Positions 1-64,000 of a stretch of DNA of 64,000 nt are shown in pieces. The DNA lies in the NCBI RefSeq assembly GCF_018502625.1, contig NZ_CP075566.1, positions 5,583,001-5,647,000 of the forward strand, read 5' to 3'. Each line of letters opens with the position of its first letter. The stretch's first letter is position 1. Position numbers and translations under genes: made by a program. The notes beneath the pieces are model-generated. The model was not told the origin of the DNA, did no database searches, and saw only the letters and a list, made by a program, of their open reading frames with translations. This DNA comes from Pseudomonas hormoni (GTDB lineage: Bacteria; Pseudomonadota; Gammaproteobacteria; Pseudomonadales; Pseudomonadaceae).

Positions 1-1018
1 CAGCCAGTTCGTATTCACGACGGTCGCTAACCAGAACCTCGGTAGGAATCTTGGTTTCGATTTCGCCCATGCTTTCGAAGTGGTGCAACGGCAGGTCTTC
101 AACCGCGCCACCGCTTTGCGGGCCGATGATGTTCGGGCACCAGCGGAATTTGGCGAAGCTGTCGGTCAGCTTGGTGCCGAACGCGTAGGCAGTGTTGCCC
201 CACAGGTAGTGCTCGTGGCTGTTGGCGACGGTTTCCTTGTACACGAACGATTTGACCGGGTTTTCTTCCGGGTCGTACGGGTTACGCAGCAGGAAACGCG
301 GCACGGTCAGGCCAACGTAACGGGAGTCTTCCGACTGGCGGAAGCTCTGCCATTTGGCGAATTGCGGGCCTTCGAAGTGATCTTTCAGATCCTTGAGGTC
401 CGGCAGGCCGGTGAAGCTTTCCAGGCCAAAGAATTTCGGGCCCGCCGCGGCAATGAACGGCGCGTGGGACATGCAGGCGACGCTGGACACGTACTGCATC
501 AGTTTCACGTCCGGCGAGCTTGGGGACATGAAGTAGTTGGCGATGATCGCGCCCACAGGCTGACCACCGAACTGGCCGTATTCAGCGGTGTAGATGTGCT
601 TGTACAGGCCAGCCTGCATCACTTCCGGCGAATCTTCGAAATCGTCCAGCAGGTCTTCTTTGGAGACGTTGAGGATTTCGATCTTGATGTTTTCGCGGAA
701 GTTGGTGCGGTCGACCAGCAACTGCAGACCACGCCACGACGATTCCAGGGACTGGAAGTCCGGGTGGTGGAGGATTTCGTCCATCTGACGGCTGAGCTTG
801 GCATCGATCTCGGCGATCATGCGGTCAACCATGGCTTTCTTGACCGGCTCACCATTGTTCTGCGGCTTGAGCAGCTCTTCGATGAAGGCCGACACACCGC
901 GCTTGGCAATGTCGTAGGCTTCGTCGTCCGGGGTCAGGCGGGTTTCGGCGATGATGCTGTCGAGAATGCTGTATTCGCCGCTCTCTTTACTCTTTTGCTG
1001 CGCTGCACTTGTGCTCAT
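1..1018 (-). CDS. tssC: T6SS contractile sheath large subunit TssC (VipB), C-terminus outside window
   Basis: This encodes the large sheath subunit that forms a heterodimer with TssB and polymerises into the contractile T6SS tail in the cytoplasm. The translated sequence starts MSTSAAQQKSKESGEYSILD and includes the family stretches MDEILHHPDFQSLESSWRGL and YGQFGGQPVGAIIANYFM, which are typical of TssC. About 339 codons are present and the frame runs off the left edge, so roughly the last third of a normal 490-500 residue protein is missing. The ATG lies 35 bases after the tssB stop, in one operon with tssA and tssB. The identification rests on recalled family sequence and is secure. Confidence 0.95.
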   Translation of the reverse strand, partial: MSTSAAQQKSKESGEYSILDSIIAETRLTPDDEAYDIAKRGVSAFIEELLKPQNNGEPVKKAMVDRMIAEIDAKLSRQMDEILHHPDFQSLESSWRGLQLLVDRTNFRENIKIEILNVSKEDLLDDFEDSPEVMQAGLYKHIYTAEYGQFGGQPVGAIIANYFMSPSSPDVKLMQYVSSVACMSHAPFIAAAGPKFFGLESFTGLPDLKDLKDHFEGPQFAKWQSFRQSEDSRYVGLTVPRFLLRNPYDPEENPVKSFVYKETVANSHEHYLWGNTAYAFGTKLTDSFAKFRWCPNIIGPQSGGAVEDLPLHHFESMGEIETKIPTEVLVSDRREYELA

Positions 1019-1053
1019 GTTGGCTTCCTTGGCTGATGGAGGGCTCAGACGTC

Positions 1054-1563
1054 TTAGAGCGCGGCGTCCTGGGCGGCGGCGTTCAGGCCCAGCTCACCCA
1101 GTACGCGACCGCGGGATTCGTCGTCGGCGAGTACGCCTTCGATGGCTTTGCGGAACGCAGGCGCGTTACCCAGCGGGCCTTTGAGGGCCACCAGCGCGTC
1201 GCGCAGTTCCATCAGTTTTTTCAGCTCGGGCACTTGCTCGACCAGCGAGGCCGGGTTGAAGTCCTTCATCGAGTTGACGCGCAGTTTCACGGCCAGTTCT
1301 TCAGTGTCGCTTTCTTCCTGAAGACGGTTCGGTACGCTCAGTGTCAGCTGCAGCTCTTGCTTGGCCAGCACTTCGTCGAAGGTCATTTTGTCGATGCTGA
1401 TCGGCTTGCGATCTTCGACTTTGCGTTCGTCCTTGCGGTGGGTGTAGTCACCGATTGCCAGTAGTTTCAACGGCAGTTCGATCTCTTCCTGAGCACCACC
1501 GGTGGCAGGTTTGAAGGTGACGTTGATGCGTTCCTTGGGGGCTACCGAGCCTTCTTTGGCCAT
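1054..1563 (-). CDS. tssB: T6SS contractile sheath small subunit TssB (VipA)
   Basis: The 169-residue product matches the normal size of the small T6SS sheath subunit. It opens MAKEGSVAPKERINVTFKPA and contains the LPLKLLAIGDYTHRKDERKV stretch characteristic of TssB/VipA, followed by the helical C-terminus (LKKLMELRDALVALKGPLG) that contacts TssC. The chosen ATG at 1563 has a good AAGGAGAA Shine-Dalgarno. A longer in-frame extension upstream is not needed and would run into the tssA stop. The gene sits 32 bases after tssA and 35 bases before tssC, which implies co-transcription and fixed stoichiometry of the sheath parts. Confidence 0.96.
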   Translation of the reverse strand: MAKEGSVAPKERINVTFKPATGGAQEEIELPLKLLAIGDYTHRKDERKVEDRKPISIDKMTFDEVLAKQELQLTLSVPNRLQEESDTEELAVKLRVNSMKDFNPASLVEQVPELKKLMELRDALVALKGPLGNAPAFRKAIEGVLADDESRGRVLGELGLNAAAQDAAL

Positions 1564-1595
1564 GGCTTTTCTCCTTGCGGTTGTGGCCCTGGGGC

Positions 1596-3152
1596 CTATT
1601 CGAGTACCACTTCGAGGTCGAGGTGGCACAGCCTGCGATAAATCTCTTCCTTGCGTTCACGTACGGCATGGTTCTGCGGCAACAACTCGCAGCAGCTATG
1701 CAGTAAATGCAGCACTTCCAGCGCAAGATCGGGCTCCCAGGCGTTCAGGCCTGAGTCCTGTAATGTTTGGTCGAGGGTTTCGAGTTGGGTCTTGGCCAGT
1801 TCGTACTTTTTGGCCATGAAGCACAGCCGCGCGAGGGCGAACTGCCAGAAGAACCTCACGCGTCCGCCGTGGGCACTTTGCAGGCCCTGCTTGAGGATTT
1901 GCACGGCGGCCTTGAGGCCGTCCTTGCGCAGAATCGGCAGGACTTCTTCGAGCGCCAGTTCCCAGGCTGGCTGGGTGTCGGCGACTTCGACTTTGCGCGG
2001 CGCACTGGCGCTTTGCAGGTGTGGCATGACGTTGGCGCTGATCCAGGCGCGGGTGGCCGGATCGGCAAACGGAGCGCCGTCATGGAAGCGCAATTCGACG
2101 ATGCCAGGCAGGCGCTGAACCAAAAGCGCGAAGTGGATTTCCACTTCGCGCATTGCCATGTCGGCGTTCAATGCCTGGAGACATTCCCAGACCATTCGCT
2201 GGCCATCGAACCAGAACGGCGCCTTCGCCAGGCTCGCCTCCAGTTCCACCAACAGGTCGGCGTATTTACCCTGGTCGTAACGGTCCTGATAGGCCTTGAG
2301 CTTGTCGGCGGGCAAGCCACGCAGCACGGTGATCTGTTCAGCGTTGCGTTCGGGGACGGCGTCGATGGGCAGCCACAGCAACGTGCGATTGAGGCGCAAG
2401 GCGCGCAGGTCAGTGGCTTTCTGCTTGAGCCACCAGGCGCATAACGGACGGGCGTTTTCCTGCTGGGCGCGCAGGGCCTTGTGGGCTTCTTTTTCGTTAT
2501 CGATCGGTGCGCCGGGGGTGAACAGCTGCGTGGCGGCCTGTTTGACCTGAGCCACGGCAGCACCGACCACGCCGGGCTCCGGCTGGTTGTCGGCGGCGCG
2601 TTGCACCATGTTTTTCAGGCGGCGGGAGATCGGTAGCAGCAACGGCGCGTCATCACCCAAGTGCTCGGTGCACGCGGCATCGAGGCCTTCAAGGTGCTCC
2701 ACCAGACGGCGGAACATCGGCAACTGCTCTTTGATCGCAATGTTTTCAGTCAGCACCTGCTCAAGACGCGGCACCAGCCAACTGATCGCGGCGGAGCGCG
2801 TACGGGCCTTGTTCGGGTGGACTTCGGCCCAGTGGCTTTCGCACAGGTAGTGCAGCAAACCGAGGCCGGCGAGCAGGCCTTGAAAGGATTCGCGCTGATA
2901 CAGCGCCCAGGTCAACCAGGCGCCGACGCGCAAATCCTTGGATTGGGTGCGCAGCAGATTTTCGCTGCTTTCACGGATTTTCAGCCAGTCGATCTGACCG
3001 CTTTCGTGCATGGAAGAGGCTTTGGCCAGCTCGCTTTCCAGTGCTTCATATTCGCTTGAAAAGCGAACATCCTCACCCGCGAAATTCTCTTTGGAAACAG
3101 AGGCTTTTGCGAGGTCGAGGTAATGAGCGGAAAGTTTGCTTGAGTAGGACAT
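1596..3152 (-). CDS. tssA: T6SS assembly protein TssA (ImpA N-terminal and VasJ-like C-terminal regions)
   Basis: The 518-residue product looks like a long TssA protein, which caps or primes T6SS baseplate and tail-sheath assembly. The N-terminal ImpA-type region (about 20-140) shows the family pattern of tryptophans and the DLRVGAWLTWALYQRESFQGL segment. The C-terminal half resembles the VasJ-type extension of long TssA proteins. It is the first gene of the leftward tssA-tssB-tssC operon, and its promoter must lie in the 677-base gap shared with the divergent vgrG. Family assignment is firm. The exact TssA subclass is inferred from length. Confidence 0.92.
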   Translation of the reverse strand: MSYSSKLSAHYLDLAKASVSKENFAGEDVRFSSEYEALESELAKASSMHESGQIDWLKIRESSENLLRTQSKDLRVGAWLTWALYQRESFQGLLAGLGLLHYLCESHWAEVHPNKARTRSAAISWLVPRLEQVLTENIAIKEQLPMFRRLVEHLEGLDAACTEHLGDDAPLLLPISRRLKNMVQRAADNQPEPGVVGAAVAQVKQAATQLFTPGAPIDNEKEAHKALRAQQENARPLCAWWLKQKATDLRALRLNRTLLWLPIDAVPERNAEQITVLRGLPADKLKAYQDRYDQGKYADLLVELEASLAKAPFWFDGQRMVWECLQALNADMAMREVEIHFALLVQRLPGIVELRFHDGAPFADPATRAWISANVMPHLQSASAPRKVEVADTQPAWELALEEVLPILRKDGLKAAVQILKQGLQSAHGGRVRFFWQFALARLCFMAKKYELAKTQLETLDQTLQDSGLNAWEPDLALEVLHLLHSCCELLPQNHAVRERKEEIYRRLCHLDLEVVLE

Positions 3153-3829
3153 CCATGGCCTTTAGTTTGGATTACGGTCATACGCCCATTGGAGTTTCAA
3201 CGGCGAGGGACAGTATCAAAGAGCTGCGATGAGTCTCATCCAATTGAGATCGTGCTCTTACAAAGTGGGCGCATCGTACTCACGATGATGGCCACTAGCA
3301 AGCATCTGATTAAACAATAAGACGAAGTGTGTTTATTGTCCGTAGGAGATCTCCCTATATGTAGCAAGGGAATCCCTGAGATCGGTTCAACTGTTTATTG
3401 TTCTGCCACCAGGCCGGAAACCCTTGAGATAGAGCCATCCAGCTTCTCGCCCTGAATAAATCCCGTATTCATTGCCCATGCACTCGCTGAGGCGGACGTG
3501 AAGCATGCCAAAAATATAAATGGAAGAATGTAGGAGCCTTCTGAAATGTTACCGATCGCAATGAATAAATCGATGAGTGACAACAGCCGATCAAAAAAGT
3601 GCCATCAATATGATGGCACCTTATAATTAACGCAAAGTTCCAGAATGGAACTTTCGGTATCACGGAAATTTCATACCCCGCTTCAGGATCCCTCCTACAT
3701 CAATACTTTGGATGCGTTGTTAGCGTGCCCGGCATTTTGGCGACTTAATTCGGCCACGCACGGTTCGGTCGTCGCGATCTCTTTCTCTCTCAGCTTAAGG
3801 ACGAGCTAAAAAAGCAAAAGGATAAGCGC
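3153..3829. other. Divergent intergenic region between tssA and vgrG
   Basis: This 677-base gap is clearly AT-richer than its flanks and must carry the promoters of the leftward tssABC operon and the rightward vgrG operon. I see no convincing protein gene. A possible 62-codon minus-strand frame (3395-3583) would start with TTG and lacks a Shine-Dalgarno. Two strong hairpins lie at 3634-3654 and 3599-3619, the second followed by a minus-strand T run (see separate entry). vgrG has a clear AAGGATAAG ribosome binding site just before 3830. Confidence 0.6.
3591..3654 (-). ncRNA. Candidate 3' end of a minus-strand small RNA: two hairpins plus T run
   Basis: Read on the minus strand there is a perfect 8-bp hairpin AAAGTTCC/GGAACTTT (3634-3654). 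It is followed by a perfect 9-bp hairpin GTGCCATCA/TGATGGCAC (3599-3619) ending in six Ts, which is the shape of an intrinsic terminator. No minus-strand protein gene lies to the right, so a terminator here would have to end an unannotated short transcript or an antisense RNA from vgrG. No obvious promoter was found, so the 5' end is undefined. Alternatively it may be a remnant terminator. Confidence 0.35.
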
Positions 3830-6800
3830 ATGTTTGCACCGGCTAATGCCGCGCAATTCACCCTTACGATCCCGGGGGTTCGCAACGATTTTAAAGTGCT
3901 GGCATTTGAAGGCACTGAAACCATCAGCGCGCTGTACTCAATCAGCGTCGATCTGGTCAGCGAATACCCGGATTTCGATCTGGAGAGCTTGCTCAACCAA
4001 CCTGCATTTCTCCAATTCGGCTTTAACGGCGAAGGCATTCATGGCCATATCGACGGGGTGTCCGTGGGCGATGCCGGCAAACGCCTGACGCGCTATCGCA
4101 TGAACCTGGTACCGGTACTGCACGACTTGCAGTTCAGCCATGATCAGCGGATTTTCCAGAACAAAACGGCGCCTCAGATCATCGCTCAGGTACTGAAGGG
4201 GCATGGCATCCAGGCCGATGCGGTGACCTTCCACGTCAGAACGAGCCCCGAGCGCCGGCACTGCACTCAATACCGGGAAAGTGATTTCGAGTTCGTCCAG
4301 CGGCTGTGCGCCGAGGATGGCATTGCCTGGCATCACCAGCATTCCCGGGAAGGTCACGTGCTGGTCTTCACCGATGACCAGACCGCCTTTCCAAAATTGA
4401 GTGAAACGCCTTATCTGCAAGACGCCGGCATGGTGGCGGAGCATCCGGTCGTCAGCCAGTTTTCCATGCGTTACAGCACTCGCCCCAGCAAAGTCACTCG
4501 CCGACACTACGACCCGAAGCGCCCGAGCGCGCTGCTGGAAAGTCGCGTCATCGCCGAGTTCAGCCCAGAGCTTGAAGACTATCGTTATCCGCAATTTTTC
4601 GAGAGTGAAAAACACGGCAAACAACTCGCTCGGCAAGCACTGGAGCGGCACCGCGCCGACTATCAATTGGCGGAGGGCAAAAGCGATCAGCCGTGCCTGC
4701 GCAGCGGCCACTTTTTCAGCCTGACGGATCACCCACGTGAAACGTACAACGATCTATGGCTGTTGCTCAGTGTGACCCACTCCGGAAAACAGCCCCAAGT
4801 GCTAGAAGAGTCGGCCCCCAAACCTGGAGATGGTTTTACTCAGGGCTACCGCAATAGTTTCAGCGCAATTCCCTGGGACGTGTTTTATCGGCCACCACTG
4901 CCGGCACCACGACCTGCCCTGGTCTGCCAGACCGCGCGCGTCACCGGGCCTGTCGGTGAAGAGATCTACTGCGACGAATACGGTCGCGTCAAAGTGGAAT
5001 TCCATTGGGACCGCGCTGAGCACAACAGCGAAAAAAGCAGTTGTTGGCTACGGGTGGCGTCCAGTTGGGCGGGGGATCATTTCGGCGCGGTGATCATTCC
5101 GCGTATCGGCATGGAAGTCCTCGTCACCTACCTCGAAGGCAATCCTGACGACCCGCTGATCACCGGTTGCCTGATCAACAAGGTCACTCCGGCGCCCTAC
5201 CCCTTACCCGAGCACAAAACCAGAACCGTGCTGCGTAGCCATAGCTCTCCGCATAACGGCGGCTACAACGAACTGTCGATTGAAGACCGCGCCGGGCAGG
5301 AGTTGATCTACCTGCGTGCCCAGCGGGATATGGAGCAGAAGGTCGGGAACGACAGCCGATTGGACGTGGGCAACGAGCGTCGGGAAACCATCAAGGGCGA
5401 CAGCATTTCGGTGCTCGGCGCTGAAGAACATCGCACGGTTACGGCGGATCGCAAGGTTCACCTGAAGGCCAGTGACTATTTGCAGGTTGCCGGGAGCAGC
5501 CACAACCAGATTGGCGAAGCGTTGGTGGTTGAGGCCGGTGAGCACGTTCATATCAAGGCGGGGGCCAATCTGGTACTGGACGCGGGCGCCAGCATTACGT
5601 TGAAGGCGGGTGGTCACCATGTCGTGATCGATGCGGGTGGGGTGTTCAGCAGTAGCGAGGTTGAGGTCGGTGGTTCGCCGGTGGTGGGGTTGGCGGCGCA
5701 TGCGCTGTTGCCGGGGACGGTGGCGGGGTTGTTGGCGGCGGTTGTGCCTGAGCCGCAGGAAGAGGATGAGCTGGAGGAAGAAGAGGAAGAGGTTGAAGAA
5801 GAAGGGATTACTTTGCGAATCGGAGTGTTCTTCGATGGCACGGGTAACAACAAAGCCAACAGTGAGACCGTGGCAGCGTGTTATGCGCCGGACGCCAAAT
5901 TGGAGGAGGCTGCCGAGGAGGTACAGAAGTATTGCGCGGCTTATGGGTATGACGGCAATGGGAGCTCGCCGGACAATAGTTATGGGAATGATGTGAGCAA
6001 TATTGTCCGGCTTTACAAACTCTATGAAGACCGAGTGGACGAAACGCTTTCGCCAGAAGTAACGAAGACCTCAATCGCCGTTTATGTTGAGGGCATCGGG
6101 ACCACGAGCGGTGGTGAAGACTCACGCTACTCCCAAGCAACGGGGCGGGGCGAAACAGGGGTAGCTGCCCGGGTTGAGCAGAGTCCGGCGCTTATCATGG
6201 AACAGTTACGCCGATTGGATGAAAAGAATCCGGGGGTGAAGATTGATCGGATTGAATTCGATATTTTCGGTTTTAGCCGAGGTGCAGCCGCCGCACGACA
6301 CTTTGCAAATGAAGTCCTCAAGGGCGAGCAAAACGCTCTTGCGAAATCACTGCCGACTGGCTCTCCGATGTTGTCCAGCAACTTCAACTGGCGCGTCAAA
6401 ACTGATGTCACCATCAACTTCATTGGCCTGTTCGATACTGTTGCGTCCATCGCCAACCCTTGGGTGCTTGACTTCACTGGTGCCAACAGCAGAAACCCTT
6501 TTCTCAATCTCAGACTCCCGGACGACTGTGCCAATAAGGTTGTGCACTTGGTCGCGCGAGACGAAATCCGTGAAAATTTCGCCCTCAACAGCCTCGGTGA
6601 TACAGACCTGATTTTACCCGGTGTGCACTCAGACCTCGGCGGTGGTTATTTGCCAATAGCCCAAGAAAAGCTGCTGCTGGGTAAACCCTTAACAAGCACC
6701 GTGAGCGAGAGCACGGACGCAACTCGCACTGAGGCCTACCTTTGCGCCGAAAAAGAGGCATTCGCTTGGTATGGAAAAGGCGTCATCGAATTCGAAGGGC

Positions 6801-7249
6801 CTCGTAACAAAGTCAAAGTGGCGTATTGGGAAACACCGCTGCCTTACTCAAAAGGGCCAGCTGGAACCAATGTCGAACAACAGAAGAAGGTTTTTGCAAC
6901 TGCCGCAATTGAGCGCTCGGTCCGAGGCGAACTGTCGCTTGTGTATTTACGGATCATGCGTGAGCTGGCGGTCAGGCACGATGTGCCATTCAAGCTAATC
7001 CCCGATATTCCAACCCTGCGATTACCCGATGAACTGGAGCCTATCCACAAAAAGCTGCAGGCGTATGCCCTTGGCGAAACAACGGTCGAGGGATTAACCC
7101 ACCAAGAACGAGCATTGCTACGCAGTCGCTACATCCACATCTCCGCTAGCTGGAACGCAGCCAAAGATCTCAATAGCAGCGATATGAGCGTTCTTTTCAT
7201 CAACCGACCGGCTCGAGACAACAAGCGAGTGGTGCACCCCAATGAATAA
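3830..7249 (+). CDS. VgrG spike protein fused to a Tle1-type (DUF2235) phospholipase effector
   Basis: This is an evolved VgrG of 1139 residues. Residues about 1-500 form the gp27/gp5-like spike base (NQPAFLQFGFNGEGIHGHI, then the OB-fold segment GPVGEEIYCDEYGRVKVEFH). Residues 500-620 are the beta-helix needle. A run of glutamates (about 643-659) links to a DUF2235 domain beginning near 660 (LRIGVFFDGTGNNKAN). This domain has the lipase elbow GFSRGA with Ser816, and Asp869 (GLFDTVA) and His933 (GVHSDLGGGY) as the likely rest of the triad. By family knowledge it would be delivered by the T6SS and attack phospholipids of rival cells. The ATG has a good ribosome binding site, and the stop overlaps the downstream DUF2931 gene by 8 bases. 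Confidence 0.93.
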   Translation: MFAPANAAQFTLTIPGVRNDFKVLAFEGTETISALYSISVDLVSEYPDFDLESLLNQPAFLQFGFNGEGIHGHIDGVSVGDAGKRLTRYRMNLVPVLHDLQFSHDQRIFQNKTAPQIIAQVLKGHGIQADAVTFHVRTSPERRHCTQYRESDFEFVQRLCAEDGIAWHHQHSREGHVLVFTDDQTAFPKLSETPYLQDAGMVAEHPVVSQFSMRYSTRPSKVTRRHYDPKRPSALLESRVIAEFSPELEDYRYPQFFESEKHGKQLARQALERHRADYQLAEGKSDQPCLRSGHFFSLTDHPRETYNDLWLLLSVTHSGKQPQVLEESAPKPGDGFTQGYRNSFSAIPWDVFYRPPLPAPRPALVCQTARVTGPVGEEIYCDEYGRVKVEFHWDRAEHNSEKSSCWLRVASSWAGDHFGAVIIPRIGMEVLVTYLEGNPDDPLITGCLINKVTPAPYPLPEHKTRTVLRSHSSPHNGGYNELSIEDRAGQELIYLRAQRDMEQKVGNDSRLDVGNERRETIKGDSISVLGAEEHRTVTADRKVHLKASDYLQVAGSSHNQIGEALVVEAGEHVHIKAGANLVLDAGASITLKAGGHHVVIDAGGVFSSSEVEVGGSPVVGLAAHALLPGTVAGLLAAVVPEPQEEDELEEEEEEVEEEGITLRIGVFFDGTGNNKANSETVAACYAPDAKLEEAAEEVQKYCAAYGYDGNGSSPDNSYGNDVSNIVRLYKLYEDRVDETLSPEVTKTSIAVYVEGIGTTSGGEDSRYSQATGRGETGVAARVEQSPALIMEQLRRLDEKNPGVKIDRIEFDIFGFSRGAAAARHFANEVLKGEQNALAKSLPTGSPMLSSNFNWRVKTDVTINFIGLFDTVASIANPWVLDFTGANSRNPFLNLRLPDDCANKVVHLVARDEIRENFALNSLGDTDLILPGVHSDLGGGYLPIAQEKLLLGKPLTSTVSESTDATRTEAYLCAEKEAFAWYGKGVIEFEGPRNKVKVAYWETPLPYSKGPAGTNVEQQKKVFATAAIERSVRGELSLVYLRIMRELAVRHDVPFKLIPDIPTLRLPDELEPIHKKLQAYALGETTVEGLTHQERALLRSRYIHISASWNAAKDLNSSDMSVLFINRPARDNKRVVHPNE

Positions 7250-7913
7250 TTTCTCCTGTCTTTTCGTCAAATGCACCAGCTTACTGTTCGGGCTGCTTTT
7301 TACTGGTGACTCGCAGAGCTTCGCCCAAACCGGTAAGGAATTACCTTGGTTCTTGGGTTTTTCAGCACCGGCTTATATGGAAGTCTGGATTGAAACTGCA
7401 GACGTGGTGGATATCCAAGAGAGGGTATTCCGAGGTGCAGGAGGGGGTATCGCCTCTGTTCCAAGGCCACCAAACAATCAAGGCATTGCCAGAGGGTGGG
7501 CCAGTAGCAACGGCGGAGGGAAAGGGCGCCATGTCACGGGAGCCGATCTACCAAGGTTAATCTACGTGCGTTGGCAATCGCTGGCAGAACCACAAACTTA
7601 CGAGGCCTATATCGTTATCCCCGAATCCGCTCGGGAAATCATGCGCCGACCTGAAAAAGCCTTCTGCCGGGCTGACGGTAAACGGATCACCGACTACCGC
7701 GACGACATTGGCATTGGTCTGGCGCCGGGCGGTATTGCCAAGGTCTGGCTGGGCGGCCCTTGCTTGAAGGCGGTCGAAATTCTTCGGGTTGTGGGCAACG
7801 TCAATTCACAAGGTCCCTCTCAGGGAAAAAATGAAGGTCGTTATGCTCTGCCTTTGGAGCCGGAGTCCAAAGCGTACATTGAGAAGTTCGGAATTCCTTA
7901 TGGCTCTTGGTAA
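7242..7913 (+). CDS. DUF2931-family protein, probable immunity protein for the VgrG-linked phospholipase (copy 1)
   Basis: The 223-residue product has an N-terminal signal-like hydrophobic segment (CTSLLFGLLFTGDSQSFAQ), so it should act in the periplasm. It then has a DUF2931-like body with LPWFLGFSAPAYMEVWIETA and the conserved DDIGIGLAPGGIAKVWLGGP. The ATG lies inside the 3' end of the effector gene, so the pair is translationally coupled. This position is usual for a cognate immunity protein of Tle effectors. No lipobox cysteine is obvious. A near-identical paralogue follows directly. The immunity role is inferred from position, export and family. Confidence 0.82.
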   Translation: MNNFSCLFVKCTSLLFGLLFTGDSQSFAQTGKELPWFLGFSAPAYMEVWIETADVVDIQERVFRGAGGGIASVPRPPNNQGIARGWASSNGGGKGRHVTGADLPRLIYVRWQSLAEPQTYEAYIVIPESAREIMRRPEKAFCRADGKRITDYRDDIGIGLAPGGIAKVWLGGPCLKAVEILRVVGNVNSQGPSQGKNEGRYALPLEPESKAYIEKFGIPYGSW

Positions 7914-8604
7914 CCACTACCTCGAGGCCTCGCCGATCATCAAACCGGCCAAGCCAATCAAGAAATACACCGGCCTGTTGGTTGGATTGCTGTTGGCTTT
8001 CAGCTCGCAAAGCTTCGCACAACCGGAAAGGAAATTGCCTTGGTTCCTGGGGTTTTCAGCGCCGGCTTACATGGAGGTATGGATTGAAACTGCAGACGTG
8101 GTGGATATAAGGGAGCGGGTATTCCGAGGTGCAGGAGGTGGTATCGCCTCTGTGCCAAAACCTCCAAATAATCGGGGTATTGCCAGAGGTTGGGTCAGCA
8201 GTAACGGGAGTGGAAAAGGTCGCCATGTCACGGGTGCCGATCTACCACAATTGATCTACGTGCGCTGGCAGTCGTTGGCAGAACCACAAACCTACGAGGC
8301 TTACATCGTCATTCCCGAATCAGCACGGGAGATCATGCGCAAACCCCAAAAGGCCTTTTGCAGGGCTGACGGTAAGTGGATCACCGACTACCGCGACGAC
8401 ATTGGTATTGGTCTGGCTCCGGGCGGTATTGCCAAGGTCTGGTTGGGAGGCCCCTGCTTGAAGTCGGTTGAGATAGGTCGAGTCGAAGGAACCATTAACC
8501 CAAGGGGTCCCTATGGAGGAGAATCCGGTGGCAAGTATCGACCCTTGTCCGAAACATCCAAGGTTTACATAGAGAAGTTCGGAATCCCCTATGGAAGCTG
8601 GTAA
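7900..8604 (+). CDS. DUF2931-family protein, probable immunity protein (copy 2, tandem duplicate)
   Basis: A 234-residue paralogue of the preceding gene, nearly identical over most of the mature part (LPWFLGFSAPAYMEVWIETA, GGIASVP, DDIGIGLAPGGIAKVWLGGP, EKFGIPYGSW). Its N-terminus differs (MALGNHYLEASPIIKPAKPI, then hydrophobic LLVGLLLAFSSQSFAQ), giving a signal segment with a longer charged n-region. The ATG at 7900 overlaps the end of copy 1. The Shine-Dalgarno is weak, so translation may depend on coupling. The two copies differ mainly near the C-terminus (the segment before the terminal EKFGIPYGSW), which could reflect specificity for different effector variants. Confidence 0.8.
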   Translation: MALGNHYLEASPIIKPAKPIKKYTGLLVGLLLAFSSQSFAQPERKLPWFLGFSAPAYMEVWIETADVVDIRERVFRGAGGGIASVPKPPNNRGIARGWVSSNGSGKGRHVTGADLPQLIYVRWQSLAEPQTYEAYIVIPESAREIMRKPQKAFCRADGKWITDYRDDIGIGLAPGGIAKVWLGGPCLKSVEIGRVEGTINPRGPYGGESGGKYRPLSETSKVYIEKFGIPYGSW

Positions 8605-8989
8605 GGAATGCCAACATTTCCGATGGTTAAACACCATTCAACAGCGCTTGTTTAAAACACCTCAAGGTTACGTCCTGCAAGCTACAACACCTTGCGTCGT
8701 TGCCTACGGCTACGCCAGAATCCGCCGGCTTGTGCGCCTTGGGGCTGGTCGGTAACTTGGTTCGTGTCACTGCTCATCAGTGATCGGGTTTAGTCGCTCG
8801 CTGGTAATTGAAGATGCACGAGCATCCGTCAGACAGGTATTCGTACCTGAGTTTGATGGTGGCTGTGCGTAGGGCACCTTCGGGTGCGCCGGCTTCTTCA
8901 ATTCCCCGGTCCGACTAACCTGCGTACAGCTGCCACCCCTTCGTTTAGTCGGCGAAGTGGTGTCGGCATCACTCAAGGAATTGAAGATC
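8605..8989 (+). other. Intergenic region with the structured leader of the DUF6124 gene
   Basis: This 385-base stretch contains no credible protein gene. From about 8767 to the start codon at 8990 it is densely folded in potential, with at least five inverted repeats (described separately as a candidate regulatory RNA). The upstream part (8605-8760) presumably holds the promoter, but I could not pick out a convincing -35/-10 pair. Confidence 0.6.
8767..8989 (+). promoter_or_regulatory. Candidate cis-regulatory RNA switch controlling translation of the DUF6124 gene
   Basis: Elements in order: hairpin TCACTG/CAGTGA (8767-8783); arm A (8787-8814); stem-loop 8816-8868 with inner CAGGTA-TTCG-TACCTG (8834-8849); stem-loop 8872-8890 with a TTCG loop; arm B (8893-8920); hairpin P4 (8929-8943 with 8953-8967). 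Arm B pairs with arm A (AATTGAAGA with TCTTCAATT, and TTAGTCG with CGACTAA), closing a three-way junction. Arm B also contains CTTCAATTCC (8896-8905), the exact complement of GGAATTGAAG at 8977-8986, which holds the Shine-Dalgarno. CCGACTAA (8911-8918) likewise complements TTAGTCGG in the P4 loop (8945-8952). The two folds are mutually exclusive, so an ON/OFF ribosome-access switch is inferred. Confidence 0.6.
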
Positions 8990-9385
8990 ATGTTCAAGGT
9001 AACTCCCAACCCGCCAGACACCGACCCAATCTCCCCATACGAAAGCCCCGACTCAAACAAACTCAACGAAGCCGCCGAACGCGCCCTCGACCATCACTTC
9101 CCGCCAACCGAACCCAAACCACCGAAACGCAACGGCCAGCTCTTCGCTGTCTGCCCCGGCATCAACACTGAAGCCCTCCTCGCCAACGCCTCGGAAGACC
9201 TGCTGTCCATCAGCGCCATCGCCGCCGACCTTGCCGACGATGTGGACGGCTCACGCCGCTCGGTAGCCCTGGCGCTCAGCCGCATGGCCGACGGCGTGCA
9301 TTTGTTGGTGGAGCGGGCGCTGGATCATCTGGATGAACCGGAGATGGCGGCGATTTTCGCCAAGCAACAACTCCGCGTCGATTGA
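8990..9385 (+). CDS. DUF6124/DUF3077-like small protein of unknown function
   Basis: The 131-residue product resembles a family of short Pseudomonas proteins (DUF6124 or DUF3077) with an acidic, proline-rich N-terminus and a helical C-terminal half (LLANASEDLLSISAIAADLA, SRRSVALALSRMADGVHLLV). No signal peptide, membrane segment or catalytic motif is visible, so it is probably cytoplasmic. The ATG at 8990 follows AAGGAATTGAAG. That ribosome binding region is the one complementary to arm B of the upstream leader. It stands alone on its strand and ends in a REP pair, then a terminator shared with hupN. The function is unknown. Confidence 0.75.
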   Translation: MFKVTPNPPDTDPISPYESPDSNKLNEAAERALDHHFPPTEPKPPKRNGQLFAVCPGINTEALLANASEDLLSISAIAADLADDVDGSRRSVALALSRMADGVHLLVERALDHLDEPEMAAIFAKQQLRVD

Positions 9386-9387
9386 CC

Positions 9388-9477
9388 TGTAGGAGCCGGC
9401 TTGCTGGCGATGGCGGTGTGTCAGGCGACTTCAATGTTGATTGGTAAGCCGCTATCGCCAGCAATCCGGCTCCTACA
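9388..9477. repeat. REP pair (inverted), TGTAGGAGCCGGCTTGC family
   Basis: Two copies of the roughly 23-base REP sequence TGTAGGAGCCGGCTTGCTGG face each other with about 45 bases between them, forming a REPIN-type palindrome immediately after the DUF6124 stop. The sequence is extragenic and can form a long hairpin in either strand. Confidence 0.85.
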
Positions 9478-9530
9478 AGGGTCATGTGTTGTCTGATCCG
9501 TGGGCGACCAGCATGACCTTCGCACCCACA

Positions 9531-9570
9531 AAAAAATGGGCACCCAACCCAGTTGGCGTGCCCATTTTTT
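9531..9570. terminator. Bidirectional terminator between the DUF6124 gene and hupN
   Basis: A perfect 13-bp inverted repeat (AAAAAATGGGCAC / GTGCCCATTTTTT) has an A run on one side and a T run on the other, so it terminates transcripts from both converging genes. Confidence 0.9.
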
Positions 9571-9606
9571 ATTCCGCTCCCGCGCTACGCGGGAAGTCGG
9601 TCGGTG

Positions 9607-9882
9607 TTACGGATTAACGCTGTCTTTCAACGATTTGCCTGGCTTGAATGCAACGGTGTTGCTGGCCTTGATTTTCACTGGCTCACCGGTTTGCGGGTTT
9701 TTGCCGGTGCGGGCTCCGCGGTGGCGTTGCAGGAAGGTGCCGAAGCCTACCAGCGTCACGCTGTCCTTGCGGTGCAGAGCGCCGGTGATTTCTTCGAGAA
9801 CGGCGTTGAGTACTCGGTTGGCCTGCTCTTTGGTGAGATCTGCTTTTTCCGCGATGGCGGCGGCGAGTTCTGGTTTACGCAT
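9607..9882 (-). CDS. hupN: HU-family DNA-binding protein (HupN type)
   Basis: The 91-residue protein has the full HU/IHF fold. The N-terminal helices are MRKPELAAAIAEKADLTKEQ, and the signature GFGTF precedes the flexible arm with GARTGKNPQTGEPVKIKAS. It would act as a dimeric, non-specific nucleoid architectural protein. The position next to rubB-rubA and ubiC-ubiA matches that recalled for hupN of P. putida, rather than hupB by lon or hupA elsewhere, so the hupN symbol is context-based. Confidence 0.92.
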   Translation of the reverse strand: MRKPELAAAIAEKADLTKEQANRVLNAVLEEITGALHRKDSVTLVGFGTFLQRHRGARTGKNPQTGEPVKIKASNTVAFKPGKSLKDSVNP

Positions 9883-10074
9883 TAGTGAAGCCCCTTTGAC
9901 GGTTTTTTGTTGTTATGTCCGTGCTGTTCTCGTTGGAACAGCGCCCAAAGCGCCGCAGGTGCTCTACTCTGCGGCAGACGGGAGTGAGAATGGCACGCAC
10001 GGAAGAGCCGCGCCAGTCTCGGCGCGACGTTTGTAGGGGCAAAAGCGGGGTGATTCCGACAGAACGACCGGTAT

Positions 10075-11223
10075 TTACGCCAGCAGCGGTGGAAGCTCTT
10101 TGTTCAGTGCGAGTTTTTCCATCACCGCCGTGCCAGTCAGGGCATAACCGAGCAGTTTTCCGGCCACATCGCGGCATAAAACCTTGAGGTCAGCGCCCTG
10201 CCCTTCGACGGTCCAGACACCCTCCAGCCCCCGTGGTGGCGGCGAAACCACCAACGGGCAAACCGGCGTTTTGACGGTGATCGGCATTGCGCCATAGCTC
10301 ACCGCTGTCGGGTTTCCGGCGAGCGTTTGCGCCAGCGCTCTCGCACAACTCATGAGGGGCATCACGTACAGAAGATTCAGCCCATCGACTTCGGCGCAGT
10401 CGCCCAGCGCGTAGATATTGGCGTGCGAGGTTTTCAGGTGACGGTCGACCACCACGCCGCGATTGACCTGGACGCCGGCCGCGGCCGCCAGGTCGATGCG
10501 CGGACGCAGACCGATGGCCGACACCACCACGTCGCAAGGGATCACCTGACCGTCCGACAGATGCGCTTCCAATCCATCTTCAACACGCTGCAAGCGGTTG
10601 AGCACTGGCCCGAGGTGGAAACGTGCACCCAGACTTTCCAGCCCGGCCTGAACCGCAGCGGCCGCCGCCGGGTGCAACAGGGTCGGCATGACCTGTTCGC
10701 ACGGTGCAACCAGTTGCACCTCGTAACCGCCAAGGATCAGGTCGTTGGCAAACTCGCAACCAATCAGACCGGCACCGAGCAACAACACCCGACGCTTGCC
10801 AGCCGCCGCCGCACGGAAGCGTGCGTAGTCTTCGAGGTCGTTGATCGGGAACACGGCGTCCGCCGCGTCGCCTTCGATGGGCACGCGCACGGTTTCGGCG
10901 CCCCAGGCCAGGATCAGGTCACGGTAGATCACCGATTCTTCGCCGATCCACAGGCGCTTGTGGCCAGGGTCGATGCCGCTGATGCGGGTGTGGGTGCGCA
11001 CTTCGGCTTTCAGTTGCTCGGCCATCGCGCCGGGTTCGGCCATGCTCAGGCCATCAGCGTCTTTGTTTTTGCCGAAGCCCGTGGAGAGCATCGGCTTGGA
11101 GTAGGAGCGCCCGTCATCGGCGGTAATCAGCAGCAGCGGGGTTTCGCTATCCAGTTTACGAAACTCCCGGGCCAGGTTGTAGCCAGCGAGCCCGGTGCCG
11201 ACGATCACGACAGGTGCGTTCAT
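10075..11223 (-). CDS. rubB: Rubredoxin-NAD(+) reductase (FAD-dependent)
   Basis: The 382-residue flavoprotein has the N-terminal FAD-binding Rossmann motif [20 protein letters not shown], a central NAD(P)H-binding motif ([20 protein letters not shown]) and the late FAD contact [10 protein letters not shown]. It transfers electrons from NADH to rubredoxin, whose gene lies 21 bases upstream in the same operon. Together they feed electrons to oxygenases or oxidative-stress enzymes. Length and motifs match the RubB/AlkT-type reductases of Pseudomonas. The ATG at 11223 has a strong AGGAGTAAGGA ribosome binding site. Confidence 0.93.
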
Positions 11224-11244
11224 TCCTTACTCCTCTCAAATGTC

Positions 11245-11412
11245 TTAGTTGATTTCAATCATTTCGAAATCCATCTTGCCAACGCCGCAGTCCGGGCACA
11301 GCCAGTCTTCCGGCACGTCTTGCCACTGGGTGCCCGGCGCAATGCCGTCATCCGGCCAGCCGTCGGCTTCGTTATAGATCAGGCCGCAGACCACACATTG
11401 CCACTTTTTCAT
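11245..11412 (-). CDS. rubA: Rubredoxin
   Basis: A 55-residue rubredoxin, the iron-only one-electron carrier. The four iron-ligating cysteines are in the two canonical knuckles: Cys6-x2-Cys9-Gly ([17 protein letters not shown]) and Cys39-x2-Cys42-Gly ([16 protein letters not shown]). It is co-transcribed with the reductase gene downstream. In related genomes there are two adjacent rubredoxin genes here, whereas only one is present in this window. The divergent gene is ubiC. Confidence 0.95.
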
Positions 11413-11613
11413 TCAGTTACTTCCTCAGGGTTCAGGCTTATTGCCGGCGCGAACGGTCGATGGTTGCAGCGCTGCCGTCCGGCTCAGGGCGTTTTGTACT
11501 GATCGAGCCCGGCAGATGCAAGCCTGTTCGGCGCAATGGCGCGCCGGTTCAATCAAAATCGCCGAGTGACATGGTAAGCTCGCCGCCTCATTTGCTGCCA
11601 ATAATGACTCACT

Positions 11614-12165
11614 GTGCCGCACTCAAAACCTCCATTCTGGCTTCCCCAAAGCCAACTCGCGCCTCTCCCCGACGCTTCTACCCTCGACTGGCTGTTCGAC
11701 GAAGGCTCGCTGACCCGACGGTTGATCCGCTTGTCGAATGACGGTTTCAGCGTCACGCCATTGTTCGAAGGCTGGCAACCGCTGCGCGCGGACGAATGTG
11801 CTGCGCTGGATCTGGCCGAAGGCAGCGAAGGCTGGGTGCGCGAGGTGTATCTGCGCGGCCACGGCGAAGCCTGGGTATTCGCCCGCAGCGTGGCGGCACG
11901 CAGCGCATTGCAGGGCGATGGTTTGCACATGGACGAGTTGGGCAGTCGCTCGCTGGGCGAATTACTGTTTTGCGATCAGGCGTTTCAGCGTCGCGCCATC
12001 GAGGTTTGTCACTATCCTCAGGAATGGCTGCCAGCGGAGTGCCGGGCACCTGAACTATGGGGCCGTCGCTCACGCTTCGACCGTGGCACCTTGAGCGTAC
12101 TGGTCGCCGAGATTTTCCTGCCGACCTTGTGGCTCGCTACCCGCGCCCATCCGGAGAACTGCTGA
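11614..12165 (+). CDS. ubiC: Chorismate lyase (chorismate to 4-hydroxybenzoate and pyruvate)
   Basis: The 183-residue protein matches UbiC, the first committed enzyme of ubiquinone ring synthesis in the cytoplasm. It shows the family motifs [32 protein letters not shown] and SLGELLF, followed by WGRRSRFD near the C-terminus. The predicted start is a GTG at 11614 with no strong Shine-Dalgarno, which would suggest modest translation. The stop overlaps the ubiA start (TGATG), so the pair is translationally coupled. Confidence 0.94.
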
Positions 12166-13055
12166 TGTACCAGAGCCTGCTCAAGTCCCTGAACCGCTTG
12201 AACCCTCGGGCCTGGGATTTCATTCAGCTGACGCGCATGGACAAGCCGATCGGCATTTACCTGCTGCTGTGGCCGACGCTGTGGGCGCTGTGGATTGCCG
12301 GTAAAGGTTCGCCGTCGCTGGCCAACGTGGTGATTTTTGTCCTTGGTGTGGTGCTGACCCGCGCTGGGGGCTGCGTGATCAATGACTGGGCGGACCGCAA
12401 GGTCGATGGCCATGTGAAACGCACCGAGCAACGGCCACTGGTGAGCGGCAGGATCAGTTCCAAAGAGGCCCTGGTGTTTTTTGCGCTGCTGATGGGCGTG
12501 AGTTTCCTGCTGGTGTTGTGCACCAACGCGGCGACGGTCTGGCTGTCGTTTGGCGGTTTGGCGCTGGCCTTCAGTTACCCGTTCATGAAGCGTTACACCT
12601 ATTACCCACAAGTGGTGCTGGGCGCGGCGTTTTCCTGGGGGATGCCGATGGCGTTCACGGCCGAAACCGGTGAACTGCCGGCGGCGGCGTGGTTGCTGTG
12701 GATCGCGAATCTGATGTGGACAGTGGCTTACGACACCTATTACGCCATGACTGATCGCGACGACGATTTGAAGATCGGTGTGAAATCCACGGCGATTCTG
12801 TTTGGCGAGGCGGACCGGGTGATCATTCTGACCCTGCAAGGGTTGGCACTGGGTTGCCTGTTGCTGGCCGGGTCGAAGTTCGAGCTCGGTGGCTGGTTCC
12901 ACTTGGGCTTGCTGGCGGCGGCGGGCTGTTTTGCGTGGGAGTTCTGGTACACACGCGGCAAGGACCGGATGCGTTGCTTCAAGGCGTTTTTGCACAACCA
13001 CTGGGCGGGGTTGGCGATTTTTGTGGGGATTGTGCTGGATTACGCGACCCGCTGA
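12165..13055 (+). CDS. ubiA: 4-hydroxybenzoate octaprenyltransferase
   Basis: The 296-residue integral membrane prenyltransferase attaches the polyprenyl tail to 4-hydroxybenzoate. It has many hydrophobic helices and both Asp-rich motifs: [20 protein letters not shown] in the first half and [12 protein letters not shown] in the second, which bind Mg-diphosphate. The ATG at 12165 overlaps the ubiC stop and starts [20 protein letters not shown], which fits known orthologues. The gene ends before a REP pair. Confidence 0.96.
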
Positions 13056-13070
13056 AGAAACATAGCGTCC

Positions 13071-13163
13071 TGTGGCGAGGGAGCTTGCTCCCGCTCGAGT
13101 GCGCGGCACTCGCAGATTTTGGGTGCGCTTCGCGGCCCAGCGGGAGCAAGCTCCCTCGCCACA
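13071..13163. repeat. REP pair (inverted), TGTGGCGAGGGAGCTTGC family
   Basis: TGTGGCGAGGGAGCTTGCTC and its inverse flank a short spacer in the convergent gap after ubiA. The arms match the copies near 17266, 39282, 40495 and 61592 almost base for base. Confidence 0.85.
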
Positions 13164-13180
13164 GACATCGACAACAGTTG

Positions 13181-13573
13181 CTACATCTTCGGTCCGGAGT
13201 TGGTGATCACGTGCCAAACGTCCTTCATTTTGTCACCGGCCTTGTCTCCCGGTTTCGCGTCCTTCTTGAAGTAGTACAGCGGTTTGCCCTTGTAGGCCCA
13301 CTGCATCGTGCCATCGTCACGCTTGACGATCGTCCAGTCACCTTCAGCCTTGGCACCCGCTTCCGCCTTGAACGGTGGCCAGTACTCTGCACACTCACCC
13401 GTGCACACAGACTTGCCACCCGTGTCCTTGTCGAACGTGTAAAGGGTCATGCCCTTGTGGTCCGCCATCACACCTTCTTTCATCATCACAGGCTCAGCCG
13501 CGAAGGCCATTGATGGCAACGCCAGGGCTGCGGTCAGCATCAGAGCCTTGAAGGAATGCGAGTATTGCTTCAT
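13181..13573 (-). CDS. Exported Yx(F/W/Y)xxD-motif repeat protein (COG4315-like)
   Basis: The 130-residue product begins with a clear signal peptide (SFKALMLTAALALPSMAFA, cut before AEPV). It contains two repeats of the secreted-repeat family: GMTLYTFDKDTGGKSVCTGE and GKPLYYFKKDAKPGDKAGD, plus a CAEYWPPF core. Such proteins are periplasmic or secreted and have no established enzymatic function. The gene is divergent from phoB, and a sequence resembling a Pho box in the minus orientation lies upstream (13618-13635), so phosphate control is possible but unproven. Confidence 0.85.
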   Translation of the reverse strand: MKQYSHSFKALMLTAALALPSMAFAAEPVMMKEGVMADHKGMTLYTFDKDTGGKSVCTGECAEYWPPFKAEAGAKAEGDWTIVKRDDGTMQWAYKGKPLYYFKKDAKPGDKAGDKMKDVWHVITNSGPKM

Positions 13574-13617
13574 GGAAACCTTCCTTTTGTGGTTGTCAGG
13601 GTTCGGACTTAGAGCTT

Positions 13618-13635
13618 AGTTCAGGATCATGACAA
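13618..13635 (-). promoter_or_regulatory. Possible weak Pho box upstream of the exported repeat protein
   Basis: Minus-strand reading TTGTCAT-GATC-CTGAACT has the 7-4-7 spacing of a Pho box. The first half-site matches 6 of 7 consensus bases but the second is poor. It lies about 45 bases before the start codon at 13573. Confidence 0.3.
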
Positions 13636-13654
13636 TCGCAGGGCGACTAAAATA

Positions 13655-13672
13655 CTGTCACACGACTGCAAT
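13655..13672 (+). promoter_or_regulatory. Pho box upstream of phoB
   Basis: CTGTCAC-ACGA-CTGCAAT has two CTGTCAT-like half-sites with a 4-base spacer, about 55 bases before the phoB ATG. It is expected to mediate PhoB autoactivation. Confidence 0.8.
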
Positions 13673-13726
13673 AATTCCGTTATCTAATGCGGCGCAAGAC
13701 AGTTAAATGACAAGAGGATTAATGGC

Positions 13727-14416
13727 ATGGTTGGCAGGAGCATTCTGATCGTCGACGACGAAGCGCCCATTCGCGAAATGATCGCCGTTGCGTTGGAAAT
13801 GGCCGGCTATGACTGCCTGGAGGCTGAGAACTCGCAGCAGGCCCACGCCATCATTGTCGACCGCAAACCGGACCTGATCCTGCTCGACTGGATGCTGCCG
13901 GGCACCTCCGGCATCGAATTGGCCCGCCGCTTGAAGCGCGATGAGCTGACCGGGGACATCCCGATCATCATGCTCACCGCCAAGGGCGAAGAGGACAACA
14001 AGATCCAGGGCCTGGAAGTCGGCGCCGACGACTACATCACCAAACCGTTTTCCCCACGTGAGCTGGTGGCGCGCTTGAAGGCTGTGCTGCGCCGTGCCGG
14101 GCCTGCCGATGGCGAGACGCCGATTGAAGTCGGTGGCCTGCTGCTGGACCCGATCAGCCACCGCGTGACCATCGACGGCAAACCCGCCGAGATGGGCCCG
14201 ACCGAATACCGCTTGCTGCAGTTTTTCATGACCCACCAGGAACGCGCCTACACCCGCGGCCAGTTGCTGGATCAGGTCTGGGGCGGCAACGTCTATGTGG
14301 AAGAACGCACCGTGGACGTGCACATTCGTCGTCTGCGCAAAGCCCTCGGTGACGCCTACGAAAATCTGGTACAAACCGTGCGCGGCACCGGTTACCGCTT
14401 TTCTACCAAAGCCTGA
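13727..14416 (+). CDS. phoB: Phosphate regulon response regulator PhoB
   Basis: The 229-residue OmpR-family regulator has a receiver domain (1-120) with acidic pocket DDE (10-12), phospho-acceptor Asp54 in [10 protein letters not shown] and a conserved Lys in [14 protein letters not shown] winged-helix DNA-binding domain follows (about 130-229, [20 protein letters not shown]). It activates phosphate-scavenging genes when phosphorylated by PhoR at low phosphate. A Pho box lies upstream, so it is autoregulated, and phoR follows 45 bases downstream. Confidence 0.98.
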
Positions 14417-14461
14417 CCCAGCCCTTTCCCGCCCGACAAGCTGACAAGGACGCGCGTTCAA

Positions 14462-15784
14462 GTGAACCAAAACTGGCATGGCACCCTGATTCGCCACATG
14501 CTGCTACTGGTCACCGCCTGCCTGGTGATCGGCCTGATCACCGGCTACTACGGCTGGAGCCTCGCCGCGGGCCTGGGCCTTTACCTGGCCTGGACCCTCA
14601 AGCAATTGCTGCGTCTGCATGAATGGCTGCGCCTGCACAAACCCGATGAAGCACCGCCCGATGGCTATGGCCTGTGGGGCGAAGTGTTCGACAGCATTTA
14701 TCACCTGCAACGCCGCGACCAACGCGTGCGCGGACGCCTGCAAGCGGTGATCGACCGGGTTCAGGAGTCCACCGCCGCGCTGAAAGACGCGGTGATCATG
14801 CTCGACACCGACGGCAACCTCGAATGGTGGAACCGCGCGGCGGAAACCCTGCTCGGTCTCAAGACGCCACAGGACAGCGGCCAACCGGTGACCAACCTGG
14901 TGCGCCATCCGCGCTTCAAGGAATACTTCGAGCAGGAAAACTACGCCGAACCGCTGGAAATTCCGTCACCAACCAACGACCGTCTGCGCATTCAGCTGTA
15001 CATCACCCGCTACGGCAACAACGAACATTTGATGCTGGTGCGCGACGTGACGCGCATCCATCAGCTGGAACAGATGCGTAAGGACTTCATCGCCAACGTC
15101 TCCCACGAACTGCGCACACCGCTGACGGTGATCTGCGGCTATCTGGAAACCCTGCTCGACAATGTCGAGGACGTGAACCCACGCTGGAGCCGTGCCTTGC
15201 AGCAAATGCAGCAACAAGGCGGGCGTATGCAGACGCTGCTCAACGACTTACTGCTGCTGGCCAAACTGGAAGCCACCGATTACCCGTCGGACAACCAGCC
15301 CGTGGCCATCGACGGCTTGCTGCAATCGATCAAGGGCGACGCTCAGCAACTGTCCGGGCAGAAAAATCAGCGCATCACTCTCGAGGCCGACCCGACGATT
15401 CAGCTCAAGGGCAGCGAAGCCGAACTGCGCAGCGCGTTTTCCAACCTGGTATTCAACGCGGTGAAATACACCCCCGCCGAAGGCAATATCCGCATTCGCT
15501 GGTGGGGCGACGAACAAGGCGCGCACCTGAGCGTGCAGGACTCCGGCATCGGCATCGACAGCAAACACCTGCCGCGCCTGACCGAACGTTTCTACCGTGT
15601 CGACTCCAGCCGCAACTCCAACACCGGTGGCACCGGCCTTGGCTTGGCGATCGTCAAACACGTGTTGCTGCGCCACCGCGCACGGATGGAAATCAGCAGC
15701 GTGCCGGGCCACGGCAGTACGTTTACCTGCCATTTCGCGCCAGCTCAGGTCACGAAAACGCGAGTCATCAGTACGGCCGATTGA
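14462..15784 (+). CDS. phoR: Phosphate regulon sensor histidine kinase PhoR
   Basis: The 440-residue membrane kinase has N-terminal hydrophobic helices (MLLLVTACLVIGLITGYYG and following). A PAS-like region (about 95-195) leads to the dimerisation H-box with His215 in FIANVSHELRTPL. The ATPase domain has N-box NLVFNAVKYTP, G1 DSGIGID and G2 GGTGLGLAIVKHV. It works with PhoU and the Pst transporter to control PhoB phosphorylation. The start is a GTG (MNQNWHGTLIRH) shortly after phoB in the same operon. Confidence 0.97.
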   Translation: MNQNWHGTLIRHMLLLVTACLVIGLITGYYGWSLAAGLGLYLAWTLKQLLRLHEWLRLHKPDEAPPDGYGLWGEVFDSIYHLQRRDQRVRGRLQAVIDRVQESTAALKDAVIMLDTDGNLEWWNRAAETLLGLKTPQDSGQPVTNLVRHPRFKEYFEQENYAEPLEIPSPTNDRLRIQLYITRYGNNEHLMLVRDVTRIHQLEQMRKDFIANVSHELRTPLTVICGYLETLLDNVEDVNPRWSRALQQMQQQGGRMQTLLNDLLLLAKLEATDYPSDNQPVAIDGLLQSIKGDAQQLSGQKNQRITLEADPTIQLKGSEAELRSAFSNLVFNAVKYTPAEGNIRIRWWGDEQGAHLSVQDSGIGIDSKHLPRLTERFYRVDSSRNSNTGGTGLGLAIVKHVLLRHRARMEISSVPGHGSTFTCHFAPAQVTKTRVISTAD

Positions 15785-15907
15785 TACCGACCGGCACTCG
15801 CCACTAGGCAATCATCCAGTCAGCCGCTACATTGGCTGACTTGTGCCTGCCTTTCAGGTGCACTTTTTTCTTCCATTTCGAATACACGGAACCCGCAAAA
15901 CTCCATC

Positions 15908-17248
15908 ATGGACCCTTCCCCTGGCTTGACCCTCGCGACACTCTTCGCCGATTTCGGCATGATTCTTTTTGCTCTGATCCTGGTTTTGCTCAACGGTTTT
16001 TTCGTTGCGGCGGAATTTGCCATGGTCAAATTGCGCTCGACCCGGGTCGAGGCCATCGCTGAGAAAAACGGTTGGCGCGGGCACATCCTGCGCACTGTTC
16101 ACAGTCAGCTCGATGCCTACCTGTCGGCGTGCCAGTTGGGTATCACCCTTGCCTCCCTGGGCCTCGGCTGGGTCGGTGAGCCGGCGTTCGCGCATATCCT
16201 CGAGCCGATGCTTGAAGCCGTCGGTGTACAGTCGGCCGAAGTGATCAAAGGCGTGTCGTTCTTCGCCGCGTTCTTCGTCATTTCGTACCTGCACATCGTG
16301 GTCGGCGAACTGGCCCCGAAATCCTGGGCCATCCGCAAACCGGAGCTGCTGTCGCTGTGGACCGCCGTGCCGCTGTACCTGTTCTATTGGGCCATGTACC
16401 CGGCGATTTACCTGCTGAACGCCAGCGCCAACACCATTCTGCGGATCGCCGGCCAGGGTGAACCCGGCCCCCATCACGAGCACCATTACAGCCGTGAAGA
16501 ACTGAAACTGATCCTGCACTCCAGCCGTGGCCAGGACCCGAGCGACCAAGGCATGCGCGTACTCGCCTCGGCCGTGGAAATGGGCGAGCTGGAAGTGGTC
16601 GACTGGGCCAACTCCCGCGAAGACCTGGTGACGCTGGAATTCAACGCGCCGCTCAAGGAAATCCTGGCGATGTTCCGTCGCCACAAGTTCAGCCGTTATC
16701 CGGTGTACGACAGCGATCGCCAAGAGTTCGTCGGCCTGCTGCACATCAAGGACCTGTTGCTGGAACTGGCGGCGCTGGACCATATTCCCGAGTCGTTCAA
16801 CCTGGCCGAACTGACCCGACCGCTGGAGCGCGTGTCGCGGCACATGCCGCTGTCGCAGTTGCTGGAGCAGTTCCGCAAGGGCGGCTCGCACTTCGCCGTG
16901 GTTGAAGAAGCCGACGGCAACATCATCGGCTACCTGACCATGGAAGACGTGCTGGAAGTGCTGGTGGGCGATATTCAGGACGAACACCGCAAGGCCGAGC
17001 GCGGGATTCTCGCGTACCAGCCGGGCAAGCTGCTGGTGCGCGGTGATACGCCGCTGTTCAAGGTCGAACGCCTGCTGGGCATCGATCTGGATCACATCGA
17101 AGCCGAAACCCTCGCCGGGCTGGTCTACGAAACCCTGAAACGGGTGCCGGAAGAGGAAGAAGTGCTGGAAGTCGAAGGCCTTCGGATCATCATCAAGAAG
17201 ATGAAAGGGCCGAAGATCATTCTGGCCAAGGTGTTGATGCTGGATTAA
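15908..17248 (+). CDS. CNNM/CorC-type membrane protein with CBS domains (HlyC/CorC hemolysin family)
   Basis: The 446-residue protein has an N-terminal DUF21/CNNM membrane region (about 10-190, including FALILVLLNGFFVAAEFAMV). Paired cytoplasmic CBS domains follow (about 210-345, FSRYPVYDSDRQEFVGLLHI and HFAVVEEADGNIIGYLTMED), then a C-terminal CorC/HlyC transporter-associated domain. Relatives act in Mg2+ or Co2+ export and envelope homeostasis, and true haemolysin activity is doubtful. It follows phoR in the same direction with a 123-base gap and probably has its own promoter. Confidence 0.9.
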   Translation: MDPSPGLTLATLFADFGMILFALILVLLNGFFVAAEFAMVKLRSTRVEAIAEKNGWRGHILRTVHSQLDAYLSACQLGITLASLGLGWVGEPAFAHILEPMLEAVGVQSAEVIKGVSFFAAFFVISYLHIVVGELAPKSWAIRKPELLSLWTAVPLYLFYWAMYPAIYLLNASANTILRIAGQGEPGPHHEHHYSREELKLILHSSRGQDPSDQGMRVLASAVEMGELEVVDWANSREDLVTLEFNAPLKEILAMFRRHKFSRYPVYDSDRQEFVGLLHIKDLLLELAALDHIPESFNLAELTRPLERVSRHMPLSQLLEQFRKGGSHFAVVEEADGNIIGYLTMEDVLEVLVGDIQDEHRKAERGILAYQPGKLLVRGDTPLFKVERLLGIDLDHIEAETLAGLVYETLKRVPEEEEVLEVEGLRIIIKKMKGPKIILAKVLMLD

Positions 17249-17265
17249 CTGTCGGCAGGGGCTTT

Positions 17266-17397
17266 TGTGGCGAGGGAGCTTGCTCCCGCTGGGCTGCGAA
17301 GCGGCCCCAAATCCTGCGACCGCGATCCTCCAGGCACACCGCATTCACCGGTTTACGACTGCTGCGCAGCCGAGCGGGAGCAAGCTCCCTCGCCACA
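17266..17397. repeat. REP pair (inverted), TGTGGCGAGGGAGCTTGC family
   Basis: Inverted copies of the REP core lie in the convergent gap between the CNNM gene and the M23 gene, with a longer spacer than most other pairs here. The spacer carries additional short inverted repeats (GCTGCGAAGC, GCTGCGCAGC). Confidence 0.85.
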
Positions 17398-17414
17398 GTT
17401 GATCTCCATCGTCT

Positions 17415-18311
17415 TCACTGCTTGCCCAACGCAAAGTTGGGCAACGCCCCCACCGGTTGATTGAACTGGTACGGAATCGACACCAGCCCCAACCCGGTAT
17501 TGCGCTGCACCACGAAATGCAGGTGCGGCCCGCTGCTGTTGCCGGTATTGCCCGACAGCGCCAGCGGACTCCCCACCGACACCCGCTGCCCTTCGCGAAC
17601 ACTCACCGACCCTTGCTTGAGGTGCAGGTAAACGCCCATCGTCCCGTCATCGTGCAGCACTCGCACGAAATTGCCTGACGGATCGTTGCCGCGCCCGGTC
17701 TGGGCATTCTCGGTTTTCACCACCACCCCGCCTCGTGCCGCGACGATCGGCGTGCCCTCAGGCATTGCGATGTCCATGGCATAGCGATTCTTTGGACCGA
17801 AGTGGCTGTATTGACCGTTGGCGCCCTGACTGAGTCGAAACGGTCCGCCACGCCAGGGAAACGGGTATCGATAGGCCATGGCAGCCCCTGAGGGATCACC
17901 CAGGGAGTATTCGAATTTGGGGGTATACGCGAGCGGCATCTCGGCTTTCGTGGCCGTGAGCAGCGCCAGACGAATGCTGCTGCGTGCCGGCATGACCCGG
18001 CGAATCGGCCGGCTCGGCGCACCGCTGACGTTCTGCAGTCCGGCGAAACTCAACTCGATCTCAACCGGCGCATACAGGTCATTGCGCACGTAAACGCTGT
18101 CCACGCCCTTCTTCTTCGTGATGACGAGGTACACCTGACGCTCAAGGTGCTCGACCATGCGATCGCGAAAAGTGAACACCTGGGAGCCCTTCGTGGGGCG
18201 GTCGCTGTAGGAGACCACGCCATTGGCATCGGTGGATTTGTAGATGGTCATGGCCATGGTCGAGGTGGACGCCATGAACAGACCACAGAAAAACAGCAGG
18301 CGCGCGAGCAT
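17415..18311 (-). CDS. Exported M23 (LytM)-family protein with N-terminal DUF4124-like region
   Basis: The 298-residue protein has a signal peptide (LLFFCGLFMASTSTMA), a DUF4124-like segment (TIYKSTDANGVVSYSDRPTK) and a C-terminal LytM/M23 peptidase domain (about 180-285). The domain contains YAMDIAMPEGTPIVAARGG, VYLHLKQGS and SSGPHLHFVV. It would act on or regulate peptidoglycan turnover in the periplasm. The usual first zinc ligand (His four residues before the Asp of DIA) is Arg here, while the Asp and HxH remain. Enzymatic activity is therefore uncertain, and it may be a regulatory LytM factor. Confidence 0.88.
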   Translation of the reverse strand: MLARLLFFCGLFMASTSTMAMTIYKSTDANGVVSYSDRPTKGSQVFTFRDRMVEHLERQVYLVITKKKGVDSVYVRNDLYAPVEIELSFAGLQNVSGAPSRPIRRVMPARSSIRLALLTATKAEMPLAYTPKFEYSLGDPSGAAMAYRYPFPWRGGPFRLSQGANGQYSHFGPKNRYAMDIAMPEGTPIVAARGGVVVKTENAQTGRGNDPSGNFVRVLHDDGTMGVYLHLKQGSVSVREGQRVSVGSPLALSGNTGNSSGPHLHFVVQRNTGLGLVSIPYQFNQPVGALPNFALGKQ

Positions 18312-18430
18312 GGGCAGGATTCTGTCGAGTAAGGCCTGGGAAAGAGCCTAGCAGCTGCAATGGACCCGGGTAGTCGGCAGATGTTTCAAAATGGGCAGTT
18401 CAGCGGATGTGTGGTGAATCTGGCGGCCCC

Positions 18431-18493
18431 TTCGCGGGCAAGCCTCGCTACTACAGGTTAGCGTGATCTGTAGGAGCGAGGCTTGCCCGCGAA
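18431..18493. repeat. REP pair (inverted), TTCGCGGGCAAGCCTCGC variant
   Basis: Two near-perfect inverted copies of a 25-base REP variant (TGTAGGAGCGAGGCTTGCCC) are separated by only about 13 bases, giving a compact hairpin between the M23 gene and the receiver protein. Confidence 0.85.
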
Positions 18494-18516
18494 GACGGCT
18501 TGTCAGGCGACGAAGA

Positions 18517-19482
18517 TCACGCGCCTGGAACGAAATGCTTCTGCGCCGTACCCCGTGCGATCAAACGGGAGATGTAATCCAGTTTCTGCGCGTCCTGGTC
18601 GACGAAGCGGAACGTCAGTTGCAGCCATTCGCTGTCGGGTTTCTGTTCGTGGGCGACGATGGCGTGCAGGTAGCCGTTCAGGCGGGCGACTTCGGCGTTG
18701 TCGCCCTGCTCCAGATCGAGCACGGCGCTGTCGAGCACTTGCGGCAGGGCTTCGCTGCGTTTGACCACCAGCAGCGCTTCCTTGAGGCTCAAGGCCTTGA
18801 TCACGCATTGCTGAATGCCGTTCGGCAGGCGCAATTGACCCTGGCCACGACCGCCGGTTGGCGCTGCAGACGCTGCTGGCGCCTTCACCGGCGGGCTGTT
18901 GAGCAAACCGCGGGACGGTACAGCAGCCGCTGGAGCAGGGGCAGGTGCGGCGGCGACAGGTTTGGCAAACGGGTTGGCCGCGACCGGCGCGGCTGCAGGC
19001 GCGACCACAGCAGCCTTGCCGCCGGTCAATGCGCTCAACGAATCGTTGCCGAACGCCGAGTTCATTTTGGTCGGCGCGCTGTTCATCAAGGTATCGAGCT
19101 TGCCGACCTTGTTCAGGGCCTGCTTGACCTTGGTCAGCAACTGCTCGTTGGTGAATGGCTTGCTGACGTAGCCGGAAACCCCGGCCTGGATCGCCTGGAC
19201 GACGTTCTCTTTATCGCCCCGGCTGGTCACCATCACGAACGGCATGGTCTTGAGGTTGTCCTGCTCGCGGCACCAGGTCAGCAGCTCCAGGCCGGACATT
19301 TCCGGCATCTCCCAGTCGCACAGGACCAGGTCGAACGCTTCCCGTGCCAGCAAGGCCTGAGCCTTTTTGCCGTTGACCGCGTCTTCGATCCGAATGCCCG
19401 GGAAGTAGTTGCGCAGGCACTTTTTCACCAGGTCACGAATGAACGACGCATCGTCCACGACCAACACACTGACCTTACTCAT
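18517..19482 (-). CDS. Receiver-domain response regulator with Ala/Pro linker and PilZ-like C-terminus
   Basis: The 321-residue protein has a CheY-like receiver (1-125) with Asp10-Asp11, phospho-acceptor Asp56 (LVLCDWEMP), a conserved Thr/Ser (VMVTSRGD) and Lys in GYVSKPF. A low-complexity Ala/Pro linker (about 160-220) leads to a C-terminal roughly 100-residue beta-rich region (GQLRLPNGIQQCVIKALSLK, WLQLTFRFVDQD) that looks PilZ-like. It sits beside phoU as in other pseudomonads, but no partner kinase is encoded nearby. c-di-GMP binding is not evident because the RxxxR and DxSxxG motifs are absent. Confidence 0.85.
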   Translation of the reverse strand: MSKVSVLVVDDASFIRDLVKKCLRNYFPGIRIEDAVNGKKAQALLAREAFDLVLCDWEMPEMSGLELLTWCREQDNLKTMPFVMVTSRGDKENVVQAIQAGVSGYVSKPFTNEQLLTKVKQALNKVGKLDTLMNSAPTKMNSAFGNDSLSALTGGKAAVVAPAAAPVAANPFAKPVAAAPAPAPAAAVPSRGLLNSPPVKAPAASAAPTGGRGQGQLRLPNGIQQCVIKALSLKEALLVVKRSEALPQVLDSAVLDLEQGDNAEVARLNGYLHAIVAHEQKPDSEWLQLTFRFVDQDAQKLDYISRLIARGTAQKHFVPGA

Positions 19483-19603
19483 CCATCACCCCTTTAAAAA
19501 ATCCCGGCAAGCATACCGCTTTGCTGATGGCACATTGCCAAAAACCTTCAGTCACGCCGGGACTTTTCGTTCGCGGGTGCTGCTTCAAATTCGTAAACCC
19601 CTA

Positions 19604-19633
19604 AACAAAAACGCCCGGCCAAAAGGCCGGGCG
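19604..19633 (-). terminator. Intrinsic terminator of the pst-phoU operon
   Basis: On the minus strand CGCCCGGCC-TTTT-GGCCGGGCG is followed by TTTTTGTTT, just after the phoU stop. It is a strong 9-bp GC stem with a T run. Confidence 0.92.
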
Positions 19634-19649
19634 CTTTACTTGGGCAATA

Positions 19650-20411
19650 CTACTTATCGTCAACTTCGCCCGGAACATTAGCGGTTTCACCACTTGTGCC
19701 TTCAACTTCTTCCTTCATGCGCTTGAGGCCCAGGTGACGCACATCGGTGCCGCGCACCAGGTAAATCACCAGTTCGGAGATATTGCGCGCGTGGTCGCCG
19801 ATCCGTTCCAGCGAACGCAGCACCCAGATAATGCTCAGAACCCGCGAGATAGAGCGCGGGTCTTCCATCATGTAGGTGGCGAGTTCACGCAGGGCGGTCT
19901 TGTACTCGCGGTCGATGATCTTGTCGTACTGCGCCACCGACAACGCCAGGTCGGCGTCGAAGCGGGCAAACGCGTCCAGGGCATCACGCACCATGTTGCG
20001 CACCTGGTCACCGATGTGGCGAACCTCGACGTAACCGCGCGGGGCTTCGCCTTCCTCGCACAACTGGATGGCACGACGGGCGATCTTGGTCGATTCGTCG
20101 CCGATGCGCTCAAGGTCGATCACCGACTTGGAGATGCTGATGATCAGACGCAAGTCGGACGCCGCCGGCTGACGACGGGCCAGAATGCGCAGGCATTCTT
20201 CGTCGATGTTGCGTTCCATCTGGTTGATCTGGTCGTCGATCTCGCGAACCTGCTGGGCCAGGCCGGAGTCGGCCTCGATCAGCGCCGTCACGGCGTCGTT
20301 GACCTGCTTCTCTACCAGCCCGCCCATAGCCAGGAGGTGGCTGCGCACTTCCTCCAGCTCAGCGTTGAACTGCTGGGAGATGTGATGGGTAAGGCCTTCT
20401 TTACTAATCAT
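19650..20411 (-). CDS. phoU: Phosphate signalling regulator PhoU
   Basis: The 253-residue all-helical protein has the duplicated PhoU repeats: FNAELEEVRSHLLAMGGLVE and DLRLIISISKSVIDLERIGD in the first, and LSIIWVLRSLERIGDHARNI in the second. The conserved ERIGD metal-binding motifs are present in both. PhoU links the Pst transporter to PhoR and keeps the Pho regulon off when phosphate is plentiful. It is the last gene of the leftward pstC-pstA-pstB-phoU operon, 71 bases after pstB, and ends in a strong terminator. Confidence 0.97.
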   Translation of the reverse strand: MISKEGLTHHISQQFNAELEEVRSHLLAMGGLVEKQVNDAVTALIEADSGLAQQVREIDDQINQMERNIDEECLRILARRQPAASDLRLIISISKSVIDLERIGDESTKIARRAIQLCEEGEAPRGYVEVRHIGDQVRNMVRDALDAFARFDADLALSVAQYDKIIDREYKTALRELATYMMEDPRSISRVLSIIWVLRSLERIGDHARNISELVIYLVRGTDVRHLGLKRMKEEVEGTSGETANVPGEVDDK

Positions 20412-20482
20412 GTTGGCGTCCTTGGAGCGTCCGGTAAGGTGCGGTGGGCCGCAGCGTCAGTTCAGTGAGCAACCACAGCTTC

Positions 20483-21316
20483 CTAGCCGTAACGACCGGT
20501 GATGTAGTCTTCGGTCTGCTTCTTCGCCGGATTGGTGAACAGGGTATCGGTGTCGCCGAATTCCACCAGTTTGCCCATGTACATGAACGCCGTGTAGTCG
20601 GAAACACGCGCGGCCTGTTGCATGTTGTGGGTCACGATGACGATGGTGAATTTCGATTTCAGTTCGTAGATCAGCTCTTCGACTTTCAGCGTCGAGATCG
20701 GGTCAAGTGCCGAGCACGGTTCATCGAGCAGCAGCACTTCCGGTTCCACGGCGATGGTGCGCGCGATGACCAGACGTTGTTGCTGACCACCGGACAGGCC
20801 CAGTGCCGACTCGTGCAGACGGTCTTTGACTTCGTCCCACAGCGCCGCGCCTTTCAACGCCCACTCGACGGCTTCGTCGAGGATGCGCTTCTTGTTGATG
20901 CCCTGGATGCGCAGGCCGTAGACCACGTTTTCGTAGATGGTTTTCGGGAACGGGTTCGGCTTCTGGAACACCATGCCGACACGACGGCGCAGCTCGGCCA
21001 CGTCTTCGCCCTTGCGGTAGATGTTGTTGCCGTAGAGGTTGATTTCGCCTTCTACGCGGCAGCCGTCAACCAGGTCGTTCATGCGGTTGAAGGTGCGCAG
21101 CAGCGTGGACTTGCCGCAGCCGGACGGGCCGATGAAGGCCGTCACGCGCTGTTTCGGAATGTTCAGGCTGACGTCGTACAGCGCTTGTTTTTCGCCGTAG
21201 AACAGGTTCAGGCCCGGCACTTCGATGGCCACGGTTTCCTGCGCCAGGCTCAGGCTCTGTTTGTCGCGGCCCAGGGCAGACATGTTGATGCCGTGGGTAT
21301 GTGCTTCGTGCTGCAT
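20483..21316 (-). CDS. pstB: Phosphate ABC transporter ATPase PstB
   Basis: The 277-residue ABC ATPase has Walker [10 protein letters not shown] at 63-71, signature LSGGQQQRL, Walker [14 protein letters not shown] and the switch His in VTHNMQQA. It energises high-affinity phosphate import with PstA and PstC. The long N-terminus ([20 protein letters not shown]) has an internal Met that could be an alternative start. A REP pair separates it from pstA. Confidence 0.97.
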
Positions 21317-21404
21317 GGGAGGCTCCCTGTGCTGACAAATTCGGTTCTTTGAACCACTGGCCTGGCCAATGGATTACTCAAAATCTGTGTTTGACGCCGA
21401 TCCT

Positions 21405-21491
21405 TGTGGGAGCTGGCTTGCCAGCGATGCAGGCGATGCCGTGTCTCAGTAACACCGCAGTGATGCCATCGCTGGCAAGCCAGCTCCCACA
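21405..21491. repeat. REP pair (inverted) inside the pst operon, TGTGGGAGCTGGCTTGCC variant
   Basis: Inverted copies of TGTGGGAGCTGGCTTGCCAG flank a spacer between pstA and pstB. Because it is transcribed within the operon, it would form a long hairpin in the mRNA. Confidence 0.85.
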
Positions 21492-21500
21492 GGACTTGTA

Positions 21501-23171
21501 TTAGCTGTCCAGCGCTTTGTACTTCTCGCGCAGATGGTTACGGATATAAACGGCCGACAGGTTCAATGTCGCGATCACCAGTACCAGCAGCAGCGCCGTG
21601 GCGTACACCAGCGGTCGTGCGGCTTCGACGTTCGGGCTCTGGAAGCCGACGTCATAAATATGGAAGCCCAGGTGCATGATCTTCTGATCAAGGTGAAGGT
21701 ACGGGTAGTTGCCATCCAGCGGCAGCGACGGCGCCAGTTTCACCACACCCACCAGCATCAGCGGCGCCACTTCACCGGCGGCGCGAGCCACGGCGAGGAT
21801 CATGCCGGTCATCATCGCCGGGCTGGCCATCGGCAGTACGATCTTCCACAACGTCTCAGCCTTGGTCGCGCCGAGGGCCAGCGAGCCTTCACGTACGGTG
21901 CGAGGAATCCGCGCCAGACCTTCTTCGGTGGCCACGATCACCACTGGCACCGCCAGCAGCGCCAGGGTCAGCGACGCCCAGAGCAAACCCGGTGTACCGA
22001 AGGTCGGTGCCGGCAACGCTTCAGGGAAGAACAACCGGTCGACCGAGCCGCCCAGCACATAAACGAAGAAGCCCAGACCGAACACGCCGTAAACGATGGC
22101 CGGAACGCCCGCCAGGTTGTTCACGGCGATGCGGATAATCCGGGTCAGCGCGTTCTGCTTGGCGTATTCACGCAGGTAAACCGCCGCCAGTACGCCGAAC
22201 GGGGTCACGATCATCGCCATGATCAGGGTCATCATCACGGTGCCGAAAATCGCCGGGAAGATCCCGCCTTCGGTGTTCGCTTCACGCGGGTCGTCGCTGA
22301 GGAATTCCCAGACCTTGCTGAAGTAGAAACCGATCTTGGTCATCGTGCCCATGGCGTTCGGCTGGTAGGCGTGAACCACTTTGCCGATGCCGATTTCAAT
22401 CTCTTTGCCGTTCGCATCGCGGGCCGTCAGGGCGTCGCGGTTGAACTGGGCGTGCAGATCGTTCAGGCGCGCTTCAATGTCCTGATACCGTGCGTTCAGC
22501 TCGGCGCGCTCGGATTCCATGTCCGCTTGCGCGGTGGCATCGAGCTTGCCGGCCAGTTCCAGTTTGCGACCGTGCAGACGGATGCGTTCGAGACCGGCGT
22601 TGATCGCGCCGATGTCGACTTTTTCCAACGTCTTGAGCTGCGCGGCGAGTTGGTTGACGCGGGCAACACGGGCCTGCAACTCAGGCCACGCGGCTTCGCC
22701 TTCAGCGATGACTTTGCCGTCCTGTTTGACGTTAACCAGGTAGCCGTAGAAATTGCCCCACTCGCGACGCTCGATGGCCATCAGCTCAGGTGGCGTCTTC
22801 TGGTTGGTCAGCCACTCGCCGACGATCCAGGTGAAGTCGTTGCCGTTCAGGTCACGGTTGCCGACCTTGATCAGCTCGCGGGTCATGAACTCCGGGCCCT
22901 GATCGGGCACCGGCAGCCCGGCGCTTTTCAGGCGCGCGCGCGGCACTTCTTCTTTCTGCACCACTTCACCGATGACCAAGTGATTGGCCTGGCCCGGCAC
23001 GTCGTAGCTGGCGTGAATCAAGTCCGCCGGCCAGAAGTGACCGAGACCGCGCACGGCAATCACCGCCAGCAGGCCAATGGTCATGATGACCGCGATGGAC
23101 ACCGCGCCACCGCTGATCCAGACGCCGGGGGCGCCGCTCTTGAACCATCCATTCAGGGAGTTCTGTTTCAC
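21501..23171 (-). CDS. pstA: Phosphate ABC transporter permease PstA with large periplasmic insertion (DUF3333)
   Basis: This is a 556-residue inner-membrane permease. It has an N-terminal helix (VSIAVIMTIGLLAVIAVRGL), then about 250 extra residues that look periplasmic and partly coiled-coil (residues 50-300, rich in Leu/Glu/Ala). The standard PstA permease core follows (about 310-550), with the EAA-type loop (GSLALGATKAETLWKIVLPM). E. coli PstA is only about 300 residues. The extension is recognised in pseudomonads as DUF3333 and has no assigned role. The gene starts 15 bases after pstC. Confidence 0.95.
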   Translation of the reverse strand: MKQNSLNGWFKSGAPGVWISGGAVSIAVIMTIGLLAVIAVRGLGHFWPADLIHASYDVPGQANHLVIGEVVQKEEVPRARLKSAGLPVPDQGPEFMTRELIKVGNRDLNGNDFTWIVGEWLTNQKTPPELMAIERREWGNFYGYLVNVKQDGKVIAEGEAAWPELQARVARVNQLAAQLKTLEKVDIGAINAGLERIRLHGRKLELAGKLDATAQADMESERAELNARYQDIEARLNDLHAQFNRDALTARDANGKEIEIGIGKVVHAYQPNAMGTMTKIGFYFSKVWEFLSDDPREANTEGGIFPAIFGTVMMTLIMAMIVTPFGVLAAVYLREYAKQNALTRIIRIAVNNLAGVPAIVYGVFGLGFFVYVLGGSVDRLFFPEALPAPTFGTPGLLWASLTLALLAVPVVIVATEEGLARIPRTVREGSLALGATKAETLWKIVLPMASPAMMTGMILAVARAAGEVAPLMLVGVVKLAPSLPLDGNYPYLHLDQKIMHLGFHIYDVGFQSPNVEAARPLVYATALLLVLVIATLNLSAVYIRNHLREKYKALDS

Positions 23172-23186
23172 AGACTTCTACCTTTC

Positions 23187-25475
23187 TTAAAGCGACGAGT
23201 ATTTCTTGCGCAGACGCTGACGAATCAGTTCCGCGAGGGTGTTCATGACGAAGGTGAACAACAGCAGCACCAGCGCCGAGAGGAACAGCACGCGGTAGTG
23301 GCTGCCGCCGACTTCCGATTCGGGCATTTCCACCGCGACGTTGGCGGCCAGCGTTCGCAGACCTTCGAACAGGTTCATTTCCATGACCGGAGTGTTACCG
23401 GTGGCCATCAGCACGATCATGGTTTCACCGACCGCACGGCCCATGCCGATCATCAACGCCGAGAAGATGCCCGGGCTGGCGGTGAGGATCACCACCCGCG
23501 TCATGGTCTGCCACGGCGTGGCACCGAGTGCCAGGGAACCGAGGGTCAGGCCGCGAGGCACGCTGAACACGGCGTCTTCGGCGATGGAGTAGATGTTCGG
23601 GATCACCGCGAAGCCCATGGCCAGACCGACCACCAGTGCGTTGCGCTGGTCGTAGGTAATGCCCAGGTCGTGGGAGATCCACATGCGCATGTCGCCGCCG
23701 AAGAACCAGGTTTCCATGTACGGGCTCATGTACAGCGAGAGCCAGCCCACGAACAGGATCACCGGAATCAGAATCGCGCTCTCCCAACCGTCCGGCACTT
23801 TCAGGCGGATGGACTCAGGCAGGCGACTGAAGACGAAACCCGCCACCAGGATGCCGATCGGCAACAGCATCAGCAGGCTGAAGATGCCCGGCAAATGCCC
23901 TTCTACATAAGGTGCGAGGAACAGGCCGGCGAAGAAACCGAGGATCACCGTCGGCATCGCTTCCATCAGCTCGATCACCGGTTTGACCTTGCGGCGCATG
24001 CCCGGGGCCATGAAGTACGCGGTGTAGATCGCAGCAGCGACGGCCAGTGGAGCGGCCAGCAGCATGGCGTAGAACGCGGCTTTCAGGGTGCCGAAGGTCA
24101 GCGGAGACAAGCTCAGCTTCGGTTCGAAATCGGTGTTGGCGGCGGTCGATTGCCAGACGTATTTAGGCTCGTCGTAGTTCTCGTACCAGACCTTGCTCCA
24201 CAGCGCGCTCCAGGACACTTCCGGGTGCGGGTTGTCGAGCAGCAACGGTTGAATCTTGCCGCCGGCTTCGACAATCACGCGGTTAGCCCGTGGCGACAGA
24301 CCGAAAAGGCCTTGGCCTTCTACGACTTGATCCACCAGCAAGGTGCGGTGCGCGGTGCTGTGGAACACGCCGAGCTTGCCGGAGGCGTCGAGGGCGATGA
24401 AGCCTTTGCGACGTTCTTCGGCGGTGATTTCAACAATCGGCGTGGTGCCCATCTGGAAGGTGCGGATCTGCTTCAGGCGCAGCTCACCATCCGGGTCGCG
24501 GGCCATGAACCATTGGGCCAGACCACCTTTGGAGTCGCCGAGGATCAGCGAGATACCGCCCACCAGTTGGGTACTGGCGGTAATTTCGGCATCGCCGTTT
24601 TCGAGCAACTTGTAGCGACCGTTGAGGCTCTTGTCGCGCAGGCTGAACACGTCGGCTTGCGCACGACCGTTAATCACATACAGCCACTGCTGACGCGGGT
24701 CGACGAAGATGTTCTTCACCGGCTCGGTCATCTGTGGCAGATCGATGCGCTTCTGCTCGTTGGTGATTTCGCCGGTCATCATGTTTTCTTCGCTGGTCAG
24801 CGAGAGCACATTGAGTTGCGAACCGGTGGAACCGACCAGCATCAGGGTCGAATCCGTGGCGTTGAGGCTAACGTGCTCCAGGGCACCGCCCGCCTCGTTC
24901 AGCGCGATCGGGGTTTCGCCGTACGGGTATTCGACGGCCGGCGAGATGGTTTTCTTGCCATCCGGGTAGCTGACTTTATAGGTGTGACGGAACACCAGGG
25001 CCTGACCGTTGGAGAAACCCACCGCGACCAGCGGATGACCGGGCTGGTCTTCGCCGATGGACGTGACGCTGGCTCCCGCCGGGACCGGCAGATCGACGCG
25101 CTTGAGTTCAGCGCCACTGTCGATATCAAAGAACAGCGCCTGCCCTTTGTCGGAAACCCGCATGGCGACCTGGTTCTGCTCTTCCAGGGAGATCATCAGC
25201 GGCTTGCCGGCGTCTTGCATCCAGGCGGGCGTGATGGATTCCTTGGCAGTCAGGTCGGCACCCTGGAACAGGGGCAAGACGACGTAGGCAAGGAAGAAGA
25301 AGATCAGTGTGATCGCGCCAAGAACGGCAAGGCCGCCAACAAGGACGTACCAGCGGGTCAGGCGATCCTTGAGCGCGCGGATACGGCGCTTGCGTTGCAA
25401 CTCAGGCGTATTGAAATCAATTCGCTTGGGGGGATTTGTAGTCATGGTGGAATTGGCCAGATCAGTCATGCGCAC
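23187..25475 (-). CDS. pstC: Phosphate ABC transporter permease PstC with large periplasmic insertion
   Basis: This 762-residue permease has an N-terminal helix (YVLVGGLAVLGAITLIFFFL) followed by about 350 residues that look periplasmic and beta-rich. The permease core (about 470-755) has the loop LTLGSLALGATPWQTMTRVV. E. coli PstC is about 320 residues. The start is ambiguous: a GTG at 25475, an ATG at 25469 (with AGGG before it) or an ATG at 25445. The Pho box at 25492-25509 is so close that a PhoB-dependent transcript would begin near 25470, which favours 25469 or 25445. It is the first gene of pstC-pstA-pstB-phoU. Confidence 0.94.
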   Translation of the reverse strand: MRMTDLANSTMTTNPPKRIDFNTPELQRKRRIRALKDRLTRWYVLVGGLAVLGAITLIFFFLAYVVLPLFQGADLTAKESITPAWMQDAGKPLMISLEEQNQVAMRVSDKGQALFFDIDSGAELKRVDLPVPAGASVTSIGEDQPGHPLVAVGFSNGQALVFRHTYKVSYPDGKKTISPAVEYPYGETPIALNEAGGALEHVSLNATDSTLMLVGSTGSQLNVLSLTSEENMMTGEITNEQKRIDLPQMTEPVKNIFVDPRQQWLYVINGRAQADVFSLRDKSLNGRYKLLENGDAEITASTQLVGGISLILGDSKGGLAQWFMARDPDGELRLKQIRTFQMGTTPIVEITAEERRKGFIALDASGKLGVFHSTAHRTLLVDQVVEGQGLFGLSPRANRVIVEAGGKIQPLLLDNPHPEVSWSALWSKVWYENYDEPKYVWQSTAANTDFEPKLSLSPLTFGTLKAAFYAMLLAAPLAVAAAIYTAYFMAPGMRRKVKPVIELMEAMPTVILGFFAGLFLAPYVEGHLPGIFSLLMLLPIGILVAGFVFSRLPESIRLKVPDGWESAILIPVILFVGWLSLYMSPYMETWFFGGDMRMWISHDLGITYDQRNALVVGLAMGFAVIPNIYSIAEDAVFSVPRGLTLGSLALGATPWQTMTRVVILTASPGIFSALMIGMGRAVGETMIVLMATGNTPVMEMNLFEGLRTLAANVAVEMPESEVGGSHYRVLFLSALVLLLFTFVMNTLAELIRQRLRKKYSSL

Positions 25476-25491
25476 ACCCTAGCGATCCTGT

Positions 25492-25509
25492 ATGACAGAA
25501 AGATGACAA
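25492..25509 (-). promoter_or_regulatory. Pho box of the pstC-pstA-pstB-phoU operon
   Basis: Minus-strand TTGTCAT-CTTT-CTGTCAT has two near-perfect half-sites with a 4-base spacer. It gives the pstCAB-phoU operon its own PhoB-controlled promoter, separate from that of pstS. Confidence 0.88.
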
Positions 25510-25586
25510 TGCAGTGACGCAACAAATCCGCCGCCAGCGGTAACTGGCAGTGGATAGGAAATTTGGGGGGCCGGCGTACCGGCATT

Positions 25587-25678
25587 TGTAGGAGCGGAGC
25601 TTGCTCGCGAAGGCGTCATTACATTCAACATCAATGCTGACTGAACCACCGCTTTCGCAGGCAAGCCTCGCTCCTACA
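25587..25678. repeat. REP pair (inverted), TGTAGGAGCGGAGCTTGCTC variant
   Basis: Imperfect inverted REP copies lie between pstS and pstC. The two arms have diverged (GAGCTTGCTCGCGA against CAGGCAAGCCTCGC). Confidence 0.8.
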
Positions 25679-25700
25679 GGTCCGGGTTTACCCCGGACCT
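25678..25700 (-). terminator. Hairpin after pstS
   Basis: AGGTCCGGG and CCCGGACCT form a perfect 9-bp stem just after the pstS stop. No T run follows on the minus strand, so it may stabilise the pstS mRNA 3' end or attenuate read-through into pstC rather than fully terminate. Confidence 0.5.
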
Positions 25701-25706
25701 AGGGTT

Positions 25707-26708
25707 TTACTTTTTTGCGACTTCAGCGCCGCCTTCCGCAAGACCCAGGTCAGCCAGGGCTTTTGCAGCAACCTTGGCCGGCAGTGGGATGTAGCCGTCT
25801 TTCACCACAACTTCCTGGCCCTGTTTGGACAGAACCAGCTTCACGAACTCGGCTTCCAGCGGGGCCAGAGGCTTGTTCGGGGCTTTGTTGACGTAAACGT
25901 AGAGGAAGCGCGACAGCGGGTACTTGCCGTTCAGGGCGTTTTCTTCAGTGTCTTCGATGAAGTCAGTGCTGCCTTTCTTGGCCAGTGCAACAGTCTTCAC
26001 GCTAGCAGTCTTGTAGCCGATGCCCGAGTAACCGATGCCGTTCAGCGAGGAGCTGATCGACTGCACGACCGAAGCCGAACCTGGTTGTTCGTTGACGTTT
26101 GGCTTGTAGTCGCCTTTGCACAGGGCTTCTTCTTTGAAGTAGCCGTAGGTGCCGGATACCGAGTTACGACCGAACAGCTGAACCGGCTTGTTGGCCAGGT
26201 CGCCGGTCACACCCAGGTCGCCCCAGGTTTTCACGTCGGTTTTAGCGCCGCACAGACGAGTGGACGAGAAGATCGCGTCGACTTGTTCCATGGTCAGGTG
26301 CTGGATCGGGTTGTCTTTGTGTACGAAAACAGCCAAGGCATCCACGGCAACCGGGATAGCGGTTGGCTTGTAGCCGTACTTCTGCTCGAAGGCAGCCAGT
26401 TCGGTGTCCTTCATCTTGCGGCTCATCGGGCCCAGGTTAGAGGTGCCTTCAGTCAGCGCAGGTGGCGCAGTGGCGGAGCCAGCGGCCTGAATCTGGATAT
26501 TTACGTTCGGGTATTCTTTTTTGTAGTTCTCAGCCCACAGGGTCATGAGGTTGGCCAGGGTATCGGAGCCGACGCTGGACAGGTTGCCCGACACACCAGT
26601 GGTCTTGGTGTAGCTCGGGATCGACGGGTCAACAGCGGCGAACGCGTTGGCAGTCGCAACGCCAGCAGCGACAAAAGTCATTGCCGCCATCAAACGCTTC
26701 AGTTTCAT
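25707..26708 (-). CDS. pstS: Periplasmic phosphate-binding protein PstS
   Basis: The 333-residue protein has a signal peptide ([19 protein letters not shown]) and the PstS phosphate-binding loops: [32 protein letters not shown] and the later [14 protein letters not shown]. It delivers inorganic phosphate to PstCA. It has its own Pho-box promoter and is followed by a hairpin and REP pair, allowing much higher expression than the downstream transporter genes. Confidence 0.97.
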
Positions 26709-26775
26709 GCCTTACTCCTAGCAGATAGAGTGTGTTAAGTCGGGGCCAAGTATCAGCAGGCCGTGTGAACACTCT

Positions 26776-26793
26776 ATGGCTGAAATATGACAA
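26776..26793 (-). promoter_or_regulatory. Pho box upstream of pstS
   Basis: Minus-strand TTGTCAT-ATTT-CAGCCAT has 7-4-7 spacing and lies about 68 bases before the pstS ATG. Confidence 0.8.
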
Positions 26794-26840
26794 TTGGATG
26801 AAAGGCCAGCATTCGAGTTTTTTACCGAACAATTCATGCG

Positions 26841-26914
26841 CCCTAATCGCTAGCAGGCTAGCTCCCACATTGGAACGCATTTCAATGTGTGAGCTAGCCT
26901 GCTAGCGATTAGGG
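26841..26914. repeat. Long inverted repeat (REP-like) between pstS and the MFS gene
   Basis: CCCTAATCGCTAGCAGGCTA and its inverse flank a short spacer, with arms of about 28 bases that are nearly perfect. The core differs from the other REP families (CTAGCAGGCTAGCTC), so it is a third variant. Confidence 0.75.
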
Positions 26915-26941
26915 CCGGTACAGCTACAGACAATTTCGGAA

Positions 26942-28240
26942 TCAGCGCCCCTTCTTCCAGAGATAAGCACCCACCAGAATCCCGACCCCGCACAGAACCG
27001 CGACGTAATACGCCGGGCCCATCGGGCTTTCCTTGAGCAGCAGGCTGACGATCATCGGCGTCATGCCACCGAAAATGGCGTAAGCCACGTTGTAAGAGAA
27101 CGACAGGCCGCTGAAGCGCACCACCGGCGGGAATGCCTTGACCATGACGTACGGAACCGCGCCGATGGTGCCCACCAGCAAGCCAGTCAAAGCGTACATC
27201 GGGAACAGCCAGTCAGGATGCTCGGCCAGGCTGTGGTAGAAGGTCCAGGAACTGGCCAGCAACGCGGCACAGCCGAACACGAACACCCGGCCCGCGCCGA
27301 AGCGATCCGCGAGGGCGCCGGAAATGATGCAGCCAATGCTCAGGAACACGATCGCCACGCTGTTGGACTGTAAGGCGGTGGTCGGCGAGAAGTGGTGGAC
27401 CGTCTGCAACACAGTCGGGGTCATCAAAATCAATACCACGATGGCAGCGGACAGGAGCCAGGTCAGCAGCATGGAAATCAGAATTGCCCCGCGATGGTCG
27501 CGCAACACAGCGCGCAGCGGCACTTCTTCGGCCAGCGCCTTGCGCAGTTGCAGCTCGGCGAAAACAGGGGTCTCGTGCAACCAACGGCGCAGATAAACCG
27601 AGAACAGCCCGAACACACCGCCGAGCAGGAACGGGATCCGCCAGGCGTAATCCGTCACTTCCACCGGGGTGTAGAGGCTGTTGATCGCGGTGGCGACCAG
27701 CGAACCCAGGAGGATGCCCGCCGTCAGACCGCTGGTCAGGGTGCCGCAGGCGTAGCCGATGTGCCGCTGCGGTACGTGTTCGGAAACGAAGACCCACGCG
27801 CCAGGCACCTCACCACCAATCGCCGCGCCTTGTATCACCCGCATCAGCAGCAACAGGATTGGCGCCCACATGCCGATTTGCGCGTAGGTCGGCAGCAAAC
27901 CCATGATCAGGGTCGGCACCGCCATCATGAAAATACTCAGGGTGAACATCTTCTTGCGACCCAACAGGTCACCGAAGTGCGCCATCACGATCCCGCCCAG
28001 CGGCCGTGCCAGGTAGCCGGCGGCAAAGATGCCGAAGGTCTGCATCAGGCGCAGCCACTCGGGCATGTCGGCCGGGAAGAACAGCTTGCCGACCACCGTT
28101 GCGAAGAACACGAAAATGATGAAGTCGTAGAACTCCAGCGCGCCGCCCAGGGCGGACAGCGATAAAGTCTTGTAGTCATTGCGGGTCAACGGACGTGCGG
28201 ATTGCGTTGGCTGCGCAGTGCTCGAGGGCGCTGTGGTCAT
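26942..28240 (-). CDS. MFS transporter, metabolite:H+ symporter (MHS) type
   Basis: The 432-residue membrane protein has about 12 hydrophobic segments. Family motifs include LSALGGALEFYDFIIFVFFA at the first helix, the cytoplasmic loop HFGDLLGRKKMF and RVIQGAAIGGEVPGAWVFV on the fourth and fifth helices. MHS members carry carboxylates, proline/betaine or shikimate, but the substrate cannot be read from sequence. The chosen ATG at 28240 (MTTAPSSTAQPTQ) follows an AGAAG site. The position beside pstS matches an MFS gene in other Pseudomonas genomes. Confidence 0.9.
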   Translation of the reverse strand: MTTAPSSTAQPTQSARPLTRNDYKTLSLSALGGALEFYDFIIFVFFATVVGKLFFPADMPEWLRLMQTFGIFAAGYLARPLGGIVMAHFGDLLGRKKMFTLSIFMMAVPTLIMGLLPTYAQIGMWAPILLLLMRVIQGAAIGGEVPGAWVFVSEHVPQRHIGYACGTLTSGLTAGILLGSLVATAINSLYTPVEVTDYAWRIPFLLGGVFGLFSVYLRRWLHETPVFAELQLRKALAEEVPLRAVLRDHRGAILISMLLTWLLSAAIVVLILMTPTVLQTVHHFSPTTALQSNSVAIVFLSIGCIISGALADRFGAGRVFVFGCAALLASSWTFYHSLAEHPDWLFPMYALTGLLVGTIGAVPYVMVKAFPPVVRFSGLSFSYNVAYAIFGGMTPMIVSLLLKESPMGPAYYVAVLCGVGILVGAYLWKKGR

Positions 28241-28603
28241 GGCAAGGGCTTCTCTTATAGTCGGATCTGCAACCCCAACAACGCTGGCGGAGGCTTGGGC
28301 AGGTCCGGCACGATAGCAAATTGTTCGAAAAAGCACATAGAGGTGCGTATTTGACGGTCAAAATGAGAACCGGACGGTCGTCTCGGAGTCTACCGACCGA
28401 TATACTCGCGATCTTGCAACAGTTTGAAAGGGTTGCTGTGCGAAGACGCTGCTGGCCTACCAGTCGATTTCGCAGAGTTTCCCTTTAGGCGCCTTACGAA
28501 AAACGTGACGAACGTAGTATGTTCGGGGCTGAATCGTTTTTCCTTGAGACGGCTATTCACCTGAAGTACCAATGAAGAGTCACGGGTCAGAGGCACCCCC
28601 GGC
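28241..28603. other. Divergent intergenic region between the MFS gene and the thioesterase
   Basis: The 363-base gap has no convincing coding frame. It contains a 6-bp inverted repeat CGGTCG/CGACCG (about 28374-28396) followed at once by a TATACT hexamer, so a rightward promoter near 28400 with a long untranslated leader of about 200 bases is possible. Nothing else was recognised. Confidence 0.4.
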
Positions 28604-29008
28604 ATGATAGAGCTCGAACAAGAAGATCCAATCCCGCAAGGCGACCTGGCCCTGCAAATTACCGCGCTTCCCCGTGAAACCAATGGTTTCGGCGATATTT
28701 TCGGCGGCTGGCTGGTGGCGCAGATGGATTTGGCCGGCACCGCAATGGCCAGCAAAGTCGCTGGCGGCCGGGTGGCTACCGTGGCGATTGACCGCATGGC
28801 GTTCCTGGTTCCGGTGGCGGTGGGCGCTCAGCTCTCCTTCTATACCCAGGCACTGGAAATCGGTCGCAGCTCGATCCAGATGATGGTTGAGGTCTGGAGC
28901 GACGATCCACTGTCCAGCGAGTGGCGTAAAGTGACTGAAGCCGTGTTTGTGTTCGTGGCCATCGACGGCAGCGGTCGCACCCGTTCGGTTCCGCCACGCG
29001 CACGTTAA
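28604..29008 (+). CDS. Acyl-CoA thioesterase, hotdog fold (YciA-like)
   Basis: The 134-residue protein matches the YciA/BACH hotdog thioesterases that hydrolyse acyl-CoA. It shows NGFGDIFGGWLVAQMDLAGT with the catalytic Asp of the GGWLVAQMD helix, then VATVAIDRMAFLVPVAVGAQ. The ATG follows a weak ribosome binding site. The mutarotase gene follows in the same direction after a 58-base gap. Confidence 0.9.
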   Translation: MIELEQEDPIPQGDLALQITALPRETNGFGDIFGGWLVAQMDLAGTAMASKVAGGRVATVAIDRMAFLVPVAVGAQLSFYTQALEIGRSSIQMMVEVWSDDPLSSEWRKVTEAVFVFVAIDGSGRTRSVPPRAR

Positions 29009-29066
29009 ACACGGCGACCGTTTTGCGGTGTCCATTGCAGTCCTGTTCCCGATCGAGAGTTGCCCC

Positions 29067-29966
29067 ATGAGCACGCCCAACGTTGAAGCCGTGAAACTGG
29101 ACGAACTGAACTGCTGGCGCATCCGCCACGGTCAGGCCGAATTGCTGGTGGCCCAGCAAGGTGCGCACATCCTGAGTTATCAATTGGCTGGCCAACCGCC
29201 GCTGATCTGGCTCAACGACGAGGCTGTGTTCAAGAGTGGCAAGAGCATCCGCGCCGGCGTGCCAGTGTGCTGGCCGTGGTTCGGCAATTTTTCGCGCAAC
29301 CCGCAGAGCGTCCAGGCGATGCGCGTCAGCAGCGAACCGCCGACCGCCCACGGTTTTGTACGGGCGATGGACTGGGAGCTGGGCAGCATCGAAACCGAAG
29401 GTGAAAGCCTGAAGGTGGAATTCGTCCTGCCCTACCCTGAAGGCGGCTTCCCAGGCTGGCCGCATCAGGTGGATTTGAAGTTGAGCATTCGACTGGATGA
29501 ACAACTGCACATCAGCCTGACCAGCCACAACGAAGGCAGCGACACCGTCACGATCAGCCAGGCGCTGCACAGCTATTTCGCGGTCAGCGACGTGCGCAAT
29601 GTGCATGTTGAAGGGCTGGATGGCTTGAATTACATCGAGACGCTGGATGACTGGAAAACCGTGCCCCAGACCGGTGACCTGCGTTTTAACGGCGAGACTG
29701 ATCGCATCTACCTCAACACCCCGGCGAAACTCACCATCGTCGATCCAGCTTGGGAACGGCGCATCGAGCTGACCAGCAGCGGCTCACGCTCGGCGGTGAT
29801 CTGGAACCCGTGGATTGATCGAGCGACGGCGTTCAGTGATATGGCAGAGGATGGCTGGCAGCGGATGCTGTGCATTGAAACGGCGAATGTGATGGATGAT
29901 GTGGTGGCATTGGCGCCGGGCGCGAGCCATACCCTCGGTGTGAGCATCGGTAGCAAGCCTCTGTAA
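29067..29966 (+). CDS. D-hexose-6-phosphate mutarotase (YeaD-like aldose epimerase)
   Basis: The 299-residue cytoplasmic enzyme would interconvert alpha and beta anomers of glucose-6-phosphate. It has the YeaD-type galactose mutarotase fold with QGAHILSYQLAGQPPLIWLN, RAGVPVCWPWFGNFSRN, TAHGFVR (likely catalytic His) and ALHSYFAVSDV with the second conserved His. A glutamate in the C-terminal LCIETANV is expected to complete the site. The ATG at 29067 gives the usual length; upstream in-frame codons lie over the thioesterase end. Confidence 0.92.
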   Translation: MSTPNVEAVKLDELNCWRIRHGQAELLVAQQGAHILSYQLAGQPPLIWLNDEAVFKSGKSIRAGVPVCWPWFGNFSRNPQSVQAMRVSSEPPTAHGFVRAMDWELGSIETEGESLKVEFVLPYPEGGFPGWPHQVDLKLSIRLDEQLHISLTSHNEGSDTVTISQALHSYFAVSDVRNVHVEGLDGLNYIETLDDWKTVPQTGDLRFNGETDRIYLNTPAKLTIVDPAWERRIELTSSGSRSAVIWNPWIDRATAFSDMAEDGWQRMLCIETANVMDDVVALAPGASHTLGVSIGSKPL

Positions 29967-29980
29967 CACCACAAACCTAA

Positions 29981-30070
29981 TGTTGGAGCGAGCCTGCTCG
30001 CGATGGCGATATAACAGTCAACATAGACGCTGAATGTTATGGCCTCATCGCGAGCAGGCTCGCTCCCACA
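29981..30070. repeat. REP pair (inverted), TGTTGGAGCGAGCCTGCTCG family
   Basis: Two inverted copies of the REP core with arms of about 25 bases lie in the convergent gap after the mutarotase gene. Confidence 0.85.
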
Positions 30071-30080
30071 TTTGGATCAC

Positions 30081-30617
30081 CTACAGATCCGACTCCTTCA
30101 CCACTCTGACTTTCGCCGCATCCAGCGCATACGCCGCATCGGCCAAATCATTGTTGACCTTCTCGATCTTCAACGTGCCCGTTACCCACAGCGGTGTGTA
30201 GATATCATCCAGCTTCAACCCTTTCGGATAGCGCACCAGCACCAATTGGTTAGGCGGCGGTGGCGGCACATGGATGCAAGCCCCCGGATACGGCACGAGG
30301 AAGAACAGCGTGCTGCGACCCTTGGCGTCGGATTCCAGCGGCACCGGATAACCGCCGATACGGATGTTCTTGTCATTCATCGACGGTACGGTTTTGGTCG
30401 AATACATCACCGCCGGCAAGCCCTTGCTCTGCTTCATGCCACCCTTTTCGGTAAAGGTGCCATTGGCTTCGGGGGAGTCGTGGTCGATTTCGGGCATGGC
30501 CTCGAGGGCTTTCTGGTCCGACTTGGGCATCAGTTCGAGCCAGTCGGTTTCCGGCAGTTCGCCGGCATGGGCGAGGCCCGAACCCAGAAAAAGAAGAGTC
30601 AACAGAAGACGGCGCAT
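30081..30617 (-). CDS. Exported DUF3299-family protein
   Basis: The 178-residue protein has a signal peptide (MRRLLLTLLFLGSGLAHA). It carries the DUF3299 hallmark LFFLVPYPGACIHVPPPPPN with a conserved Cys-x-His, and the IRIGGYPVPLE strand. It is predicted to be periplasmic. The function is unknown. The Cys and His in the conserved loop could bind metal or act catalytically, which is inference. The start at 30617 is chosen because it opens the signal peptide. Confidence 0.85.
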   Translation of the reverse strand: MRRLLLTLLFLGSGLAHAGELPETDWLELMPKSDQKALEAMPEIDHDSPEANGTFTEKGGMKQSKGLPAVMYSTKTVPSMNDKNIRIGGYPVPLESDAKGRSTLFFLVPYPGACIHVPPPPPNQLVLVRYPKGLKLDDIYTPLWVTGTLKIEKVNNDLADAAYALDAAKVRVVKESDL

Positions 30618-30705
30618 GAAGGTGCTCGGCAAGAGAGAGGACGGTAAAACGCCGAGCATTCTAGCCCTCCCTGCGTGCGGCGCAGAGAGGGCTTTGTCGC
30701 TTGGA

Positions 30706-30951
30706 TCAGTTTCTTTTGATCAAGCCGTAGATCACCAGCAAAATCACGGCGCCAACCAGCGCCCCCAGGAAGCCTGCGCCTTGGCCTGCCTGATAGAAGC
30801 CCAGGGCCTGACCGCCGTAAGTGGCCGCCAGCGAACCGCCGATACCGAGCAGGATGGTCATGATCCAGCCCATGCTGTCATCACCCGGTTTCAGGAACCG
30901 GGCCAGCAGGCCGACAATCAAGCCGATAAAGATGGTTCCGATAATTCCCAT
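30706..30951 (-). CDS. GlsB/YeaQ/YmgE-family stress-response membrane protein
   Basis: An 81-residue protein with three hydrophobic segments rich in glycine (GIIGTIFIGLIVGLLARFLK, MGWIMTILLGIGGSLAATYG, FLGALVGAVILLVIYGLIKR). The family is small inner-membrane proteins, often induced by stress. The ATG at 30951 has a good AGAGGGA site. Confidence 0.9.
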   Translation of the reverse strand: MGIIGTIFIGLIVGLLARFLKPGDDSMGWIMTILLGIGGSLAATYGGQALGFYQAGQGAGFLGALVGAVILLVIYGLIKRN

Positions 30952-31058
30952 GGCATTTCCCTCTGGTTGAATGGCAATGCCCAAAGCCTAGTCAGACTTT
31001 GGCATCCTGCCATGAGAGAACGGCGGCCCCTGAATGGTTCCGCCGCGGCCACATGAAA

Positions 31059-32141
31059 CTATTCCGCGATCAGCGCTTCGACCTTGAGGATCTGTGCCGC
31101 CAGTGTCTCGCGGTCTGCACAACGCAGGTTGGCGTGACCGACCTTGCGGCCGACCTTGAACGCCTTGCCATAGTGATGCAGATGGCAATCGGCGATGGCC
31201 AGGACTTTTTCGGTCTCCGGCACTTTACCGATGAAGTTGAGCATGGCGCTCTCGCCCACCTTGGCCGTCGACCCCAACGGCAGACCGGCAACAGCCCGCA
31301 GGTGGTTTTCGAACTGGCTGCATTCGGCACCTTCAGTGGTCCAGTGCCCGGAATTGTGTACGCGCGGGGCAATCTCGTTGGCCTTCAGGCCACCGTCGAC
31401 TTCAAAGAACTCGAACGCCATCACACCAACGTAGTTCAACTGCTTGAGTACGCGGCTGGAGTAGTCTTCCGCCAAGGCTTGCAACGGGTGGTCGGTGCTG
31501 GCCACGGACAGTTTGAGGATGCCGCTGTCGTGGGTGTTGTGAACCAGCGGGTAGAACTTCGTTTCGCCATCGCGGGCACGCACAGCGATCAGCGACACTT
31601 CGCCGGTGAACGGCACGAAGCCTTCCAGCAGGCAGGCAACGCTGCCCAGTTCAGCGAAGGTGCCGACCACATCTTCAGCGGTGCGCAGGACTTTCTGGCC
31701 CTTGCCGTCGTAACCCAGGGTGCGGGTTTTCAACACGGCCGGCAGACCGATGGACGCCACGGCGGCATCCAGGTCGGCTTGCGACTGGATGTCGGCGAAC
31801 GCCGGAGTGGGAATCCCCAAATCCTTGAACATGCTCTTCTCGAACCAGCGATCGCGGGCGATGCGCAGGGCTTCGGCGCTCGGGTAGACCGGGACGAATT
31901 GCGACAGGAAGGCCACGGTTTCAGCCGGAACGCTTTCGAATTCGAAGGTCACCAGATCGACTTCATCGGCCAGTTGACGCAGGTGATCCTGATCGCCGTA
32001 ATCGGCCCGCAGGTGTTCGCCCAACGCGGCTGCGCAAGCATCCGGCGCAGGGTCCAGGAAAGCGAAGTTCATGCCCAGCGGAGTGCCCGCCAGCGCCAAC
32101 ATGCGACCCAACTGGCCGCCACCGATTACACCGATCTTCAT
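31059..32141 (-). CDS. purK: 5-(carboxyamino)imidazole ribonucleotide synthase PurK
   Basis: The 360-residue ATP-grasp enzyme makes N5-CAIR from AIR, ATP and bicarbonate in purine synthesis. It starts MKIGVIGGGQLGRMLALAG (dinucleotide-fold motif). The ATP-grasp part has LKTRTLGYDGKGQ, the conserved VSLIAVRARDGE and the active-site segment ANEIAPRVHNSGHWT. It is 11 bases downstream of purE, which supplies the next step. Confidence 0.97.
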   Translation of the reverse strand: MKIGVIGGGQLGRMLALAGTPLGMNFAFLDPAPDACAAALGEHLRADYGDQDHLRQLADEVDLVTFEFESVPAETVAFLSQFVPVYPSAEALRIARDRWFEKSMFKDLGIPTPAFADIQSQADLDAAVASIGLPAVLKTRTLGYDGKGQKVLRTAEDVVGTFAELGSVACLLEGFVPFTGEVSLIAVRARDGETKFYPLVHNTHDSGILKLSVASTDHPLQALAEDYSSRVLKQLNYVGVMAFEFFEVDGGLKANEIAPRVHNSGHWTTEGAECSQFENHLRAVAGLPLGSTAKVGESAMLNFIGKVPETEKVLAIADCHLHHYGKAFKVGRKVGHANLRCADRETLAAQILKVEALIAE

Positions 32142-32152
32142 CGTCAACAACC

Positions 32153-32644
32153 TCAGGCGATGCGTGGGTCTGGATTGTCCAGGACGCTGTCTGTCTGCTC
32201 AGCACGGAAGGTTTTCAGTACTTCGTGGAACTGCGGGTGCTTGGCGCCCAGGATACTCGCCGACAACAGCGCTGCGTTGATTGCGCCAGCCTTGCCGATG
32301 GCCAGGGTGGCGACCGGAATGCCCGCAGGCATCTGCACAATAGAGAGCAGCGAGTCGACGCCGGAAAGCATCGACGACTGCACCGGCACGCCCAGCACCG
32401 GCAGGTGGGTCTTGGCCGCACACATGCCTGGCAGGTGGGCCGCGCCACCGGCACCGGCGATGATCACCTCGATGCCACGCGCCTCGGCCTCTTCGGCGTA
32501 CTGGAACAGCAGGTCCGGGGTCCGGTGGGCAGAGACCACTTTCACCTCGTAAGGGATGCCGAGCTTTTCCAGCATATCGGCGGTGTGGCTAAGGGTGGAC
32601 CAATCGGACTTGGAGCCCATGATCACGCCAACCAGTGCACTCAT
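32153..32644 (-). CDS. purE: N5-CAIR mutase PurE (class I)
   Basis: The 163-residue mutase converts N5-CAIR to CAIR. The family signatures are present: [46 protein letters not shown] and [20 protein letters not shown]. It is the first gene of the purE-purK operon. The untranslated leader upstream holds two terminator-like hairpins, so its expression may be set by transcription attenuation. Confidence 0.97.
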
Positions 32645-33000
32645 CGTCGTGCCTCTTCTCTCTGGGCGCCCGCAGGCGCGTCAAAAAACAACAAGCCACG
32701 CAAAATGCGTGGCTTGATTGTACGAAAAATGGCCGGACGAACCGGCCGAAGGCCGCGCAGTATACCTCAATGAAGCAGATAAACAGCCCCTTGAATGACC
32801 TTCTGTCTTATCACCCATTCGTACGTCAACCGACTGGTTTAACTGACTCGAAAGTCAGAGCCAAGAGCGGATCGGGATTCTTTCGAGCCTTGATCAAATC
32901 ATAACTTCTGCAACACAACCAGCCGATACAAAACACTTAATACCGCTTATATATTTATGCAGTTACTCGCCCACAACCTTATTAAATATTTGAGGCACCC
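32645..33000. other. Divergent intergenic region between purE and the HExxH protein gene
   Basis: The 356-base gap has a GC-rich half carrying the purE leader (32645-32764). The other half (32765-33000) is distinctly AT-rich and belongs to the 5' side of the secreted HExxH protein. No further gene was seen. Confidence 0.6.
32681..32764 (-). promoter_or_regulatory. purE leader with -10 element and two tandem terminator-like hairpins
   Basis: Read on the minus strand, a TATACT -10 hexamer (32759-32764) is followed by GGCCGG-TTCGT-CCGGCC (32731-32747) and ATTTTT. A second hairpin AAGCCACGC/GCGTGGCTT (32693-32715) then ends in GTTGTTTTTT. An upstream GGCC (near 32751) could pair alternatively with the first hairpin's 5' arm. 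A third small GC hairpin precedes the Shine-Dalgarno. This layout suggests attenuation of purEK. The -35 element is not evident. Confidence 0.55.
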
Positions 33001-33690
33001 ATGAGCACTTTAAAAAACATACTCACAACATTCGCAATGTTATTAATCCCGCTAACCACCTACGCAACGCAGGTAATCGATGAAACACCCTGGCCATTAG
33101 CTACATTGCTCACACCCAAAAGCTTAAGCAATGTTGCCGTCGAAAGAAGACCCCTTTTTGTTATTGCCTTTGTGCATGATGATGTTCATGAAACGACAAT
33201 CTCTTCGCTTTTCTCGCACCACCTTGTTCCGCTCATCAAAGAGCTCCAGGAAACAACGGGGCGCAAGGTATCCGTGCGACTCGTTCGCGACGAGCCGCCC
33301 TACACTAACTATGCGTACAAAGGTGCGAGTCAAACATCATATGATGGATGGAGAGAACTAGGCACCCACTACCGAGACAAGAACAATCTCCCTGTCAACA
33401 GAACCACTAAATTCATATTGCTTACAAAAGACTACATGAATGACGAGACTGCGGGGCTCGCAGTGAGCGGCCAACAGTTTGCCATTGCTTCGTTAGTTCA
33501 CAAACAAGTAGTCGGGCACGAAATAGGGCATTTGCTGGACGCACAACACGAACTCTCGGAAGAGCGATTCTACGGCTGGATCTGCGAAACTTTCATGATA
33601 CCGAAAGTTAATCCTTTGAAAGGTAACTGCGAAGTCTTTACCGATCCCAACCGTTCACGCATCAACGCCTACCTGGCCAACGTTCCATAA
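33001..33690 (+). CDS. Putative secreted zinc metalloprotease-like protein (HExxHxxxxxH)
   Basis: The 229-residue product has a signal peptide (ILTTFAMLLIPLTTYA). It carries HEIGHLLDAQH at 173-183, i.e. HExxHxxxxxH, close to the metzincin zinc site except that the usual Gly at position 8 is Asp. Downstream are two cysteines (WICETFMIP, KGNCEVF) and a Met (TFMIP) that might act as a Met-turn. The codon and base composition is AT-richer than in neighbouring genes, suggesting horizontal gain. I do not recognise the family. Protease activity is inferred only from the motif. Confidence 0.7.
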   Translation: MSTLKNILTTFAMLLIPLTTYATQVIDETPWPLATLLTPKSLSNVAVERRPLFVIAFVHDDVHETTISSLFSHHLVPLIKELQETTGRKVSVRLVRDEPPYTNYAYKGASQTSYDGWRELGTHYRDKNNLPVNRTTKFILLTKDYMNDETAGLAVSGQQFAIASLVHKQVVGHEIGHLLDAQHELSEERFYGWICETFMIPKVNPLKGNCEVFTDPNRSRINAYLANVP

Positions 33691-33701
33691 ATCGAGATGT
33701 T

Positions 33702-34613
33702 CTAGGAATGACTACCTGCCGCCCCGCCCTCAAGCTTGCGCCACAACAACCGCACGTTCGCCTTGCGAACCAGCGCGCAGCGATACAGGCGAATTTCCAG
33801 TGGCACATGCCATTGCGGGCCGCCGCAGACCACCAGCTCACCGCGCGCCAGCTCGGCGCGCACGCTGAGCTGCGGCACCCAGGCGATACCCAGGCCTTCG
33901 AGTGCCATGCTTTTCAGGCTGTCGGCCATCGCCGTTTCGTAAATGGTGGTGAAGCGCAGCGCCCGCTGACGCAGCAGCATGTTCACCGAGCGCCCGAGAA
34001 ACGCGCCGGCGCTGTAGGCGAGCAGCGGCACGCTTCCCTCGCCTTCGAGGTCGAACAGCGGCTTGCCATCGGCGTCCGCTGCGCACACCGGGAGCATTTC
34101 GGTGTGGCCCAGGTGCAGTGACGGGAAAATCTCCGGGTCCATCTGCAGGGCGGCATCCGGGTCATAAAACGCCAGCATCAGGTCGCAACCGCCCTCACGC
34201 AATGCATGCACGGCGTCGCCAACGTTAGTGGCGACCAGACGCGTGGCAATGTTCAGCCCTTCGTTGCGCAGCTGCGCGATCCAGCGTGGGAAGAAACCCA
34301 ACGCCAACGAGTGCGCAGCAGCGACCTGCATCACTTCGCCCTGCCCGCCTTCCAAGTGATGAAGGTGACGCAGCACTTCGCCAAGCTGTTCGACCACGGT
34401 ACGCGCGGTGACCAGGAACAACTGCCCCGCCGCGGTCAGCTCCACCGGCGTGCGCGAGCGGTTGACCAGTTGCAGCCCCAGCGCTGCTTCCAGGCTGCGA
34501 ATCCGTCGGCTGAATGCCGGCTGGGTCACGAAGCGGCGTTCTGCAGCCTGGGAGAAGCTGCGGGTGGCGGCCAGGGCACTGAAGTCCTCAAGCCATTTAC
34601 TTTCCAGATTCAT
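33702..34613 (-). CDS. LysR-family transcriptional regulator next to aspartase
   Basis: The 303-residue regulator has an N-terminal winged helix-turn-helix (residues 5-65, FSALAATRSFSQAAERRFVT then QPAFSRRIRSLEAALGLQLV) and a LysR effector-binding domain (about 90-300). The chosen ATG at 34613 is preceded by GGGAGGACGTG. It is divergent from aspA, so it probably controls aspartate/ammonia metabolism, although the ligand is unknown. A palindrome TATGC-N7-GCATA (34681-34697) in the shared gap is a plausible binding site. Confidence 0.9.
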   Translation of the reverse strand: MNLESKWLEDFSALAATRSFSQAAERRFVTQPAFSRRIRSLEAALGLQLVNRSRTPVELTAAGQLFLVTARTVVEQLGEVLRHLHHLEGGQGEVMQVAAAHSLALGFFPRWIAQLRNEGLNIATRLVATNVGDAVHALREGGCDLMLAFYDPDAALQMDPEIFPSLHLGHTEMLPVCAADADGKPLFDLEGEGSVPLLAYSAGAFLGRSVNMLLRQRALRFTTIYETAMADSLKSMALEGLGIAWVPQLSVRAELARGELVVCGGPQWHVPLEIRLYRCALVRKANVRLLWRKLEGGAAGSHS

Positions 34614-34680
34614 CACGTCCTCCCGGACACGCACCAATTTAGGTCACACGCTCGCCACACACGCGGCGTCACATGGGCAT

Positions 34681-34697
34681 TATGCCGAATGTGCATA
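34681..34697. promoter_or_regulatory. Candidate LysR-type binding palindrome between the LysR gene and aspA
   Basis: TATGC-CGAATGT-GCATA is a perfect 5-bp palindrome in the 180-base divergent promoter region, a typical spacing for a LysR recognition site. Confidence 0.4.
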
Positions 34698-34793
34698 GGC
34701 CAGTGTTTAACAGCATTGGCCGAAAATTCTCCACAAGCCTAGCATTTGCAGTGTTCCGGCACAGACCGGGTCCATATCGAGATGATTTCTATC

Positions 34794-36218
34794 ATGTCCT
34801 CCGCTGCATCTTTCCGCACAGAAAAAGACCTGCTTGGCGTACTCGAAGTACCGGCTCAAGCGTATTACGGCATCCAGACCCTGCGAGCGGTGAACAACTT
34901 CCGTCTCTCCGGCGTTCCGATTTCGCATTACCCGAAGCTGGTTGTCGGTCTGGCGATGGTCAAACAGGCCGCCGCTGACGCCAACCGCGAGCTGGGTCAC
35001 CTGAGCGAAGCCAAGCACGCAGCCATCAGCGAAGCCTGTGCACGATTGATCCGCGGCGATTTCCACGAAGAGTTCGTGGTGGACATGATTCAAGGCGGCG
35101 CTGGCACGTCGACCAACATGAATGCCAACGAAGTCATCGCCAACATCGCGCTGGAGGCCATGGGCCACAGCAAGGGCGAATACCAATACCTGCACCCGAA
35201 CAACGACGTGAACATGGCGCAGTCGACCAACGACGCCTACCCGACTGCGATCCGTCTGGGTCTGCTGCTGGGTCACGACGCACTGCTGGCCAGCCTCGAC
35301 AGCCTGATCCAGTCGTTCGCCGCCAAAGGTGAAGAATTCAGCCACGTTCTGAAGATGGGCCGTACCCAGCTGCAAGACGCCGTGCCGATGACCCTCGGCC
35401 AGGAATTCCGCGCTTTCGCCACTACCCTGAGCGAAGACCTGGCACGCCTGAAAACACTGGCACCAGAACTGCTGACCGAAGTGAACCTGGGTGGCACCGC
35501 GATCGGTACCGGCATCAACGCCGACCCGCGCTATCAGGCTCTGGCCGTTCAGCGTCTGGCGCTGATCAGCGGTCAACCGCTGGTTCCGGCGGCCGACCTG
35601 ATCGAAGCCACCTCCGACATGGGCGCCTTCGTGCTGTTCTCCGGCATGCTCAAGCGCACCGCGGTCAAGCTGTCGAAGATCTGCAACGACCTGCGTCTGC
35701 TGTCCAGTGGTCCACGCACCGGCATCAACGAAATCAACCTGCCGGCGCGTCAGCCAGGCAGCTCGATCATGCCAGGCAAGGTCAACCCGGTTATTCCGGA
35801 AGCCGTGAACCAGGTTGCCTTCCAGATCATCGGCAACGACCTGGCGCTGACCATCGCGGCCGAAGGCGGCCAACTGCAACTGAACGTGATGGAGCCGCTG
35901 ATCGCCTTCAAGATCTTCGACTCGATCCGTCTGCTGCAACGCGCCATGGACATGCTGCGCGAGCACTGCATCACCGGCATCACCGCCAACGAAGCCCGCT
36001 GCCGCGAACTGGTCGAGCACTCGATCGGCCTGGTCACCGCGCTGAACCCGTACATCGGCTATGAAAACGCCACCCGCATCGCCCGTATCGCCCTCGAAAG
36101 CGGCCGCGGCGTGCTGGAACTGGTGCGCGAAGAAGGCTTGCTCGACGAAGAAATGCTCGCCGACATCCTGCGCCCGGAAAACATGATTGCTCCGCGTCTG
36201 GTTCCGCTTAAAGCCTGA
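34794..36218 (+). CDS. aspA: Aspartate ammonia-lyase (aspartase)
   Basis: The 474-residue cytoplasmic enzyme converts L-aspartate to fumarate and ammonia. It has the fumarase/aspartase superfamily regions: GGAGTSTNMNANEVIANIA, VNMAQSTNDAYPTA and the signature GSSIMPGKVNP (residues 322-332). The ATG at 34794 (MSSAASFRTEKDLLG) gives the orthologue length; upstream in-frame ATGs would add 4 or 16 residues. A strong terminator follows at 36279-36312. An AGCS symporter and an asparaginase gene lie downstream, pointing to Asn/Asp use. Confidence 0.97.
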   Translation: MSSAASFRTEKDLLGVLEVPAQAYYGIQTLRAVNNFRLSGVPISHYPKLVVGLAMVKQAAADANRELGHLSEAKHAAISEACARLIRGDFHEEFVVDMIQGGAGTSTNMNANEVIANIALEAMGHSKGEYQYLHPNNDVNMAQSTNDAYPTAIRLGLLLGHDALLASLDSLIQSFAAKGEEFSHVLKMGRTQLQDAVPMTLGQEFRAFATTLSEDLARLKTLAPELLTEVNLGGTAIGTGINADPRYQALAVQRLALISGQPLVPAADLIEATSDMGAFVLFSGMLKRTAVKLSKICNDLRLLSSGPRTGINEINLPARQPGSSIMPGKVNPVIPEAVNQVAFQIIGNDLALTIAAEGGQLQLNVMEPLIAFKIFDSIRLLQRAMDMLREHCITGITANEARCRELVEHSIGLVTALNPYIGYENATRIARIALESGRGVLELVREEGLLDEEMLADILRPENMIAPRLVPLKA

Positions 36219-36278
36219 TCCGACGCATCAGTAGCACCGCTCACCAGGTCGAGGGACTAGACACCTCTCACCTTTTGA

Positions 36279-36312
36279 GGGCTTGGGGATCACTCTCCAA
36301 GCCCTTTTTTTT
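36279..36312 (+). terminator. Intrinsic terminator of aspA
   Basis: GGGCTTGG / CCAAGCCC stem with a 10-base loop, followed by eight Ts. Confidence 0.95.
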
Positions 36313-36319
36313 AACTCTT

Positions 36320-36419
36320 TGTAGGAGCGAGCTTGCTCGCGAAGATCGTTAACGATAACGCGATTAATCTGATGCCCCGTGGTGTCATTGCGTTTTTCGC
36401 GAGCAAGCTCGCTCCTACA
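36320..36419. repeat. REP pair (inverted), TGTAGGAGCGAGCTTGCTCG family
   Basis: Perfect or near-perfect 24-base inverted copies with a roughly 50-base spacer, directly after the aspA terminator. Confidence 0.87.
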
Positions 36420-36705
36420 TGAGCCCGACGCCATTACGTCAGGTGTTTCAAAGCTTCGTTTCGCCGAACGCACCACAACAGTGCAGACGGACGGCACACT
36501 CATCGGTATAGTGCCGCCCCTCTTCGCGTGAGCGGTCGTCGGTAACGAGGCCCAAACCCATGCGAAACCCGAACTAATAACAAACCCGCAATATGAAATC
36601 GGGACGAACATTCGCCTCGCCTGTTTTGCCATGCGCAAACCGGTGTAACGCGATGTTTCCGACCGCCCAGCATTTGCCTAAACAAAAAACAGCGAGGAAT
36701 AATCC

Positions 36706-38154
36706 ATGCTCGAAGTCATTAACGACTTCCTCTCAGGGAAAGTACTGATCGTGCTCATTGTCGGGCTCGGTAGCTACTTCACGATCCGCTCGCGTTTCGT
36801 TCAATTGCGTCACTTCTTCCACATGTTCGCGGTGTTCCGCGACAGCCTCAAAAGCAGCGCCGGTCAACTCAGCTCCTTCCAGGCCCTGATGCTCAGCCTC
36901 GCCGGCCGCGTCGGTGCGGGCAACATCGCCGGTGTCGGCATTGCCGTGACCCTCGGTGGGCCAGGTGCGGTGTTCTGGATGTGGGTGACCGCACTGGTCG
37001 GCATGTCCAGCAGCTTCTTTGAATGCTCCCTCGGCCAGCTCTACAAACGCGCCGACGCCGACGGCACTTACCGTGGCGGCCCGTCCTACTACATCCAGCA
37101 CGGCCTGCAGAAACGCTGGTTGGGCATGATCATGGCGTTACTGTTGCTTGTGACCTTCGGGTTCGCGTTCAACGGCCTGCAATCCCACGCCGTGACCCAC
37201 TCGCTGAACAACGCGTTCGGTCTCGACACCACCTGGACCGGCCTGGCCCTGGCAGTGTTGCTGGGCCTGGTGTTCATCGGTGGGATCAAGCGCATCGCCA
37301 AGGTTGCTGACCTGCTGGTGCCGGTGAAAACCCTGGTGTACATCGGCGTGACCATCTACGTGATCGTGCTGCAATTCGACCACGTTCCGGGCATGTTGAT
37401 GACGATCGTCAAAAGCGCTTTCGGTCTCGACCAGGCTTTTGGTGGCCTGATCGGTAGCGCCATCGTCATGGGCGTGAAGCGTGGCGTGTTCGCCAACGAA
37501 GCGGGCCTGGGCAGTGCGCCGAACGTGGCGGCCGTGGCGTCGGTTGAACACCCGGTTTCACAAGGCGTCGTTCAGGCGTTCAGCGTGTTCCTCGATACGT
37601 TCGTGATCTGCACCTGCACCGCATTGCTGATCCTGCTCTCGGGCTTCTACACCCCGGGCTTTGAAGGCGATGGCATTGCCCTGACCCAGAATTCGCTCGC
37701 CGCTGTCGTGGGCGACTGGGGCCGGATGTTCATCTCCGTGGCACTGGCGCTGTTCGTGTTCACCTCGATTCTCTACAACTACTACCTGGGCGAGAGCAAC
37801 CTGCGCTTCCTGATCGGTGAAAACCGCAAGGCGCTGATCGGCTACCGCGCGCTGGTATTGGTGTTGATCTTCTGGGGTGCGATCGAGAACCTCGGCACGG
37901 TGTTCGCATTTGCCGACATCACCATGACCCTGCTCGCGTTCGTGAACCTGATTGCGCTGTTCCTGCTGTTCAAGGTCGGCATGCGCATCCTGCGTGACTA
38001 CGATGACCAGCGCGCTGCCGGCATCAAGACGCCGGTGTTCGATTCGAGCAAGTTCCCGGATCTGGACCTGGACCTGAACGCCTGGCCAGCCAACCCGCCA
38101 GCTGCCGCCAAGGCTGAAGCTGAGCCGCAAGGCGTACCCGCAGCGCAACGCTGA
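36706..38154 (+). CDS. Alanine/glycine:cation symporter family (AGCS) transporter
   Basis: The 482-residue membrane protein has about 10-11 helices. AGCS signatures present are LSLAGRVGAGNIAGVGIAVT, GPGAVFWMWVTALVGMSSSF, YRGGPSYYIQHGL and FANEAGLGSAPNVAAVA. It would import an amino acid with Na+ or H+. The neighbourhood (aspA, asparaginase) suggests a small amino acid but does not fix the substrate. The C-terminal tail is Ala/Pro/Glu-rich and cytoplasmic. Confidence 0.93.
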   Translation: MLEVINDFLSGKVLIVLIVGLGSYFTIRSRFVQLRHFFHMFAVFRDSLKSSAGQLSSFQALMLSLAGRVGAGNIAGVGIAVTLGGPGAVFWMWVTALVGMSSSFFECSLGQLYKRADADGTYRGGPSYYIQHGLQKRWLGMIMALLLLVTFGFAFNGLQSHAVTHSLNNAFGLDTTWTGLALAVLLGLVFIGGIKRIAKVADLLVPVKTLVYIGVTIYVIVLQFDHVPGMLMTIVKSAFGLDQAFGGLIGSAIVMGVKRGVFANEAGLGSAPNVAAVASVEHPVSQGVVQAFSVFLDTFVICTCTALLILLSGFYTPGFEGDGIALTQNSLAAVVGDWGRMFISVALALFVFTSILYNYYLGESNLRFLIGENRKALIGYRALVLVLIFWGAIENLGTVFAFADITMTLLAFVNLIALFLLFKVGMRILRDYDDQRAAGIKTPVFDSSKFPDLDLDLNAWPANPPAAAKAEAEPQGVPAAQR

Positions 38155-38165
38155 TCGGTAAAAAA

Positions 38166-38188
38166 CCGGGCGCATCCCCTGCGCCCGG
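38166..38188. terminator. GC-rich hairpin between the AGCS gene and asparaginase
   Basis: CCGGGCGC / GCGCCCGG forms a perfect 8-bp stem. The A run precedes it on the plus strand, so the T tract follows only on the minus strand. For the rightward genes it is a stem without a T tail. Confidence 0.45.
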
Positions 38189-38253
38189 CGTGACACAGCG
38201 TGCGGCCGGCGTCATGCTCGGCCGCATGCTGTCATCGTTCCCGGAGAACCCCC

Positions 38254-39258
38254 ATGAATTCCTCGACCTACCCTGCCGCCCAGCACGTCATGGTGCTCTA
38301 CACCGGTGGCACCATCGGCATGCAAGCCAGCGAACATGGTCTGGCACCGGCATCCGGTTTTGAAGCGCGGATGCGCGAATACCTGCACAGCCAGCCGGAG
38401 CTGGTGGTGCCACAGTGGCGCTTTCGCGAAATGTCGCCGCTGATCGACAGCGCCAACATGTCTCCGGCGTACTGGCAGCAATTGCGCGAGGCGGTGGTCG
38501 ACGCCGTCGACGTACAGGGCTGCGACAGTGTGCTGATTCTGCACGGCACCGACACGCTGGCTTACAGCGCTGCGGCCATGAGTTTTCAATTGCTCGGCCT
38601 GCACGCCCGCGTGTGCTTTACCGGTTCAATGCTGCCGGCCGGCGTGACTGACAGCGATGCCTGGGAAAACCTCGGCGGCGCGCTGGTCGCCCTCGGCCAA
38701 GGCCTGGCGCCGGGCGTGCACTTATACTTCCACGGTGAACTGCTGGCCCCGACCCGTTGCGCGAAGGTGCGCAGTTTCGGTCGGCATCCGTTCAAGCGGC
38801 TGGAGCGTCAGGGTGGCGGCGTTAAAGCGCCCTCGATACCTGAGCAACTGAACTACAACCAGCCAAAGCAATTGGCGAAGGTTGCGGTGTTGCCGCTGTT
38901 TCCAGGCATCGGCGCCGAAATCCTTGATGGCCTGCTCGACAGCGGCATTCAGGGCCTGGTGCTGGAGTGCTACGGCAGTGGCACCGGGCCGAGCGACAAC
39001 CCTGAGTTTCTTGCCAGCCTCGGTCGCGCGCGGAACAACGGTGTGGTGGTGGTTGCGGTGACTCAGTGCCATGAAGGTGGCGTCGAGCTGGATGTCTACG
39101 AGGCTGGCAGTCGTTTGCGCGGCGTTGGCGTACTTTCGGGCGGCGGTATGACCCGTGAAGCGGCGTTCGGCAAGTTGCATGGGTTGCTGGGGGCCGGTCT
39201 CGACACCGCCGAGGTTCGGCGGCTGGTAGAACTCGATCTCTGCGGCGAACTGAGCTGA
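38254..39258 (+). CDS. L-asparaginase
   Basis: The 334-residue enzyme hydrolyses asparagine to aspartate and ammonia. It contains both catalytic Thr motifs, VMVLYTGGTIGM near the N-terminus and SVLILHGTDTLAYSAAAM, plus the conserved Lys region. There is no signal peptide, so it is the cytoplasmic (type I-like) form. The ATG at 38254 (MNSSTYPAAQHVM) follows GGAGAA. Product aspartate could feed aspA two genes upstream. Confidence 0.92.
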   Translation: MNSSTYPAAQHVMVLYTGGTIGMQASEHGLAPASGFEARMREYLHSQPELVVPQWRFREMSPLIDSANMSPAYWQQLREAVVDAVDVQGCDSVLILHGTDTLAYSAAAMSFQLLGLHARVCFTGSMLPAGVTDSDAWENLGGALVALGQGLAPGVHLYFHGELLAPTRCAKVRSFGRHPFKRLERQGGGVKAPSIPEQLNYNQPKQLAKVAVLPLFPGIGAEILDGLLDSGIQGLVLECYGSGTGPSDNPEFLASLGRARNNGVVVVAVTQCHEGGVELDVYEAGSRLRGVGVLSGGGMTREAAFGKLHGLLGAGLDTAEVRRLVELDLCGELS

Positions 39259-39281
39259 TCTTAAGGCCGGACACAAAACCC

Positions 39282-39430
39282 TGTGGCGAGGGAGCTTGCT
39301 CCCGCGAGACCGGGCTGGCGCTCCAGTGCAAAGCACTCCTGAACCCCGACGACAGAACAAGTTCAGGAATGTTGCGTCAGCCGGATTGCGGCCGCTGCGC
39401 GCCCGAGCGGGAGCAAGCTCTCTCGCCACA
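39282..39430. repeat. REP pair (inverted), TGTGGCGAGGGAGCTTGC family
   Basis: Inverted copies with a roughly 100-base spacer lie between the asparaginase and AraC genes. The right arm has one change (CTCTCTCG). Confidence 0.83.
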
Positions 39431-39499
39431 GGTAATGGTCGTCACACGATGGGCACATAACTTGCTGCTCTCCAGCCATCCCAAGGCTGGAAGCTGCCC

Positions 39500-40492
39500 A
39501 TGCTCCACTCCCACCTCACCACCCTCAACGCCGTCTCTTTGGTGCTCAATGCCTTCAAAGGCGAAGGCCTGTCGAGCGAAGCGCTGCTCGCCGGAAGTGG
39601 CATCAGTGCGGCGGATCTGAGCCGGGCCGACACGCGCATCACCACCAATCAGGAGATGCAGGTCTGCGCCAACGCGGTTGCGCTCAAGCGTGACATCGGC
39701 CTGGAGCTGGGTCGACGCATGCACGTTTCCTGCTACGGGATGCTCGGTTATGCACTGCTCACCAGTGCCACCTTCGGTGACGCTTTGCGCCTGGCAATGC
39801 GGTATCCGGCCCTGTTGGGAACACTTTTCGAGCTGAGCCTGGAGAACGACGGCGAACGCATCTGGTTCGTCGCCGCCGACTACCGGGAGAGTCCGGCGAT
39901 GGCGGTGTTCAATGCCGAGTTCTGTCTGGTGTCATTGAAAGTCATCTGCGACGACCTGCTCGGTCACTCGCTGCCGCTGCTGGCGGCGCGCTTCGAACAC
40001 GCCGCCCCCGACTACGAGGCAACTTACGCCGAGCATTTCAATTGCCCGCTGCACTTCGACGCGCGGGACAACGCCTTTGCCTTCGACAAGCGCTGGCTCG
40101 ACCAACCCCTGCCGCTCGCGGATGTCATCACCCATCAGGCCATGGCCGAACGCTGCCGCAAACAGAACACCGAGTTCACCGGGCGCCAGGCGTGGCTGGG
40201 GCGGATTCGCCAACTGCTCAGCGCTCAACTGAATGCGGCGCCAGGGCTCGAAGGGTTGGCCGAGCAGATGAATTGCTCGGCGCGGACCCTGCGCCGGCAC
40301 CTCAAGGATCTGGGGTGCAGTTATCAGGAATTGCTGGATGAGCTGCGGTTCGAGCAAGCCAAGCACATGCTCTGCGAAGACCAGATGCCGATTTACCGAA
40401 TCGCCGAAGCGCTGGGTTTCAGCGAGACCGCGAGTTTCCGGCATGCGTTTGTGCGCTGGAGTGGGGTGGCGCCGAGCCAGTTCAGGCCCTGA
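39500..40492 (+). CDS. AraC-family transcriptional regulator (arabinose-binding-domain type)
   Basis: The 330-residue regulator has an N-terminal arabinose-binding-like domain (about 20-210) and a C-terminal AraC double helix-turn-helix (about 235-328, GLEGLAEQMNCSARTLRRHL then IYRIAEALGFSETASFRHAF). It precedes aphA and the polyamine-binding protein in the same direction, so it may regulate acetylpolyamine use. That is inferred from position only, since a REP pair and about 250 bases lie between them. Confidence 0.9.
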   Translation: MLHSHLTTLNAVSLVLNAFKGEGLSSEALLAGSGISAADLSRADTRITTNQEMQVCANAVALKRDIGLELGRRMHVSCYGMLGYALLTSATFGDALRLAMRYPALLGTLFELSLENDGERIWFVAADYRESPAMAVFNAEFCLVSLKVICDDLLGHSLPLLAARFEHAAPDYEATYAEHFNCPLHFDARDNAFAFDKRWLDQPLPLADVITHQAMAERCRKQNTEFTGRQAWLGRIRQLLSAQLNAAPGLEGLAEQMNCSARTLRRHLKDLGCSYQELLDELRFEQAKHMLCEDQMPIYRIAEALGFSETASFRHAFVRWSGVAPSQFRP

Positions 40493-40494
40493 AA

Positions 40495-40625
40495 TGTGGC
40501 GAGGGAGCTTGCTCCCGCTGGTCTGCGCAGCAGACCCAAACCGAGCATCACGTTCTTCCATTCAGATAGTGCGTGCAGTTTTACGACTGCTACGCAGCCG
40601 AGCGGGAGCAAGCTCCCTCGCCACA
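40495..40625. repeat. REP pair (inverted), TGTGGCGAGGGAGCTTGC family
   Basis: Exact inverted REP cores begin immediately after the AraC stop, with internal GCTGCGCAGC-like repeats as in the 17266 and 61592 copies. Confidence 0.85.
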
Positions 40626-40749
40626 GAGGGGCGAATTTCGGTCAACTATTTTGGCCATATCGATCCCCTTTTGGCCTTTCCTGCCGTTCTCCGAATCGCC
40701 GTCCGCCGCAAGACTGTAGCCAACCGAATCAGCCTGCGGAGAACAAGAA

Positions 40750-41781
40750 ATGCTGACGATCTACTCGGACGATCACCACCTGCACCACGGCCGTTGCGAA
40801 TTGATAGACGGGCAACTCAAGCCCTGCTTTGAAATGCCTTCGCGTGCCGACCACGTGTTGGCGCGGGTGCAAAACCAGAACCTCGGCCCTGTTGAAGCGC
40901 CGAAGGATTTCGGCCTCGACCCGATCGCACGCATCCACAGCCGCGACTACCTCGACTTCTTCAAAGGCGCCTGGTCCCGTTGGACCGAGTTCAACACCGA
41001 CGGTGACTTGTTGCCCTACACCTGGCCGGCCCGCACCTTGCGCGCCATCAAGCCCACCAGCCTGCACGGCCAGCTCGGCTATTACAGCTTCGACGGTGGC
41101 GCGCCGATTACCGCCGGCACCTGGCAAGCAGCGTACAGCGCAGCCCAAGTGGCGCTCACGGCGCAGGCAGAAATCCAGCGCGGCGCACGCAGCGTCTTCG
41201 CGTTGTGCCGTCCACCGGGACACCATGCCGCCAGCGACTTGATGGGCGGTTATTGCTACCTCAACAACGCCGCCATTGCCGCTCAAGCCTTCCTCGATCA
41301 GGGCCACAAGAAAGTCGCAATCCTCGACGTCGATTACCACCACGGCAACGGCACCCAATCGATTTTCTACGAGCGCAGCGACGTGCTCTTCACCTCGATC
41401 CACGGCCATCCGGAAGCCGAATTCCCGTTCTTCCTCGGCTATGACGACGAACTGGGCGAAGGCGCGGGCGAAGGCTTCAACTTCAACTACCCTTTGCCCG
41501 CCGGCAGCGGCTGGGACACCTGGAGCGCAGCACTGGAACAAGCCTGCAAAGAGATCGAAAAATACGGCGCCGACATCGTTGTCGTGTCCCTGGGCGTCGA
41601 TACGTTCAAAGACGATCCGATCTCCCAATTCAAACTCGACAGCCCGGATTACCTGGCGATGGGCGAGCGCATTGCGAAGCTCGGCGTGCCGACGTTGTTC
41701 GTGATGGAAGGCGGTTACGCGGTCGAAGAAATCGGCATCAACGCCGTGAACGTTCTTGAAGGTTTTGAAAGCGCTCAATGA
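40750..41781 (+). CDS. aphA: Acetylpolyamine amidohydrolase (histone-deacetylase family)
   Basis: The 343-residue zinc amidohydrolase removes acetyl groups from acetylputrescine, acetylcadaverine and related polyamines. It has the HDAC-fold motifs [20 protein letters not shown] (catalytic His pair), [18 protein letters not shown] (zinc Asp and His) and the late [11 protein letters not shown] (zinc Asp) with [10 protein letters not shown]. The next gene, 13 bases downstream, is a polyamine-binding protein, matching the aphA cluster recalled in P. aeruginosa. Confidence 0.93.
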
Positions 41782-41794
41782 GGAAACAACAATA

Positions 41795-42895
41795 ATGAAC
41801 AGACTCAAGCGTCTTATCGTCCCCACCCTGTGCGCCACGGTGCTCAGCGGGGCCGCTTACGCCGAAGAGCGAACGTTGCGCGTCTACAACTGGTTCGACT
41901 ACATCACCCCCAAAGCGCTTGAAGACTTCAAGGCGCAGAACACCCAGACCAAACTGGTCTACGACATCTTCGACACCAACGAAGCGCTGGAAGCCAAGCT
42001 GCTGACCGGCAACTCCGGTTACGACGTGGTGGTGCCGTCCAACGTGTTCCTCGCCAAGCAGATCGAGGCAGGCGTTTTCCAGCCGCTGGACCGCAGCAAA
42101 CTGCCGAACTGGAACCACCTCGATCCCAAGCTGATGAAGCTGATCGAAGCCAACGATCCGGGCAACAAATTCGCCGTGCCGTACATGTACGGCACCATCC
42201 TGATCGGCTTCAACCCGGACAAGGTCAAAGCCGCGCTGGGCGCCAATGCGCCGGTGGACAGTTGGGACCTGATCTTCAAGGAAGAGAACATCAGCAAGCT
42301 CAAGCAGTGCGGCGTCGCCCTGCTCGACTCGCCGTCAGAGATCCTGCCGCTGGCCCTGCAACACCTTGGCCTGGACCCCAACAGCAAGAAGCCGGCGGAC
42401 TATGAAAAGGCTGAAGCGCTGTTGATGAAAATCCGGCCGTACGTCACTTACTTCCACTCCTCCAAGTACATGGCCGACATCGCCAACGGTGACATCTGCG
42501 TCGCGGTCGGTTATTCCGGCAGCTTCTCCCAGGCCGCCAACCGCGCCAAAGAAGCAAAGAACGGGGTGATCGTCGACATGCGCCTGCCCAAAGAAGGCGC
42601 GCCGATCTGGTTCGACATGCTCGCCATTCCAAAGGGCGCGAAGAACACCGAGGACGCCTACACCTTCATCAACTACCTGCTGCAACCCCAGGTGATCGCA
42701 CCGGTCAGCGACTTCGTCGGTTACCCGAACCCGAACAAGGACGCCACGGAAATGGTCGACCCGGCGATCCGCAACAACCCGAACCTGTACCCGACCGAAA
42801 CGGCGATGGGCACGCTTTACACCCTGCAACCTCTGCCGCGCGATGCTGAACGCGCGCGGACGCGAGCCTGGACCAAGATCAAGTCCGGGACCTGA
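41795..42895 (+). CDS. Polyamine ABC transporter substrate-binding protein (PotF/SpuD-like)
   Basis: The 366-residue periplasmic protein has a signal peptide ([20 protein letters not shown]). It shows the PotD/PotF family features [39 protein letters not shown] and [17 protein letters not shown]. It is co-transcribed with aphA, so the ligand is probably an acetylated or free polyamine. No permease or ATPase genes are adjacent, so it may dock on a transporter encoded elsewhere. The chosen start has an AGGAAACAA site. Confidence 0.92.
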
Positions 42896-42910
42896 TTCCC
42901 CTCAGGTGAA

Positions 42911-42955
42911 ACACGCCCCTGTCGCAGCAGGCTTCGTCAGCTGCTACAGGGCGTG
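42911..42955 (+). terminator. Strong stem-loop after the polyamine-binding protein
   Basis: ACACGCCCCTGT-C-GCAGCAG pairs with CTGCT-ACAGGGCGTGT to give a long GC stem with small bulges. It is likely the end of the aphA operon, although the T run is short. Confidence 0.55.
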
Positions 42956-43078
42956 TATTTCAGTCGCGGTTTTTTGCCCGCAATATTTATGTACCGCCCA
43001 AACAGGCCGGCGTCTGGATACGGTTTGTCCGATACGAGGCAGCAGTCATTGCCGCCTCTTCAACATCGGATGAAGACC

Positions 43079-46000
43079 ATGACTGAATCAACCGCTGTCG
43101 TTAAACCTGACGACGCCCCGCCCTTGCTGAAACAGAGCCGACTGGTAGGCCTGACCAGTGAAGGCCCTTCCCTGCATCAGGCCGCCTCACTGTTGTTGCA
43201 ACGGGAACTGCTCGAACGCTACCCCAAGCTGAAGATCGATCCCGAAAGAGCGATGATCACCACTCCTCTTCACAATGAGGATGACACCTTCCACTTCGAA
43301 TCTCTGACACACGCGCTTATTGGCCAAGGCTTCGGAAAACCTGCGGCGGCCTACCTTGATGGTGAAACGTTCCTGACCTCGACCCCACGTGTCGACAATC
43401 CGGTGCACCTGGCCATCGACATGGATGACGTGAATGCGCTACTCAACGAGCTCGCGCCCTTTCTCTTTGTTGCCTTCCAGCAGTGCCAGCTCGATTTCTG
43501 GAATGAAACCCCAGGCACGCAGCCTCGCTGGCAAGCGCTGGCCGATTCATTCAAGGCCGCCGTGGACGTGGAAAGTGCCAACGGTTGGGATGCCGATGAA
43601 TGCACGCTGGGGCGGCTTGTCGCGACGGGACCGGACAGGCAACTGCGCACGGTGACGGATACCGATTTCAACAACGTTCGGGCGTGTCTGCTCGACATTG
43701 ATCGGGTCGATGGAGCACAGACCCACCATCAGGTCACCGCTGGCGCGGTCGTCCTGACAGCCACCCACAAGGACCGTGAGCTGATCGTGATGTACACGAT
43801 TGCCTCAGGTTATGAGTCTTTCTCGTCCATGACACAGCTGGGCGAGTCGCTGCCGGAACGTCTGGGCGAGGACTGGAACAAAGACCTGACGTGGCGCCTG
43901 ATCGAGCCTGAAGGGAGCATTTTCGAGGCGGTTGTCTGGGCGCTGGTGGCCAGTCAGCTCGATGCTATCGCGACGCTTGATCCCGCCAGCAAACCTGCTG
44001 CCGAATCCGGTTCAGGCCAACAACGAAGCACGCTCGGCGTACAGGAACGCCAACGATTCGCTCAGCTGGACAAGGCCATTCCCGCTTGGCTGCAGACCGG
44101 TTCCGTCAGCGATCTGCAACACTACAGCCGCTACATCGACGCACTCGGGAGGTTACGCGACGGCGCGGAAAACGACGTTTTCAAAGACGACGATCTTCTG
44201 CTGATCAAGCCGTACGCCCAGGAGCAAATGCGCAAGGCGATCGTCGCCGACAACCAGTCAGGCGTCGCCCTGTTGCCGCTCGACGCCCTGCGGATCACCG
44301 GGACCAACAGCTTCGAGTCGGGCGGCTTCACACTGCCCAATCCCCTTGACCAGACGGTGGAGACCCTGGCCGAGTTTGCCCTGCAAAACAGTCCGCCCTA
44401 TGAGGCGTCGCTCGCCTTCGGCGATAAGCGCGAAGTACCCGACTGGCTGACCGTCGATTACCTGACCGCGATGGCACAGCAGGTGAATATTGGCGACAGC
44501 TACCCGAAATTGCTCAAACAGACACTGATTGATGATCCGGTCAAAGCCGCACATCACAAAACCCGCTACACCCGCGAATTGCCGTTGCTGCTGCCGCTCC
44601 TGGCGCTGGAATGCAAACTTCGCCGGCGCGGCAATATCGATGAGCACGGGTACCGCTATGTGCGCCAGTTGATGGACGCGATCGCCAACAAAAAACCTGC
44701 TGCCGAACATCCCGTCAACATCCGTCCGCTGGCGTTCATTCCGCGAAACCGGTTGAGCAAAAAAGCCGACACGGTCACCAACATGTTCATTATCGGCCCG
44801 CGCGATTCCGATCAGGGACCGTGCCTGCTTTACCGACCGGCGCTGGACACGCCGTTGCAGCAATTTGCGTCCCTGCAAAACCTGATGTACGCGCTGTACC
44901 AGCCGGGCGAGCTGAGGGATTCGGTTCTGGCGTGGCTGGATAACGAAGCCCTTGGTTTCGAATACGCCCAGTATGTTTTTCCGACCGGGATCCCTTCACC
45001 CTGGACCCTCTCCCAATTGGCCTTTGAGCCGATTATCCACCTTGACCTGGCCGGCCCGATCGACCTTGCCAACACGCCACTGAGCGGCGATATCCTCGCG
45101 ACGCTTTACGAGGCCAACATCCGCGCGCTGACTGAACTCGCCGAGCGCCAGTCCGTTTCGAACAGCGAGCGGCGCTGGGCGCTGCTGGCGGACAGTGGAT
45201 GGGCGCTGTTCAGCGTTGCTTCCAACTTCTTCAGCGGTGCAGCGGGGGCTGCGGTTTGGGTCTGGCAAAGCATCGGCGAAATCCAGCAAGCCATCGACGC
45301 CCATGAAAAGGGCGACAAGCTCGTTGAATGGAAATCAACCGGAGACGTGCTGCTGGTGCTGGGTATCCTCCTGGCGCAACACGTGGCAGCCCGACGTAAT
45401 CATTCAAGTCTGCCGGTGTTCGAGAAACCGGAATCCCTGGCAGAAGAGGAAGCCACACCGACCGAGCCGATCAAGCCATCCGTGCGTTTCAATTCCGAAC
45501 CCCTGACAGGAGACATCCCGCTCGGCCATCTCTCATCCCTTGCGCCGGGCACACTGATTCCCTCGGATGCAGGCACTCGGTTCACTGCCTTGATCGACAG
45601 CTTCGAAATGCCCACCCCCGATTTGACCAAACACTCGGTTTCACCCGTCAGCCATCTTTACGAAGTCGAGGGCAAAACCTGTGCGCAAGTCGGCGCGCGC
45701 TGGTTTCAGGTGGTCGCCGTCGAAGGAGAGCCGACTTACATCGTCGACCCGGTGGATCCTGCGCGTACAGGGCTGGCAGTGAAGTACGACGAGGCTTCAG
45801 GCAAGTGGCATTGGGATCTGAAGCTGCGCTTGCGTGGCGGTGGCCCGACCGGTCGCATCGCAGCGTTGCGCCGGGCCAAAGAGCAAAACAAAGACCAGGC
45901 CTGGGTGGCGCTGCAGCGTTTCCTGGCAGGAGAAAAACAACTGCAAAGCGAGGTCACCAGCGCACTCCGCGCCTTACCGACGGTACCCGACGAGACGGAG

Positions 46001-47644
46001 TTCGCCGACAAGGCGCCCCTCTATCTGGACAAGGCCAAGGCATTGGGCAATGGCTACACCGAGGCACTCGAACAACTTCAGGCATGGCATCAGGCCGGTG
46101 GTGGCGGCGTGTTCTATCAGTCCCAGTTGATGCGCATGACGGTGGAGCAGCACCGATGCCTTACTTCCTGGCTGCGGGTGAACATGCGGACTTACGTGCA
46201 AACGGTGCAAAAACTGATGCCTGGTGATGCCACCGATGCGCCCTTGTCTCGCAGCGCACAGATGGATCTCGCCACCAAAGGCAAGGCGCTGAGCGACGAC
46301 ATGGTCACGGTCCTGCAGACCTTGCACCGTTCTCTGGACGCCCTGAGCCATGCCAGAGGAATGCCGGGGAAAATCGCCAGGGACCTTGAACATTTGCTTC
46401 CGCGCTCTGGCCGGCTTGATCTGTTGGCCAATGAAATCGGCATGTCTTCTGAGCTGTGCTTGCGTGAACGACCCGAAGCCGAAATGGGCGCCGCTCGCGT
46501 TGCGATCAGTACGCTCACCAGCATCGCAGCAAACGCCAGCCATGATTTGATCCCCCTGACCAAGGGGACCGTCAGCAGCGAGGACAAGGCCGGACGCATC
46601 GATGAACTCACTCGCTTGAACGATCTTTACACCCATGTCGATCAGCTCATTCTGGAGCTTCCTGCGACCTATCCTGACCAGTTCGATCAATCCAGGCTGG
46701 ATCATCTACGTGAGCTGGTGGGTGAGTTCCACGCTTTGGCGCGCGATCGCCTGGTCGCGGAGTTGCCGGAATCCGAGGAACCGCCCACGTCGCACCTTCC
46801 GCAACCGGGTACCGCCACCGCACAACCGACGGTAAAAATCAGCAAAACCCGTCCAAGGCAACCGTCCGGTCAGAAGGACCAGCCCGTTCAAGAACCCGAT
46901 TCGGTTGAGGAAATCCCGTTCATAAAACTGTCTTCACCGCGTTCGACCGCACCTCGAGCGCCGCTCGGGGACATCGACGTCATCGCGACAGCGATCGAGC
47001 TGAACCTGAAGATCGACGACTTCAACAAGAGCACCGCCGCCGACGCCATTCGCCCCGGCCGCATTCCTGCCGACATTCGGGACATGTTTGATCAGCAAGC
47101 CGCGAAGCTGGCAAGGGCCGCCGATGATGTGGACATCGCCATAGCTACCGAGCGTGCGAAAGGCGAGGAACCACCTCCCGTCGGCACCCTCGGCAAGGAA
47201 CTGCGCGAAGGCGCCGCCCGCACGCGCGCACTCGGGGTTGCCGCATACGCGGGGATGCTCAGAAAGCGCAAACCCAGAGAAGCCTATTTGCAGTGGCTGG
47301 CCAAAAACGATCAGGTTGAGATTGAAAAGGACCCGCGCGGCCGCATCCGCACCAAAGGCCGCAAGGACTACTTTCAGGAATACAGAATTCTCGACAAGGC
47401 CAACAAGAATAATGCGCTATGGGTGGCGCATTTCCATTACGACAACCTTAAAACCCCGGATGACCAATGCAATGTCGCCCACCTTAAATTCGCCGATGCG
47501 TACCTGCTGACACTGGATGCCAAGACCCGCCAGACAATGGAGACCTTCGACGCCGTCGACAATGTGCTGCGCAGACTCGTCGATCCAGCTGCCCGGGATC
47601 TGTTCCTCAAACCTCAGGTTCCCGAGCAACCTGTGCCAGTGTGA
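43079..47644 (+). CDS. Very large DUF6543/dermonecrotic-toxin-like protein with unknown C-terminal domain
   Basis: About 1521 residues (or 1524 from an ATG at 43070; 43079 is chosen because GGATGAAG precedes it). The long N-terminal part resembles the Pseudomonas DUF6543 or dermonecrotic toxin domain proteins, with no signal peptide. A hydrophobic stretch follows about halfway (SVASNFFSGAAGAAVWVWQS, then DVLLVLGILLAQHVAAR). Next come helical segments, a Pro/Gln-rich linker (near 1245-1275) and a separate C-terminal domain of about 100 residues (KDYFQEYRILDKANKNNALW then VAHFHYDNLKTPDDQCNVAH). The build suggests a polymorphic toxin whose tip is the effector. No immunity gene is obvious next to it. 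Confidence 0.7.
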   Translation: MTESTAVVKPDDAPPLLKQSRLVGLTSEGPSLHQAASLLLQRELLERYPKLKIDPERAMITTPLHNEDDTFHFESLTHALIGQGFGKPAAAYLDGETFLTSTPRVDNPVHLAIDMDDVNALLNELAPFLFVAFQQCQLDFWNETPGTQPRWQALADSFKAAVDVESANGWDADECTLGRLVATGPDRQLRTVTDTDFNNVRACLLDIDRVDGAQTHHQVTAGAVVLTATHKDRELIVMYTIASGYESFSSMTQLGESLPERLGEDWNKDLTWRLIEPEGSIFEAVVWALVASQLDAIATLDPASKPAAESGSGQQRSTLGVQERQRFAQLDKAIPAWLQTGSVSDLQHYSRYIDALGRLRDGAENDVFKDDDLLLIKPYAQEQMRKAIVADNQSGVALLPLDALRITGTNSFESGGFTLPNPLDQTVETLAEFALQNSPPYEASLAFGDKREVPDWLTVDYLTAMAQQVNIGDSYPKLLKQTLIDDPVKAAHHKTRYTRELPLLLPLLALECKLRRRGNIDEHGYRYVRQLMDAIANKKPAAEHPVNIRPLAFIPRNRLSKKADTVTNMFIIGPRDSDQGPCLLYRPALDTPLQQFASLQNLMYALYQPGELRDSVLAWLDNEALGFEYAQYVFPTGIPSPWTLSQLAFEPIIHLDLAGPIDLANTPLSGDILATLYEANIRALTELAERQSVSNSERRWALLADSGWALFSVASNFFSGAAGAAVWVWQSIGEIQQAIDAHEKGDKLVEWKSTGDVLLVLGILLAQHVAARRNHSSLPVFEKPESLAEEEATPTEPIKPSVRFNSEPLTGDIPLGHLSSLAPGTLIPSDAGTRFTALIDSFEMPTPDLTKHSVSPVSHLYEVEGKTCAQVGARWFQVVAVEGEPTYIVDPVDPARTGLAVKYDEASGKWHWDLKLRLRGGGPTGRIAALRRAKEQNKDQAWVALQRFLAGEKQLQSEVTSALRALPTVPDETEFADKAPLYLDKAKALGNGYTEALEQLQAWHQAGGGGVFYQSQLMRMTVEQHRCLTSWLRVNMRTYVQTVQKLMPGDATDAPLSRSAQMDLATKGKALSDDMVTVLQTLHRSLDALSHARGMPGKIARDLEHLLPRSGRLDLLANEIGMSSELCLRERPEAEMGAARVAISTLTSIAANASHDLIPLTKGTVSSEDKAGRIDELTRLNDLYTHVDQLILELPATYPDQFDQSRLDHLRELVGEFHALARDRLVAELPESEEPPTSHLPQPGTATAQPTVKISKTRPRQPSGQKDQPVQEPDSVEEIPFIKLSSPRSTAPRAPLGDIDVIATAIELNLKIDDFNKSTAADAIRPGRIPADIRDMFDQQAAKLARAADDVDIAIATERAKGEEPPPVGTLGKELREGAARTRALGVAAYAGMLRKRKPREAYLQWLAKNDQVEIEKDPRGRIRTKGRKDYFQEYRILDKANKNNALWVAHFHYDNLKTPDDQCNVAHLKFADAYLLTLDAKTRQTMETFDAVDNVLRRLVDPAARDLFLKPQVPEQPVPV

Positions 47645-47659
47645 TTTTCAGTTTGGCGC

Positions 47660-49210
47660 TTACACCTTCCAGACCTGTCGCAAACGTGCCAGGGCCGACT
47701 TGATCGCCGGCTCTGGCACCGCGGCAAAACCCAGCACCAGACCGGCCCGCTGGTCTTCGGGGGTTGTCGAGTCCGGCAGCCAGTAACTGCTCAAGCCGTT
47801 GATTTCCACATCGACACTTTGCGCTTGCTCGATCAGTTGCCGTTCACGGGCCACACTGTTCACGGCCACCGTCAGGTGCAGCCCGGCGGAAACGGCGGGC
47901 AGGCTGCCGACACCGACAATCTCCGGCGGCCAGCCCTCCATCAGCGCGTTGCGCCGGCTCAGGGCGGCCCTGCGCATGCGACGGATATGCCGCTGGAAAT
48001 GCCCGGCAGCCATGAACTCAGCCATCACCGCCTGGGTGCTGACTTCGGAGTGCCGGACATCGACCGCGCGACGCTGGGAGAACGCGTTCACCAGCGCCGG
48101 CGGCAATACCAGATACCCAAGACGCAACGCCGGAAAAGCGACTTTGCCAAAGGTCCCGACGTACAACACCCGCCCTTGTCGGTCGAGCGCCGCCAGCGGT
48201 GCCAGTGGCGCGCCGCTGTAACGGTATTCGCCATCGTAGTCATCCTCGACGATCCAGCCCTGTGTGCGTTCAGCCCAGGCCAACAACTCAAGGCGTCGCG
48301 CCAGGCTCATCACCACCCCGGTCGGGTATTGATGCGAGGGCGTGACATACGCCAGACGACAATTGCCGAGCGCAGCCAGTTCGGCACAGTCGATGCCCTC
48401 GCCGTCGACCGCCACGCCATGCAATCGCGCACCGGCCACCGCGAACGCATGACCCGCCGCGCGGTACCCCGGATTCTCAATCGCCACACCGTCCCCCGGC
48501 TCCACCAGCAGCTGTGCACAAAGGCTAATCCCTTGCTGTGCGCCACTGGTGATCACAATTTGCTCAGCCGTGCATTGCATGCCCCGGGAACTGCGCAAAT
48601 AAGCGGCAATCATTCCGCGCAAACGCGCATCGCCTGCCGGGTCGCCGTAACACAGCTGCTGTAAATCCGGTTTCCGCCAGAAAGCCGCATTCAGCTTGGC
48701 CCAGACCTCGAAGGGAAATAGATCGAACGCTGGAACGCCCACCCGAAAGGCACGAGGCGGGCCACTCGGCGGCGTGGCCAAATGGTTCTTTTCAACCCGC
48801 CCCAACGCTCCGCTGTGGATAACTTTACTGGATGGAACCACAGGTAAATCGAGCCAATTTGTGGATAAGGCTGTGGGTAACCCTGTTGACAACCCTGTGG
48901 ATACTTTTGTGGATAGTTTTTTTTCCGGGAGCGCGGTTTGCGGCAATTGCGCGACATAGGTCCCGTCGCCCACACGCCCTTCGATAAACCCTTCGGCATA
49001 GAGCTGATCGTAAGCCCGCACCACGCTGTTGCGGGAAATCGCCAGTGCGGCCGCAAGATCGCGGCTGGCCGGCAATCGCGTGCCACTGGCCAATCGACCA
49101 TCGAGCACACGCAAGCGCAAAGCCTGGTAGAGCTGACGACTCAAGCCCTGACGGCGATCAAGTTCGATACCCGCAGGGTTGAACGACAAGGAAAGCGGCG
49201 CATCCGTCAT
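47660..49210 (-). CDS. MocR-family regulator: GntR winged helix fused to a PLP aminotransferase-like domain
   Basis: The 516-residue protein has a GntR helix-turn-helix (residues about 20-85, RLPASRDLAAALAISRNSVV) and an unusual linker (about 95-150) built partly of tetrapeptide repeats LSTK-VSTG-LSTG-LPTA-LSTN. A fold type I aminotransferase domain follows (about 150-510) with LVEPGDGVAIENPGY, VEDDYDGEYRY and the PLP-Lys motif GTFGKVAFPALRLGY. It is divergent from the paiB-GNAT operon and likely regulates it or a vitamin-B6/amine pathway. GGACC-type elements lie in the gap. Confidence 0.92.
   Translation of the reverse strand: MTDAPLSLSFNPAGIELDRRQGLSRQLYQALRLRVLDGRLASGTRLPASRDLAAALAISRNSVVRAYDQLYAEGFIEGRVGDGTYVAQLPQTALPEKKLSTKVSTGLSTGLPTALSTNWLDLPVVPSSKVIHSGALGRVEKNHLATPPSGPPRAFRVGVPAFDLFPFEVWAKLNAAFWRKPDLQQLCYGDPAGDARLRGMIAAYLRSSRGMQCTAEQIVITSGAQQGISLCAQLLVEPGDGVAIENPGYRAAGHAFAVAGARLHGVAVDGEGIDCAELAALGNCRLAYVTPSHQYPTGVVMSLARRLELLAWAERTQGWIVEDDYDGEYRYSGAPLAPLAALDRQGRVLYVGTFGKVAFPALRLGYLVLPPALVNAFSQRRAVDVRHSEVSTQAVMAEFMAAGHFQRHIRRMRRAALSRRNALMEGWPPEIVGVGSLPAVSAGLHLTVAVNSVARERQLIEQAQSVDVEINGLSSYWLPDSTTPEDQRAGLVLGFAAVPEPAIKSALARLRQVWKV
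48814..48916 (+). repeat. 12-bp tandem repeat of DnaA-box-like motifs inside the MocR linker
   Basis: Plus-strand TGTGGATAA (reverse complement TTATCCACA, the DnaA box) occurs at 48814 and 48860. Related 9-mers then follow at exact 12-base steps: TGTGGGTAA (48872), TGTTGACAA (48884), TGTGGATAC (48896), TGTGGATAG (48908). The array encodes the linker tetrapeptide repeats on the minus strand. Whether DnaA binds is untested. Confidence 0.7.
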
Positions 49211-49215
49211 GACAA

Positions 49216-49260
49216 TGGACCTATGAAATTCGTCATTAATGGCTCTTACAACAGACCAAT
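49216..49260. promoter_or_regulatory. Candidate MocR operator half-sites in the divergent gap
   Basis: TGGACCTAT (49216-49224) and AGACCAAT (49253-49260) are direct, similar elements 37 bases apart between the MocR gene and paiB. Paired GGACC-like direct repeats are typical of MocR-type regulators. Confidence 0.4.
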
Positions 49261-49300
49261 AGCCTGCCTAGGATGAGGGCATTCGCCAAGGAGTTTTTCC

Positions 49301-49924
49301 ATGTACAACCCCAGCGGCTTTGCCATCAAAGATTTGGACGAACTGCAGCAGCAGATACTCGGCACACGCCTCGCCGTCGTGGTTACCCACGGCGAGCAAG
49401 GCCTGCAAGCCAGTCATCTGCCGCTGTTGTTCCGCCCGGAACAAGGTCCGAATGGCACCCTCTACGGCCACTTCGCCCGAGCCAATCCGCAGTGGAAAGA
49501 ACTGCAGAGTGGCGCCGAAGCCCTGGTGATCTTTGCCGGTGCCGACGCCTACGTCAGCCCGGGTTTTTATCCGAGCAAAGCCGAACACGGCAAAGTGGTG
49601 CCAACCTGGAACTACGTCGCCGTCCACGCTTACGGTACGGCTGAAGTATTCACCGACGCCGATCGCCTGCTCAACCTGGTCAGCGCATTGACCGATCGTC
49701 ACGAAGCCGGTCGCGCCCAACCATGGAAAGTTGCCGATGCACCGGCCGACTACATCGACGGCATGCTCAAGGCCATCGTCGGGTTTGCCTTGCCGATCCA
49801 GCGTCTGGAAGGCAAACGAAAACTCAGCCAGAACCGCAGCGCCGCAGACATCGCCGGCGTGCGCGAGGGGCTCGCCGCCAGCCCCGATGCGCATGATCAA
49901 GCCCTCGCCCATTTGATGCGTTAA
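49301..49924 (+). CDS. PaiB-like FMN-binding negative transcriptional regulator
   Basis: The 207-residue protein matches the FMN-binding split-barrel PaiB family. It has MYNPSGFAIKDLDELQQQIL, SHLPLLFRP, LYGHFARANPQW, VIFAGADAYVSPGFYPSK and the late KLSQNRS motif. In Bacillus, PaiB works with PaiA, a polyamine N-acetyltransferase. Here two GNAT acetyltransferases follow directly at 9- and 16-base gaps, an interesting parallel. Whether it truly binds DNA or is an oxidoreductase is not known. Confidence 0.88.
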   Translation: MYNPSGFAIKDLDELQQQILGTRLAVVVTHGEQGLQASHLPLLFRPEQGPNGTLYGHFARANPQWKELQSGAEALVIFAGADAYVSPGFYPSKAEHGKVVPTWNYVAVHAYGTAEVFTDADRLLNLVSALTDRHEAGRAQPWKVADAPADYIDGMLKAIVGFALPIQRLEGKRKLSQNRSAADIAGVREGLAASPDAHDQALAHLMR

Positions 49925-49933
49925 GGAACGAAC

Positions 49934-50380
49934 ATGAGTCAGATTGAAATCCGCCAGGTCACCGCCGACGATCACGCCGCCTGGCTGCCGTTGTGGCAAG
50001 CCTACCTGCGCTTCTACAACACTGAATTACCCGAAGCCGTGACTGACAGCACCTGGCAGCGCATGCTCGACCCCACCGAACTGACTCATTCGGCCTTGGC
50101 GTGGGTCGATGGCAAAGCGGTCGGGATGGTGAACTTCATCTACCATCGTTCCAACTGGAGCATCGAAAACTCCTGCTACCTGCAAGACTTGCTGGTGACG
50201 CCCGAAACCCGCGGCACCGGCGTTGGTCGCAAACTCATCGAGTTCGTCTACACCACCGCCAAGGCCGACGGATGCTGCAAGGTCCACTGGCTGACCCACG
50301 AAACCAACGCCACCGCGATCCAGCTCTACGAGCGCATCGCCGAACGTCCTGGTTACATCCAGTTTCGCAAAGCCATTTAA
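49934..50380 (+). CDS. GNAT-family N-acetyltransferase
   Basis: The 148-residue acetyltransferase has the acetyl-CoA loop DLLVTPETRGTGVGRKLIEF (R/Q-x-x-G-x-G/A) and a C-terminal HETNATAIQLYERIAE helix. It starts 9 bases after paiB. The substrate cannot be predicted, though PaiB-linked GNATs in other genomes act on polyamines. Confidence 0.9.
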   Translation: MSQIEIRQVTADDHAAWLPLWQAYLRFYNTELPEAVTDSTWQRMLDPTELTHSALAWVDGKAVGMVNFIYHRSNWSIENSCYLQDLLVTPETRGTGVGRKLIEFVYTTAKADGCCKVHWLTHETNATAIQLYERIAERPGYIQFRKAI

Positions 50381-50396
50381 GGTCAAGGAGAACAGC

Positions 50397-51068
50397 ATGT
50401 CGACTTCACTCGCGGACTGGAAAGGCGTCCCGGCACCGTCCGTTCAAACCCTCGAAGGGCGCTTCATCCGCCTGGAAAAACTCGACCCGGCGCGTCACGC
50501 CGACGGTTTGTGGAAAGCCCTGCAGGGCCCCGGCTCCGATCCGAAGCTTTGGGATTACTTGCCTTACGGTCCATTCCCGGAGCGCAGCGCATTCAACGAC
50601 TGGCTGAACAACCACGCGGCCAACAGCGACCCGTATTTCTTCAGCGTGATCGACCGGGCCAGCGGCGACGTGCAAGGCATCCTCAGTCTGATGTCGATCG
50701 TTCCGTCTCAGGGCCGCATCGAGATCGGCCACGTGACCTTCGGCGCGCCGATGCAGCGTTCGCCGAAAAGTACCGAAGCGGTTTATCTGCTGGCCAAGGA
50801 GTCGTTTGCACTGGGTTATCGACGCCTGGAGTGGAAGTGCAATAACGGCAATGCACGCTCCAAGTACGCGGCGGAGCGCTTGGGGTTCAGTTTTGAAGGG
50901 GTGTTCCGCCAGCACATGGTGGTCAAGGGGCAGAACCGGGATACGGCCTGGTATTCGATTCTGGATTCGGAATGGTCGGCGATTGGCGCGGGTTTTGAGC
51001 GCTGGTTGAGCGATGAGAATCAGGCGGGATCGGGGCAGGTGAAAACGTTGGCGGAGTGTCGCGGGTAA
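50397..51068 (+). CDS. GNAT-family N-acetyltransferase (RimJ/RimL type)
   Basis: The 223-residue enzyme is of the RimJ/RimL class that acetylates small molecules or N-termini. It shows LEGRFIRLEKLDPARHADGL, GRIEIGHVTFGAPMQRSPKS and RLEWKCNNGNARSKYAAERL with LGFSFEGVFRQH. It follows the first GNAT gene by 16 bases with an AAGGAGAAC ribosome binding site, so it belongs to the paiB operon. Confidence 0.9.
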   Translation: MSTSLADWKGVPAPSVQTLEGRFIRLEKLDPARHADGLWKALQGPGSDPKLWDYLPYGPFPERSAFNDWLNNHAANSDPYFFSVIDRASGDVQGILSLMSIVPSQGRIEIGHVTFGAPMQRSPKSTEAVYLLAKESFALGYRRLEWKCNNGNARSKYAAERLGFSFEGVFRQHMVVKGQNRDTAWYSILDSEWSAIGAGFERWLSDENQAGSGQVKTLAECRG

Positions 51069-51158
51069 ATTAGCGGCGCCCTTTCGGACGCCATCGCGGG
51101 CAAGCCCACACACATTGGATCGGGCTGATCACAAATATTGTGGCCGACCCAAAAACCC

Positions 51159-51182
51159 TGTGGGAGCGAGCCTGCTCGCGAT
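51159..51182. repeat. Single REP copy
   Basis: TGTGGGAGCGAGCCTGCTCG is present as one copy only. An imperfect, shorter opposite-facing match (TCGCGGGCAAGCCCACAC) lies near 51092, so this may be a decayed pair. Confidence 0.65.
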
Positions 51183-51187
51183 TGGCT

Positions 51188-52087
51188 TCACCCCAATTTC
51201 TGCGCCAGCACCGCAATATGCTCCGGCCCAATCCCGCAGCACCCCCCCAAATGGTTCGCTCCGCGCTTCTGCCAATCAGCCGCCCAATGCAGATAACCCG
51301 GCGGATCAAGGTCTTCGCGCAACGGGCACAGACCGTCATTGGCCGTCGCCTCCTTCGGTTGCGGCGGGAAGGCATTGGCGTATGCGCCGATGTGAATCTT
51401 CACCCGCAAACGCTCGAAGGTTTCCCGCGCCGCATCAATTGCCGCACCGATCACTTCCGGCTGACTGCAGTTGAACAGCAACGTCTCGACGCCCAGCTCG
51501 GCAGCTACCGCCGCAGCTTCAGCCACAGGCTCACCGGAGCGTAAACGCGGCACTTCGTCCGTGTCTTCATCCTTCAAGGTGAACGACAGCCAGAACGGCT
51601 TGCCGTCCTTCGGCAGACCGGCTTGAATCGCTCGCGCCTCAACGATCGAGCTTTGGGTTTCCGCCAGCCACAGGTCGACAAAAGGCGCCAAGCCATCGAC
51701 CAGCGGCGCCAGCAACTCCTCCACCCTAGCCGCGTCGAACAAATCCGGACGATAAGAGCCGAACAACGGCGGCAGTGAACCCGCCACACGAACCGGTTTG
51801 CCTGCAGCCTCCACTGCACGCCGGGCCAACTCCCCGGCCAACGCTGCGAGGGCCTGGCCTTCGGCAGCAAAGCGCTCCTCGCCAATGTGAAAAGGCACCA
51901 CCGCATAGCTGTTGCTGGTGATCACATTTGCACCGCTTTCGATATAAGCCGCGTGCACCGCTTCCACAGCCTGCGGCGCTTCGATCAAGGCCAGCGCCGA
52001 CCATTCGGGCTGCCTGAACGGCGCGCCCCGGCGCTGCAACTCACGACCCATGCCGCCATCCAGAATCACTGTGCTTCCTGCGCCCAT
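51188..52087 (-). CDS. Homocysteine S-methyltransferase (MmuM-like)
   Basis: The 299-residue zinc methyltransferase would transfer a methyl group from S-methylmethionine or similar donors to homocysteine. It has VILDGGMGRELQRRGAPF, ANVITSNSYAVVP, LLFNCSQPEV (first zinc Cys) and the C-terminal NHLGGCCGIGPEHI (two zinc Cys). Alternative starts lie at 52102 (ATG) and 52123 (GTG). The ATG at 52087 is chosen because the family begins only a few residues before DGGMG. An amino-acid importer gene pair is divergent from it. Confidence 0.9.
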   Translation of the reverse strand: MGAGSTVILDGGMGRELQRRGAPFRQPEWSALALIEAPQAVEAVHAAYIESGANVITSNSYAVVPFHIGEERFAAEGQALAALAGELARRAVEAAGKPVRVAGSLPPLFGSYRPDLFDAARVEELLAPLVDGLAPFVDLWLAETQSSIVEARAIQAGLPKDGKPFWLSFTLKDEDTDEVPRLRSGEPVAEAAAVAAELGVETLLFNCSQPEVIGAAIDAARETFERLRVKIHIGAYANAFPPQPKEATANDGLCPLREDLDPPGYLHWAADWQKRGANHLGGCCGIGPEHIAVLAQKLG

Positions 52088-52199
52088 ATGCTTTTCACTC
52101 ATATGCTTATGAAAATAACTCACTACCGGAGTCGTTCTTATAACTATTTAATACGCACCATCCGGTTAATAACAACCATTTTTTATCAGGGACCGAACT

Positions 52200-53021
52200 G
52201 TGAAATTTCAACCGCTATTGGCCTTGGGCCTGACGATTCTGGCTGCCTCCACCCAGGCTTTTGCTGGCGTCACGCTGGACCGCATCGAGCAAAAGAAAGA
52301 ACTGGTCGGCGTGTTGATGGAAAGCTATCCACCCTTCTCGTTCCTCAATGACCAGAACCAGCTCGACGGTTTCGATGTTGATGTGGCTAAAGCCGTGGCG
52401 GACAAACTCGGCGTCAAACTGCGCCTGGAAACCCCGTCCTGGGATGTGATCGCCGCCGGCCACTGGAGCGGACGCTACGACATTTGCATTTGCTCCATGA
52501 CCCCGAGCAAGGCCCGCGCCGAAGTCTTCGACTTCCCGGTCGAGTACTACGCCTCACCAGCGGTGATCGTCGTCAACGCCAAGGACGACAGCATCCACAG
52601 CGCCAAGGACCTGAGCGGCAAGAAAGTCGGCCTTACCAGTGCTTCCAGCTACGAAAGCTACCTGAACAAAAACCTGGTGATCGAAGGCGCCGAAGACACG
52701 CAGTTGCAGTACCCGTTTGAAAACGTGCAGATCGCCCCGTACGACACCGACAACGTGGCGTTTCAGGACCTGGGACTGGGCGCAGGCGTGCGACTGGATG
52801 CAGTCCTCACCAACCTCGTCACCGCTCAGCCGCGCCTGACCGAAGACAAACGCTTCAAGCTCGCCGGCGAACCGCTGTACTCGGAACCGAACTCGGTGGC
52901 CATTGAAAAAGGCGATGCCCAATGGGACGCCAAGGTGCGTGACGTCTTCGCGCAATTGAAACAGGACGGCACCCTGACCCGGCTTTCGCAAAAATGGATC
53001 GGCGCCGACATCAGCCAATGA
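52200..53021 (+). CDS. Amino-acid ABC transporter periplasmic binding protein (SBP family 3)
   Basis: The 273-residue protein has a signal peptide (LLALGLTILAASTQAFA) and the family-3 binding-protein pattern: LVGVLMESYPPFSFL, GFDVDVAKAVADKLGVKL, YDICICSMTPSKARAEVFDF. The start is a GTG with AGGGACCG before it. The permease gene overlaps its stop (ATGA). The ligand is not predictable, though a sulfur amino acid is possible given the divergent homocysteine methyltransferase (inference). Confidence 0.9.
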   Translation: MKFQPLLALGLTILAASTQAFAGVTLDRIEQKKELVGVLMESYPPFSFLNDQNQLDGFDVDVAKAVADKLGVKLRLETPSWDVIAAGHWSGRYDICICSMTPSKARAEVFDFPVEYYASPAVIVVNAKDDSIHSAKDLSGKKVGLTSASSYESYLNKNLVIEGAEDTQLQYPFENVQIAPYDTDNVAFQDLGLGAGVRLDAVLTNLVTAQPRLTEDKRFKLAGEPLYSEPNSVAIEKGDAQWDAKVRDVFAQLKQDGTLTRLSQKWIGADISQ

Positions 53022-53854
53022 CCTCTTTCCCAAACCCTCCCCAGCCGCCACAACCGGTGGCTGAATCGCGGCTGCAACGGATCTTCGGTTTTCGCACGCG
53101 GCTGTACCTGACCTGGGCGGCGATGCTCGGTTTGTTCGCCAGTTTCTTCCTGAGCTTCGACCTGAAGTTCTCGATCATCCTCGACAAACTGCCCAATCTG
53201 ATCGGCCTGCACCTGGCGCCAAACGGCTTTTTGCAAGGCGCGGCACTGACGCTGTTTTTGTGCCTGTGCTCCATCGTCGCGTCGTCGCTGCTGGGTTTCA
53301 TCACCGCCATCGCGCGGCTGTCGAAAAGCGCCGTGGCCTTCGGGATTGCGAGTTTCTACGCCTCGTTCTTTCGCGGCACACCGCTGCTGATCCAGATCCT
53401 GCTGATCTACCTTGGCCTGCCGCAACTCGGCATCGTGCCCGGCGCCGTCGCCGCCGGCATCATCGCACTGTCGCTGAACTACGGCGCGTACCTGAGCGAA
53501 ATATTCCGCGCCGGCATCCTCGGCGTCCCCCACGGCCAACGCGAAGCCTCGCTGGCTCTCGGCATGCGCGAAACCGTGATCTTCTGGCGCGTCACCCTGC
53601 CGCAAGCCATGCGCACCATCATCCCGCCGACCACCAATCAATTCATCTCGATGCTCAAAGACTCGTCACTGATCTCGGTGATGGGGGTGTGGGAAGTGAT
53701 GTTCCTGGCGCAGTCGTATGGGCGGTCGAGCTATCGCTATATCGAAATGCTGACGACGGCGGCGGTGATTTACTGGGTGATGTCGATTGGGTTGGAGCTG
53801 ATTCAAGCGCGGATGGAACGGCATTATGGGAAGGCGTATTTGAGCCGGAGTTAG
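53018..53854 (+). CDS. Amino-acid ABC transporter permease (HisM/GlnP family)
   Basis: The 278-residue inner-membrane permease starts with MTSFPNPPQPPQPVAESRLQ, a longer cytoplasmic N-terminus than usual. It has five or so helices and the EAA loop REASLALGMRETVIFWRVTL with PQAMRTIIPPTTNQFI. The ATG overlaps the stop of the binding-protein gene. No ATPase gene follows. The next gene on this strand is the autotransporter, so the ATPase must be shared from elsewhere. Confidence 0.91.
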   Translation: MTSFPNPPQPPQPVAESRLQRIFGFRTRLYLTWAAMLGLFASFFLSFDLKFSIILDKLPNLIGLHLAPNGFLQGAALTLFLCLCSIVASSLLGFITAIARLSKSAVAFGIASFYASFFRGTPLLIQILLIYLGLPQLGIVPGAVAAGIIALSLNYGAYLSEIFRAGILGVPHGQREASLALGMRETVIFWRVTLPQAMRTIIPPTTNQFISMLKDSSLISVMGVWEVMFLAQSYGRSSYRYIEMLTTAAVIYWVMSIGLELIQARMERHYGKAYLSRS

Positions 53855-54172
53855 AGGAGATGTTGCAACGCGTGGACTATCCACCCTTTGTAGGCGCCGG
53901 CTTCAGCCATCAATCCCAGTTATTTCAGTGAGCATCACAGCTTGCAAAATAGTGCGGTAGACGAGTTTTCAGAACGTACCCAACAGACCGATCCTGAAAT
54001 GTTGTAGGCAAAAACGCTGGCTCTTGAAGGCAGCTGCGCGCTCAGGCTTCAAAGAACAATTTTAGCTACAACAAAATTTCCCAGGCCCTGCAAAAACCTC
54101 GGAAACGCCCGGCATTCAAGCCCCCGGCGTGCCTCATACAGTTTGACCTCCCGAAAAACGAGGTTGAACTCA
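53855..54172. other. Intergenic region before the autotransporter gene
   Basis: The 318-base gap is AT-richer than its flanks. I find no gene, REP pair or clear operator. It presumably contains the autotransporter promoter. Confidence 0.45.
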
Positions 54173-56878
54173 ATGCCCACGCCGTACCTTCATCGCCCGC
54201 ATCAACTTGCGCTGGCGATCGCTCTCTCAGTTGGCTGCATCGAGCTATCCATGGCTCAAGTGGAAACTGCTGCCGCTGTCGGAACACCCAGCAAGAAAGA
54301 TGTCGCAGCCCCCTGGCCTAAAAAAGATGACCTTTTGGCGATCAAGAATTTCATCGGCCCGAAAACGCAGGCGGTCAAACCGGCCCCGCTCACACCGGAA
54401 GAACCGCTTGGGCTTACGTCATCGACTCCAATTCATCAAAAGCCCATAGACGTTGCTATAGACATGGCCGAGTACGCGTTTTCTGGTGCCCCATCCGAAA
54501 CGGCAAGCGTACCCATAGCTCAAGTGGAGATCGCTCCCACTGTCGGCACACCCGGCAAAAAAGATGCCGCAGCTCCCTGGCCTAAAAAAGATGACCTTTT
54601 GGCGATCAAGAATTTCATCGGCCCGAAAACACAGGCGGTCAAACCGGCCCAGCTCACACCGGAAGAACCGCTTGGGCTGACGCCATCGACTCCAATTCAC
54701 CGGGAGACCATGGACGTTGCTATAGATATGTCCGAGTACGAGCTTCCTGATGCCCCATCCTTAACGGCAAGCGTACCCATGGCTCAAGAGGCGACGGCTG
54801 CCGCTGTCGAAGCACCTGGCAAGAAAGATCGTGCAACTCCCTGGCCTAAAAAAGATGACCTTTTGGCGATCAAGAACTTCATCGGCCCGAAAGAACATGC
54901 CGTCAAACCTGCCCCGCTCACATCGGAAGAACCGCTTGGGCTGGCGCCATCGACTCCCATTCACAGGAAGCCAATAGACGTTGCCATAGACATGGCCGAG
55001 TACGAGTTTCCTGATGCCTCACCCGAAACGGAAAGCGAGTACGAGAAGTTCCTTCAGGACTACTCCCCTAAGCACACTATTGCGTCAACACGGTACGAAG
55101 GCGTCGACGGGATCGCACTGGCGCTCACGGACGGCAACGACCTGTTGATCGTCAACAAAGGGGCGAGTTTCAACGGGGAAATTCAGGGCGGTGGTGGCGT
55201 GAATGTATTGCTGCTGAACTCTGAAGAGGGCGGCTCACTTGATAAAACCAGCAACTTCTCGGGACTGCGAGTGGCGAAAGGTGCTTGGTCGCTGAACGGC
55301 AAAGATGATTTTGCAATCGGTGTCGAAGTAATCGGAGGAGCGAAACTGTTCAACATGGGCAGTATCGCGGGTGACGGCTATGTCTACGAGGGCGCTATGT
55401 ACGGCGGCCACGGTGAGATTCGCAACCTGTTAGTAGACGGTACGTTACTCGTCAATAAGTCTCTGGGAGCACCGCATGTCCGCGGAGACCTGACCCTGAC
55501 GAAGGATTCCACGTTGTCGTACGCCATAACGGCTGACGGCACGCCACCAACCATTGTCGTTGACGGGACTGCAGAGCTTTGGAACGCCTCCCTGAATGTT
55601 GTCGCACAGCCGGGTAACTATTCCGCCAGCAATGAATACACAGTGCTCAGGGCTGGCAAAGTGGACGGCGATTTCGGACGCGTTACCAGCAACCTGGCGT
55701 ACATGACTCCGACACTGTCCCGATCTGACACCGAGGTGACGCTGAAATACGCTCGCAACGGATTGCCCTTAGGTGAGTTCGCCACCAACGACAACAGCCA
55801 GAAGTTTGGCCAGAGTGTCGCGGAGCCCGCCGCTACAGCAAACGCCGCCATCACCGCCCTACTGGGTTCCAGTGTAGAAACCGCTGCCATCGCCCTCAAC
55901 CAGCTAGCCGGATACAGCACCGCCAACCTCGCCAAGTTAACCTTGAACAGCGACGCTCCCATCAGCGCCAGCATGCTTTCCGCCATGCGCCAACTGGACA
56001 GCGGCTACAGCAGCACCGGCAGAGGAAATAACTCGCCTCGCCTGGCTGCCGGCAACGAAGTCAACGGAAGAGTCTGGCTGCAAGCATTGGGGCATGGGGG
56101 AAAACTGGATCGAGACTATGACGCGCTCCAACACTCCACCCACGGTTTGGTGTTGGGTGCCGATTGGCGAATTGATGAGGAATGGCGCCTGGGTTTGATG
56201 GGCGGCAAGTCTCGGACCCGAGTCGATGGCAGCCTGTTCGACGGTGATCTCGACAGCTGGCATCTGGGCGCCTATGCCCTGCGTCAAAACGGGCCGATGT
56301 CGCTTCGCCTCGGTGCGACCCATAGCAGTCATGACGGTAGTACCCAACGTCAGATAGCTTTTAATGGTTTCAGTGACCGTCCCAAAGGCCGCTACGACGC
56401 CAATACGCAGCAAGTCTTCGCGGAAGTGGGTTACAACCTGGGCCGTGACGCTTACAGCATCGAACCGTTCGCCAGCCTCGGCTATCAACGCTACCAGCGT
56501 GACAGCTACACGGAAAAAGGCGGGGATGCGTCACTGCAAGTCCAGGAACAAACGCGCAACAACGTTAACAGCACATTTGGTCTGCGTGTGGCGAAGCTCA
56601 ACACTCTGGATAACGGCATGCAATTGACCCCACGTTTCAGTGCTGGCTGGAAGCACACTTATGGTGAGCTCAACAGCTACACTCGCCAGAAACTGGCAAC
56701 AGAGGACACCCGGTACACCGTTGAAGGTGCCGCGCTGGATCGTAACAGTGTGACGCTGGACGCGGGACTCGATCTCGCTCTATCGAAGCGGCAGACATTG
56801 GGCGTTGGCGTCACCGGTGAAATGGGCACCGATAGCCGCAATCACGGCATAACAGGCCAGTGGCGAATGAGCTTCTAA
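54173..56878 (+). CDS. Autotransporter (type Va) with three tandem 88-residue passenger repeats
   Basis: The 901-residue protein has a signal peptide (LALAIALSVGCIELSMAQ). Three near-identical 88-residue repeats follow (residues about 29-116, 117-204, 205-292), each containing APWPKKDDLLAIKNFIGPK-like and EEPLGL...STPIH segments. Next come a pertactin-like beta-helical passenger (about 310-560) and a C-terminal outer-membrane beta barrel (about 640-901, VNGRVWLQALGHGGKLDRDY) ending in ...WRMSF with the required terminal Phe. It is predicted to be cell-surface displayed. No protease or esterase catalytic motif was seen, so adhesion or shielding is more likely. Confidence 0.9.
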   Translation: MPTPYLHRPHQLALAIALSVGCIELSMAQVETAAAVGTPSKKDVAAPWPKKDDLLAIKNFIGPKTQAVKPAPLTPEEPLGLTSSTPIHQKPIDVAIDMAEYAFSGAPSETASVPIAQVEIAPTVGTPGKKDAAAPWPKKDDLLAIKNFIGPKTQAVKPAQLTPEEPLGLTPSTPIHRETMDVAIDMSEYELPDAPSLTASVPMAQEATAAAVEAPGKKDRATPWPKKDDLLAIKNFIGPKEHAVKPAPLTSEEPLGLAPSTPIHRKPIDVAIDMAEYEFPDASPETESEYEKFLQDYSPKHTIASTRYEGVDGIALALTDGNDLLIVNKGASFNGEIQGGGGVNVLLLNSEEGGSLDKTSNFSGLRVAKGAWSLNGKDDFAIGVEVIGGAKLFNMGSIAGDGYVYEGAMYGGHGEIRNLLVDGTLLVNKSLGAPHVRGDLTLTKDSTLSYAITADGTPPTIVVDGTAELWNASLNVVAQPGNYSASNEYTVLRAGKVDGDFGRVTSNLAYMTPTLSRSDTEVTLKYARNGLPLGEFATNDNSQKFGQSVAEPAATANAAITALLGSSVETAAIALNQLAGYSTANLAKLTLNSDAPISASMLSAMRQLDSGYSSTGRGNNSPRLAAGNEVNGRVWLQALGHGGKLDRDYDALQHSTHGLVLGADWRIDEEWRLGLMGGKSRTRVDGSLFDGDLDSWHLGAYALRQNGPMSLRLGATHSSHDGSTQRQIAFNGFSDRPKGRYDANTQQVFAEVGYNLGRDAYSIEPFASLGYQRYQRDSYTEKGGDASLQVQEQTRNNVNSTFGLRVAKLNTLDNGMQLTPRFSAGWKHTYGELNSYTRQKLATEDTRYTVEGAALDRNSVTLDAGLDLALSKRQTLGVGVTGEMGTDSRNHGITGQWRMSF
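54257..55048 (+). repeat. Three tandem 264-bp repeats in the autotransporter passenger
   Basis: Repeat units begin at 54257, 54521 and 54785, exactly 264 bases (88 codons) apart. They are highly similar at DNA level, which points to recent duplication or ongoing homogenisation. Confidence 0.9.
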
Positions 56879-56897
56879 CCCTCACAAACTCCGGGCG

Positions 56898-56924
56898 AAA
56901 AAAAAGGGGAGCACATGCCCCCCC
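56898..56924 (-). terminator. Terminator of the pycA-pycB operon
   Basis: On the minus strand GGGG-N8-CCCC is followed by eight Ts, just after the biotin-subunit stop and convergent with the autotransporter. Confidence 0.8.
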
Positions 56925-56956
56925 GAGGTTTAAAGCGGTATATCGAGGCTGTTAAC

Positions 56957-58765
56957 TCAGCCTTCGATCTCGATCAGGATTTCGCCCGGATTCACCCGGT
57001 CGCCCTTGGCTACGTGGATGGCGGTGACTTTGCCGGCGATGGCTGCCTGGACTTCGGTTTCCATCTTCATCGCTTCGGTGATCAGCACGGCCTGGCCGGC
57101 TTTGACGACGTCGCCTTCCTTGACCAGCACGTCGACGATGTTGCCCGGCATGGTGGTGCTGACGTGGCCCGGTGCAGTGGCTTGCTTGCGCTTGCTACTG
57201 CCGCCGCTAACGAATTCGTTAAGCGGTTCGAACACCACTTCTTCCGGCATGCCGTCGATGGACAGGTAGAAGTGACGCTTGCCTTCAGCCTTGACGCCGA
57301 CACCGGTGATGTCGACGCGGTAGGTTTCGCCGTGGACGTCGATGACGAACTCGGTCGGCACGCCTTCGCCACCGGCAGAGGCTACACCGCCCGCCTCGGG
57401 AATCGGCAACAGCACTTCTGGAGTGAGCGTGCCGGCAGCGCGTTCTTCAAGGAACTTGCGACCGATGTCCGGGAACATGGCGTAGGTCAGCACGTCTTCT
57501 TCAGACTTGGCCACGGCGCCGATTTCGGCACGCAGCTTGGTCATTTCCGGCTTGAGCAAGTCGGCCGGGCGAACGTCGATCACTTCTTCGCTGCCGATCG
57601 CCTGGCGACGCAGTTTTTCGTTCACGGTGCCCGGCGCCTTGCCGTAGCCGCCTTGCAGGTAGAGCTTCACTTCGTTGGTGATGGTCTTGTAGCGCTCGCC
57701 GGCCAGCACGTTGAAGAACGCCTGGGTGCCGACGATCTGCGAGGTCGGTGTAACCAGCGGCGGGAAGCCGAGGTCTTCACGAACGCGCGGGATTTCAGCG
57801 AGCACTTCGCCCATGCGGTTCAGCGCGCCCTGCTCTTTCAGCTGGTTGGCCAGGTTGGAAATCATCCCGCCCGGCACCTGGTTGACTTGTACGCGGGTGT
57901 CGACAGCGGTGAATTCGCTTTCGAACTGGTGGTACTTCTTGCGCACGGCGTAGAAGTACAAGCCGATCTCTTGCAGCAGTTCCAGGTTCAGGCCGGTGTC
58001 GAACTCGCTGCCTTTAAGGGCGGCGACCATCGACTCGGTGCCAGGGTGGCTGGTGCCCGAGGCGAAGCTGGAGATCGCGGTGTCGATGTGATCGGCGCCG
58101 TTTTCGATGGCCTTGAGCTGGCACATGGTCGCCATGCCAGCGGTATCGTGGGAGTGAATGAACACGGGCAGCGACTGCTCGGACTTCAACGCCTTGACCA
58201 GTTCGCCAGTGGCATACGGGGTCAACAGGCCAGCCATATCCTTGATCGCGACCGAGTCGCAACCCATCGCTTCCATTTGCTTGGCCTGAGCCACGAACGC
58301 GTCGATGGTGTGCACCGGGCTGGTGGTGTACGCGATGGTGCCTTGAGCGTGTTTGCCGGCGGCCTTTACCGCTTCAATGGCCGTGCGCAGGTTACGCACG
58401 TCGTTCATCGCATCGAAGATACGGAAAACGTCGATGCCGTTGACCGCAGCCTTGGCGACGAAGGCTTTGACCACGTCGTCGCTGTAGTGGCGGTAGCCCA
58501 GCAGGTTCTGGCCACGCAAGAGCATTTGCAGACGCGTGTTAGGCAACGCCGCGCGCAGTTGGCGCAGGCGCTCCCATGGGTCTTCTTTCAGAAAGCGCAC
58601 GCAGGCGTCGAAGGTTGCGCCGCCCCAGCATTCCAGCGACCAGTAGCCGACTTTGTCGAGCTTGTCGCAGATCGGCAGCATGTCTTCGGTGCGCATGCGG
58701 GTGGCGAGCAGCGATTGGTGGGCGTCGCGCAGGATTGTGTCGGTAACGTGGATTTTCTTAGTCAT
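56957..58765 (-). CDS. pycB: Pyruvate carboxylase subunit B (carboxyltransferase plus biotinyl domain)
   Basis: The 602-residue subunit has an HMGL-like carboxyltransferase domain (about 5-280, ITDTILRDAHQSLLATRM-type start, LRGQNLLGYRHY, the metal-site HSHDTAG). A conserved carboxylase region follows, then a C-terminal biotinyl domain with biotin Lys567 in EAMKME. It converts pyruvate to oxaloacetate together with PycA, encoded 11 bases upstream. This two-subunit pyruvate carboxylase is typical of Pseudomonas. An oxaloacetate decarboxylase alpha subunit is the main alternative but lacks an OadB/OadG partner here. Confidence 0.93.
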   Translation of the reverse strand: MTKKIHVTDTILRDAHQSLLATRMRTEDMLPICDKLDKVGYWSLECWGGATFDACVRFLKEDPWERLRQLRAALPNTRLQMLLRGQNLLGYRHYSDDVVKAFVAKAAVNGIDVFRIFDAMNDVRNLRTAIEAVKAAGKHAQGTIAYTTSPVHTIDAFVAQAKQMEAMGCDSVAIKDMAGLLTPYATGELVKALKSEQSLPVFIHSHDTAGMATMCQLKAIENGADHIDTAISSFASGTSHPGTESMVAALKGSEFDTGLNLELLQEIGLYFYAVRKKYHQFESEFTAVDTRVQVNQVPGGMISNLANQLKEQGALNRMGEVLAEIPRVREDLGFPPLVTPTSQIVGTQAFFNVLAGERYKTITNEVKLYLQGGYGKAPGTVNEKLRRQAIGSEEVIDVRPADLLKPEMTKLRAEIGAVAKSEEDVLTYAMFPDIGRKFLEERAAGTLTPEVLLPIPEAGGVASAGGEGVPTEFVIDVHGETYRVDITGVGVKAEGKRHFYLSIDGMPEEVVFEPLNEFVSGGSSKRKQATAPGHVSTTMPGNIVDVLVKEGDVVKAGQAVLITEAMKMETEVQAAIAGKVTAIHVAKGDRVNPGEILIEIEG

Positions 58766-58776
58766 TGGAATATTCC

Positions 58777-60192
<1,416 letters not shown>

Positions 60193-60329
60193 TTGGAGTT
60201 TCCCTTGAGCCGGTGGTACCCACGACCTGCTAGACCAGGTCGACGCGTGACCAAATGTTTCGATTTAGTCGCAGCCCCACACTAGCCCTCGTAAGGGATT
60301 AACAAAAATGATTAATTATTGGGTCAGAC

Positions 60330-60345
60330 ATAAGTAAAGACTTAT
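60330..60345. promoter_or_regulatory. Candidate PycR operator between pycA and pycR
   Basis: ATAAGT-AAAG-ACTTAT is a perfect 6-bp palindrome in the divergent promoter region, with dimensions typical of a LysR binding site. Confidence 0.5.
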
Positions 60346-60382
60346 AGTTGATTCATCAGCCTGCGGCGGGAGCTTCTAGATA

Positions 60383-61345
60383 ATGCGTAAGTCATTGATG
60401 CGTATGACATTGCGTCAATTGCAGATCTTCAATGAAGTCTGTGATTTGCGATCCTACAGCCGCGCTGCGGACGAAATGTCGCTCACACAACCCGCCGTGA
60501 GCCTGCAGATTCGTCAACTTGAGGAGCTGATTGGTCAACCGCTGTTCGATTACGTCGGCAAAAAGCTCTACATGACGGAAGCCGCCGAAGCCCTTCAGCG
60601 TGCCAGCCGGGACATTTTCGGGCGCCTGGAAAACCTCGACATGCAGCTGTCGGACATGCAGGGCTCGCTACAGGGCCAGTTGAAACTGGCGGTGGAATCC
60701 AGCGCCAAGTATTTCGTGCCGCACCTGTTTGCCGCGTTCAAACGCCAGCATCCGGAGGTCAACCTGCAACTGACGGTGGTCAACCGTGGGCAAGTGATTC
60801 GGCGTCTCTCCGACAACCGCGACGACCTGGTGATCATGTCCATGGTGCCTCAGGACATGGGGCTGGAGTTTCTGCCGTTCCTCAACAACCCGATCGTCGC
60901 CGTGGCACCGCCGGATCATCCGTTGTGCCACATGGGCCCGTTGCGTTTGCAGGACCTCGAACCCTACACGCTGCTACTGCGCGAACCCGGCTCGGGAACG
61001 CGACTGGCGTGCGAAGAGTATTTCAAGGAAAAACGCGTGCACTTCAACCAGACCCAGGAGGTCGCATCGGCCGAAGCCCAGCGTGAATGTGTGCTGGCGG
61101 GTCTGGGCGTTGCGCTGTTGACGCGCCACGCCCTGAACCTGGAGTTGGCGACCGGTGGATTGATCGAGTTACCGGTCGAGGAACTGCCGCTGTTTCGCAG
61201 CTGGTGCCTGGTGCAGGCCAAGGCCAAGCGGCTATCGCCGGTGGCCCACGCATTCCTTGCGTTTATCCGCAGCGAACGGGTGCAGATCAGCGCCCTGGTT
61301 GAGCGTTTCGACGGGAAGTTGCGGGCGCTGCCTGCCAGTAGTTGA
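60383..61345 (+). CDS. pycR: LysR-family regulator PycR
   Basis: The 320-residue regulator has an N-terminal helix-turn-helix (LQIFNEVCDLRSYSRAADEM, SLTQPAVSLQIRQLEELIGQ) and a LysR substrate domain (about 95-300). It is divergent from pycA-pycB, the arrangement recalled for PycR. The start could be ATG 60383 or an internal Met (residue 6 or 8). Its last 59 bases overlap, tail to tail, a small gene on the opposite strand. Confidence 0.88.
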   Translation: MRKSLMRMTLRQLQIFNEVCDLRSYSRAADEMSLTQPAVSLQIRQLEELIGQPLFDYVGKKLYMTEAAEALQRASRDIFGRLENLDMQLSDMQGSLQGQLKLAVESSAKYFVPHLFAAFKRQHPEVNLQLTVVNRGQVIRRLSDNRDDLVIMSMVPQDMGLEFLPFLNNPIVAVAPPDHPLCHMGPLRLQDLEPYTLLLREPGSGTRLACEEYFKEKRVHFNQTQEVASAEAQRECVLAGLGVALLTRHALNLELATGGLIELPVEELPLFRSWCLVQAKAKRLSPVAHAFLAFIRSERVQISALVERFDGKLRALPASS

Positions 61346-61496
61346 GTTCCAGATCAGGAAAATCGCCGATCTCGGCCAGCAACTGGCGGCGCTCGCAGCG
61401 ATCTTCGATGGCGCGGCGAAATTCCATGCGGCGCTGGTCTTCTTGCTGACGACGGGTTTTGACGGCGCTGTTGCGTTCTTCGTAGGGCTGGGCCAT
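61287..61496 (-). CDS. Small conserved basic hypothetical protein (69 residues)
   Basis: The product MAQPYEERNSAVKTRRQQED... is a highly charged helical peptide (then RRMEFRRAIEDRCERRQLLA). It ends with LNYWQAAPATSRRNAQ. A good GGGAG Shine-Dalgarno lies before the ATG at 61496. I recall similar short proteins next to pycR/rccR in other Pseudomonas, so it is probably real. Its function is unknown. It overlaps the pycR 3' end by 59 bases in the convergent orientation. Confidence 0.7.
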   Translation of the reverse strand: MAQPYEERNSAVKTRRQQEDQRRMEFRRAIEDRCERRQLLAEIGDFPDLELNYWQAAPATSRRNAQPGR

Positions 61497-61591
61497 TTCG
61501 AGTCTCCCAAGGCGATTACGGGAGTTACAGAATGGGCGCGAGGGATGACGGTTTAGCGGCGTGTGCGTTACAGGCAGATGAACGTTTGTTC

Positions 61592-61724
61592 TGTGGCGAG
61601 GGAGCTTGCTCCCGCTCGGCTGCGCAGCAGTCGTAAATAGCTTGAAGCGATACATCTGAAAACACCGCTGTGAATGGTTTTGGGGTCGCTTCGCAACCCA
61701 GCGGGAGCAAGCTCCCTCGCCACA
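61592..61724. repeat. REP pair (inverted), TGTGGCGAGGGAGCTTGC family
   Basis: Exact 24-base inverted cores with GCTGCGCAGC-type internal inverted repeats, located between the small charged-protein gene and rccR. Confidence 0.87.
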
Positions 61725-61744
61725 ATTTCTGCGCCAGCCTTGAA

Positions 61745-62611
61745 TCAATCGTCGAGGGCTTTGACCGACTTGGGCGACAACCGCAAGCTGCGAAGGCTGC
61801 GTTTAACGCTCTTGAGGTGGTTGACCAGGCTCGGCCCGCGCGCCATGGCCACGCCCATCGCCAACACGTCGATCACCACCAGGTGGGCGATGCGCGAGGT
61901 CAGCGGCGTATAGATTTCAGTGTCTTCGTGCACATCGATCGCCAGGTTGACGGTCGACAGTTCAGCCAACGGCGTCTGGCTCGGGCACAAGGTGATCAGC
62001 GAGGCGCCGCTTTCGCGCACCAGGTTCGCGGTGATCAACAAATCCTTGGAACGCCCGGATTGGGAAATGCAGATCGCCACGTCGGTCGGCTTCAACGTGA
62101 CCGCCGACATCGCCTGCATGTGCGGGTCGGAATACGCGGCCGCCGTCAGCAGCAAACGGAAGAATTTGTGCTGGGCATCCGCAGCCACGGCACCCGAGGC
62201 GCCAAAGCCATAAAACTCGACACGCTGGGCCTGGGACATCAGCGACACCGCGCGCTGCAACTCCACCGGATCGAGCTTCTCGCGAACCTCCATCAGGGTG
62301 TGCAGGGTGGTGTCGAAAATTTTCAGGCTGTAGTCGGCGACCGAGTCGTCTTCATGGATCGCAAACTGGCCGAAGCTCGCACCGGCCGCGAGGCTCTGCG
62401 CCAGCTTCAGTTTCAGATCCTGAAACCCGGAGCAACCAATGGCGCGGCAGAACCGCACGATGGTCGGCTCGCTGATGCCCACACTGTGGGCCAGGTCGGC
62501 CATGGAACTGTGCATCACCGCCGCTGGATCAAGCAGCACGTGGTCGGCGACCTTCAGCTCCGACTTGCGTAACAGGTGGCGTGACTGGGCGATGTGTTGC
62601 AGCAGATTCAA
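61745..62611 (-). CDS. rccR: RpiR-family repressor RccR
   Basis: The 288-residue regulator has an RpiR helix-turn-helix (about 1-77, VGISEPTIVRFCRAIGCSGF) and a SIS sugar-phosphate domain (about 125-255, GFGASGAVAADAQHKFFRLL then ISQSGRSKDLL). The sequence differs from HexR, and its position beside pycR matches the regulator named RccR (repressor of carbon catabolism), which senses KDPG and controls pyruvate, gluconeogenic and glyoxylate genes. A TGTAGT-N3-ACTACA palindrome lies upstream, so autoregulation is likely. Confidence 0.8.
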   Translation of the reverse strand: MNLLQHIAQSRHLLRKSELKVADHVLLDPAAVMHSSMADLAHSVGISEPTIVRFCRAIGCSGFQDLKLKLAQSLAAGASFGQFAIHEDDSVADYSLKIFDTTLHTLMEVREKLDPVELQRAVSLMSQAQRVEFYGFGASGAVAADAQHKFFRLLLTAAAYSDPHMQAMSAVTLKPTDVAICISQSGRSKDLLITANLVRESGASLITLCPSQTPLAELSTVNLAIDVHEDTEIYTPLTSRIAHLVVIDVLAMGVAMARGPSLVNHLKSVKRSLRSLRLSPKSVKALDD

Positions 62612-62964
62612 GGTCTGGACTCTTTGTTATTGGCAGGCGCCGGGGATGTAGCAAGCTTGTAGTTATACTACATGAATCGGCTTTTTGCCTGCTCAATGCG
62701 TAACCGAATCCCTCGTTTTCAGGCGTGCGCGCTCCATGTAGCACTCATTGTCAGAGCGTCAGCGCAACCGAAGCGGACCCTTGAAGCAGACAATCACCCC
62801 CGATCGACCTACTCGAAGCTTCCGGAGCTTAGTTGTTAGAAGAACAAACGAATGAAACACTCGTACTTACAAATACAACTAACAAGCCTCTTCCAAAAAC
62901 AACTCCGCCTAGTTACTTTGATCGTGCAGGACGCAATCAAACTTAATTACAGGAGTTACACACT
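62612..62964. other. Divergent intergenic region between rccR and an unknown small gene
   Basis: The 353-base gap holds the rccR operator (62658-62672) and an AT-rich stretch (about 62820-62960) leading to the 104-residue gene, which has a clear AGGAG ribosome binding site. No further gene was seen. Confidence 0.6.
62658..62672. promoter_or_regulatory. RccR-type operator, TGTAGT-TAT-ACTACA
   Basis: A perfect 6-bp palindrome with a 3-base centre lies 46-60 bases before the rccR start. The shape fits the recalled RccR recognition motif (TGTAGT...ACTACA). Confidence 0.75.
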
Positions 62965-63279
62965 ATGAGCATTAAAACCAAAAGCTGGACCGCACAAATT
63001 GACCGCATGCCTGGCGAAGCTTCTTTCCGCACCTTTGGCACCGTAACCGTTGCACACACAGGCATTACCCCTAAACTGGTGATGACTGCGATGCAGGATA
63101 AATCCTTTGATCTGCGACTGGAGTTGCTGCTCGAAAACTCCAACGAAGTTTCGTTGCAAGTTGAAACGGACAAAGTTGTTGAATATAAAGTACCGGGGAA
63201 TTCTAATGTTTCCGGTGTGAGCATTTTCTATAAGGGTGAATTAATTCATCACATCGATGATGTTCTGATTACAAACTAA
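62965..63279 (+). CDS. Hypothetical protein, 104 residues, beta-rich
   Basis: The product begins MSIKTKSWTAQIDRMPGEAS and continues with alternating strand-like segments (GTVTVAHTGITPKLVMTAMQ, DLRLELLLENSNEV, GVSIFYKGELIHHIDDVLIT). There is no signal peptide and no cysteine. The AGGAG Shine-Dalgarno and a downstream hairpin make it a convincing gene. Its base composition is AT-richer than its neighbours. I do not recognise the family. Confidence 0.72.
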   Translation: MSIKTKSWTAQIDRMPGEASFRTFGTVTVAHTGITPKLVMTAMQDKSFDLRLELLLENSNEVSLQVETDKVVEYKVPGNSNVSGVSIFYKGELIHHIDDVLITN

Positions 63280-63290
63280 GTCTATAAATA

Positions 63291-63319
63291 CCTTCCCGTC
63301 ACTTTACGTGGCGGGAAGG
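63291..63319. terminator. Hairpin between the unknown gene and the EAL gene
   Basis: CCTTCCCG-T-CAC and GTG-G-CGGGAAGG form an 11-bp stem with one mismatch and a 5-base loop in the convergent gap. The T runs are weak on both sides. Confidence 0.6.
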
Positions 63320-63339
63320 CGTTATTGTGCGACGTACTT

Positions 63340-64000
63340 TCAGTCGGCGGATTGCGCTCGCAGAAGGTCCGCCAACCCACTCGCTTCTATCGGACGACTG
63401 ATCAGATACCCCTGCACTTCATCACAGCGTTCAACCTTCAAAAACTCAAGCTGCTCCGACCGCTCCACACCTTCAGCCACTACCTTCAACGACAACCCGT
63501 GAGCCATCGCAATGATCGCCTGGGTAATCGCCGCATCCACGCTACCCTCCCCCAGACCACGGATAAACGCCTGATCGATCTTCACGTAATCCACCGGAAT
63601 ACGCTTGAGGTAACTCAGGGACGAATACCCGGTGCCAAAATCGTCGATGGCCAGTTTCACCCCAAGATCACGCAACTGCTGGAAGGTAGCGATGATGTGT
63701 TCGACGCTGTCCAGCAACTGGCTTTCCGTGAGTTCCAGTTCGAGGTAGTGCGGCGCCAGGCCGGTTTCCTCCAACACCTGGCGCACCAGGCTGACCAGCT
63801 TGCCCTGCCGCAACTGATGCACCGACAAATTGACCGACACCCGAATCGGTTCCAGCCCCTGACGCTGCCATTCGCAGGCCTGCCAGCACGCCTGACGCAA
63901 CACGAACTCGCCGATCGGGCCGATCAGGCCGGTTTCCTCGGCCAGGCCGATAAAGTCGCCTGGCGGCACGCTGCCCATGGTCGGATGATCCCAGCGCACC
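63340..64000 (-). CDS. EAL-domain c-di-GMP phosphodiesterase, N-terminal part outside window
   Basis: Only the last 220 or so codons are present. They show most of an EAL domain: SVNLSVHQLRQG, LELELTESQLL, KLAIDDFGTGYSSLSYLKRI, VDYVKIDQAFI, LSLKVVAEGVER and EVQGYLISRPIEA. The residues needed for Mg binding and catalysis (Asn of NLS, Glu of ELTES, the Asp pair, Lys and the AEGVE Glu) are present, so hydrolysis of c-di-GMP is likely. The EAL motif itself and any GGDEF, PAS or sensor domain lie beyond the right edge. Confidence 0.93.
   Translation of the reverse strand, partial: VRWDHPTMGSVPPGDFIGLAEETGLIGPIGEFVLRQACWQACEWQRQGLEPIRVSVNLSVHQLRQGKLVSLVRQVLEETGLAPHYLELELTESQLLDSVEHIIATFQQLRDLGVKLAIDDFGTGYSSLSYLKRIPVDYVKIDQAFIRGLGEGSVDAAITQAIIAMAHGLSLKVVAEGVERSEQLEFLKVERCDEVQGYLISRPIEASGLADLLRAQSAD

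Follow-up and report, generated by a model that had tools for sequence, protein, structure and literature searches.

A C4-type antisense RNA module precedes a DUF6124 gene in Pseudomonas hormoni and recurs across the genus with matched, distinct pairing words

Introduction

C4 is the antisense RNA with which phage P1 keeps its antirepressor silent. Excerpts of PMC5320573 and PMC12197685 describe the class as processed antisense RNAs that pair with a target mRNA: in P1 and P7, C4 is released from the leader by RNase P, its a' part determines specificity and its b' part masks the ribosome-binding site. In the annotation of phage P1 record AF234172, a1 (48255-48261) and b1 (48269-48276) are followed by C4 (48343-48419), a2 (48423-48429), b2 (48452-48459) and icd from 48470, and P1 C4 scores 68.8 bits against the Rfam C4 model RF01695. 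C4 predictions in several proteobacterial orders, including Pseudomonadales, are cited in the excerpted text of PMC5320573, and both C4 and c4-a1b1 are listed in that of PMC2864571. The closest multicopy precedent comes from Acinetobacter baumannii, where the excerpt of PMC5320573 describes 21 similar Group 1 C4-like sRNAs in one genome; all but three of the 15 full-length sRNAs analysed are said to show C4 features, with a variable a' loop and RNA-seq indications that processing occurs at a GGW motif. Literature searches on C4 and on DUF6124/DUF3077 gave no paper joining them among the matches listed, and the one DUF3077 paper among them, PMC9630843, does no more in its excerpt than note a mutation.

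Here, we analysed a 64,000-nt stretch of the P. hormoni chromosome (contig NZ_CP075566.1, positions 5,583,001 to 5,647,000; hereafter the window, to which all unprefixed coordinates refer). A preliminary description of this DNA had read the leader of a DUF6124 gene as a riboswitch-like translational switch of no class that it recognised as described. We compared this leader with the C4 systems of phages and bacteria and followed it through the genus Pseudomonas and viral contigs.

Results

A cmscan of the window against Rfam returned RF01695, the C4 antisense RNA, as the sole match above cut-off, located on the forward strand at 8852-8940 and scoring 74.1 bits against a gathering score of 45 over model positions 1-87 of 87. 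The proposal of a new riboswitch class was rejected on this match. Folded alone, 8852-8940 adopts the three-stem C4 structure with the Rfam stems P1, P2 and P3 (-43.8 kcal/mol); the preliminary description had missed both this fold and the family score. The longer leader (8767-9000) folds better than 200/200 dinucleotide shuffles (z -4.07). In an alignment of 25 C4 sequences, 16/27 stem pairs change on both sides, a value reached by 0/500 shuffles, and helix 3 is paired at 62.4% on the MAFFT alignment, probably owing to gap placement. GGT at 8858-8860 lies at the base of P1, and the corresponding triplet among 74 copies is GGC in 43, GGT in 30 and GGG in one. By analogy with P1, the mature RNA would probably extend from ~8858 (GGTGG...) to ~8937 (...CCACC). 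No consensus sigma-70 promoter was found by a promoter scan of 8560-9640.

The two recognition words of C4 have complements on both sides of it, all annotated on the forward strand. According to the Rfam structure line, the b' loop (CTTCTTCAATTCC, 8893-8905) is the loop of stem P3, and the a' strand (CCGACTAA, 8911-8918) lies between P3 and the 3' strand of P1. Downstream, CCGACTAA is the exact reverse complement of TTAGTCGG at 8945-8952, the a2 target site, while CTTCAATTCC at 8896-8905 is the exact reverse complement of GGAATTGAAG at 8977-8986, extending to 11 nt when 8895/8987 are counted, which makes GGAATTGAAGA at 8977-8987 the b2 target site. Both sites were assigned from these word matches and from places comparable to those of a2 and b2 in P1. 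Upstream, TTAGTCG and AATTGAAGA are both present in arm A (8787-8814): the former, at 8790-8796, is the a1 copy of the a target, an exact 7-nt complement of a' within a sub-threshold RF03163 (c4-a1b1) match at 8753-8804, and the latter, at 8806-8814, is the b1 copy, an exact 9-nt complement of the b' loop. The b2 site overlaps a likely Shine-Dalgarno sequence (AAGGA, 8975-8979, by eye) and stops 2 bases short of the ATG at 8990 of the 131-aa DUF6124 gene (8990-9385; PF19619, E 1.1e-24), the regulated gene in the C4 reading. A composite pattern, TTAGTCG-N(4-34)-AATTGAAG, occurs three times in the 6.48-Mb genome, all at the window locus, as a1b1, C4 itself (other strand) and a2b2; the reversed control pattern has 0 occurrences in the same 6.48 Mb. 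All word positions and complementarities in the preliminary description are exact, and it was right that one strand can pair with either an upstream arm or the start region and that both carry the same two words in the same order: its arm B corresponds to the b' loop together with the a' strand, its arm A to a1/b1 and its start-codon words to a2/b2. Judged from its sequence, the element is a C4 RNA by score, three-stem fold with covariation, complementarity of a'/b' to a2/b2 and the presence of upstream a1/b1, as it is in its sites, geometry and the co-variation of sites with loops.

Own-site pairing was scrutinized in three sets, comprising the window genome (19 C4s), Pseudomonas genome G049 (55) and one locus from each of 29 genomes (30 minus L035, near which the contig ends; L041 was moved to G049 for the a1+a2 test, leaving 28). 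Matches of at least 7 nt between a' and its own a2 were found for 16/19 C4s in the window genome (mismatched pairs 4.7%), 47/55 in G049 (3.4%) and 28/29 in the genus set (16.9%), and between b' and its own b2 for 9/19 (3.8%), 36/55 (2.9%) and 23/29 (9.1%), respectively. Pairing of b' is weaker than that of a', and b1 is often badly matched. One word of at least 6 nt was exact at both a1 and a2 in 17/19, 52/55 and 27/28 cases, compared with 5.3%, 5.1% and 17.5% of mismatched pairs, and involved 13, 34 and 12 different words. Cutting a' at a fixed offset misses slipped copies (13/19 exact), and a wider stretch with the same control was used for these pairing counts. Run on phage P1, the pairing script recovered 7-nt a' matches at a1 and a2 and an 8-nt b' match at b2.

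The summed duplex energy of own pairs was reached by 0/20000 permutations (z -10.3 in the window genome and -21.7 in G049). Ranked by this sum, the own target came first for 17/19, 36/55 and 22/29 C4s, and the own C4 came first for 12/19, 32/55 and 26/29 targets. By a energy alone, the own target ranked first in only 5/19 and 27/55 cases in the window genome and G049, and by b energy alone in 9/19 and 18/55; neither word is specific by itself. Two-strand folding of C4 with its target left C4 folded, with no a'/b' pairing, a result set aside since the method cannot represent loop-loop contacts.

Codes, defined as the pair (a',b'), are distinct in 19/19 copies of the window genome and 55/55 of G049, where no within-genome pair shares both words. 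The b' loop is common to 0/171 and 0/1485 pairs and a' to 6/171 and 46/1485, respectively. The 55 copies of G049 carry 31 a' words and 55 b' loops, with loops cut at fixed offsets, so that slippage in some copies may make these counts too high. Between genomes, 128/281 pairs with scaffold identity of at least 0.9 share both loops. The distinctness of codes within a genome looks like insulation, which is suggested only, because these between-genome pairs are largely orthologues and are no fair null for within-genome copies. Most of the closest relatives listed (L149-L151, L154-L156 and L161) keep the window code. Loci L152, L153, L157 and L159 encode proteins 88-92% identical to that of the window and have other loops, with matches of at least 7 nt at a1, a2 and b2 and short ones (4-6 nt) at b1. 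The neighbours L105 and L106 in G049 encode proteins that are 94% identical and differ in b', and their b' loops match their own b2 regions over 6 nt and 7 nt.

The window genome holds 19 C4 matches, 18 of them over cut-off, and G049 holds 55, of which 52 are over cut-off. Across 59 genomes of the genus, a C4 match occurs in at least 54 and exceeds the cut-off in at least 53, with a median of at least 17 and a highest count of at least 54 copies, these being lower bounds as up to 61 candidates were scored per genome. Among 185 genomes of the class, including the window genome, at least seven carry C4, the other six with at least 1 to 3 copies each, again lower bounds with up to 22 candidates scored per genome. 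C4 was absent from 14 named control genomes. In the 59 genomes of the genus, C4 copy number tracks DUF6124 copy number (Spearman 0.88).

Among the best 80 of 408 relatives of the window protein, all loci belong to Pseudomonas, the nearest being in P. migulae (95%), and C4 lies upstream in the same orientation at 70. At 69/70 of these, the protein match starts 45-56 nt after the end of C4; at the exception, L218, the gap is 70 nt and the protein match starts only at residue 38. A sample of 30 DUF6124 loci, one per genome, had C4 at 21, verified upstream on the same strand for 19/21. Since 9/30 of these loci lack a C4 over cut-off, as do 10/80 of the closer relatives, DUF6124 does not require C4. 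At one DUF6124 gene with no C4 (L065, G000:C1:1899708-1902896), RF03163 c4-a1b1 lies just upstream, and this gene is possibly the target of a C4 made elsewhere. Two other DUF6124 genes without a C4 match (L077 and L078) adjoin a PrrF RNA, and in another genome a C4-DUF6124 module is followed by a TwoAYGGAY RNA (RF01731; L052, 1072-1191).

The genes following C4 are diverse. In the window genome, Pfam assigned DUF6124 to the products after four C4s (L004, L011, L014, which is the window locus, and L015), DUF3077 after three (L001, L007 and L012) and Bro-N after one (L019); 10 C4s precede small proteins with no Pfam match over cut-off, and L009 is a C4 with no gene. Of 47 downstream proteins near the expected start in G049, 31 are DUF6124, three Bro-N, two DUF3077 and 11 none of these. 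The other 8/55 have no open frame near the expected start, and at L080, L082 and L123 a short frame precedes a DUF3077 gene. At these three loci and also at L001 and L042, the frame after C4 is a leader of 27-38 codons, its stop codon overlapping the start codon of DUF3077 as ATGA. The DUF3077 protein of L042 also matches DUF6124 at E 3.1e-4, below cut-off, and on this sequence similarity the two families may be related. A relation of P1 Icd to DUF3077/DUF6124 was considered and discarded, as Pfam shows none. The N-terminus of one Bro-N protein (L112, MIKVTPNPP) resembles those of DUF6124 proteins, and L132 (MLKHTLNPS) looks like L112 by eye, as if one leader had been fused to different payloads; the N-terminus of P1 Icd, MVNANP, is a further such case. 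At 11 loci (L020, L021, L022, L027, L030, L033, L034, L037, L040, L046 and L047) the best-scoring C4 of the respective genome precedes a similar 52-57 aa protein, for which the L040 member gave no Pfam match. Four C4 matches (L009, L130, L131 and L133) have no clear gene downstream, and L009 and L133, which also lack matching sites, are both followed by similar CGGCCAAAA sequence.

The window DUF6124 protein is predicted to form four helices (mean pLDDT 85.1, pTM 0.51). This structure had no match with E <=0.001 in PDB or BFVD, and the protein had no match in NCBIfam, a non-significant one in PADLOC (E 0.066) and one in PHROGs, to a family of unknown function (E 2.6e-4). On the chromosome, the locus is preceded by a VgrG/Tle1-type frame and a pair of DUF2931 genes; downstream come HU, a rubredoxin-reductase-like gene, chorismate lyase and UbiA. 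In the upstream region (3830-8604), phage-hub/VgrG-type domains occur together with a T6SS Tle1-like domain in a 1139-aa frame, which is followed by the two DUF2931 genes, which are similar to each other; the frame is perhaps an effector with duplicated partner genes. After the DUF6124 gene, 9386-9490 contains an inverted GTAGGAGCCGG.../...CCGGCTCCTAC pair (by eye), which we take to resemble a Pseudomonas REP element.

Viral sequences carry the same arrangement. On IMG/VR contigs, 54 of 55 loci with DUF6124 relatives have C4 upstream on the same strand, the lone exception (L238) lying at a contig end. These C4s end 45-58 nt before the protein match in 46 cases and 523-546 nt before it in eight; a' matches its own a2 over at least 7 nt in 53/54, and b' matches b2 in 32/54. 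A search of 50,697 phage records found a relative of the window protein in one only (DVM-2008) and DNA similar to the leader in nine, of which all four examined carry C4. The cassette therefore travels on phage-like contigs as well as residing in chromosomes.

These data bear on whether chromosomal C4s are mainly immunity RNAs against incoming phages of the same code, the attached small protein being incidental. We consider this unlikely, though it is the strongest of the alternatives. Besides the frequency of C4-DUF6124 on viral contigs, 4/54 viral C4s have an (a',b') code found exactly among 132 codes sampled from chromosomes, one being L244, whose code is that of L011 in the window genome, and the excerpt of PMC5320573 names incoming-phage targeting as one possibility for Acinetobacter. 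The same excerpt calls regulation of bacterial transcripts potentially more likely. Moreover, a matched target adjoins nearly every C4 and C4s with no clear gene are few (L009 in the window genome; L130, L131 and L133 in G049); hence, self-repression of the linked gene looks to be the common rule.

Discussion

The leader of the window DUF6124 gene is very probably a C4 antisense RNA module of the P1/P7 kind, complete in its order of a1-b1-C4-a2-b2-start codon, and would be carried on one transcript, released by RNase P and active in silencing DUF6124. Transcription, processing, repression and action in trans are the steps that we infer. A single transcript would cover a1-b1-C4-a2-b2-DUF6124, from which RNase P would free a C4 RNA of ~80 nt. 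Pairing of its a' to a2, and of its b' loop to b2 over the ribosome-binding site, would then keep the DUF6124 protein from being made while C4 is present. In the precursor, a1/b1 could hold a'/b'. The predicted minimum free energy of the a1b1-C4 precursor is -72.3 kcal/mol, and -71.1 kcal/mol with the C4 P1 stem forced; because these two folds are nearly equal in predicted energy, a1/b1 may time C4 release. Modules differ in their a'/b' words, and each would therefore be expected to be a stronger silencer of itself and of incoming modules that share its words than of its neighbours.

The near-equality of these folds, which makes the alternative pairings of the preliminary description real as predictions, also fits a cis-acting riboswitch or attenuator, in which a small molecule or other trigger switches between the arm A/arm B fold and an exposed start site. 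The a1/b1 and a2/b2 sites carry the same words, and a cis switch could coexist with C4 release. Such a device is nonetheless very improbable here, given that the element belongs to a named antisense family. Aptamers require conserved unpaired bases, and the riboswitch reading is disfavoured because the unpaired recognition parts, a' and b', are the strongly variable ones, as the fixed-offset word counts of G049 illustrate, the reverse of an aptamer. Of 12 invariant columns, nine are in stems and the rest are the tetraloop G, one A of a' and the tail C; conserved unpaired ligand-binding bases were not seen, nor was any sign of a ligand. The sequence facts and the notion of an alternatively pairing leader in the preliminary description hold, as does its link to DUF6124/DUF3077 genes, which the 70/80 related loci bear out, and the covariation it sought was found, in loops that follow their sites and in stem pairs that change on both sides; its assignment to riboswitches does not stand. 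Nor is placement random, as it had considered: a mobile or selfish repeat that conserves its stem but regulates nothing would explain dispersed copies in one genome and presence on viral contigs, yet is hardly credible for an element that keeps its strand and its distance from the gene start, whose loops vary in step with the sites flanking them and whose copy number tracks that of DUF6124.

Returning to the antisense module, a broader proposal is that Pseudomonas genomes hold tens of mutually insulated C4 cassettes whose private codes act as heteroimmunity classes, as in P1/P7, silencing themselves and phage newcomers of the same code while largely ignoring the rest. The C4 leader would then be a portable start cassette to which payloads (DUF6124, DUF3077, Bro-N and the 52-57 aa proteins) are joined by fusion or ATGA coupling. 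We put this forward tentatively, rating it at somewhat below an even chance. The scale itself stands out, with up to tens of C4 copies per genome, most having their own matched words before a small gene. A supposed new riboswitch becomes a testable antisense circuit, and a single cell offers dozens of natural RNA-RNA repressor/target pairs that may be orthogonal, of use for studying the evolution of antisense specificity and for synthetic regulation. The circuit also provides a handle on the function of DUF6124 and DUF3077 genes. Since these genes look to be kept off by a phage-type repressor RNA and ride on viral contigs, their products are suggested to act at phage entry, establishment or competition.

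Compared with P1 C4, the window element shares the RNA fold, GG at the expected processing site, the a' and b' parts and the order a1-b1-C4-a2-b2-start, with similar spacing. Counted from where the C4 model match ends, a2, b2 and the start lie at +1, +30 and +48 in P1 and at +5, +37 and +50 in the window. P1 icd overlaps ant1 in the same layout as at the loci with a short leader frame and DUF3077. The regulated gene differs, being icd/ant in P1/P7 and a chromosomal DUF6124 gene (PF19619), not a phage antirepressor, in the window, with Bro-N after C4 only at L019 in the window genome and at 3/47 scanned genes in G049. Unlike P1/P7, one Pseudomonas genome holds many paralogous C4 copies with different words. 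The upstream a1/b1 site is held in common with c4-a1b1 (RF03163), whose match in the window scores 24.0 bits at a loose threshold, below the gathering score of 46.7, and which exceeds cut-off at sister loci L050, L051, L057, L060, L065, L072 and L075. IsrK of Salmonella prophage Gifsy-1 (RF01394) has no match over cut-off in the window; in phages PAJU2 and vB_Pae_U10 (L137 and L138), it overlaps the c4-a1b1 match just upstream of C4, and by this overlap the two families may describe the same region. For the Acinetobacter set, no targets are assigned in the excerpted text of PMC5320573, whereas in Pseudomonas the neighbouring gene is the target, with a1, a' and a2 changing in concert. Because C4 and the multicopy C4-like set of Acinetobacter are already published, the window element is a member of a known family, and what deserves attention is the genus-wide set of matched, distinct codes.
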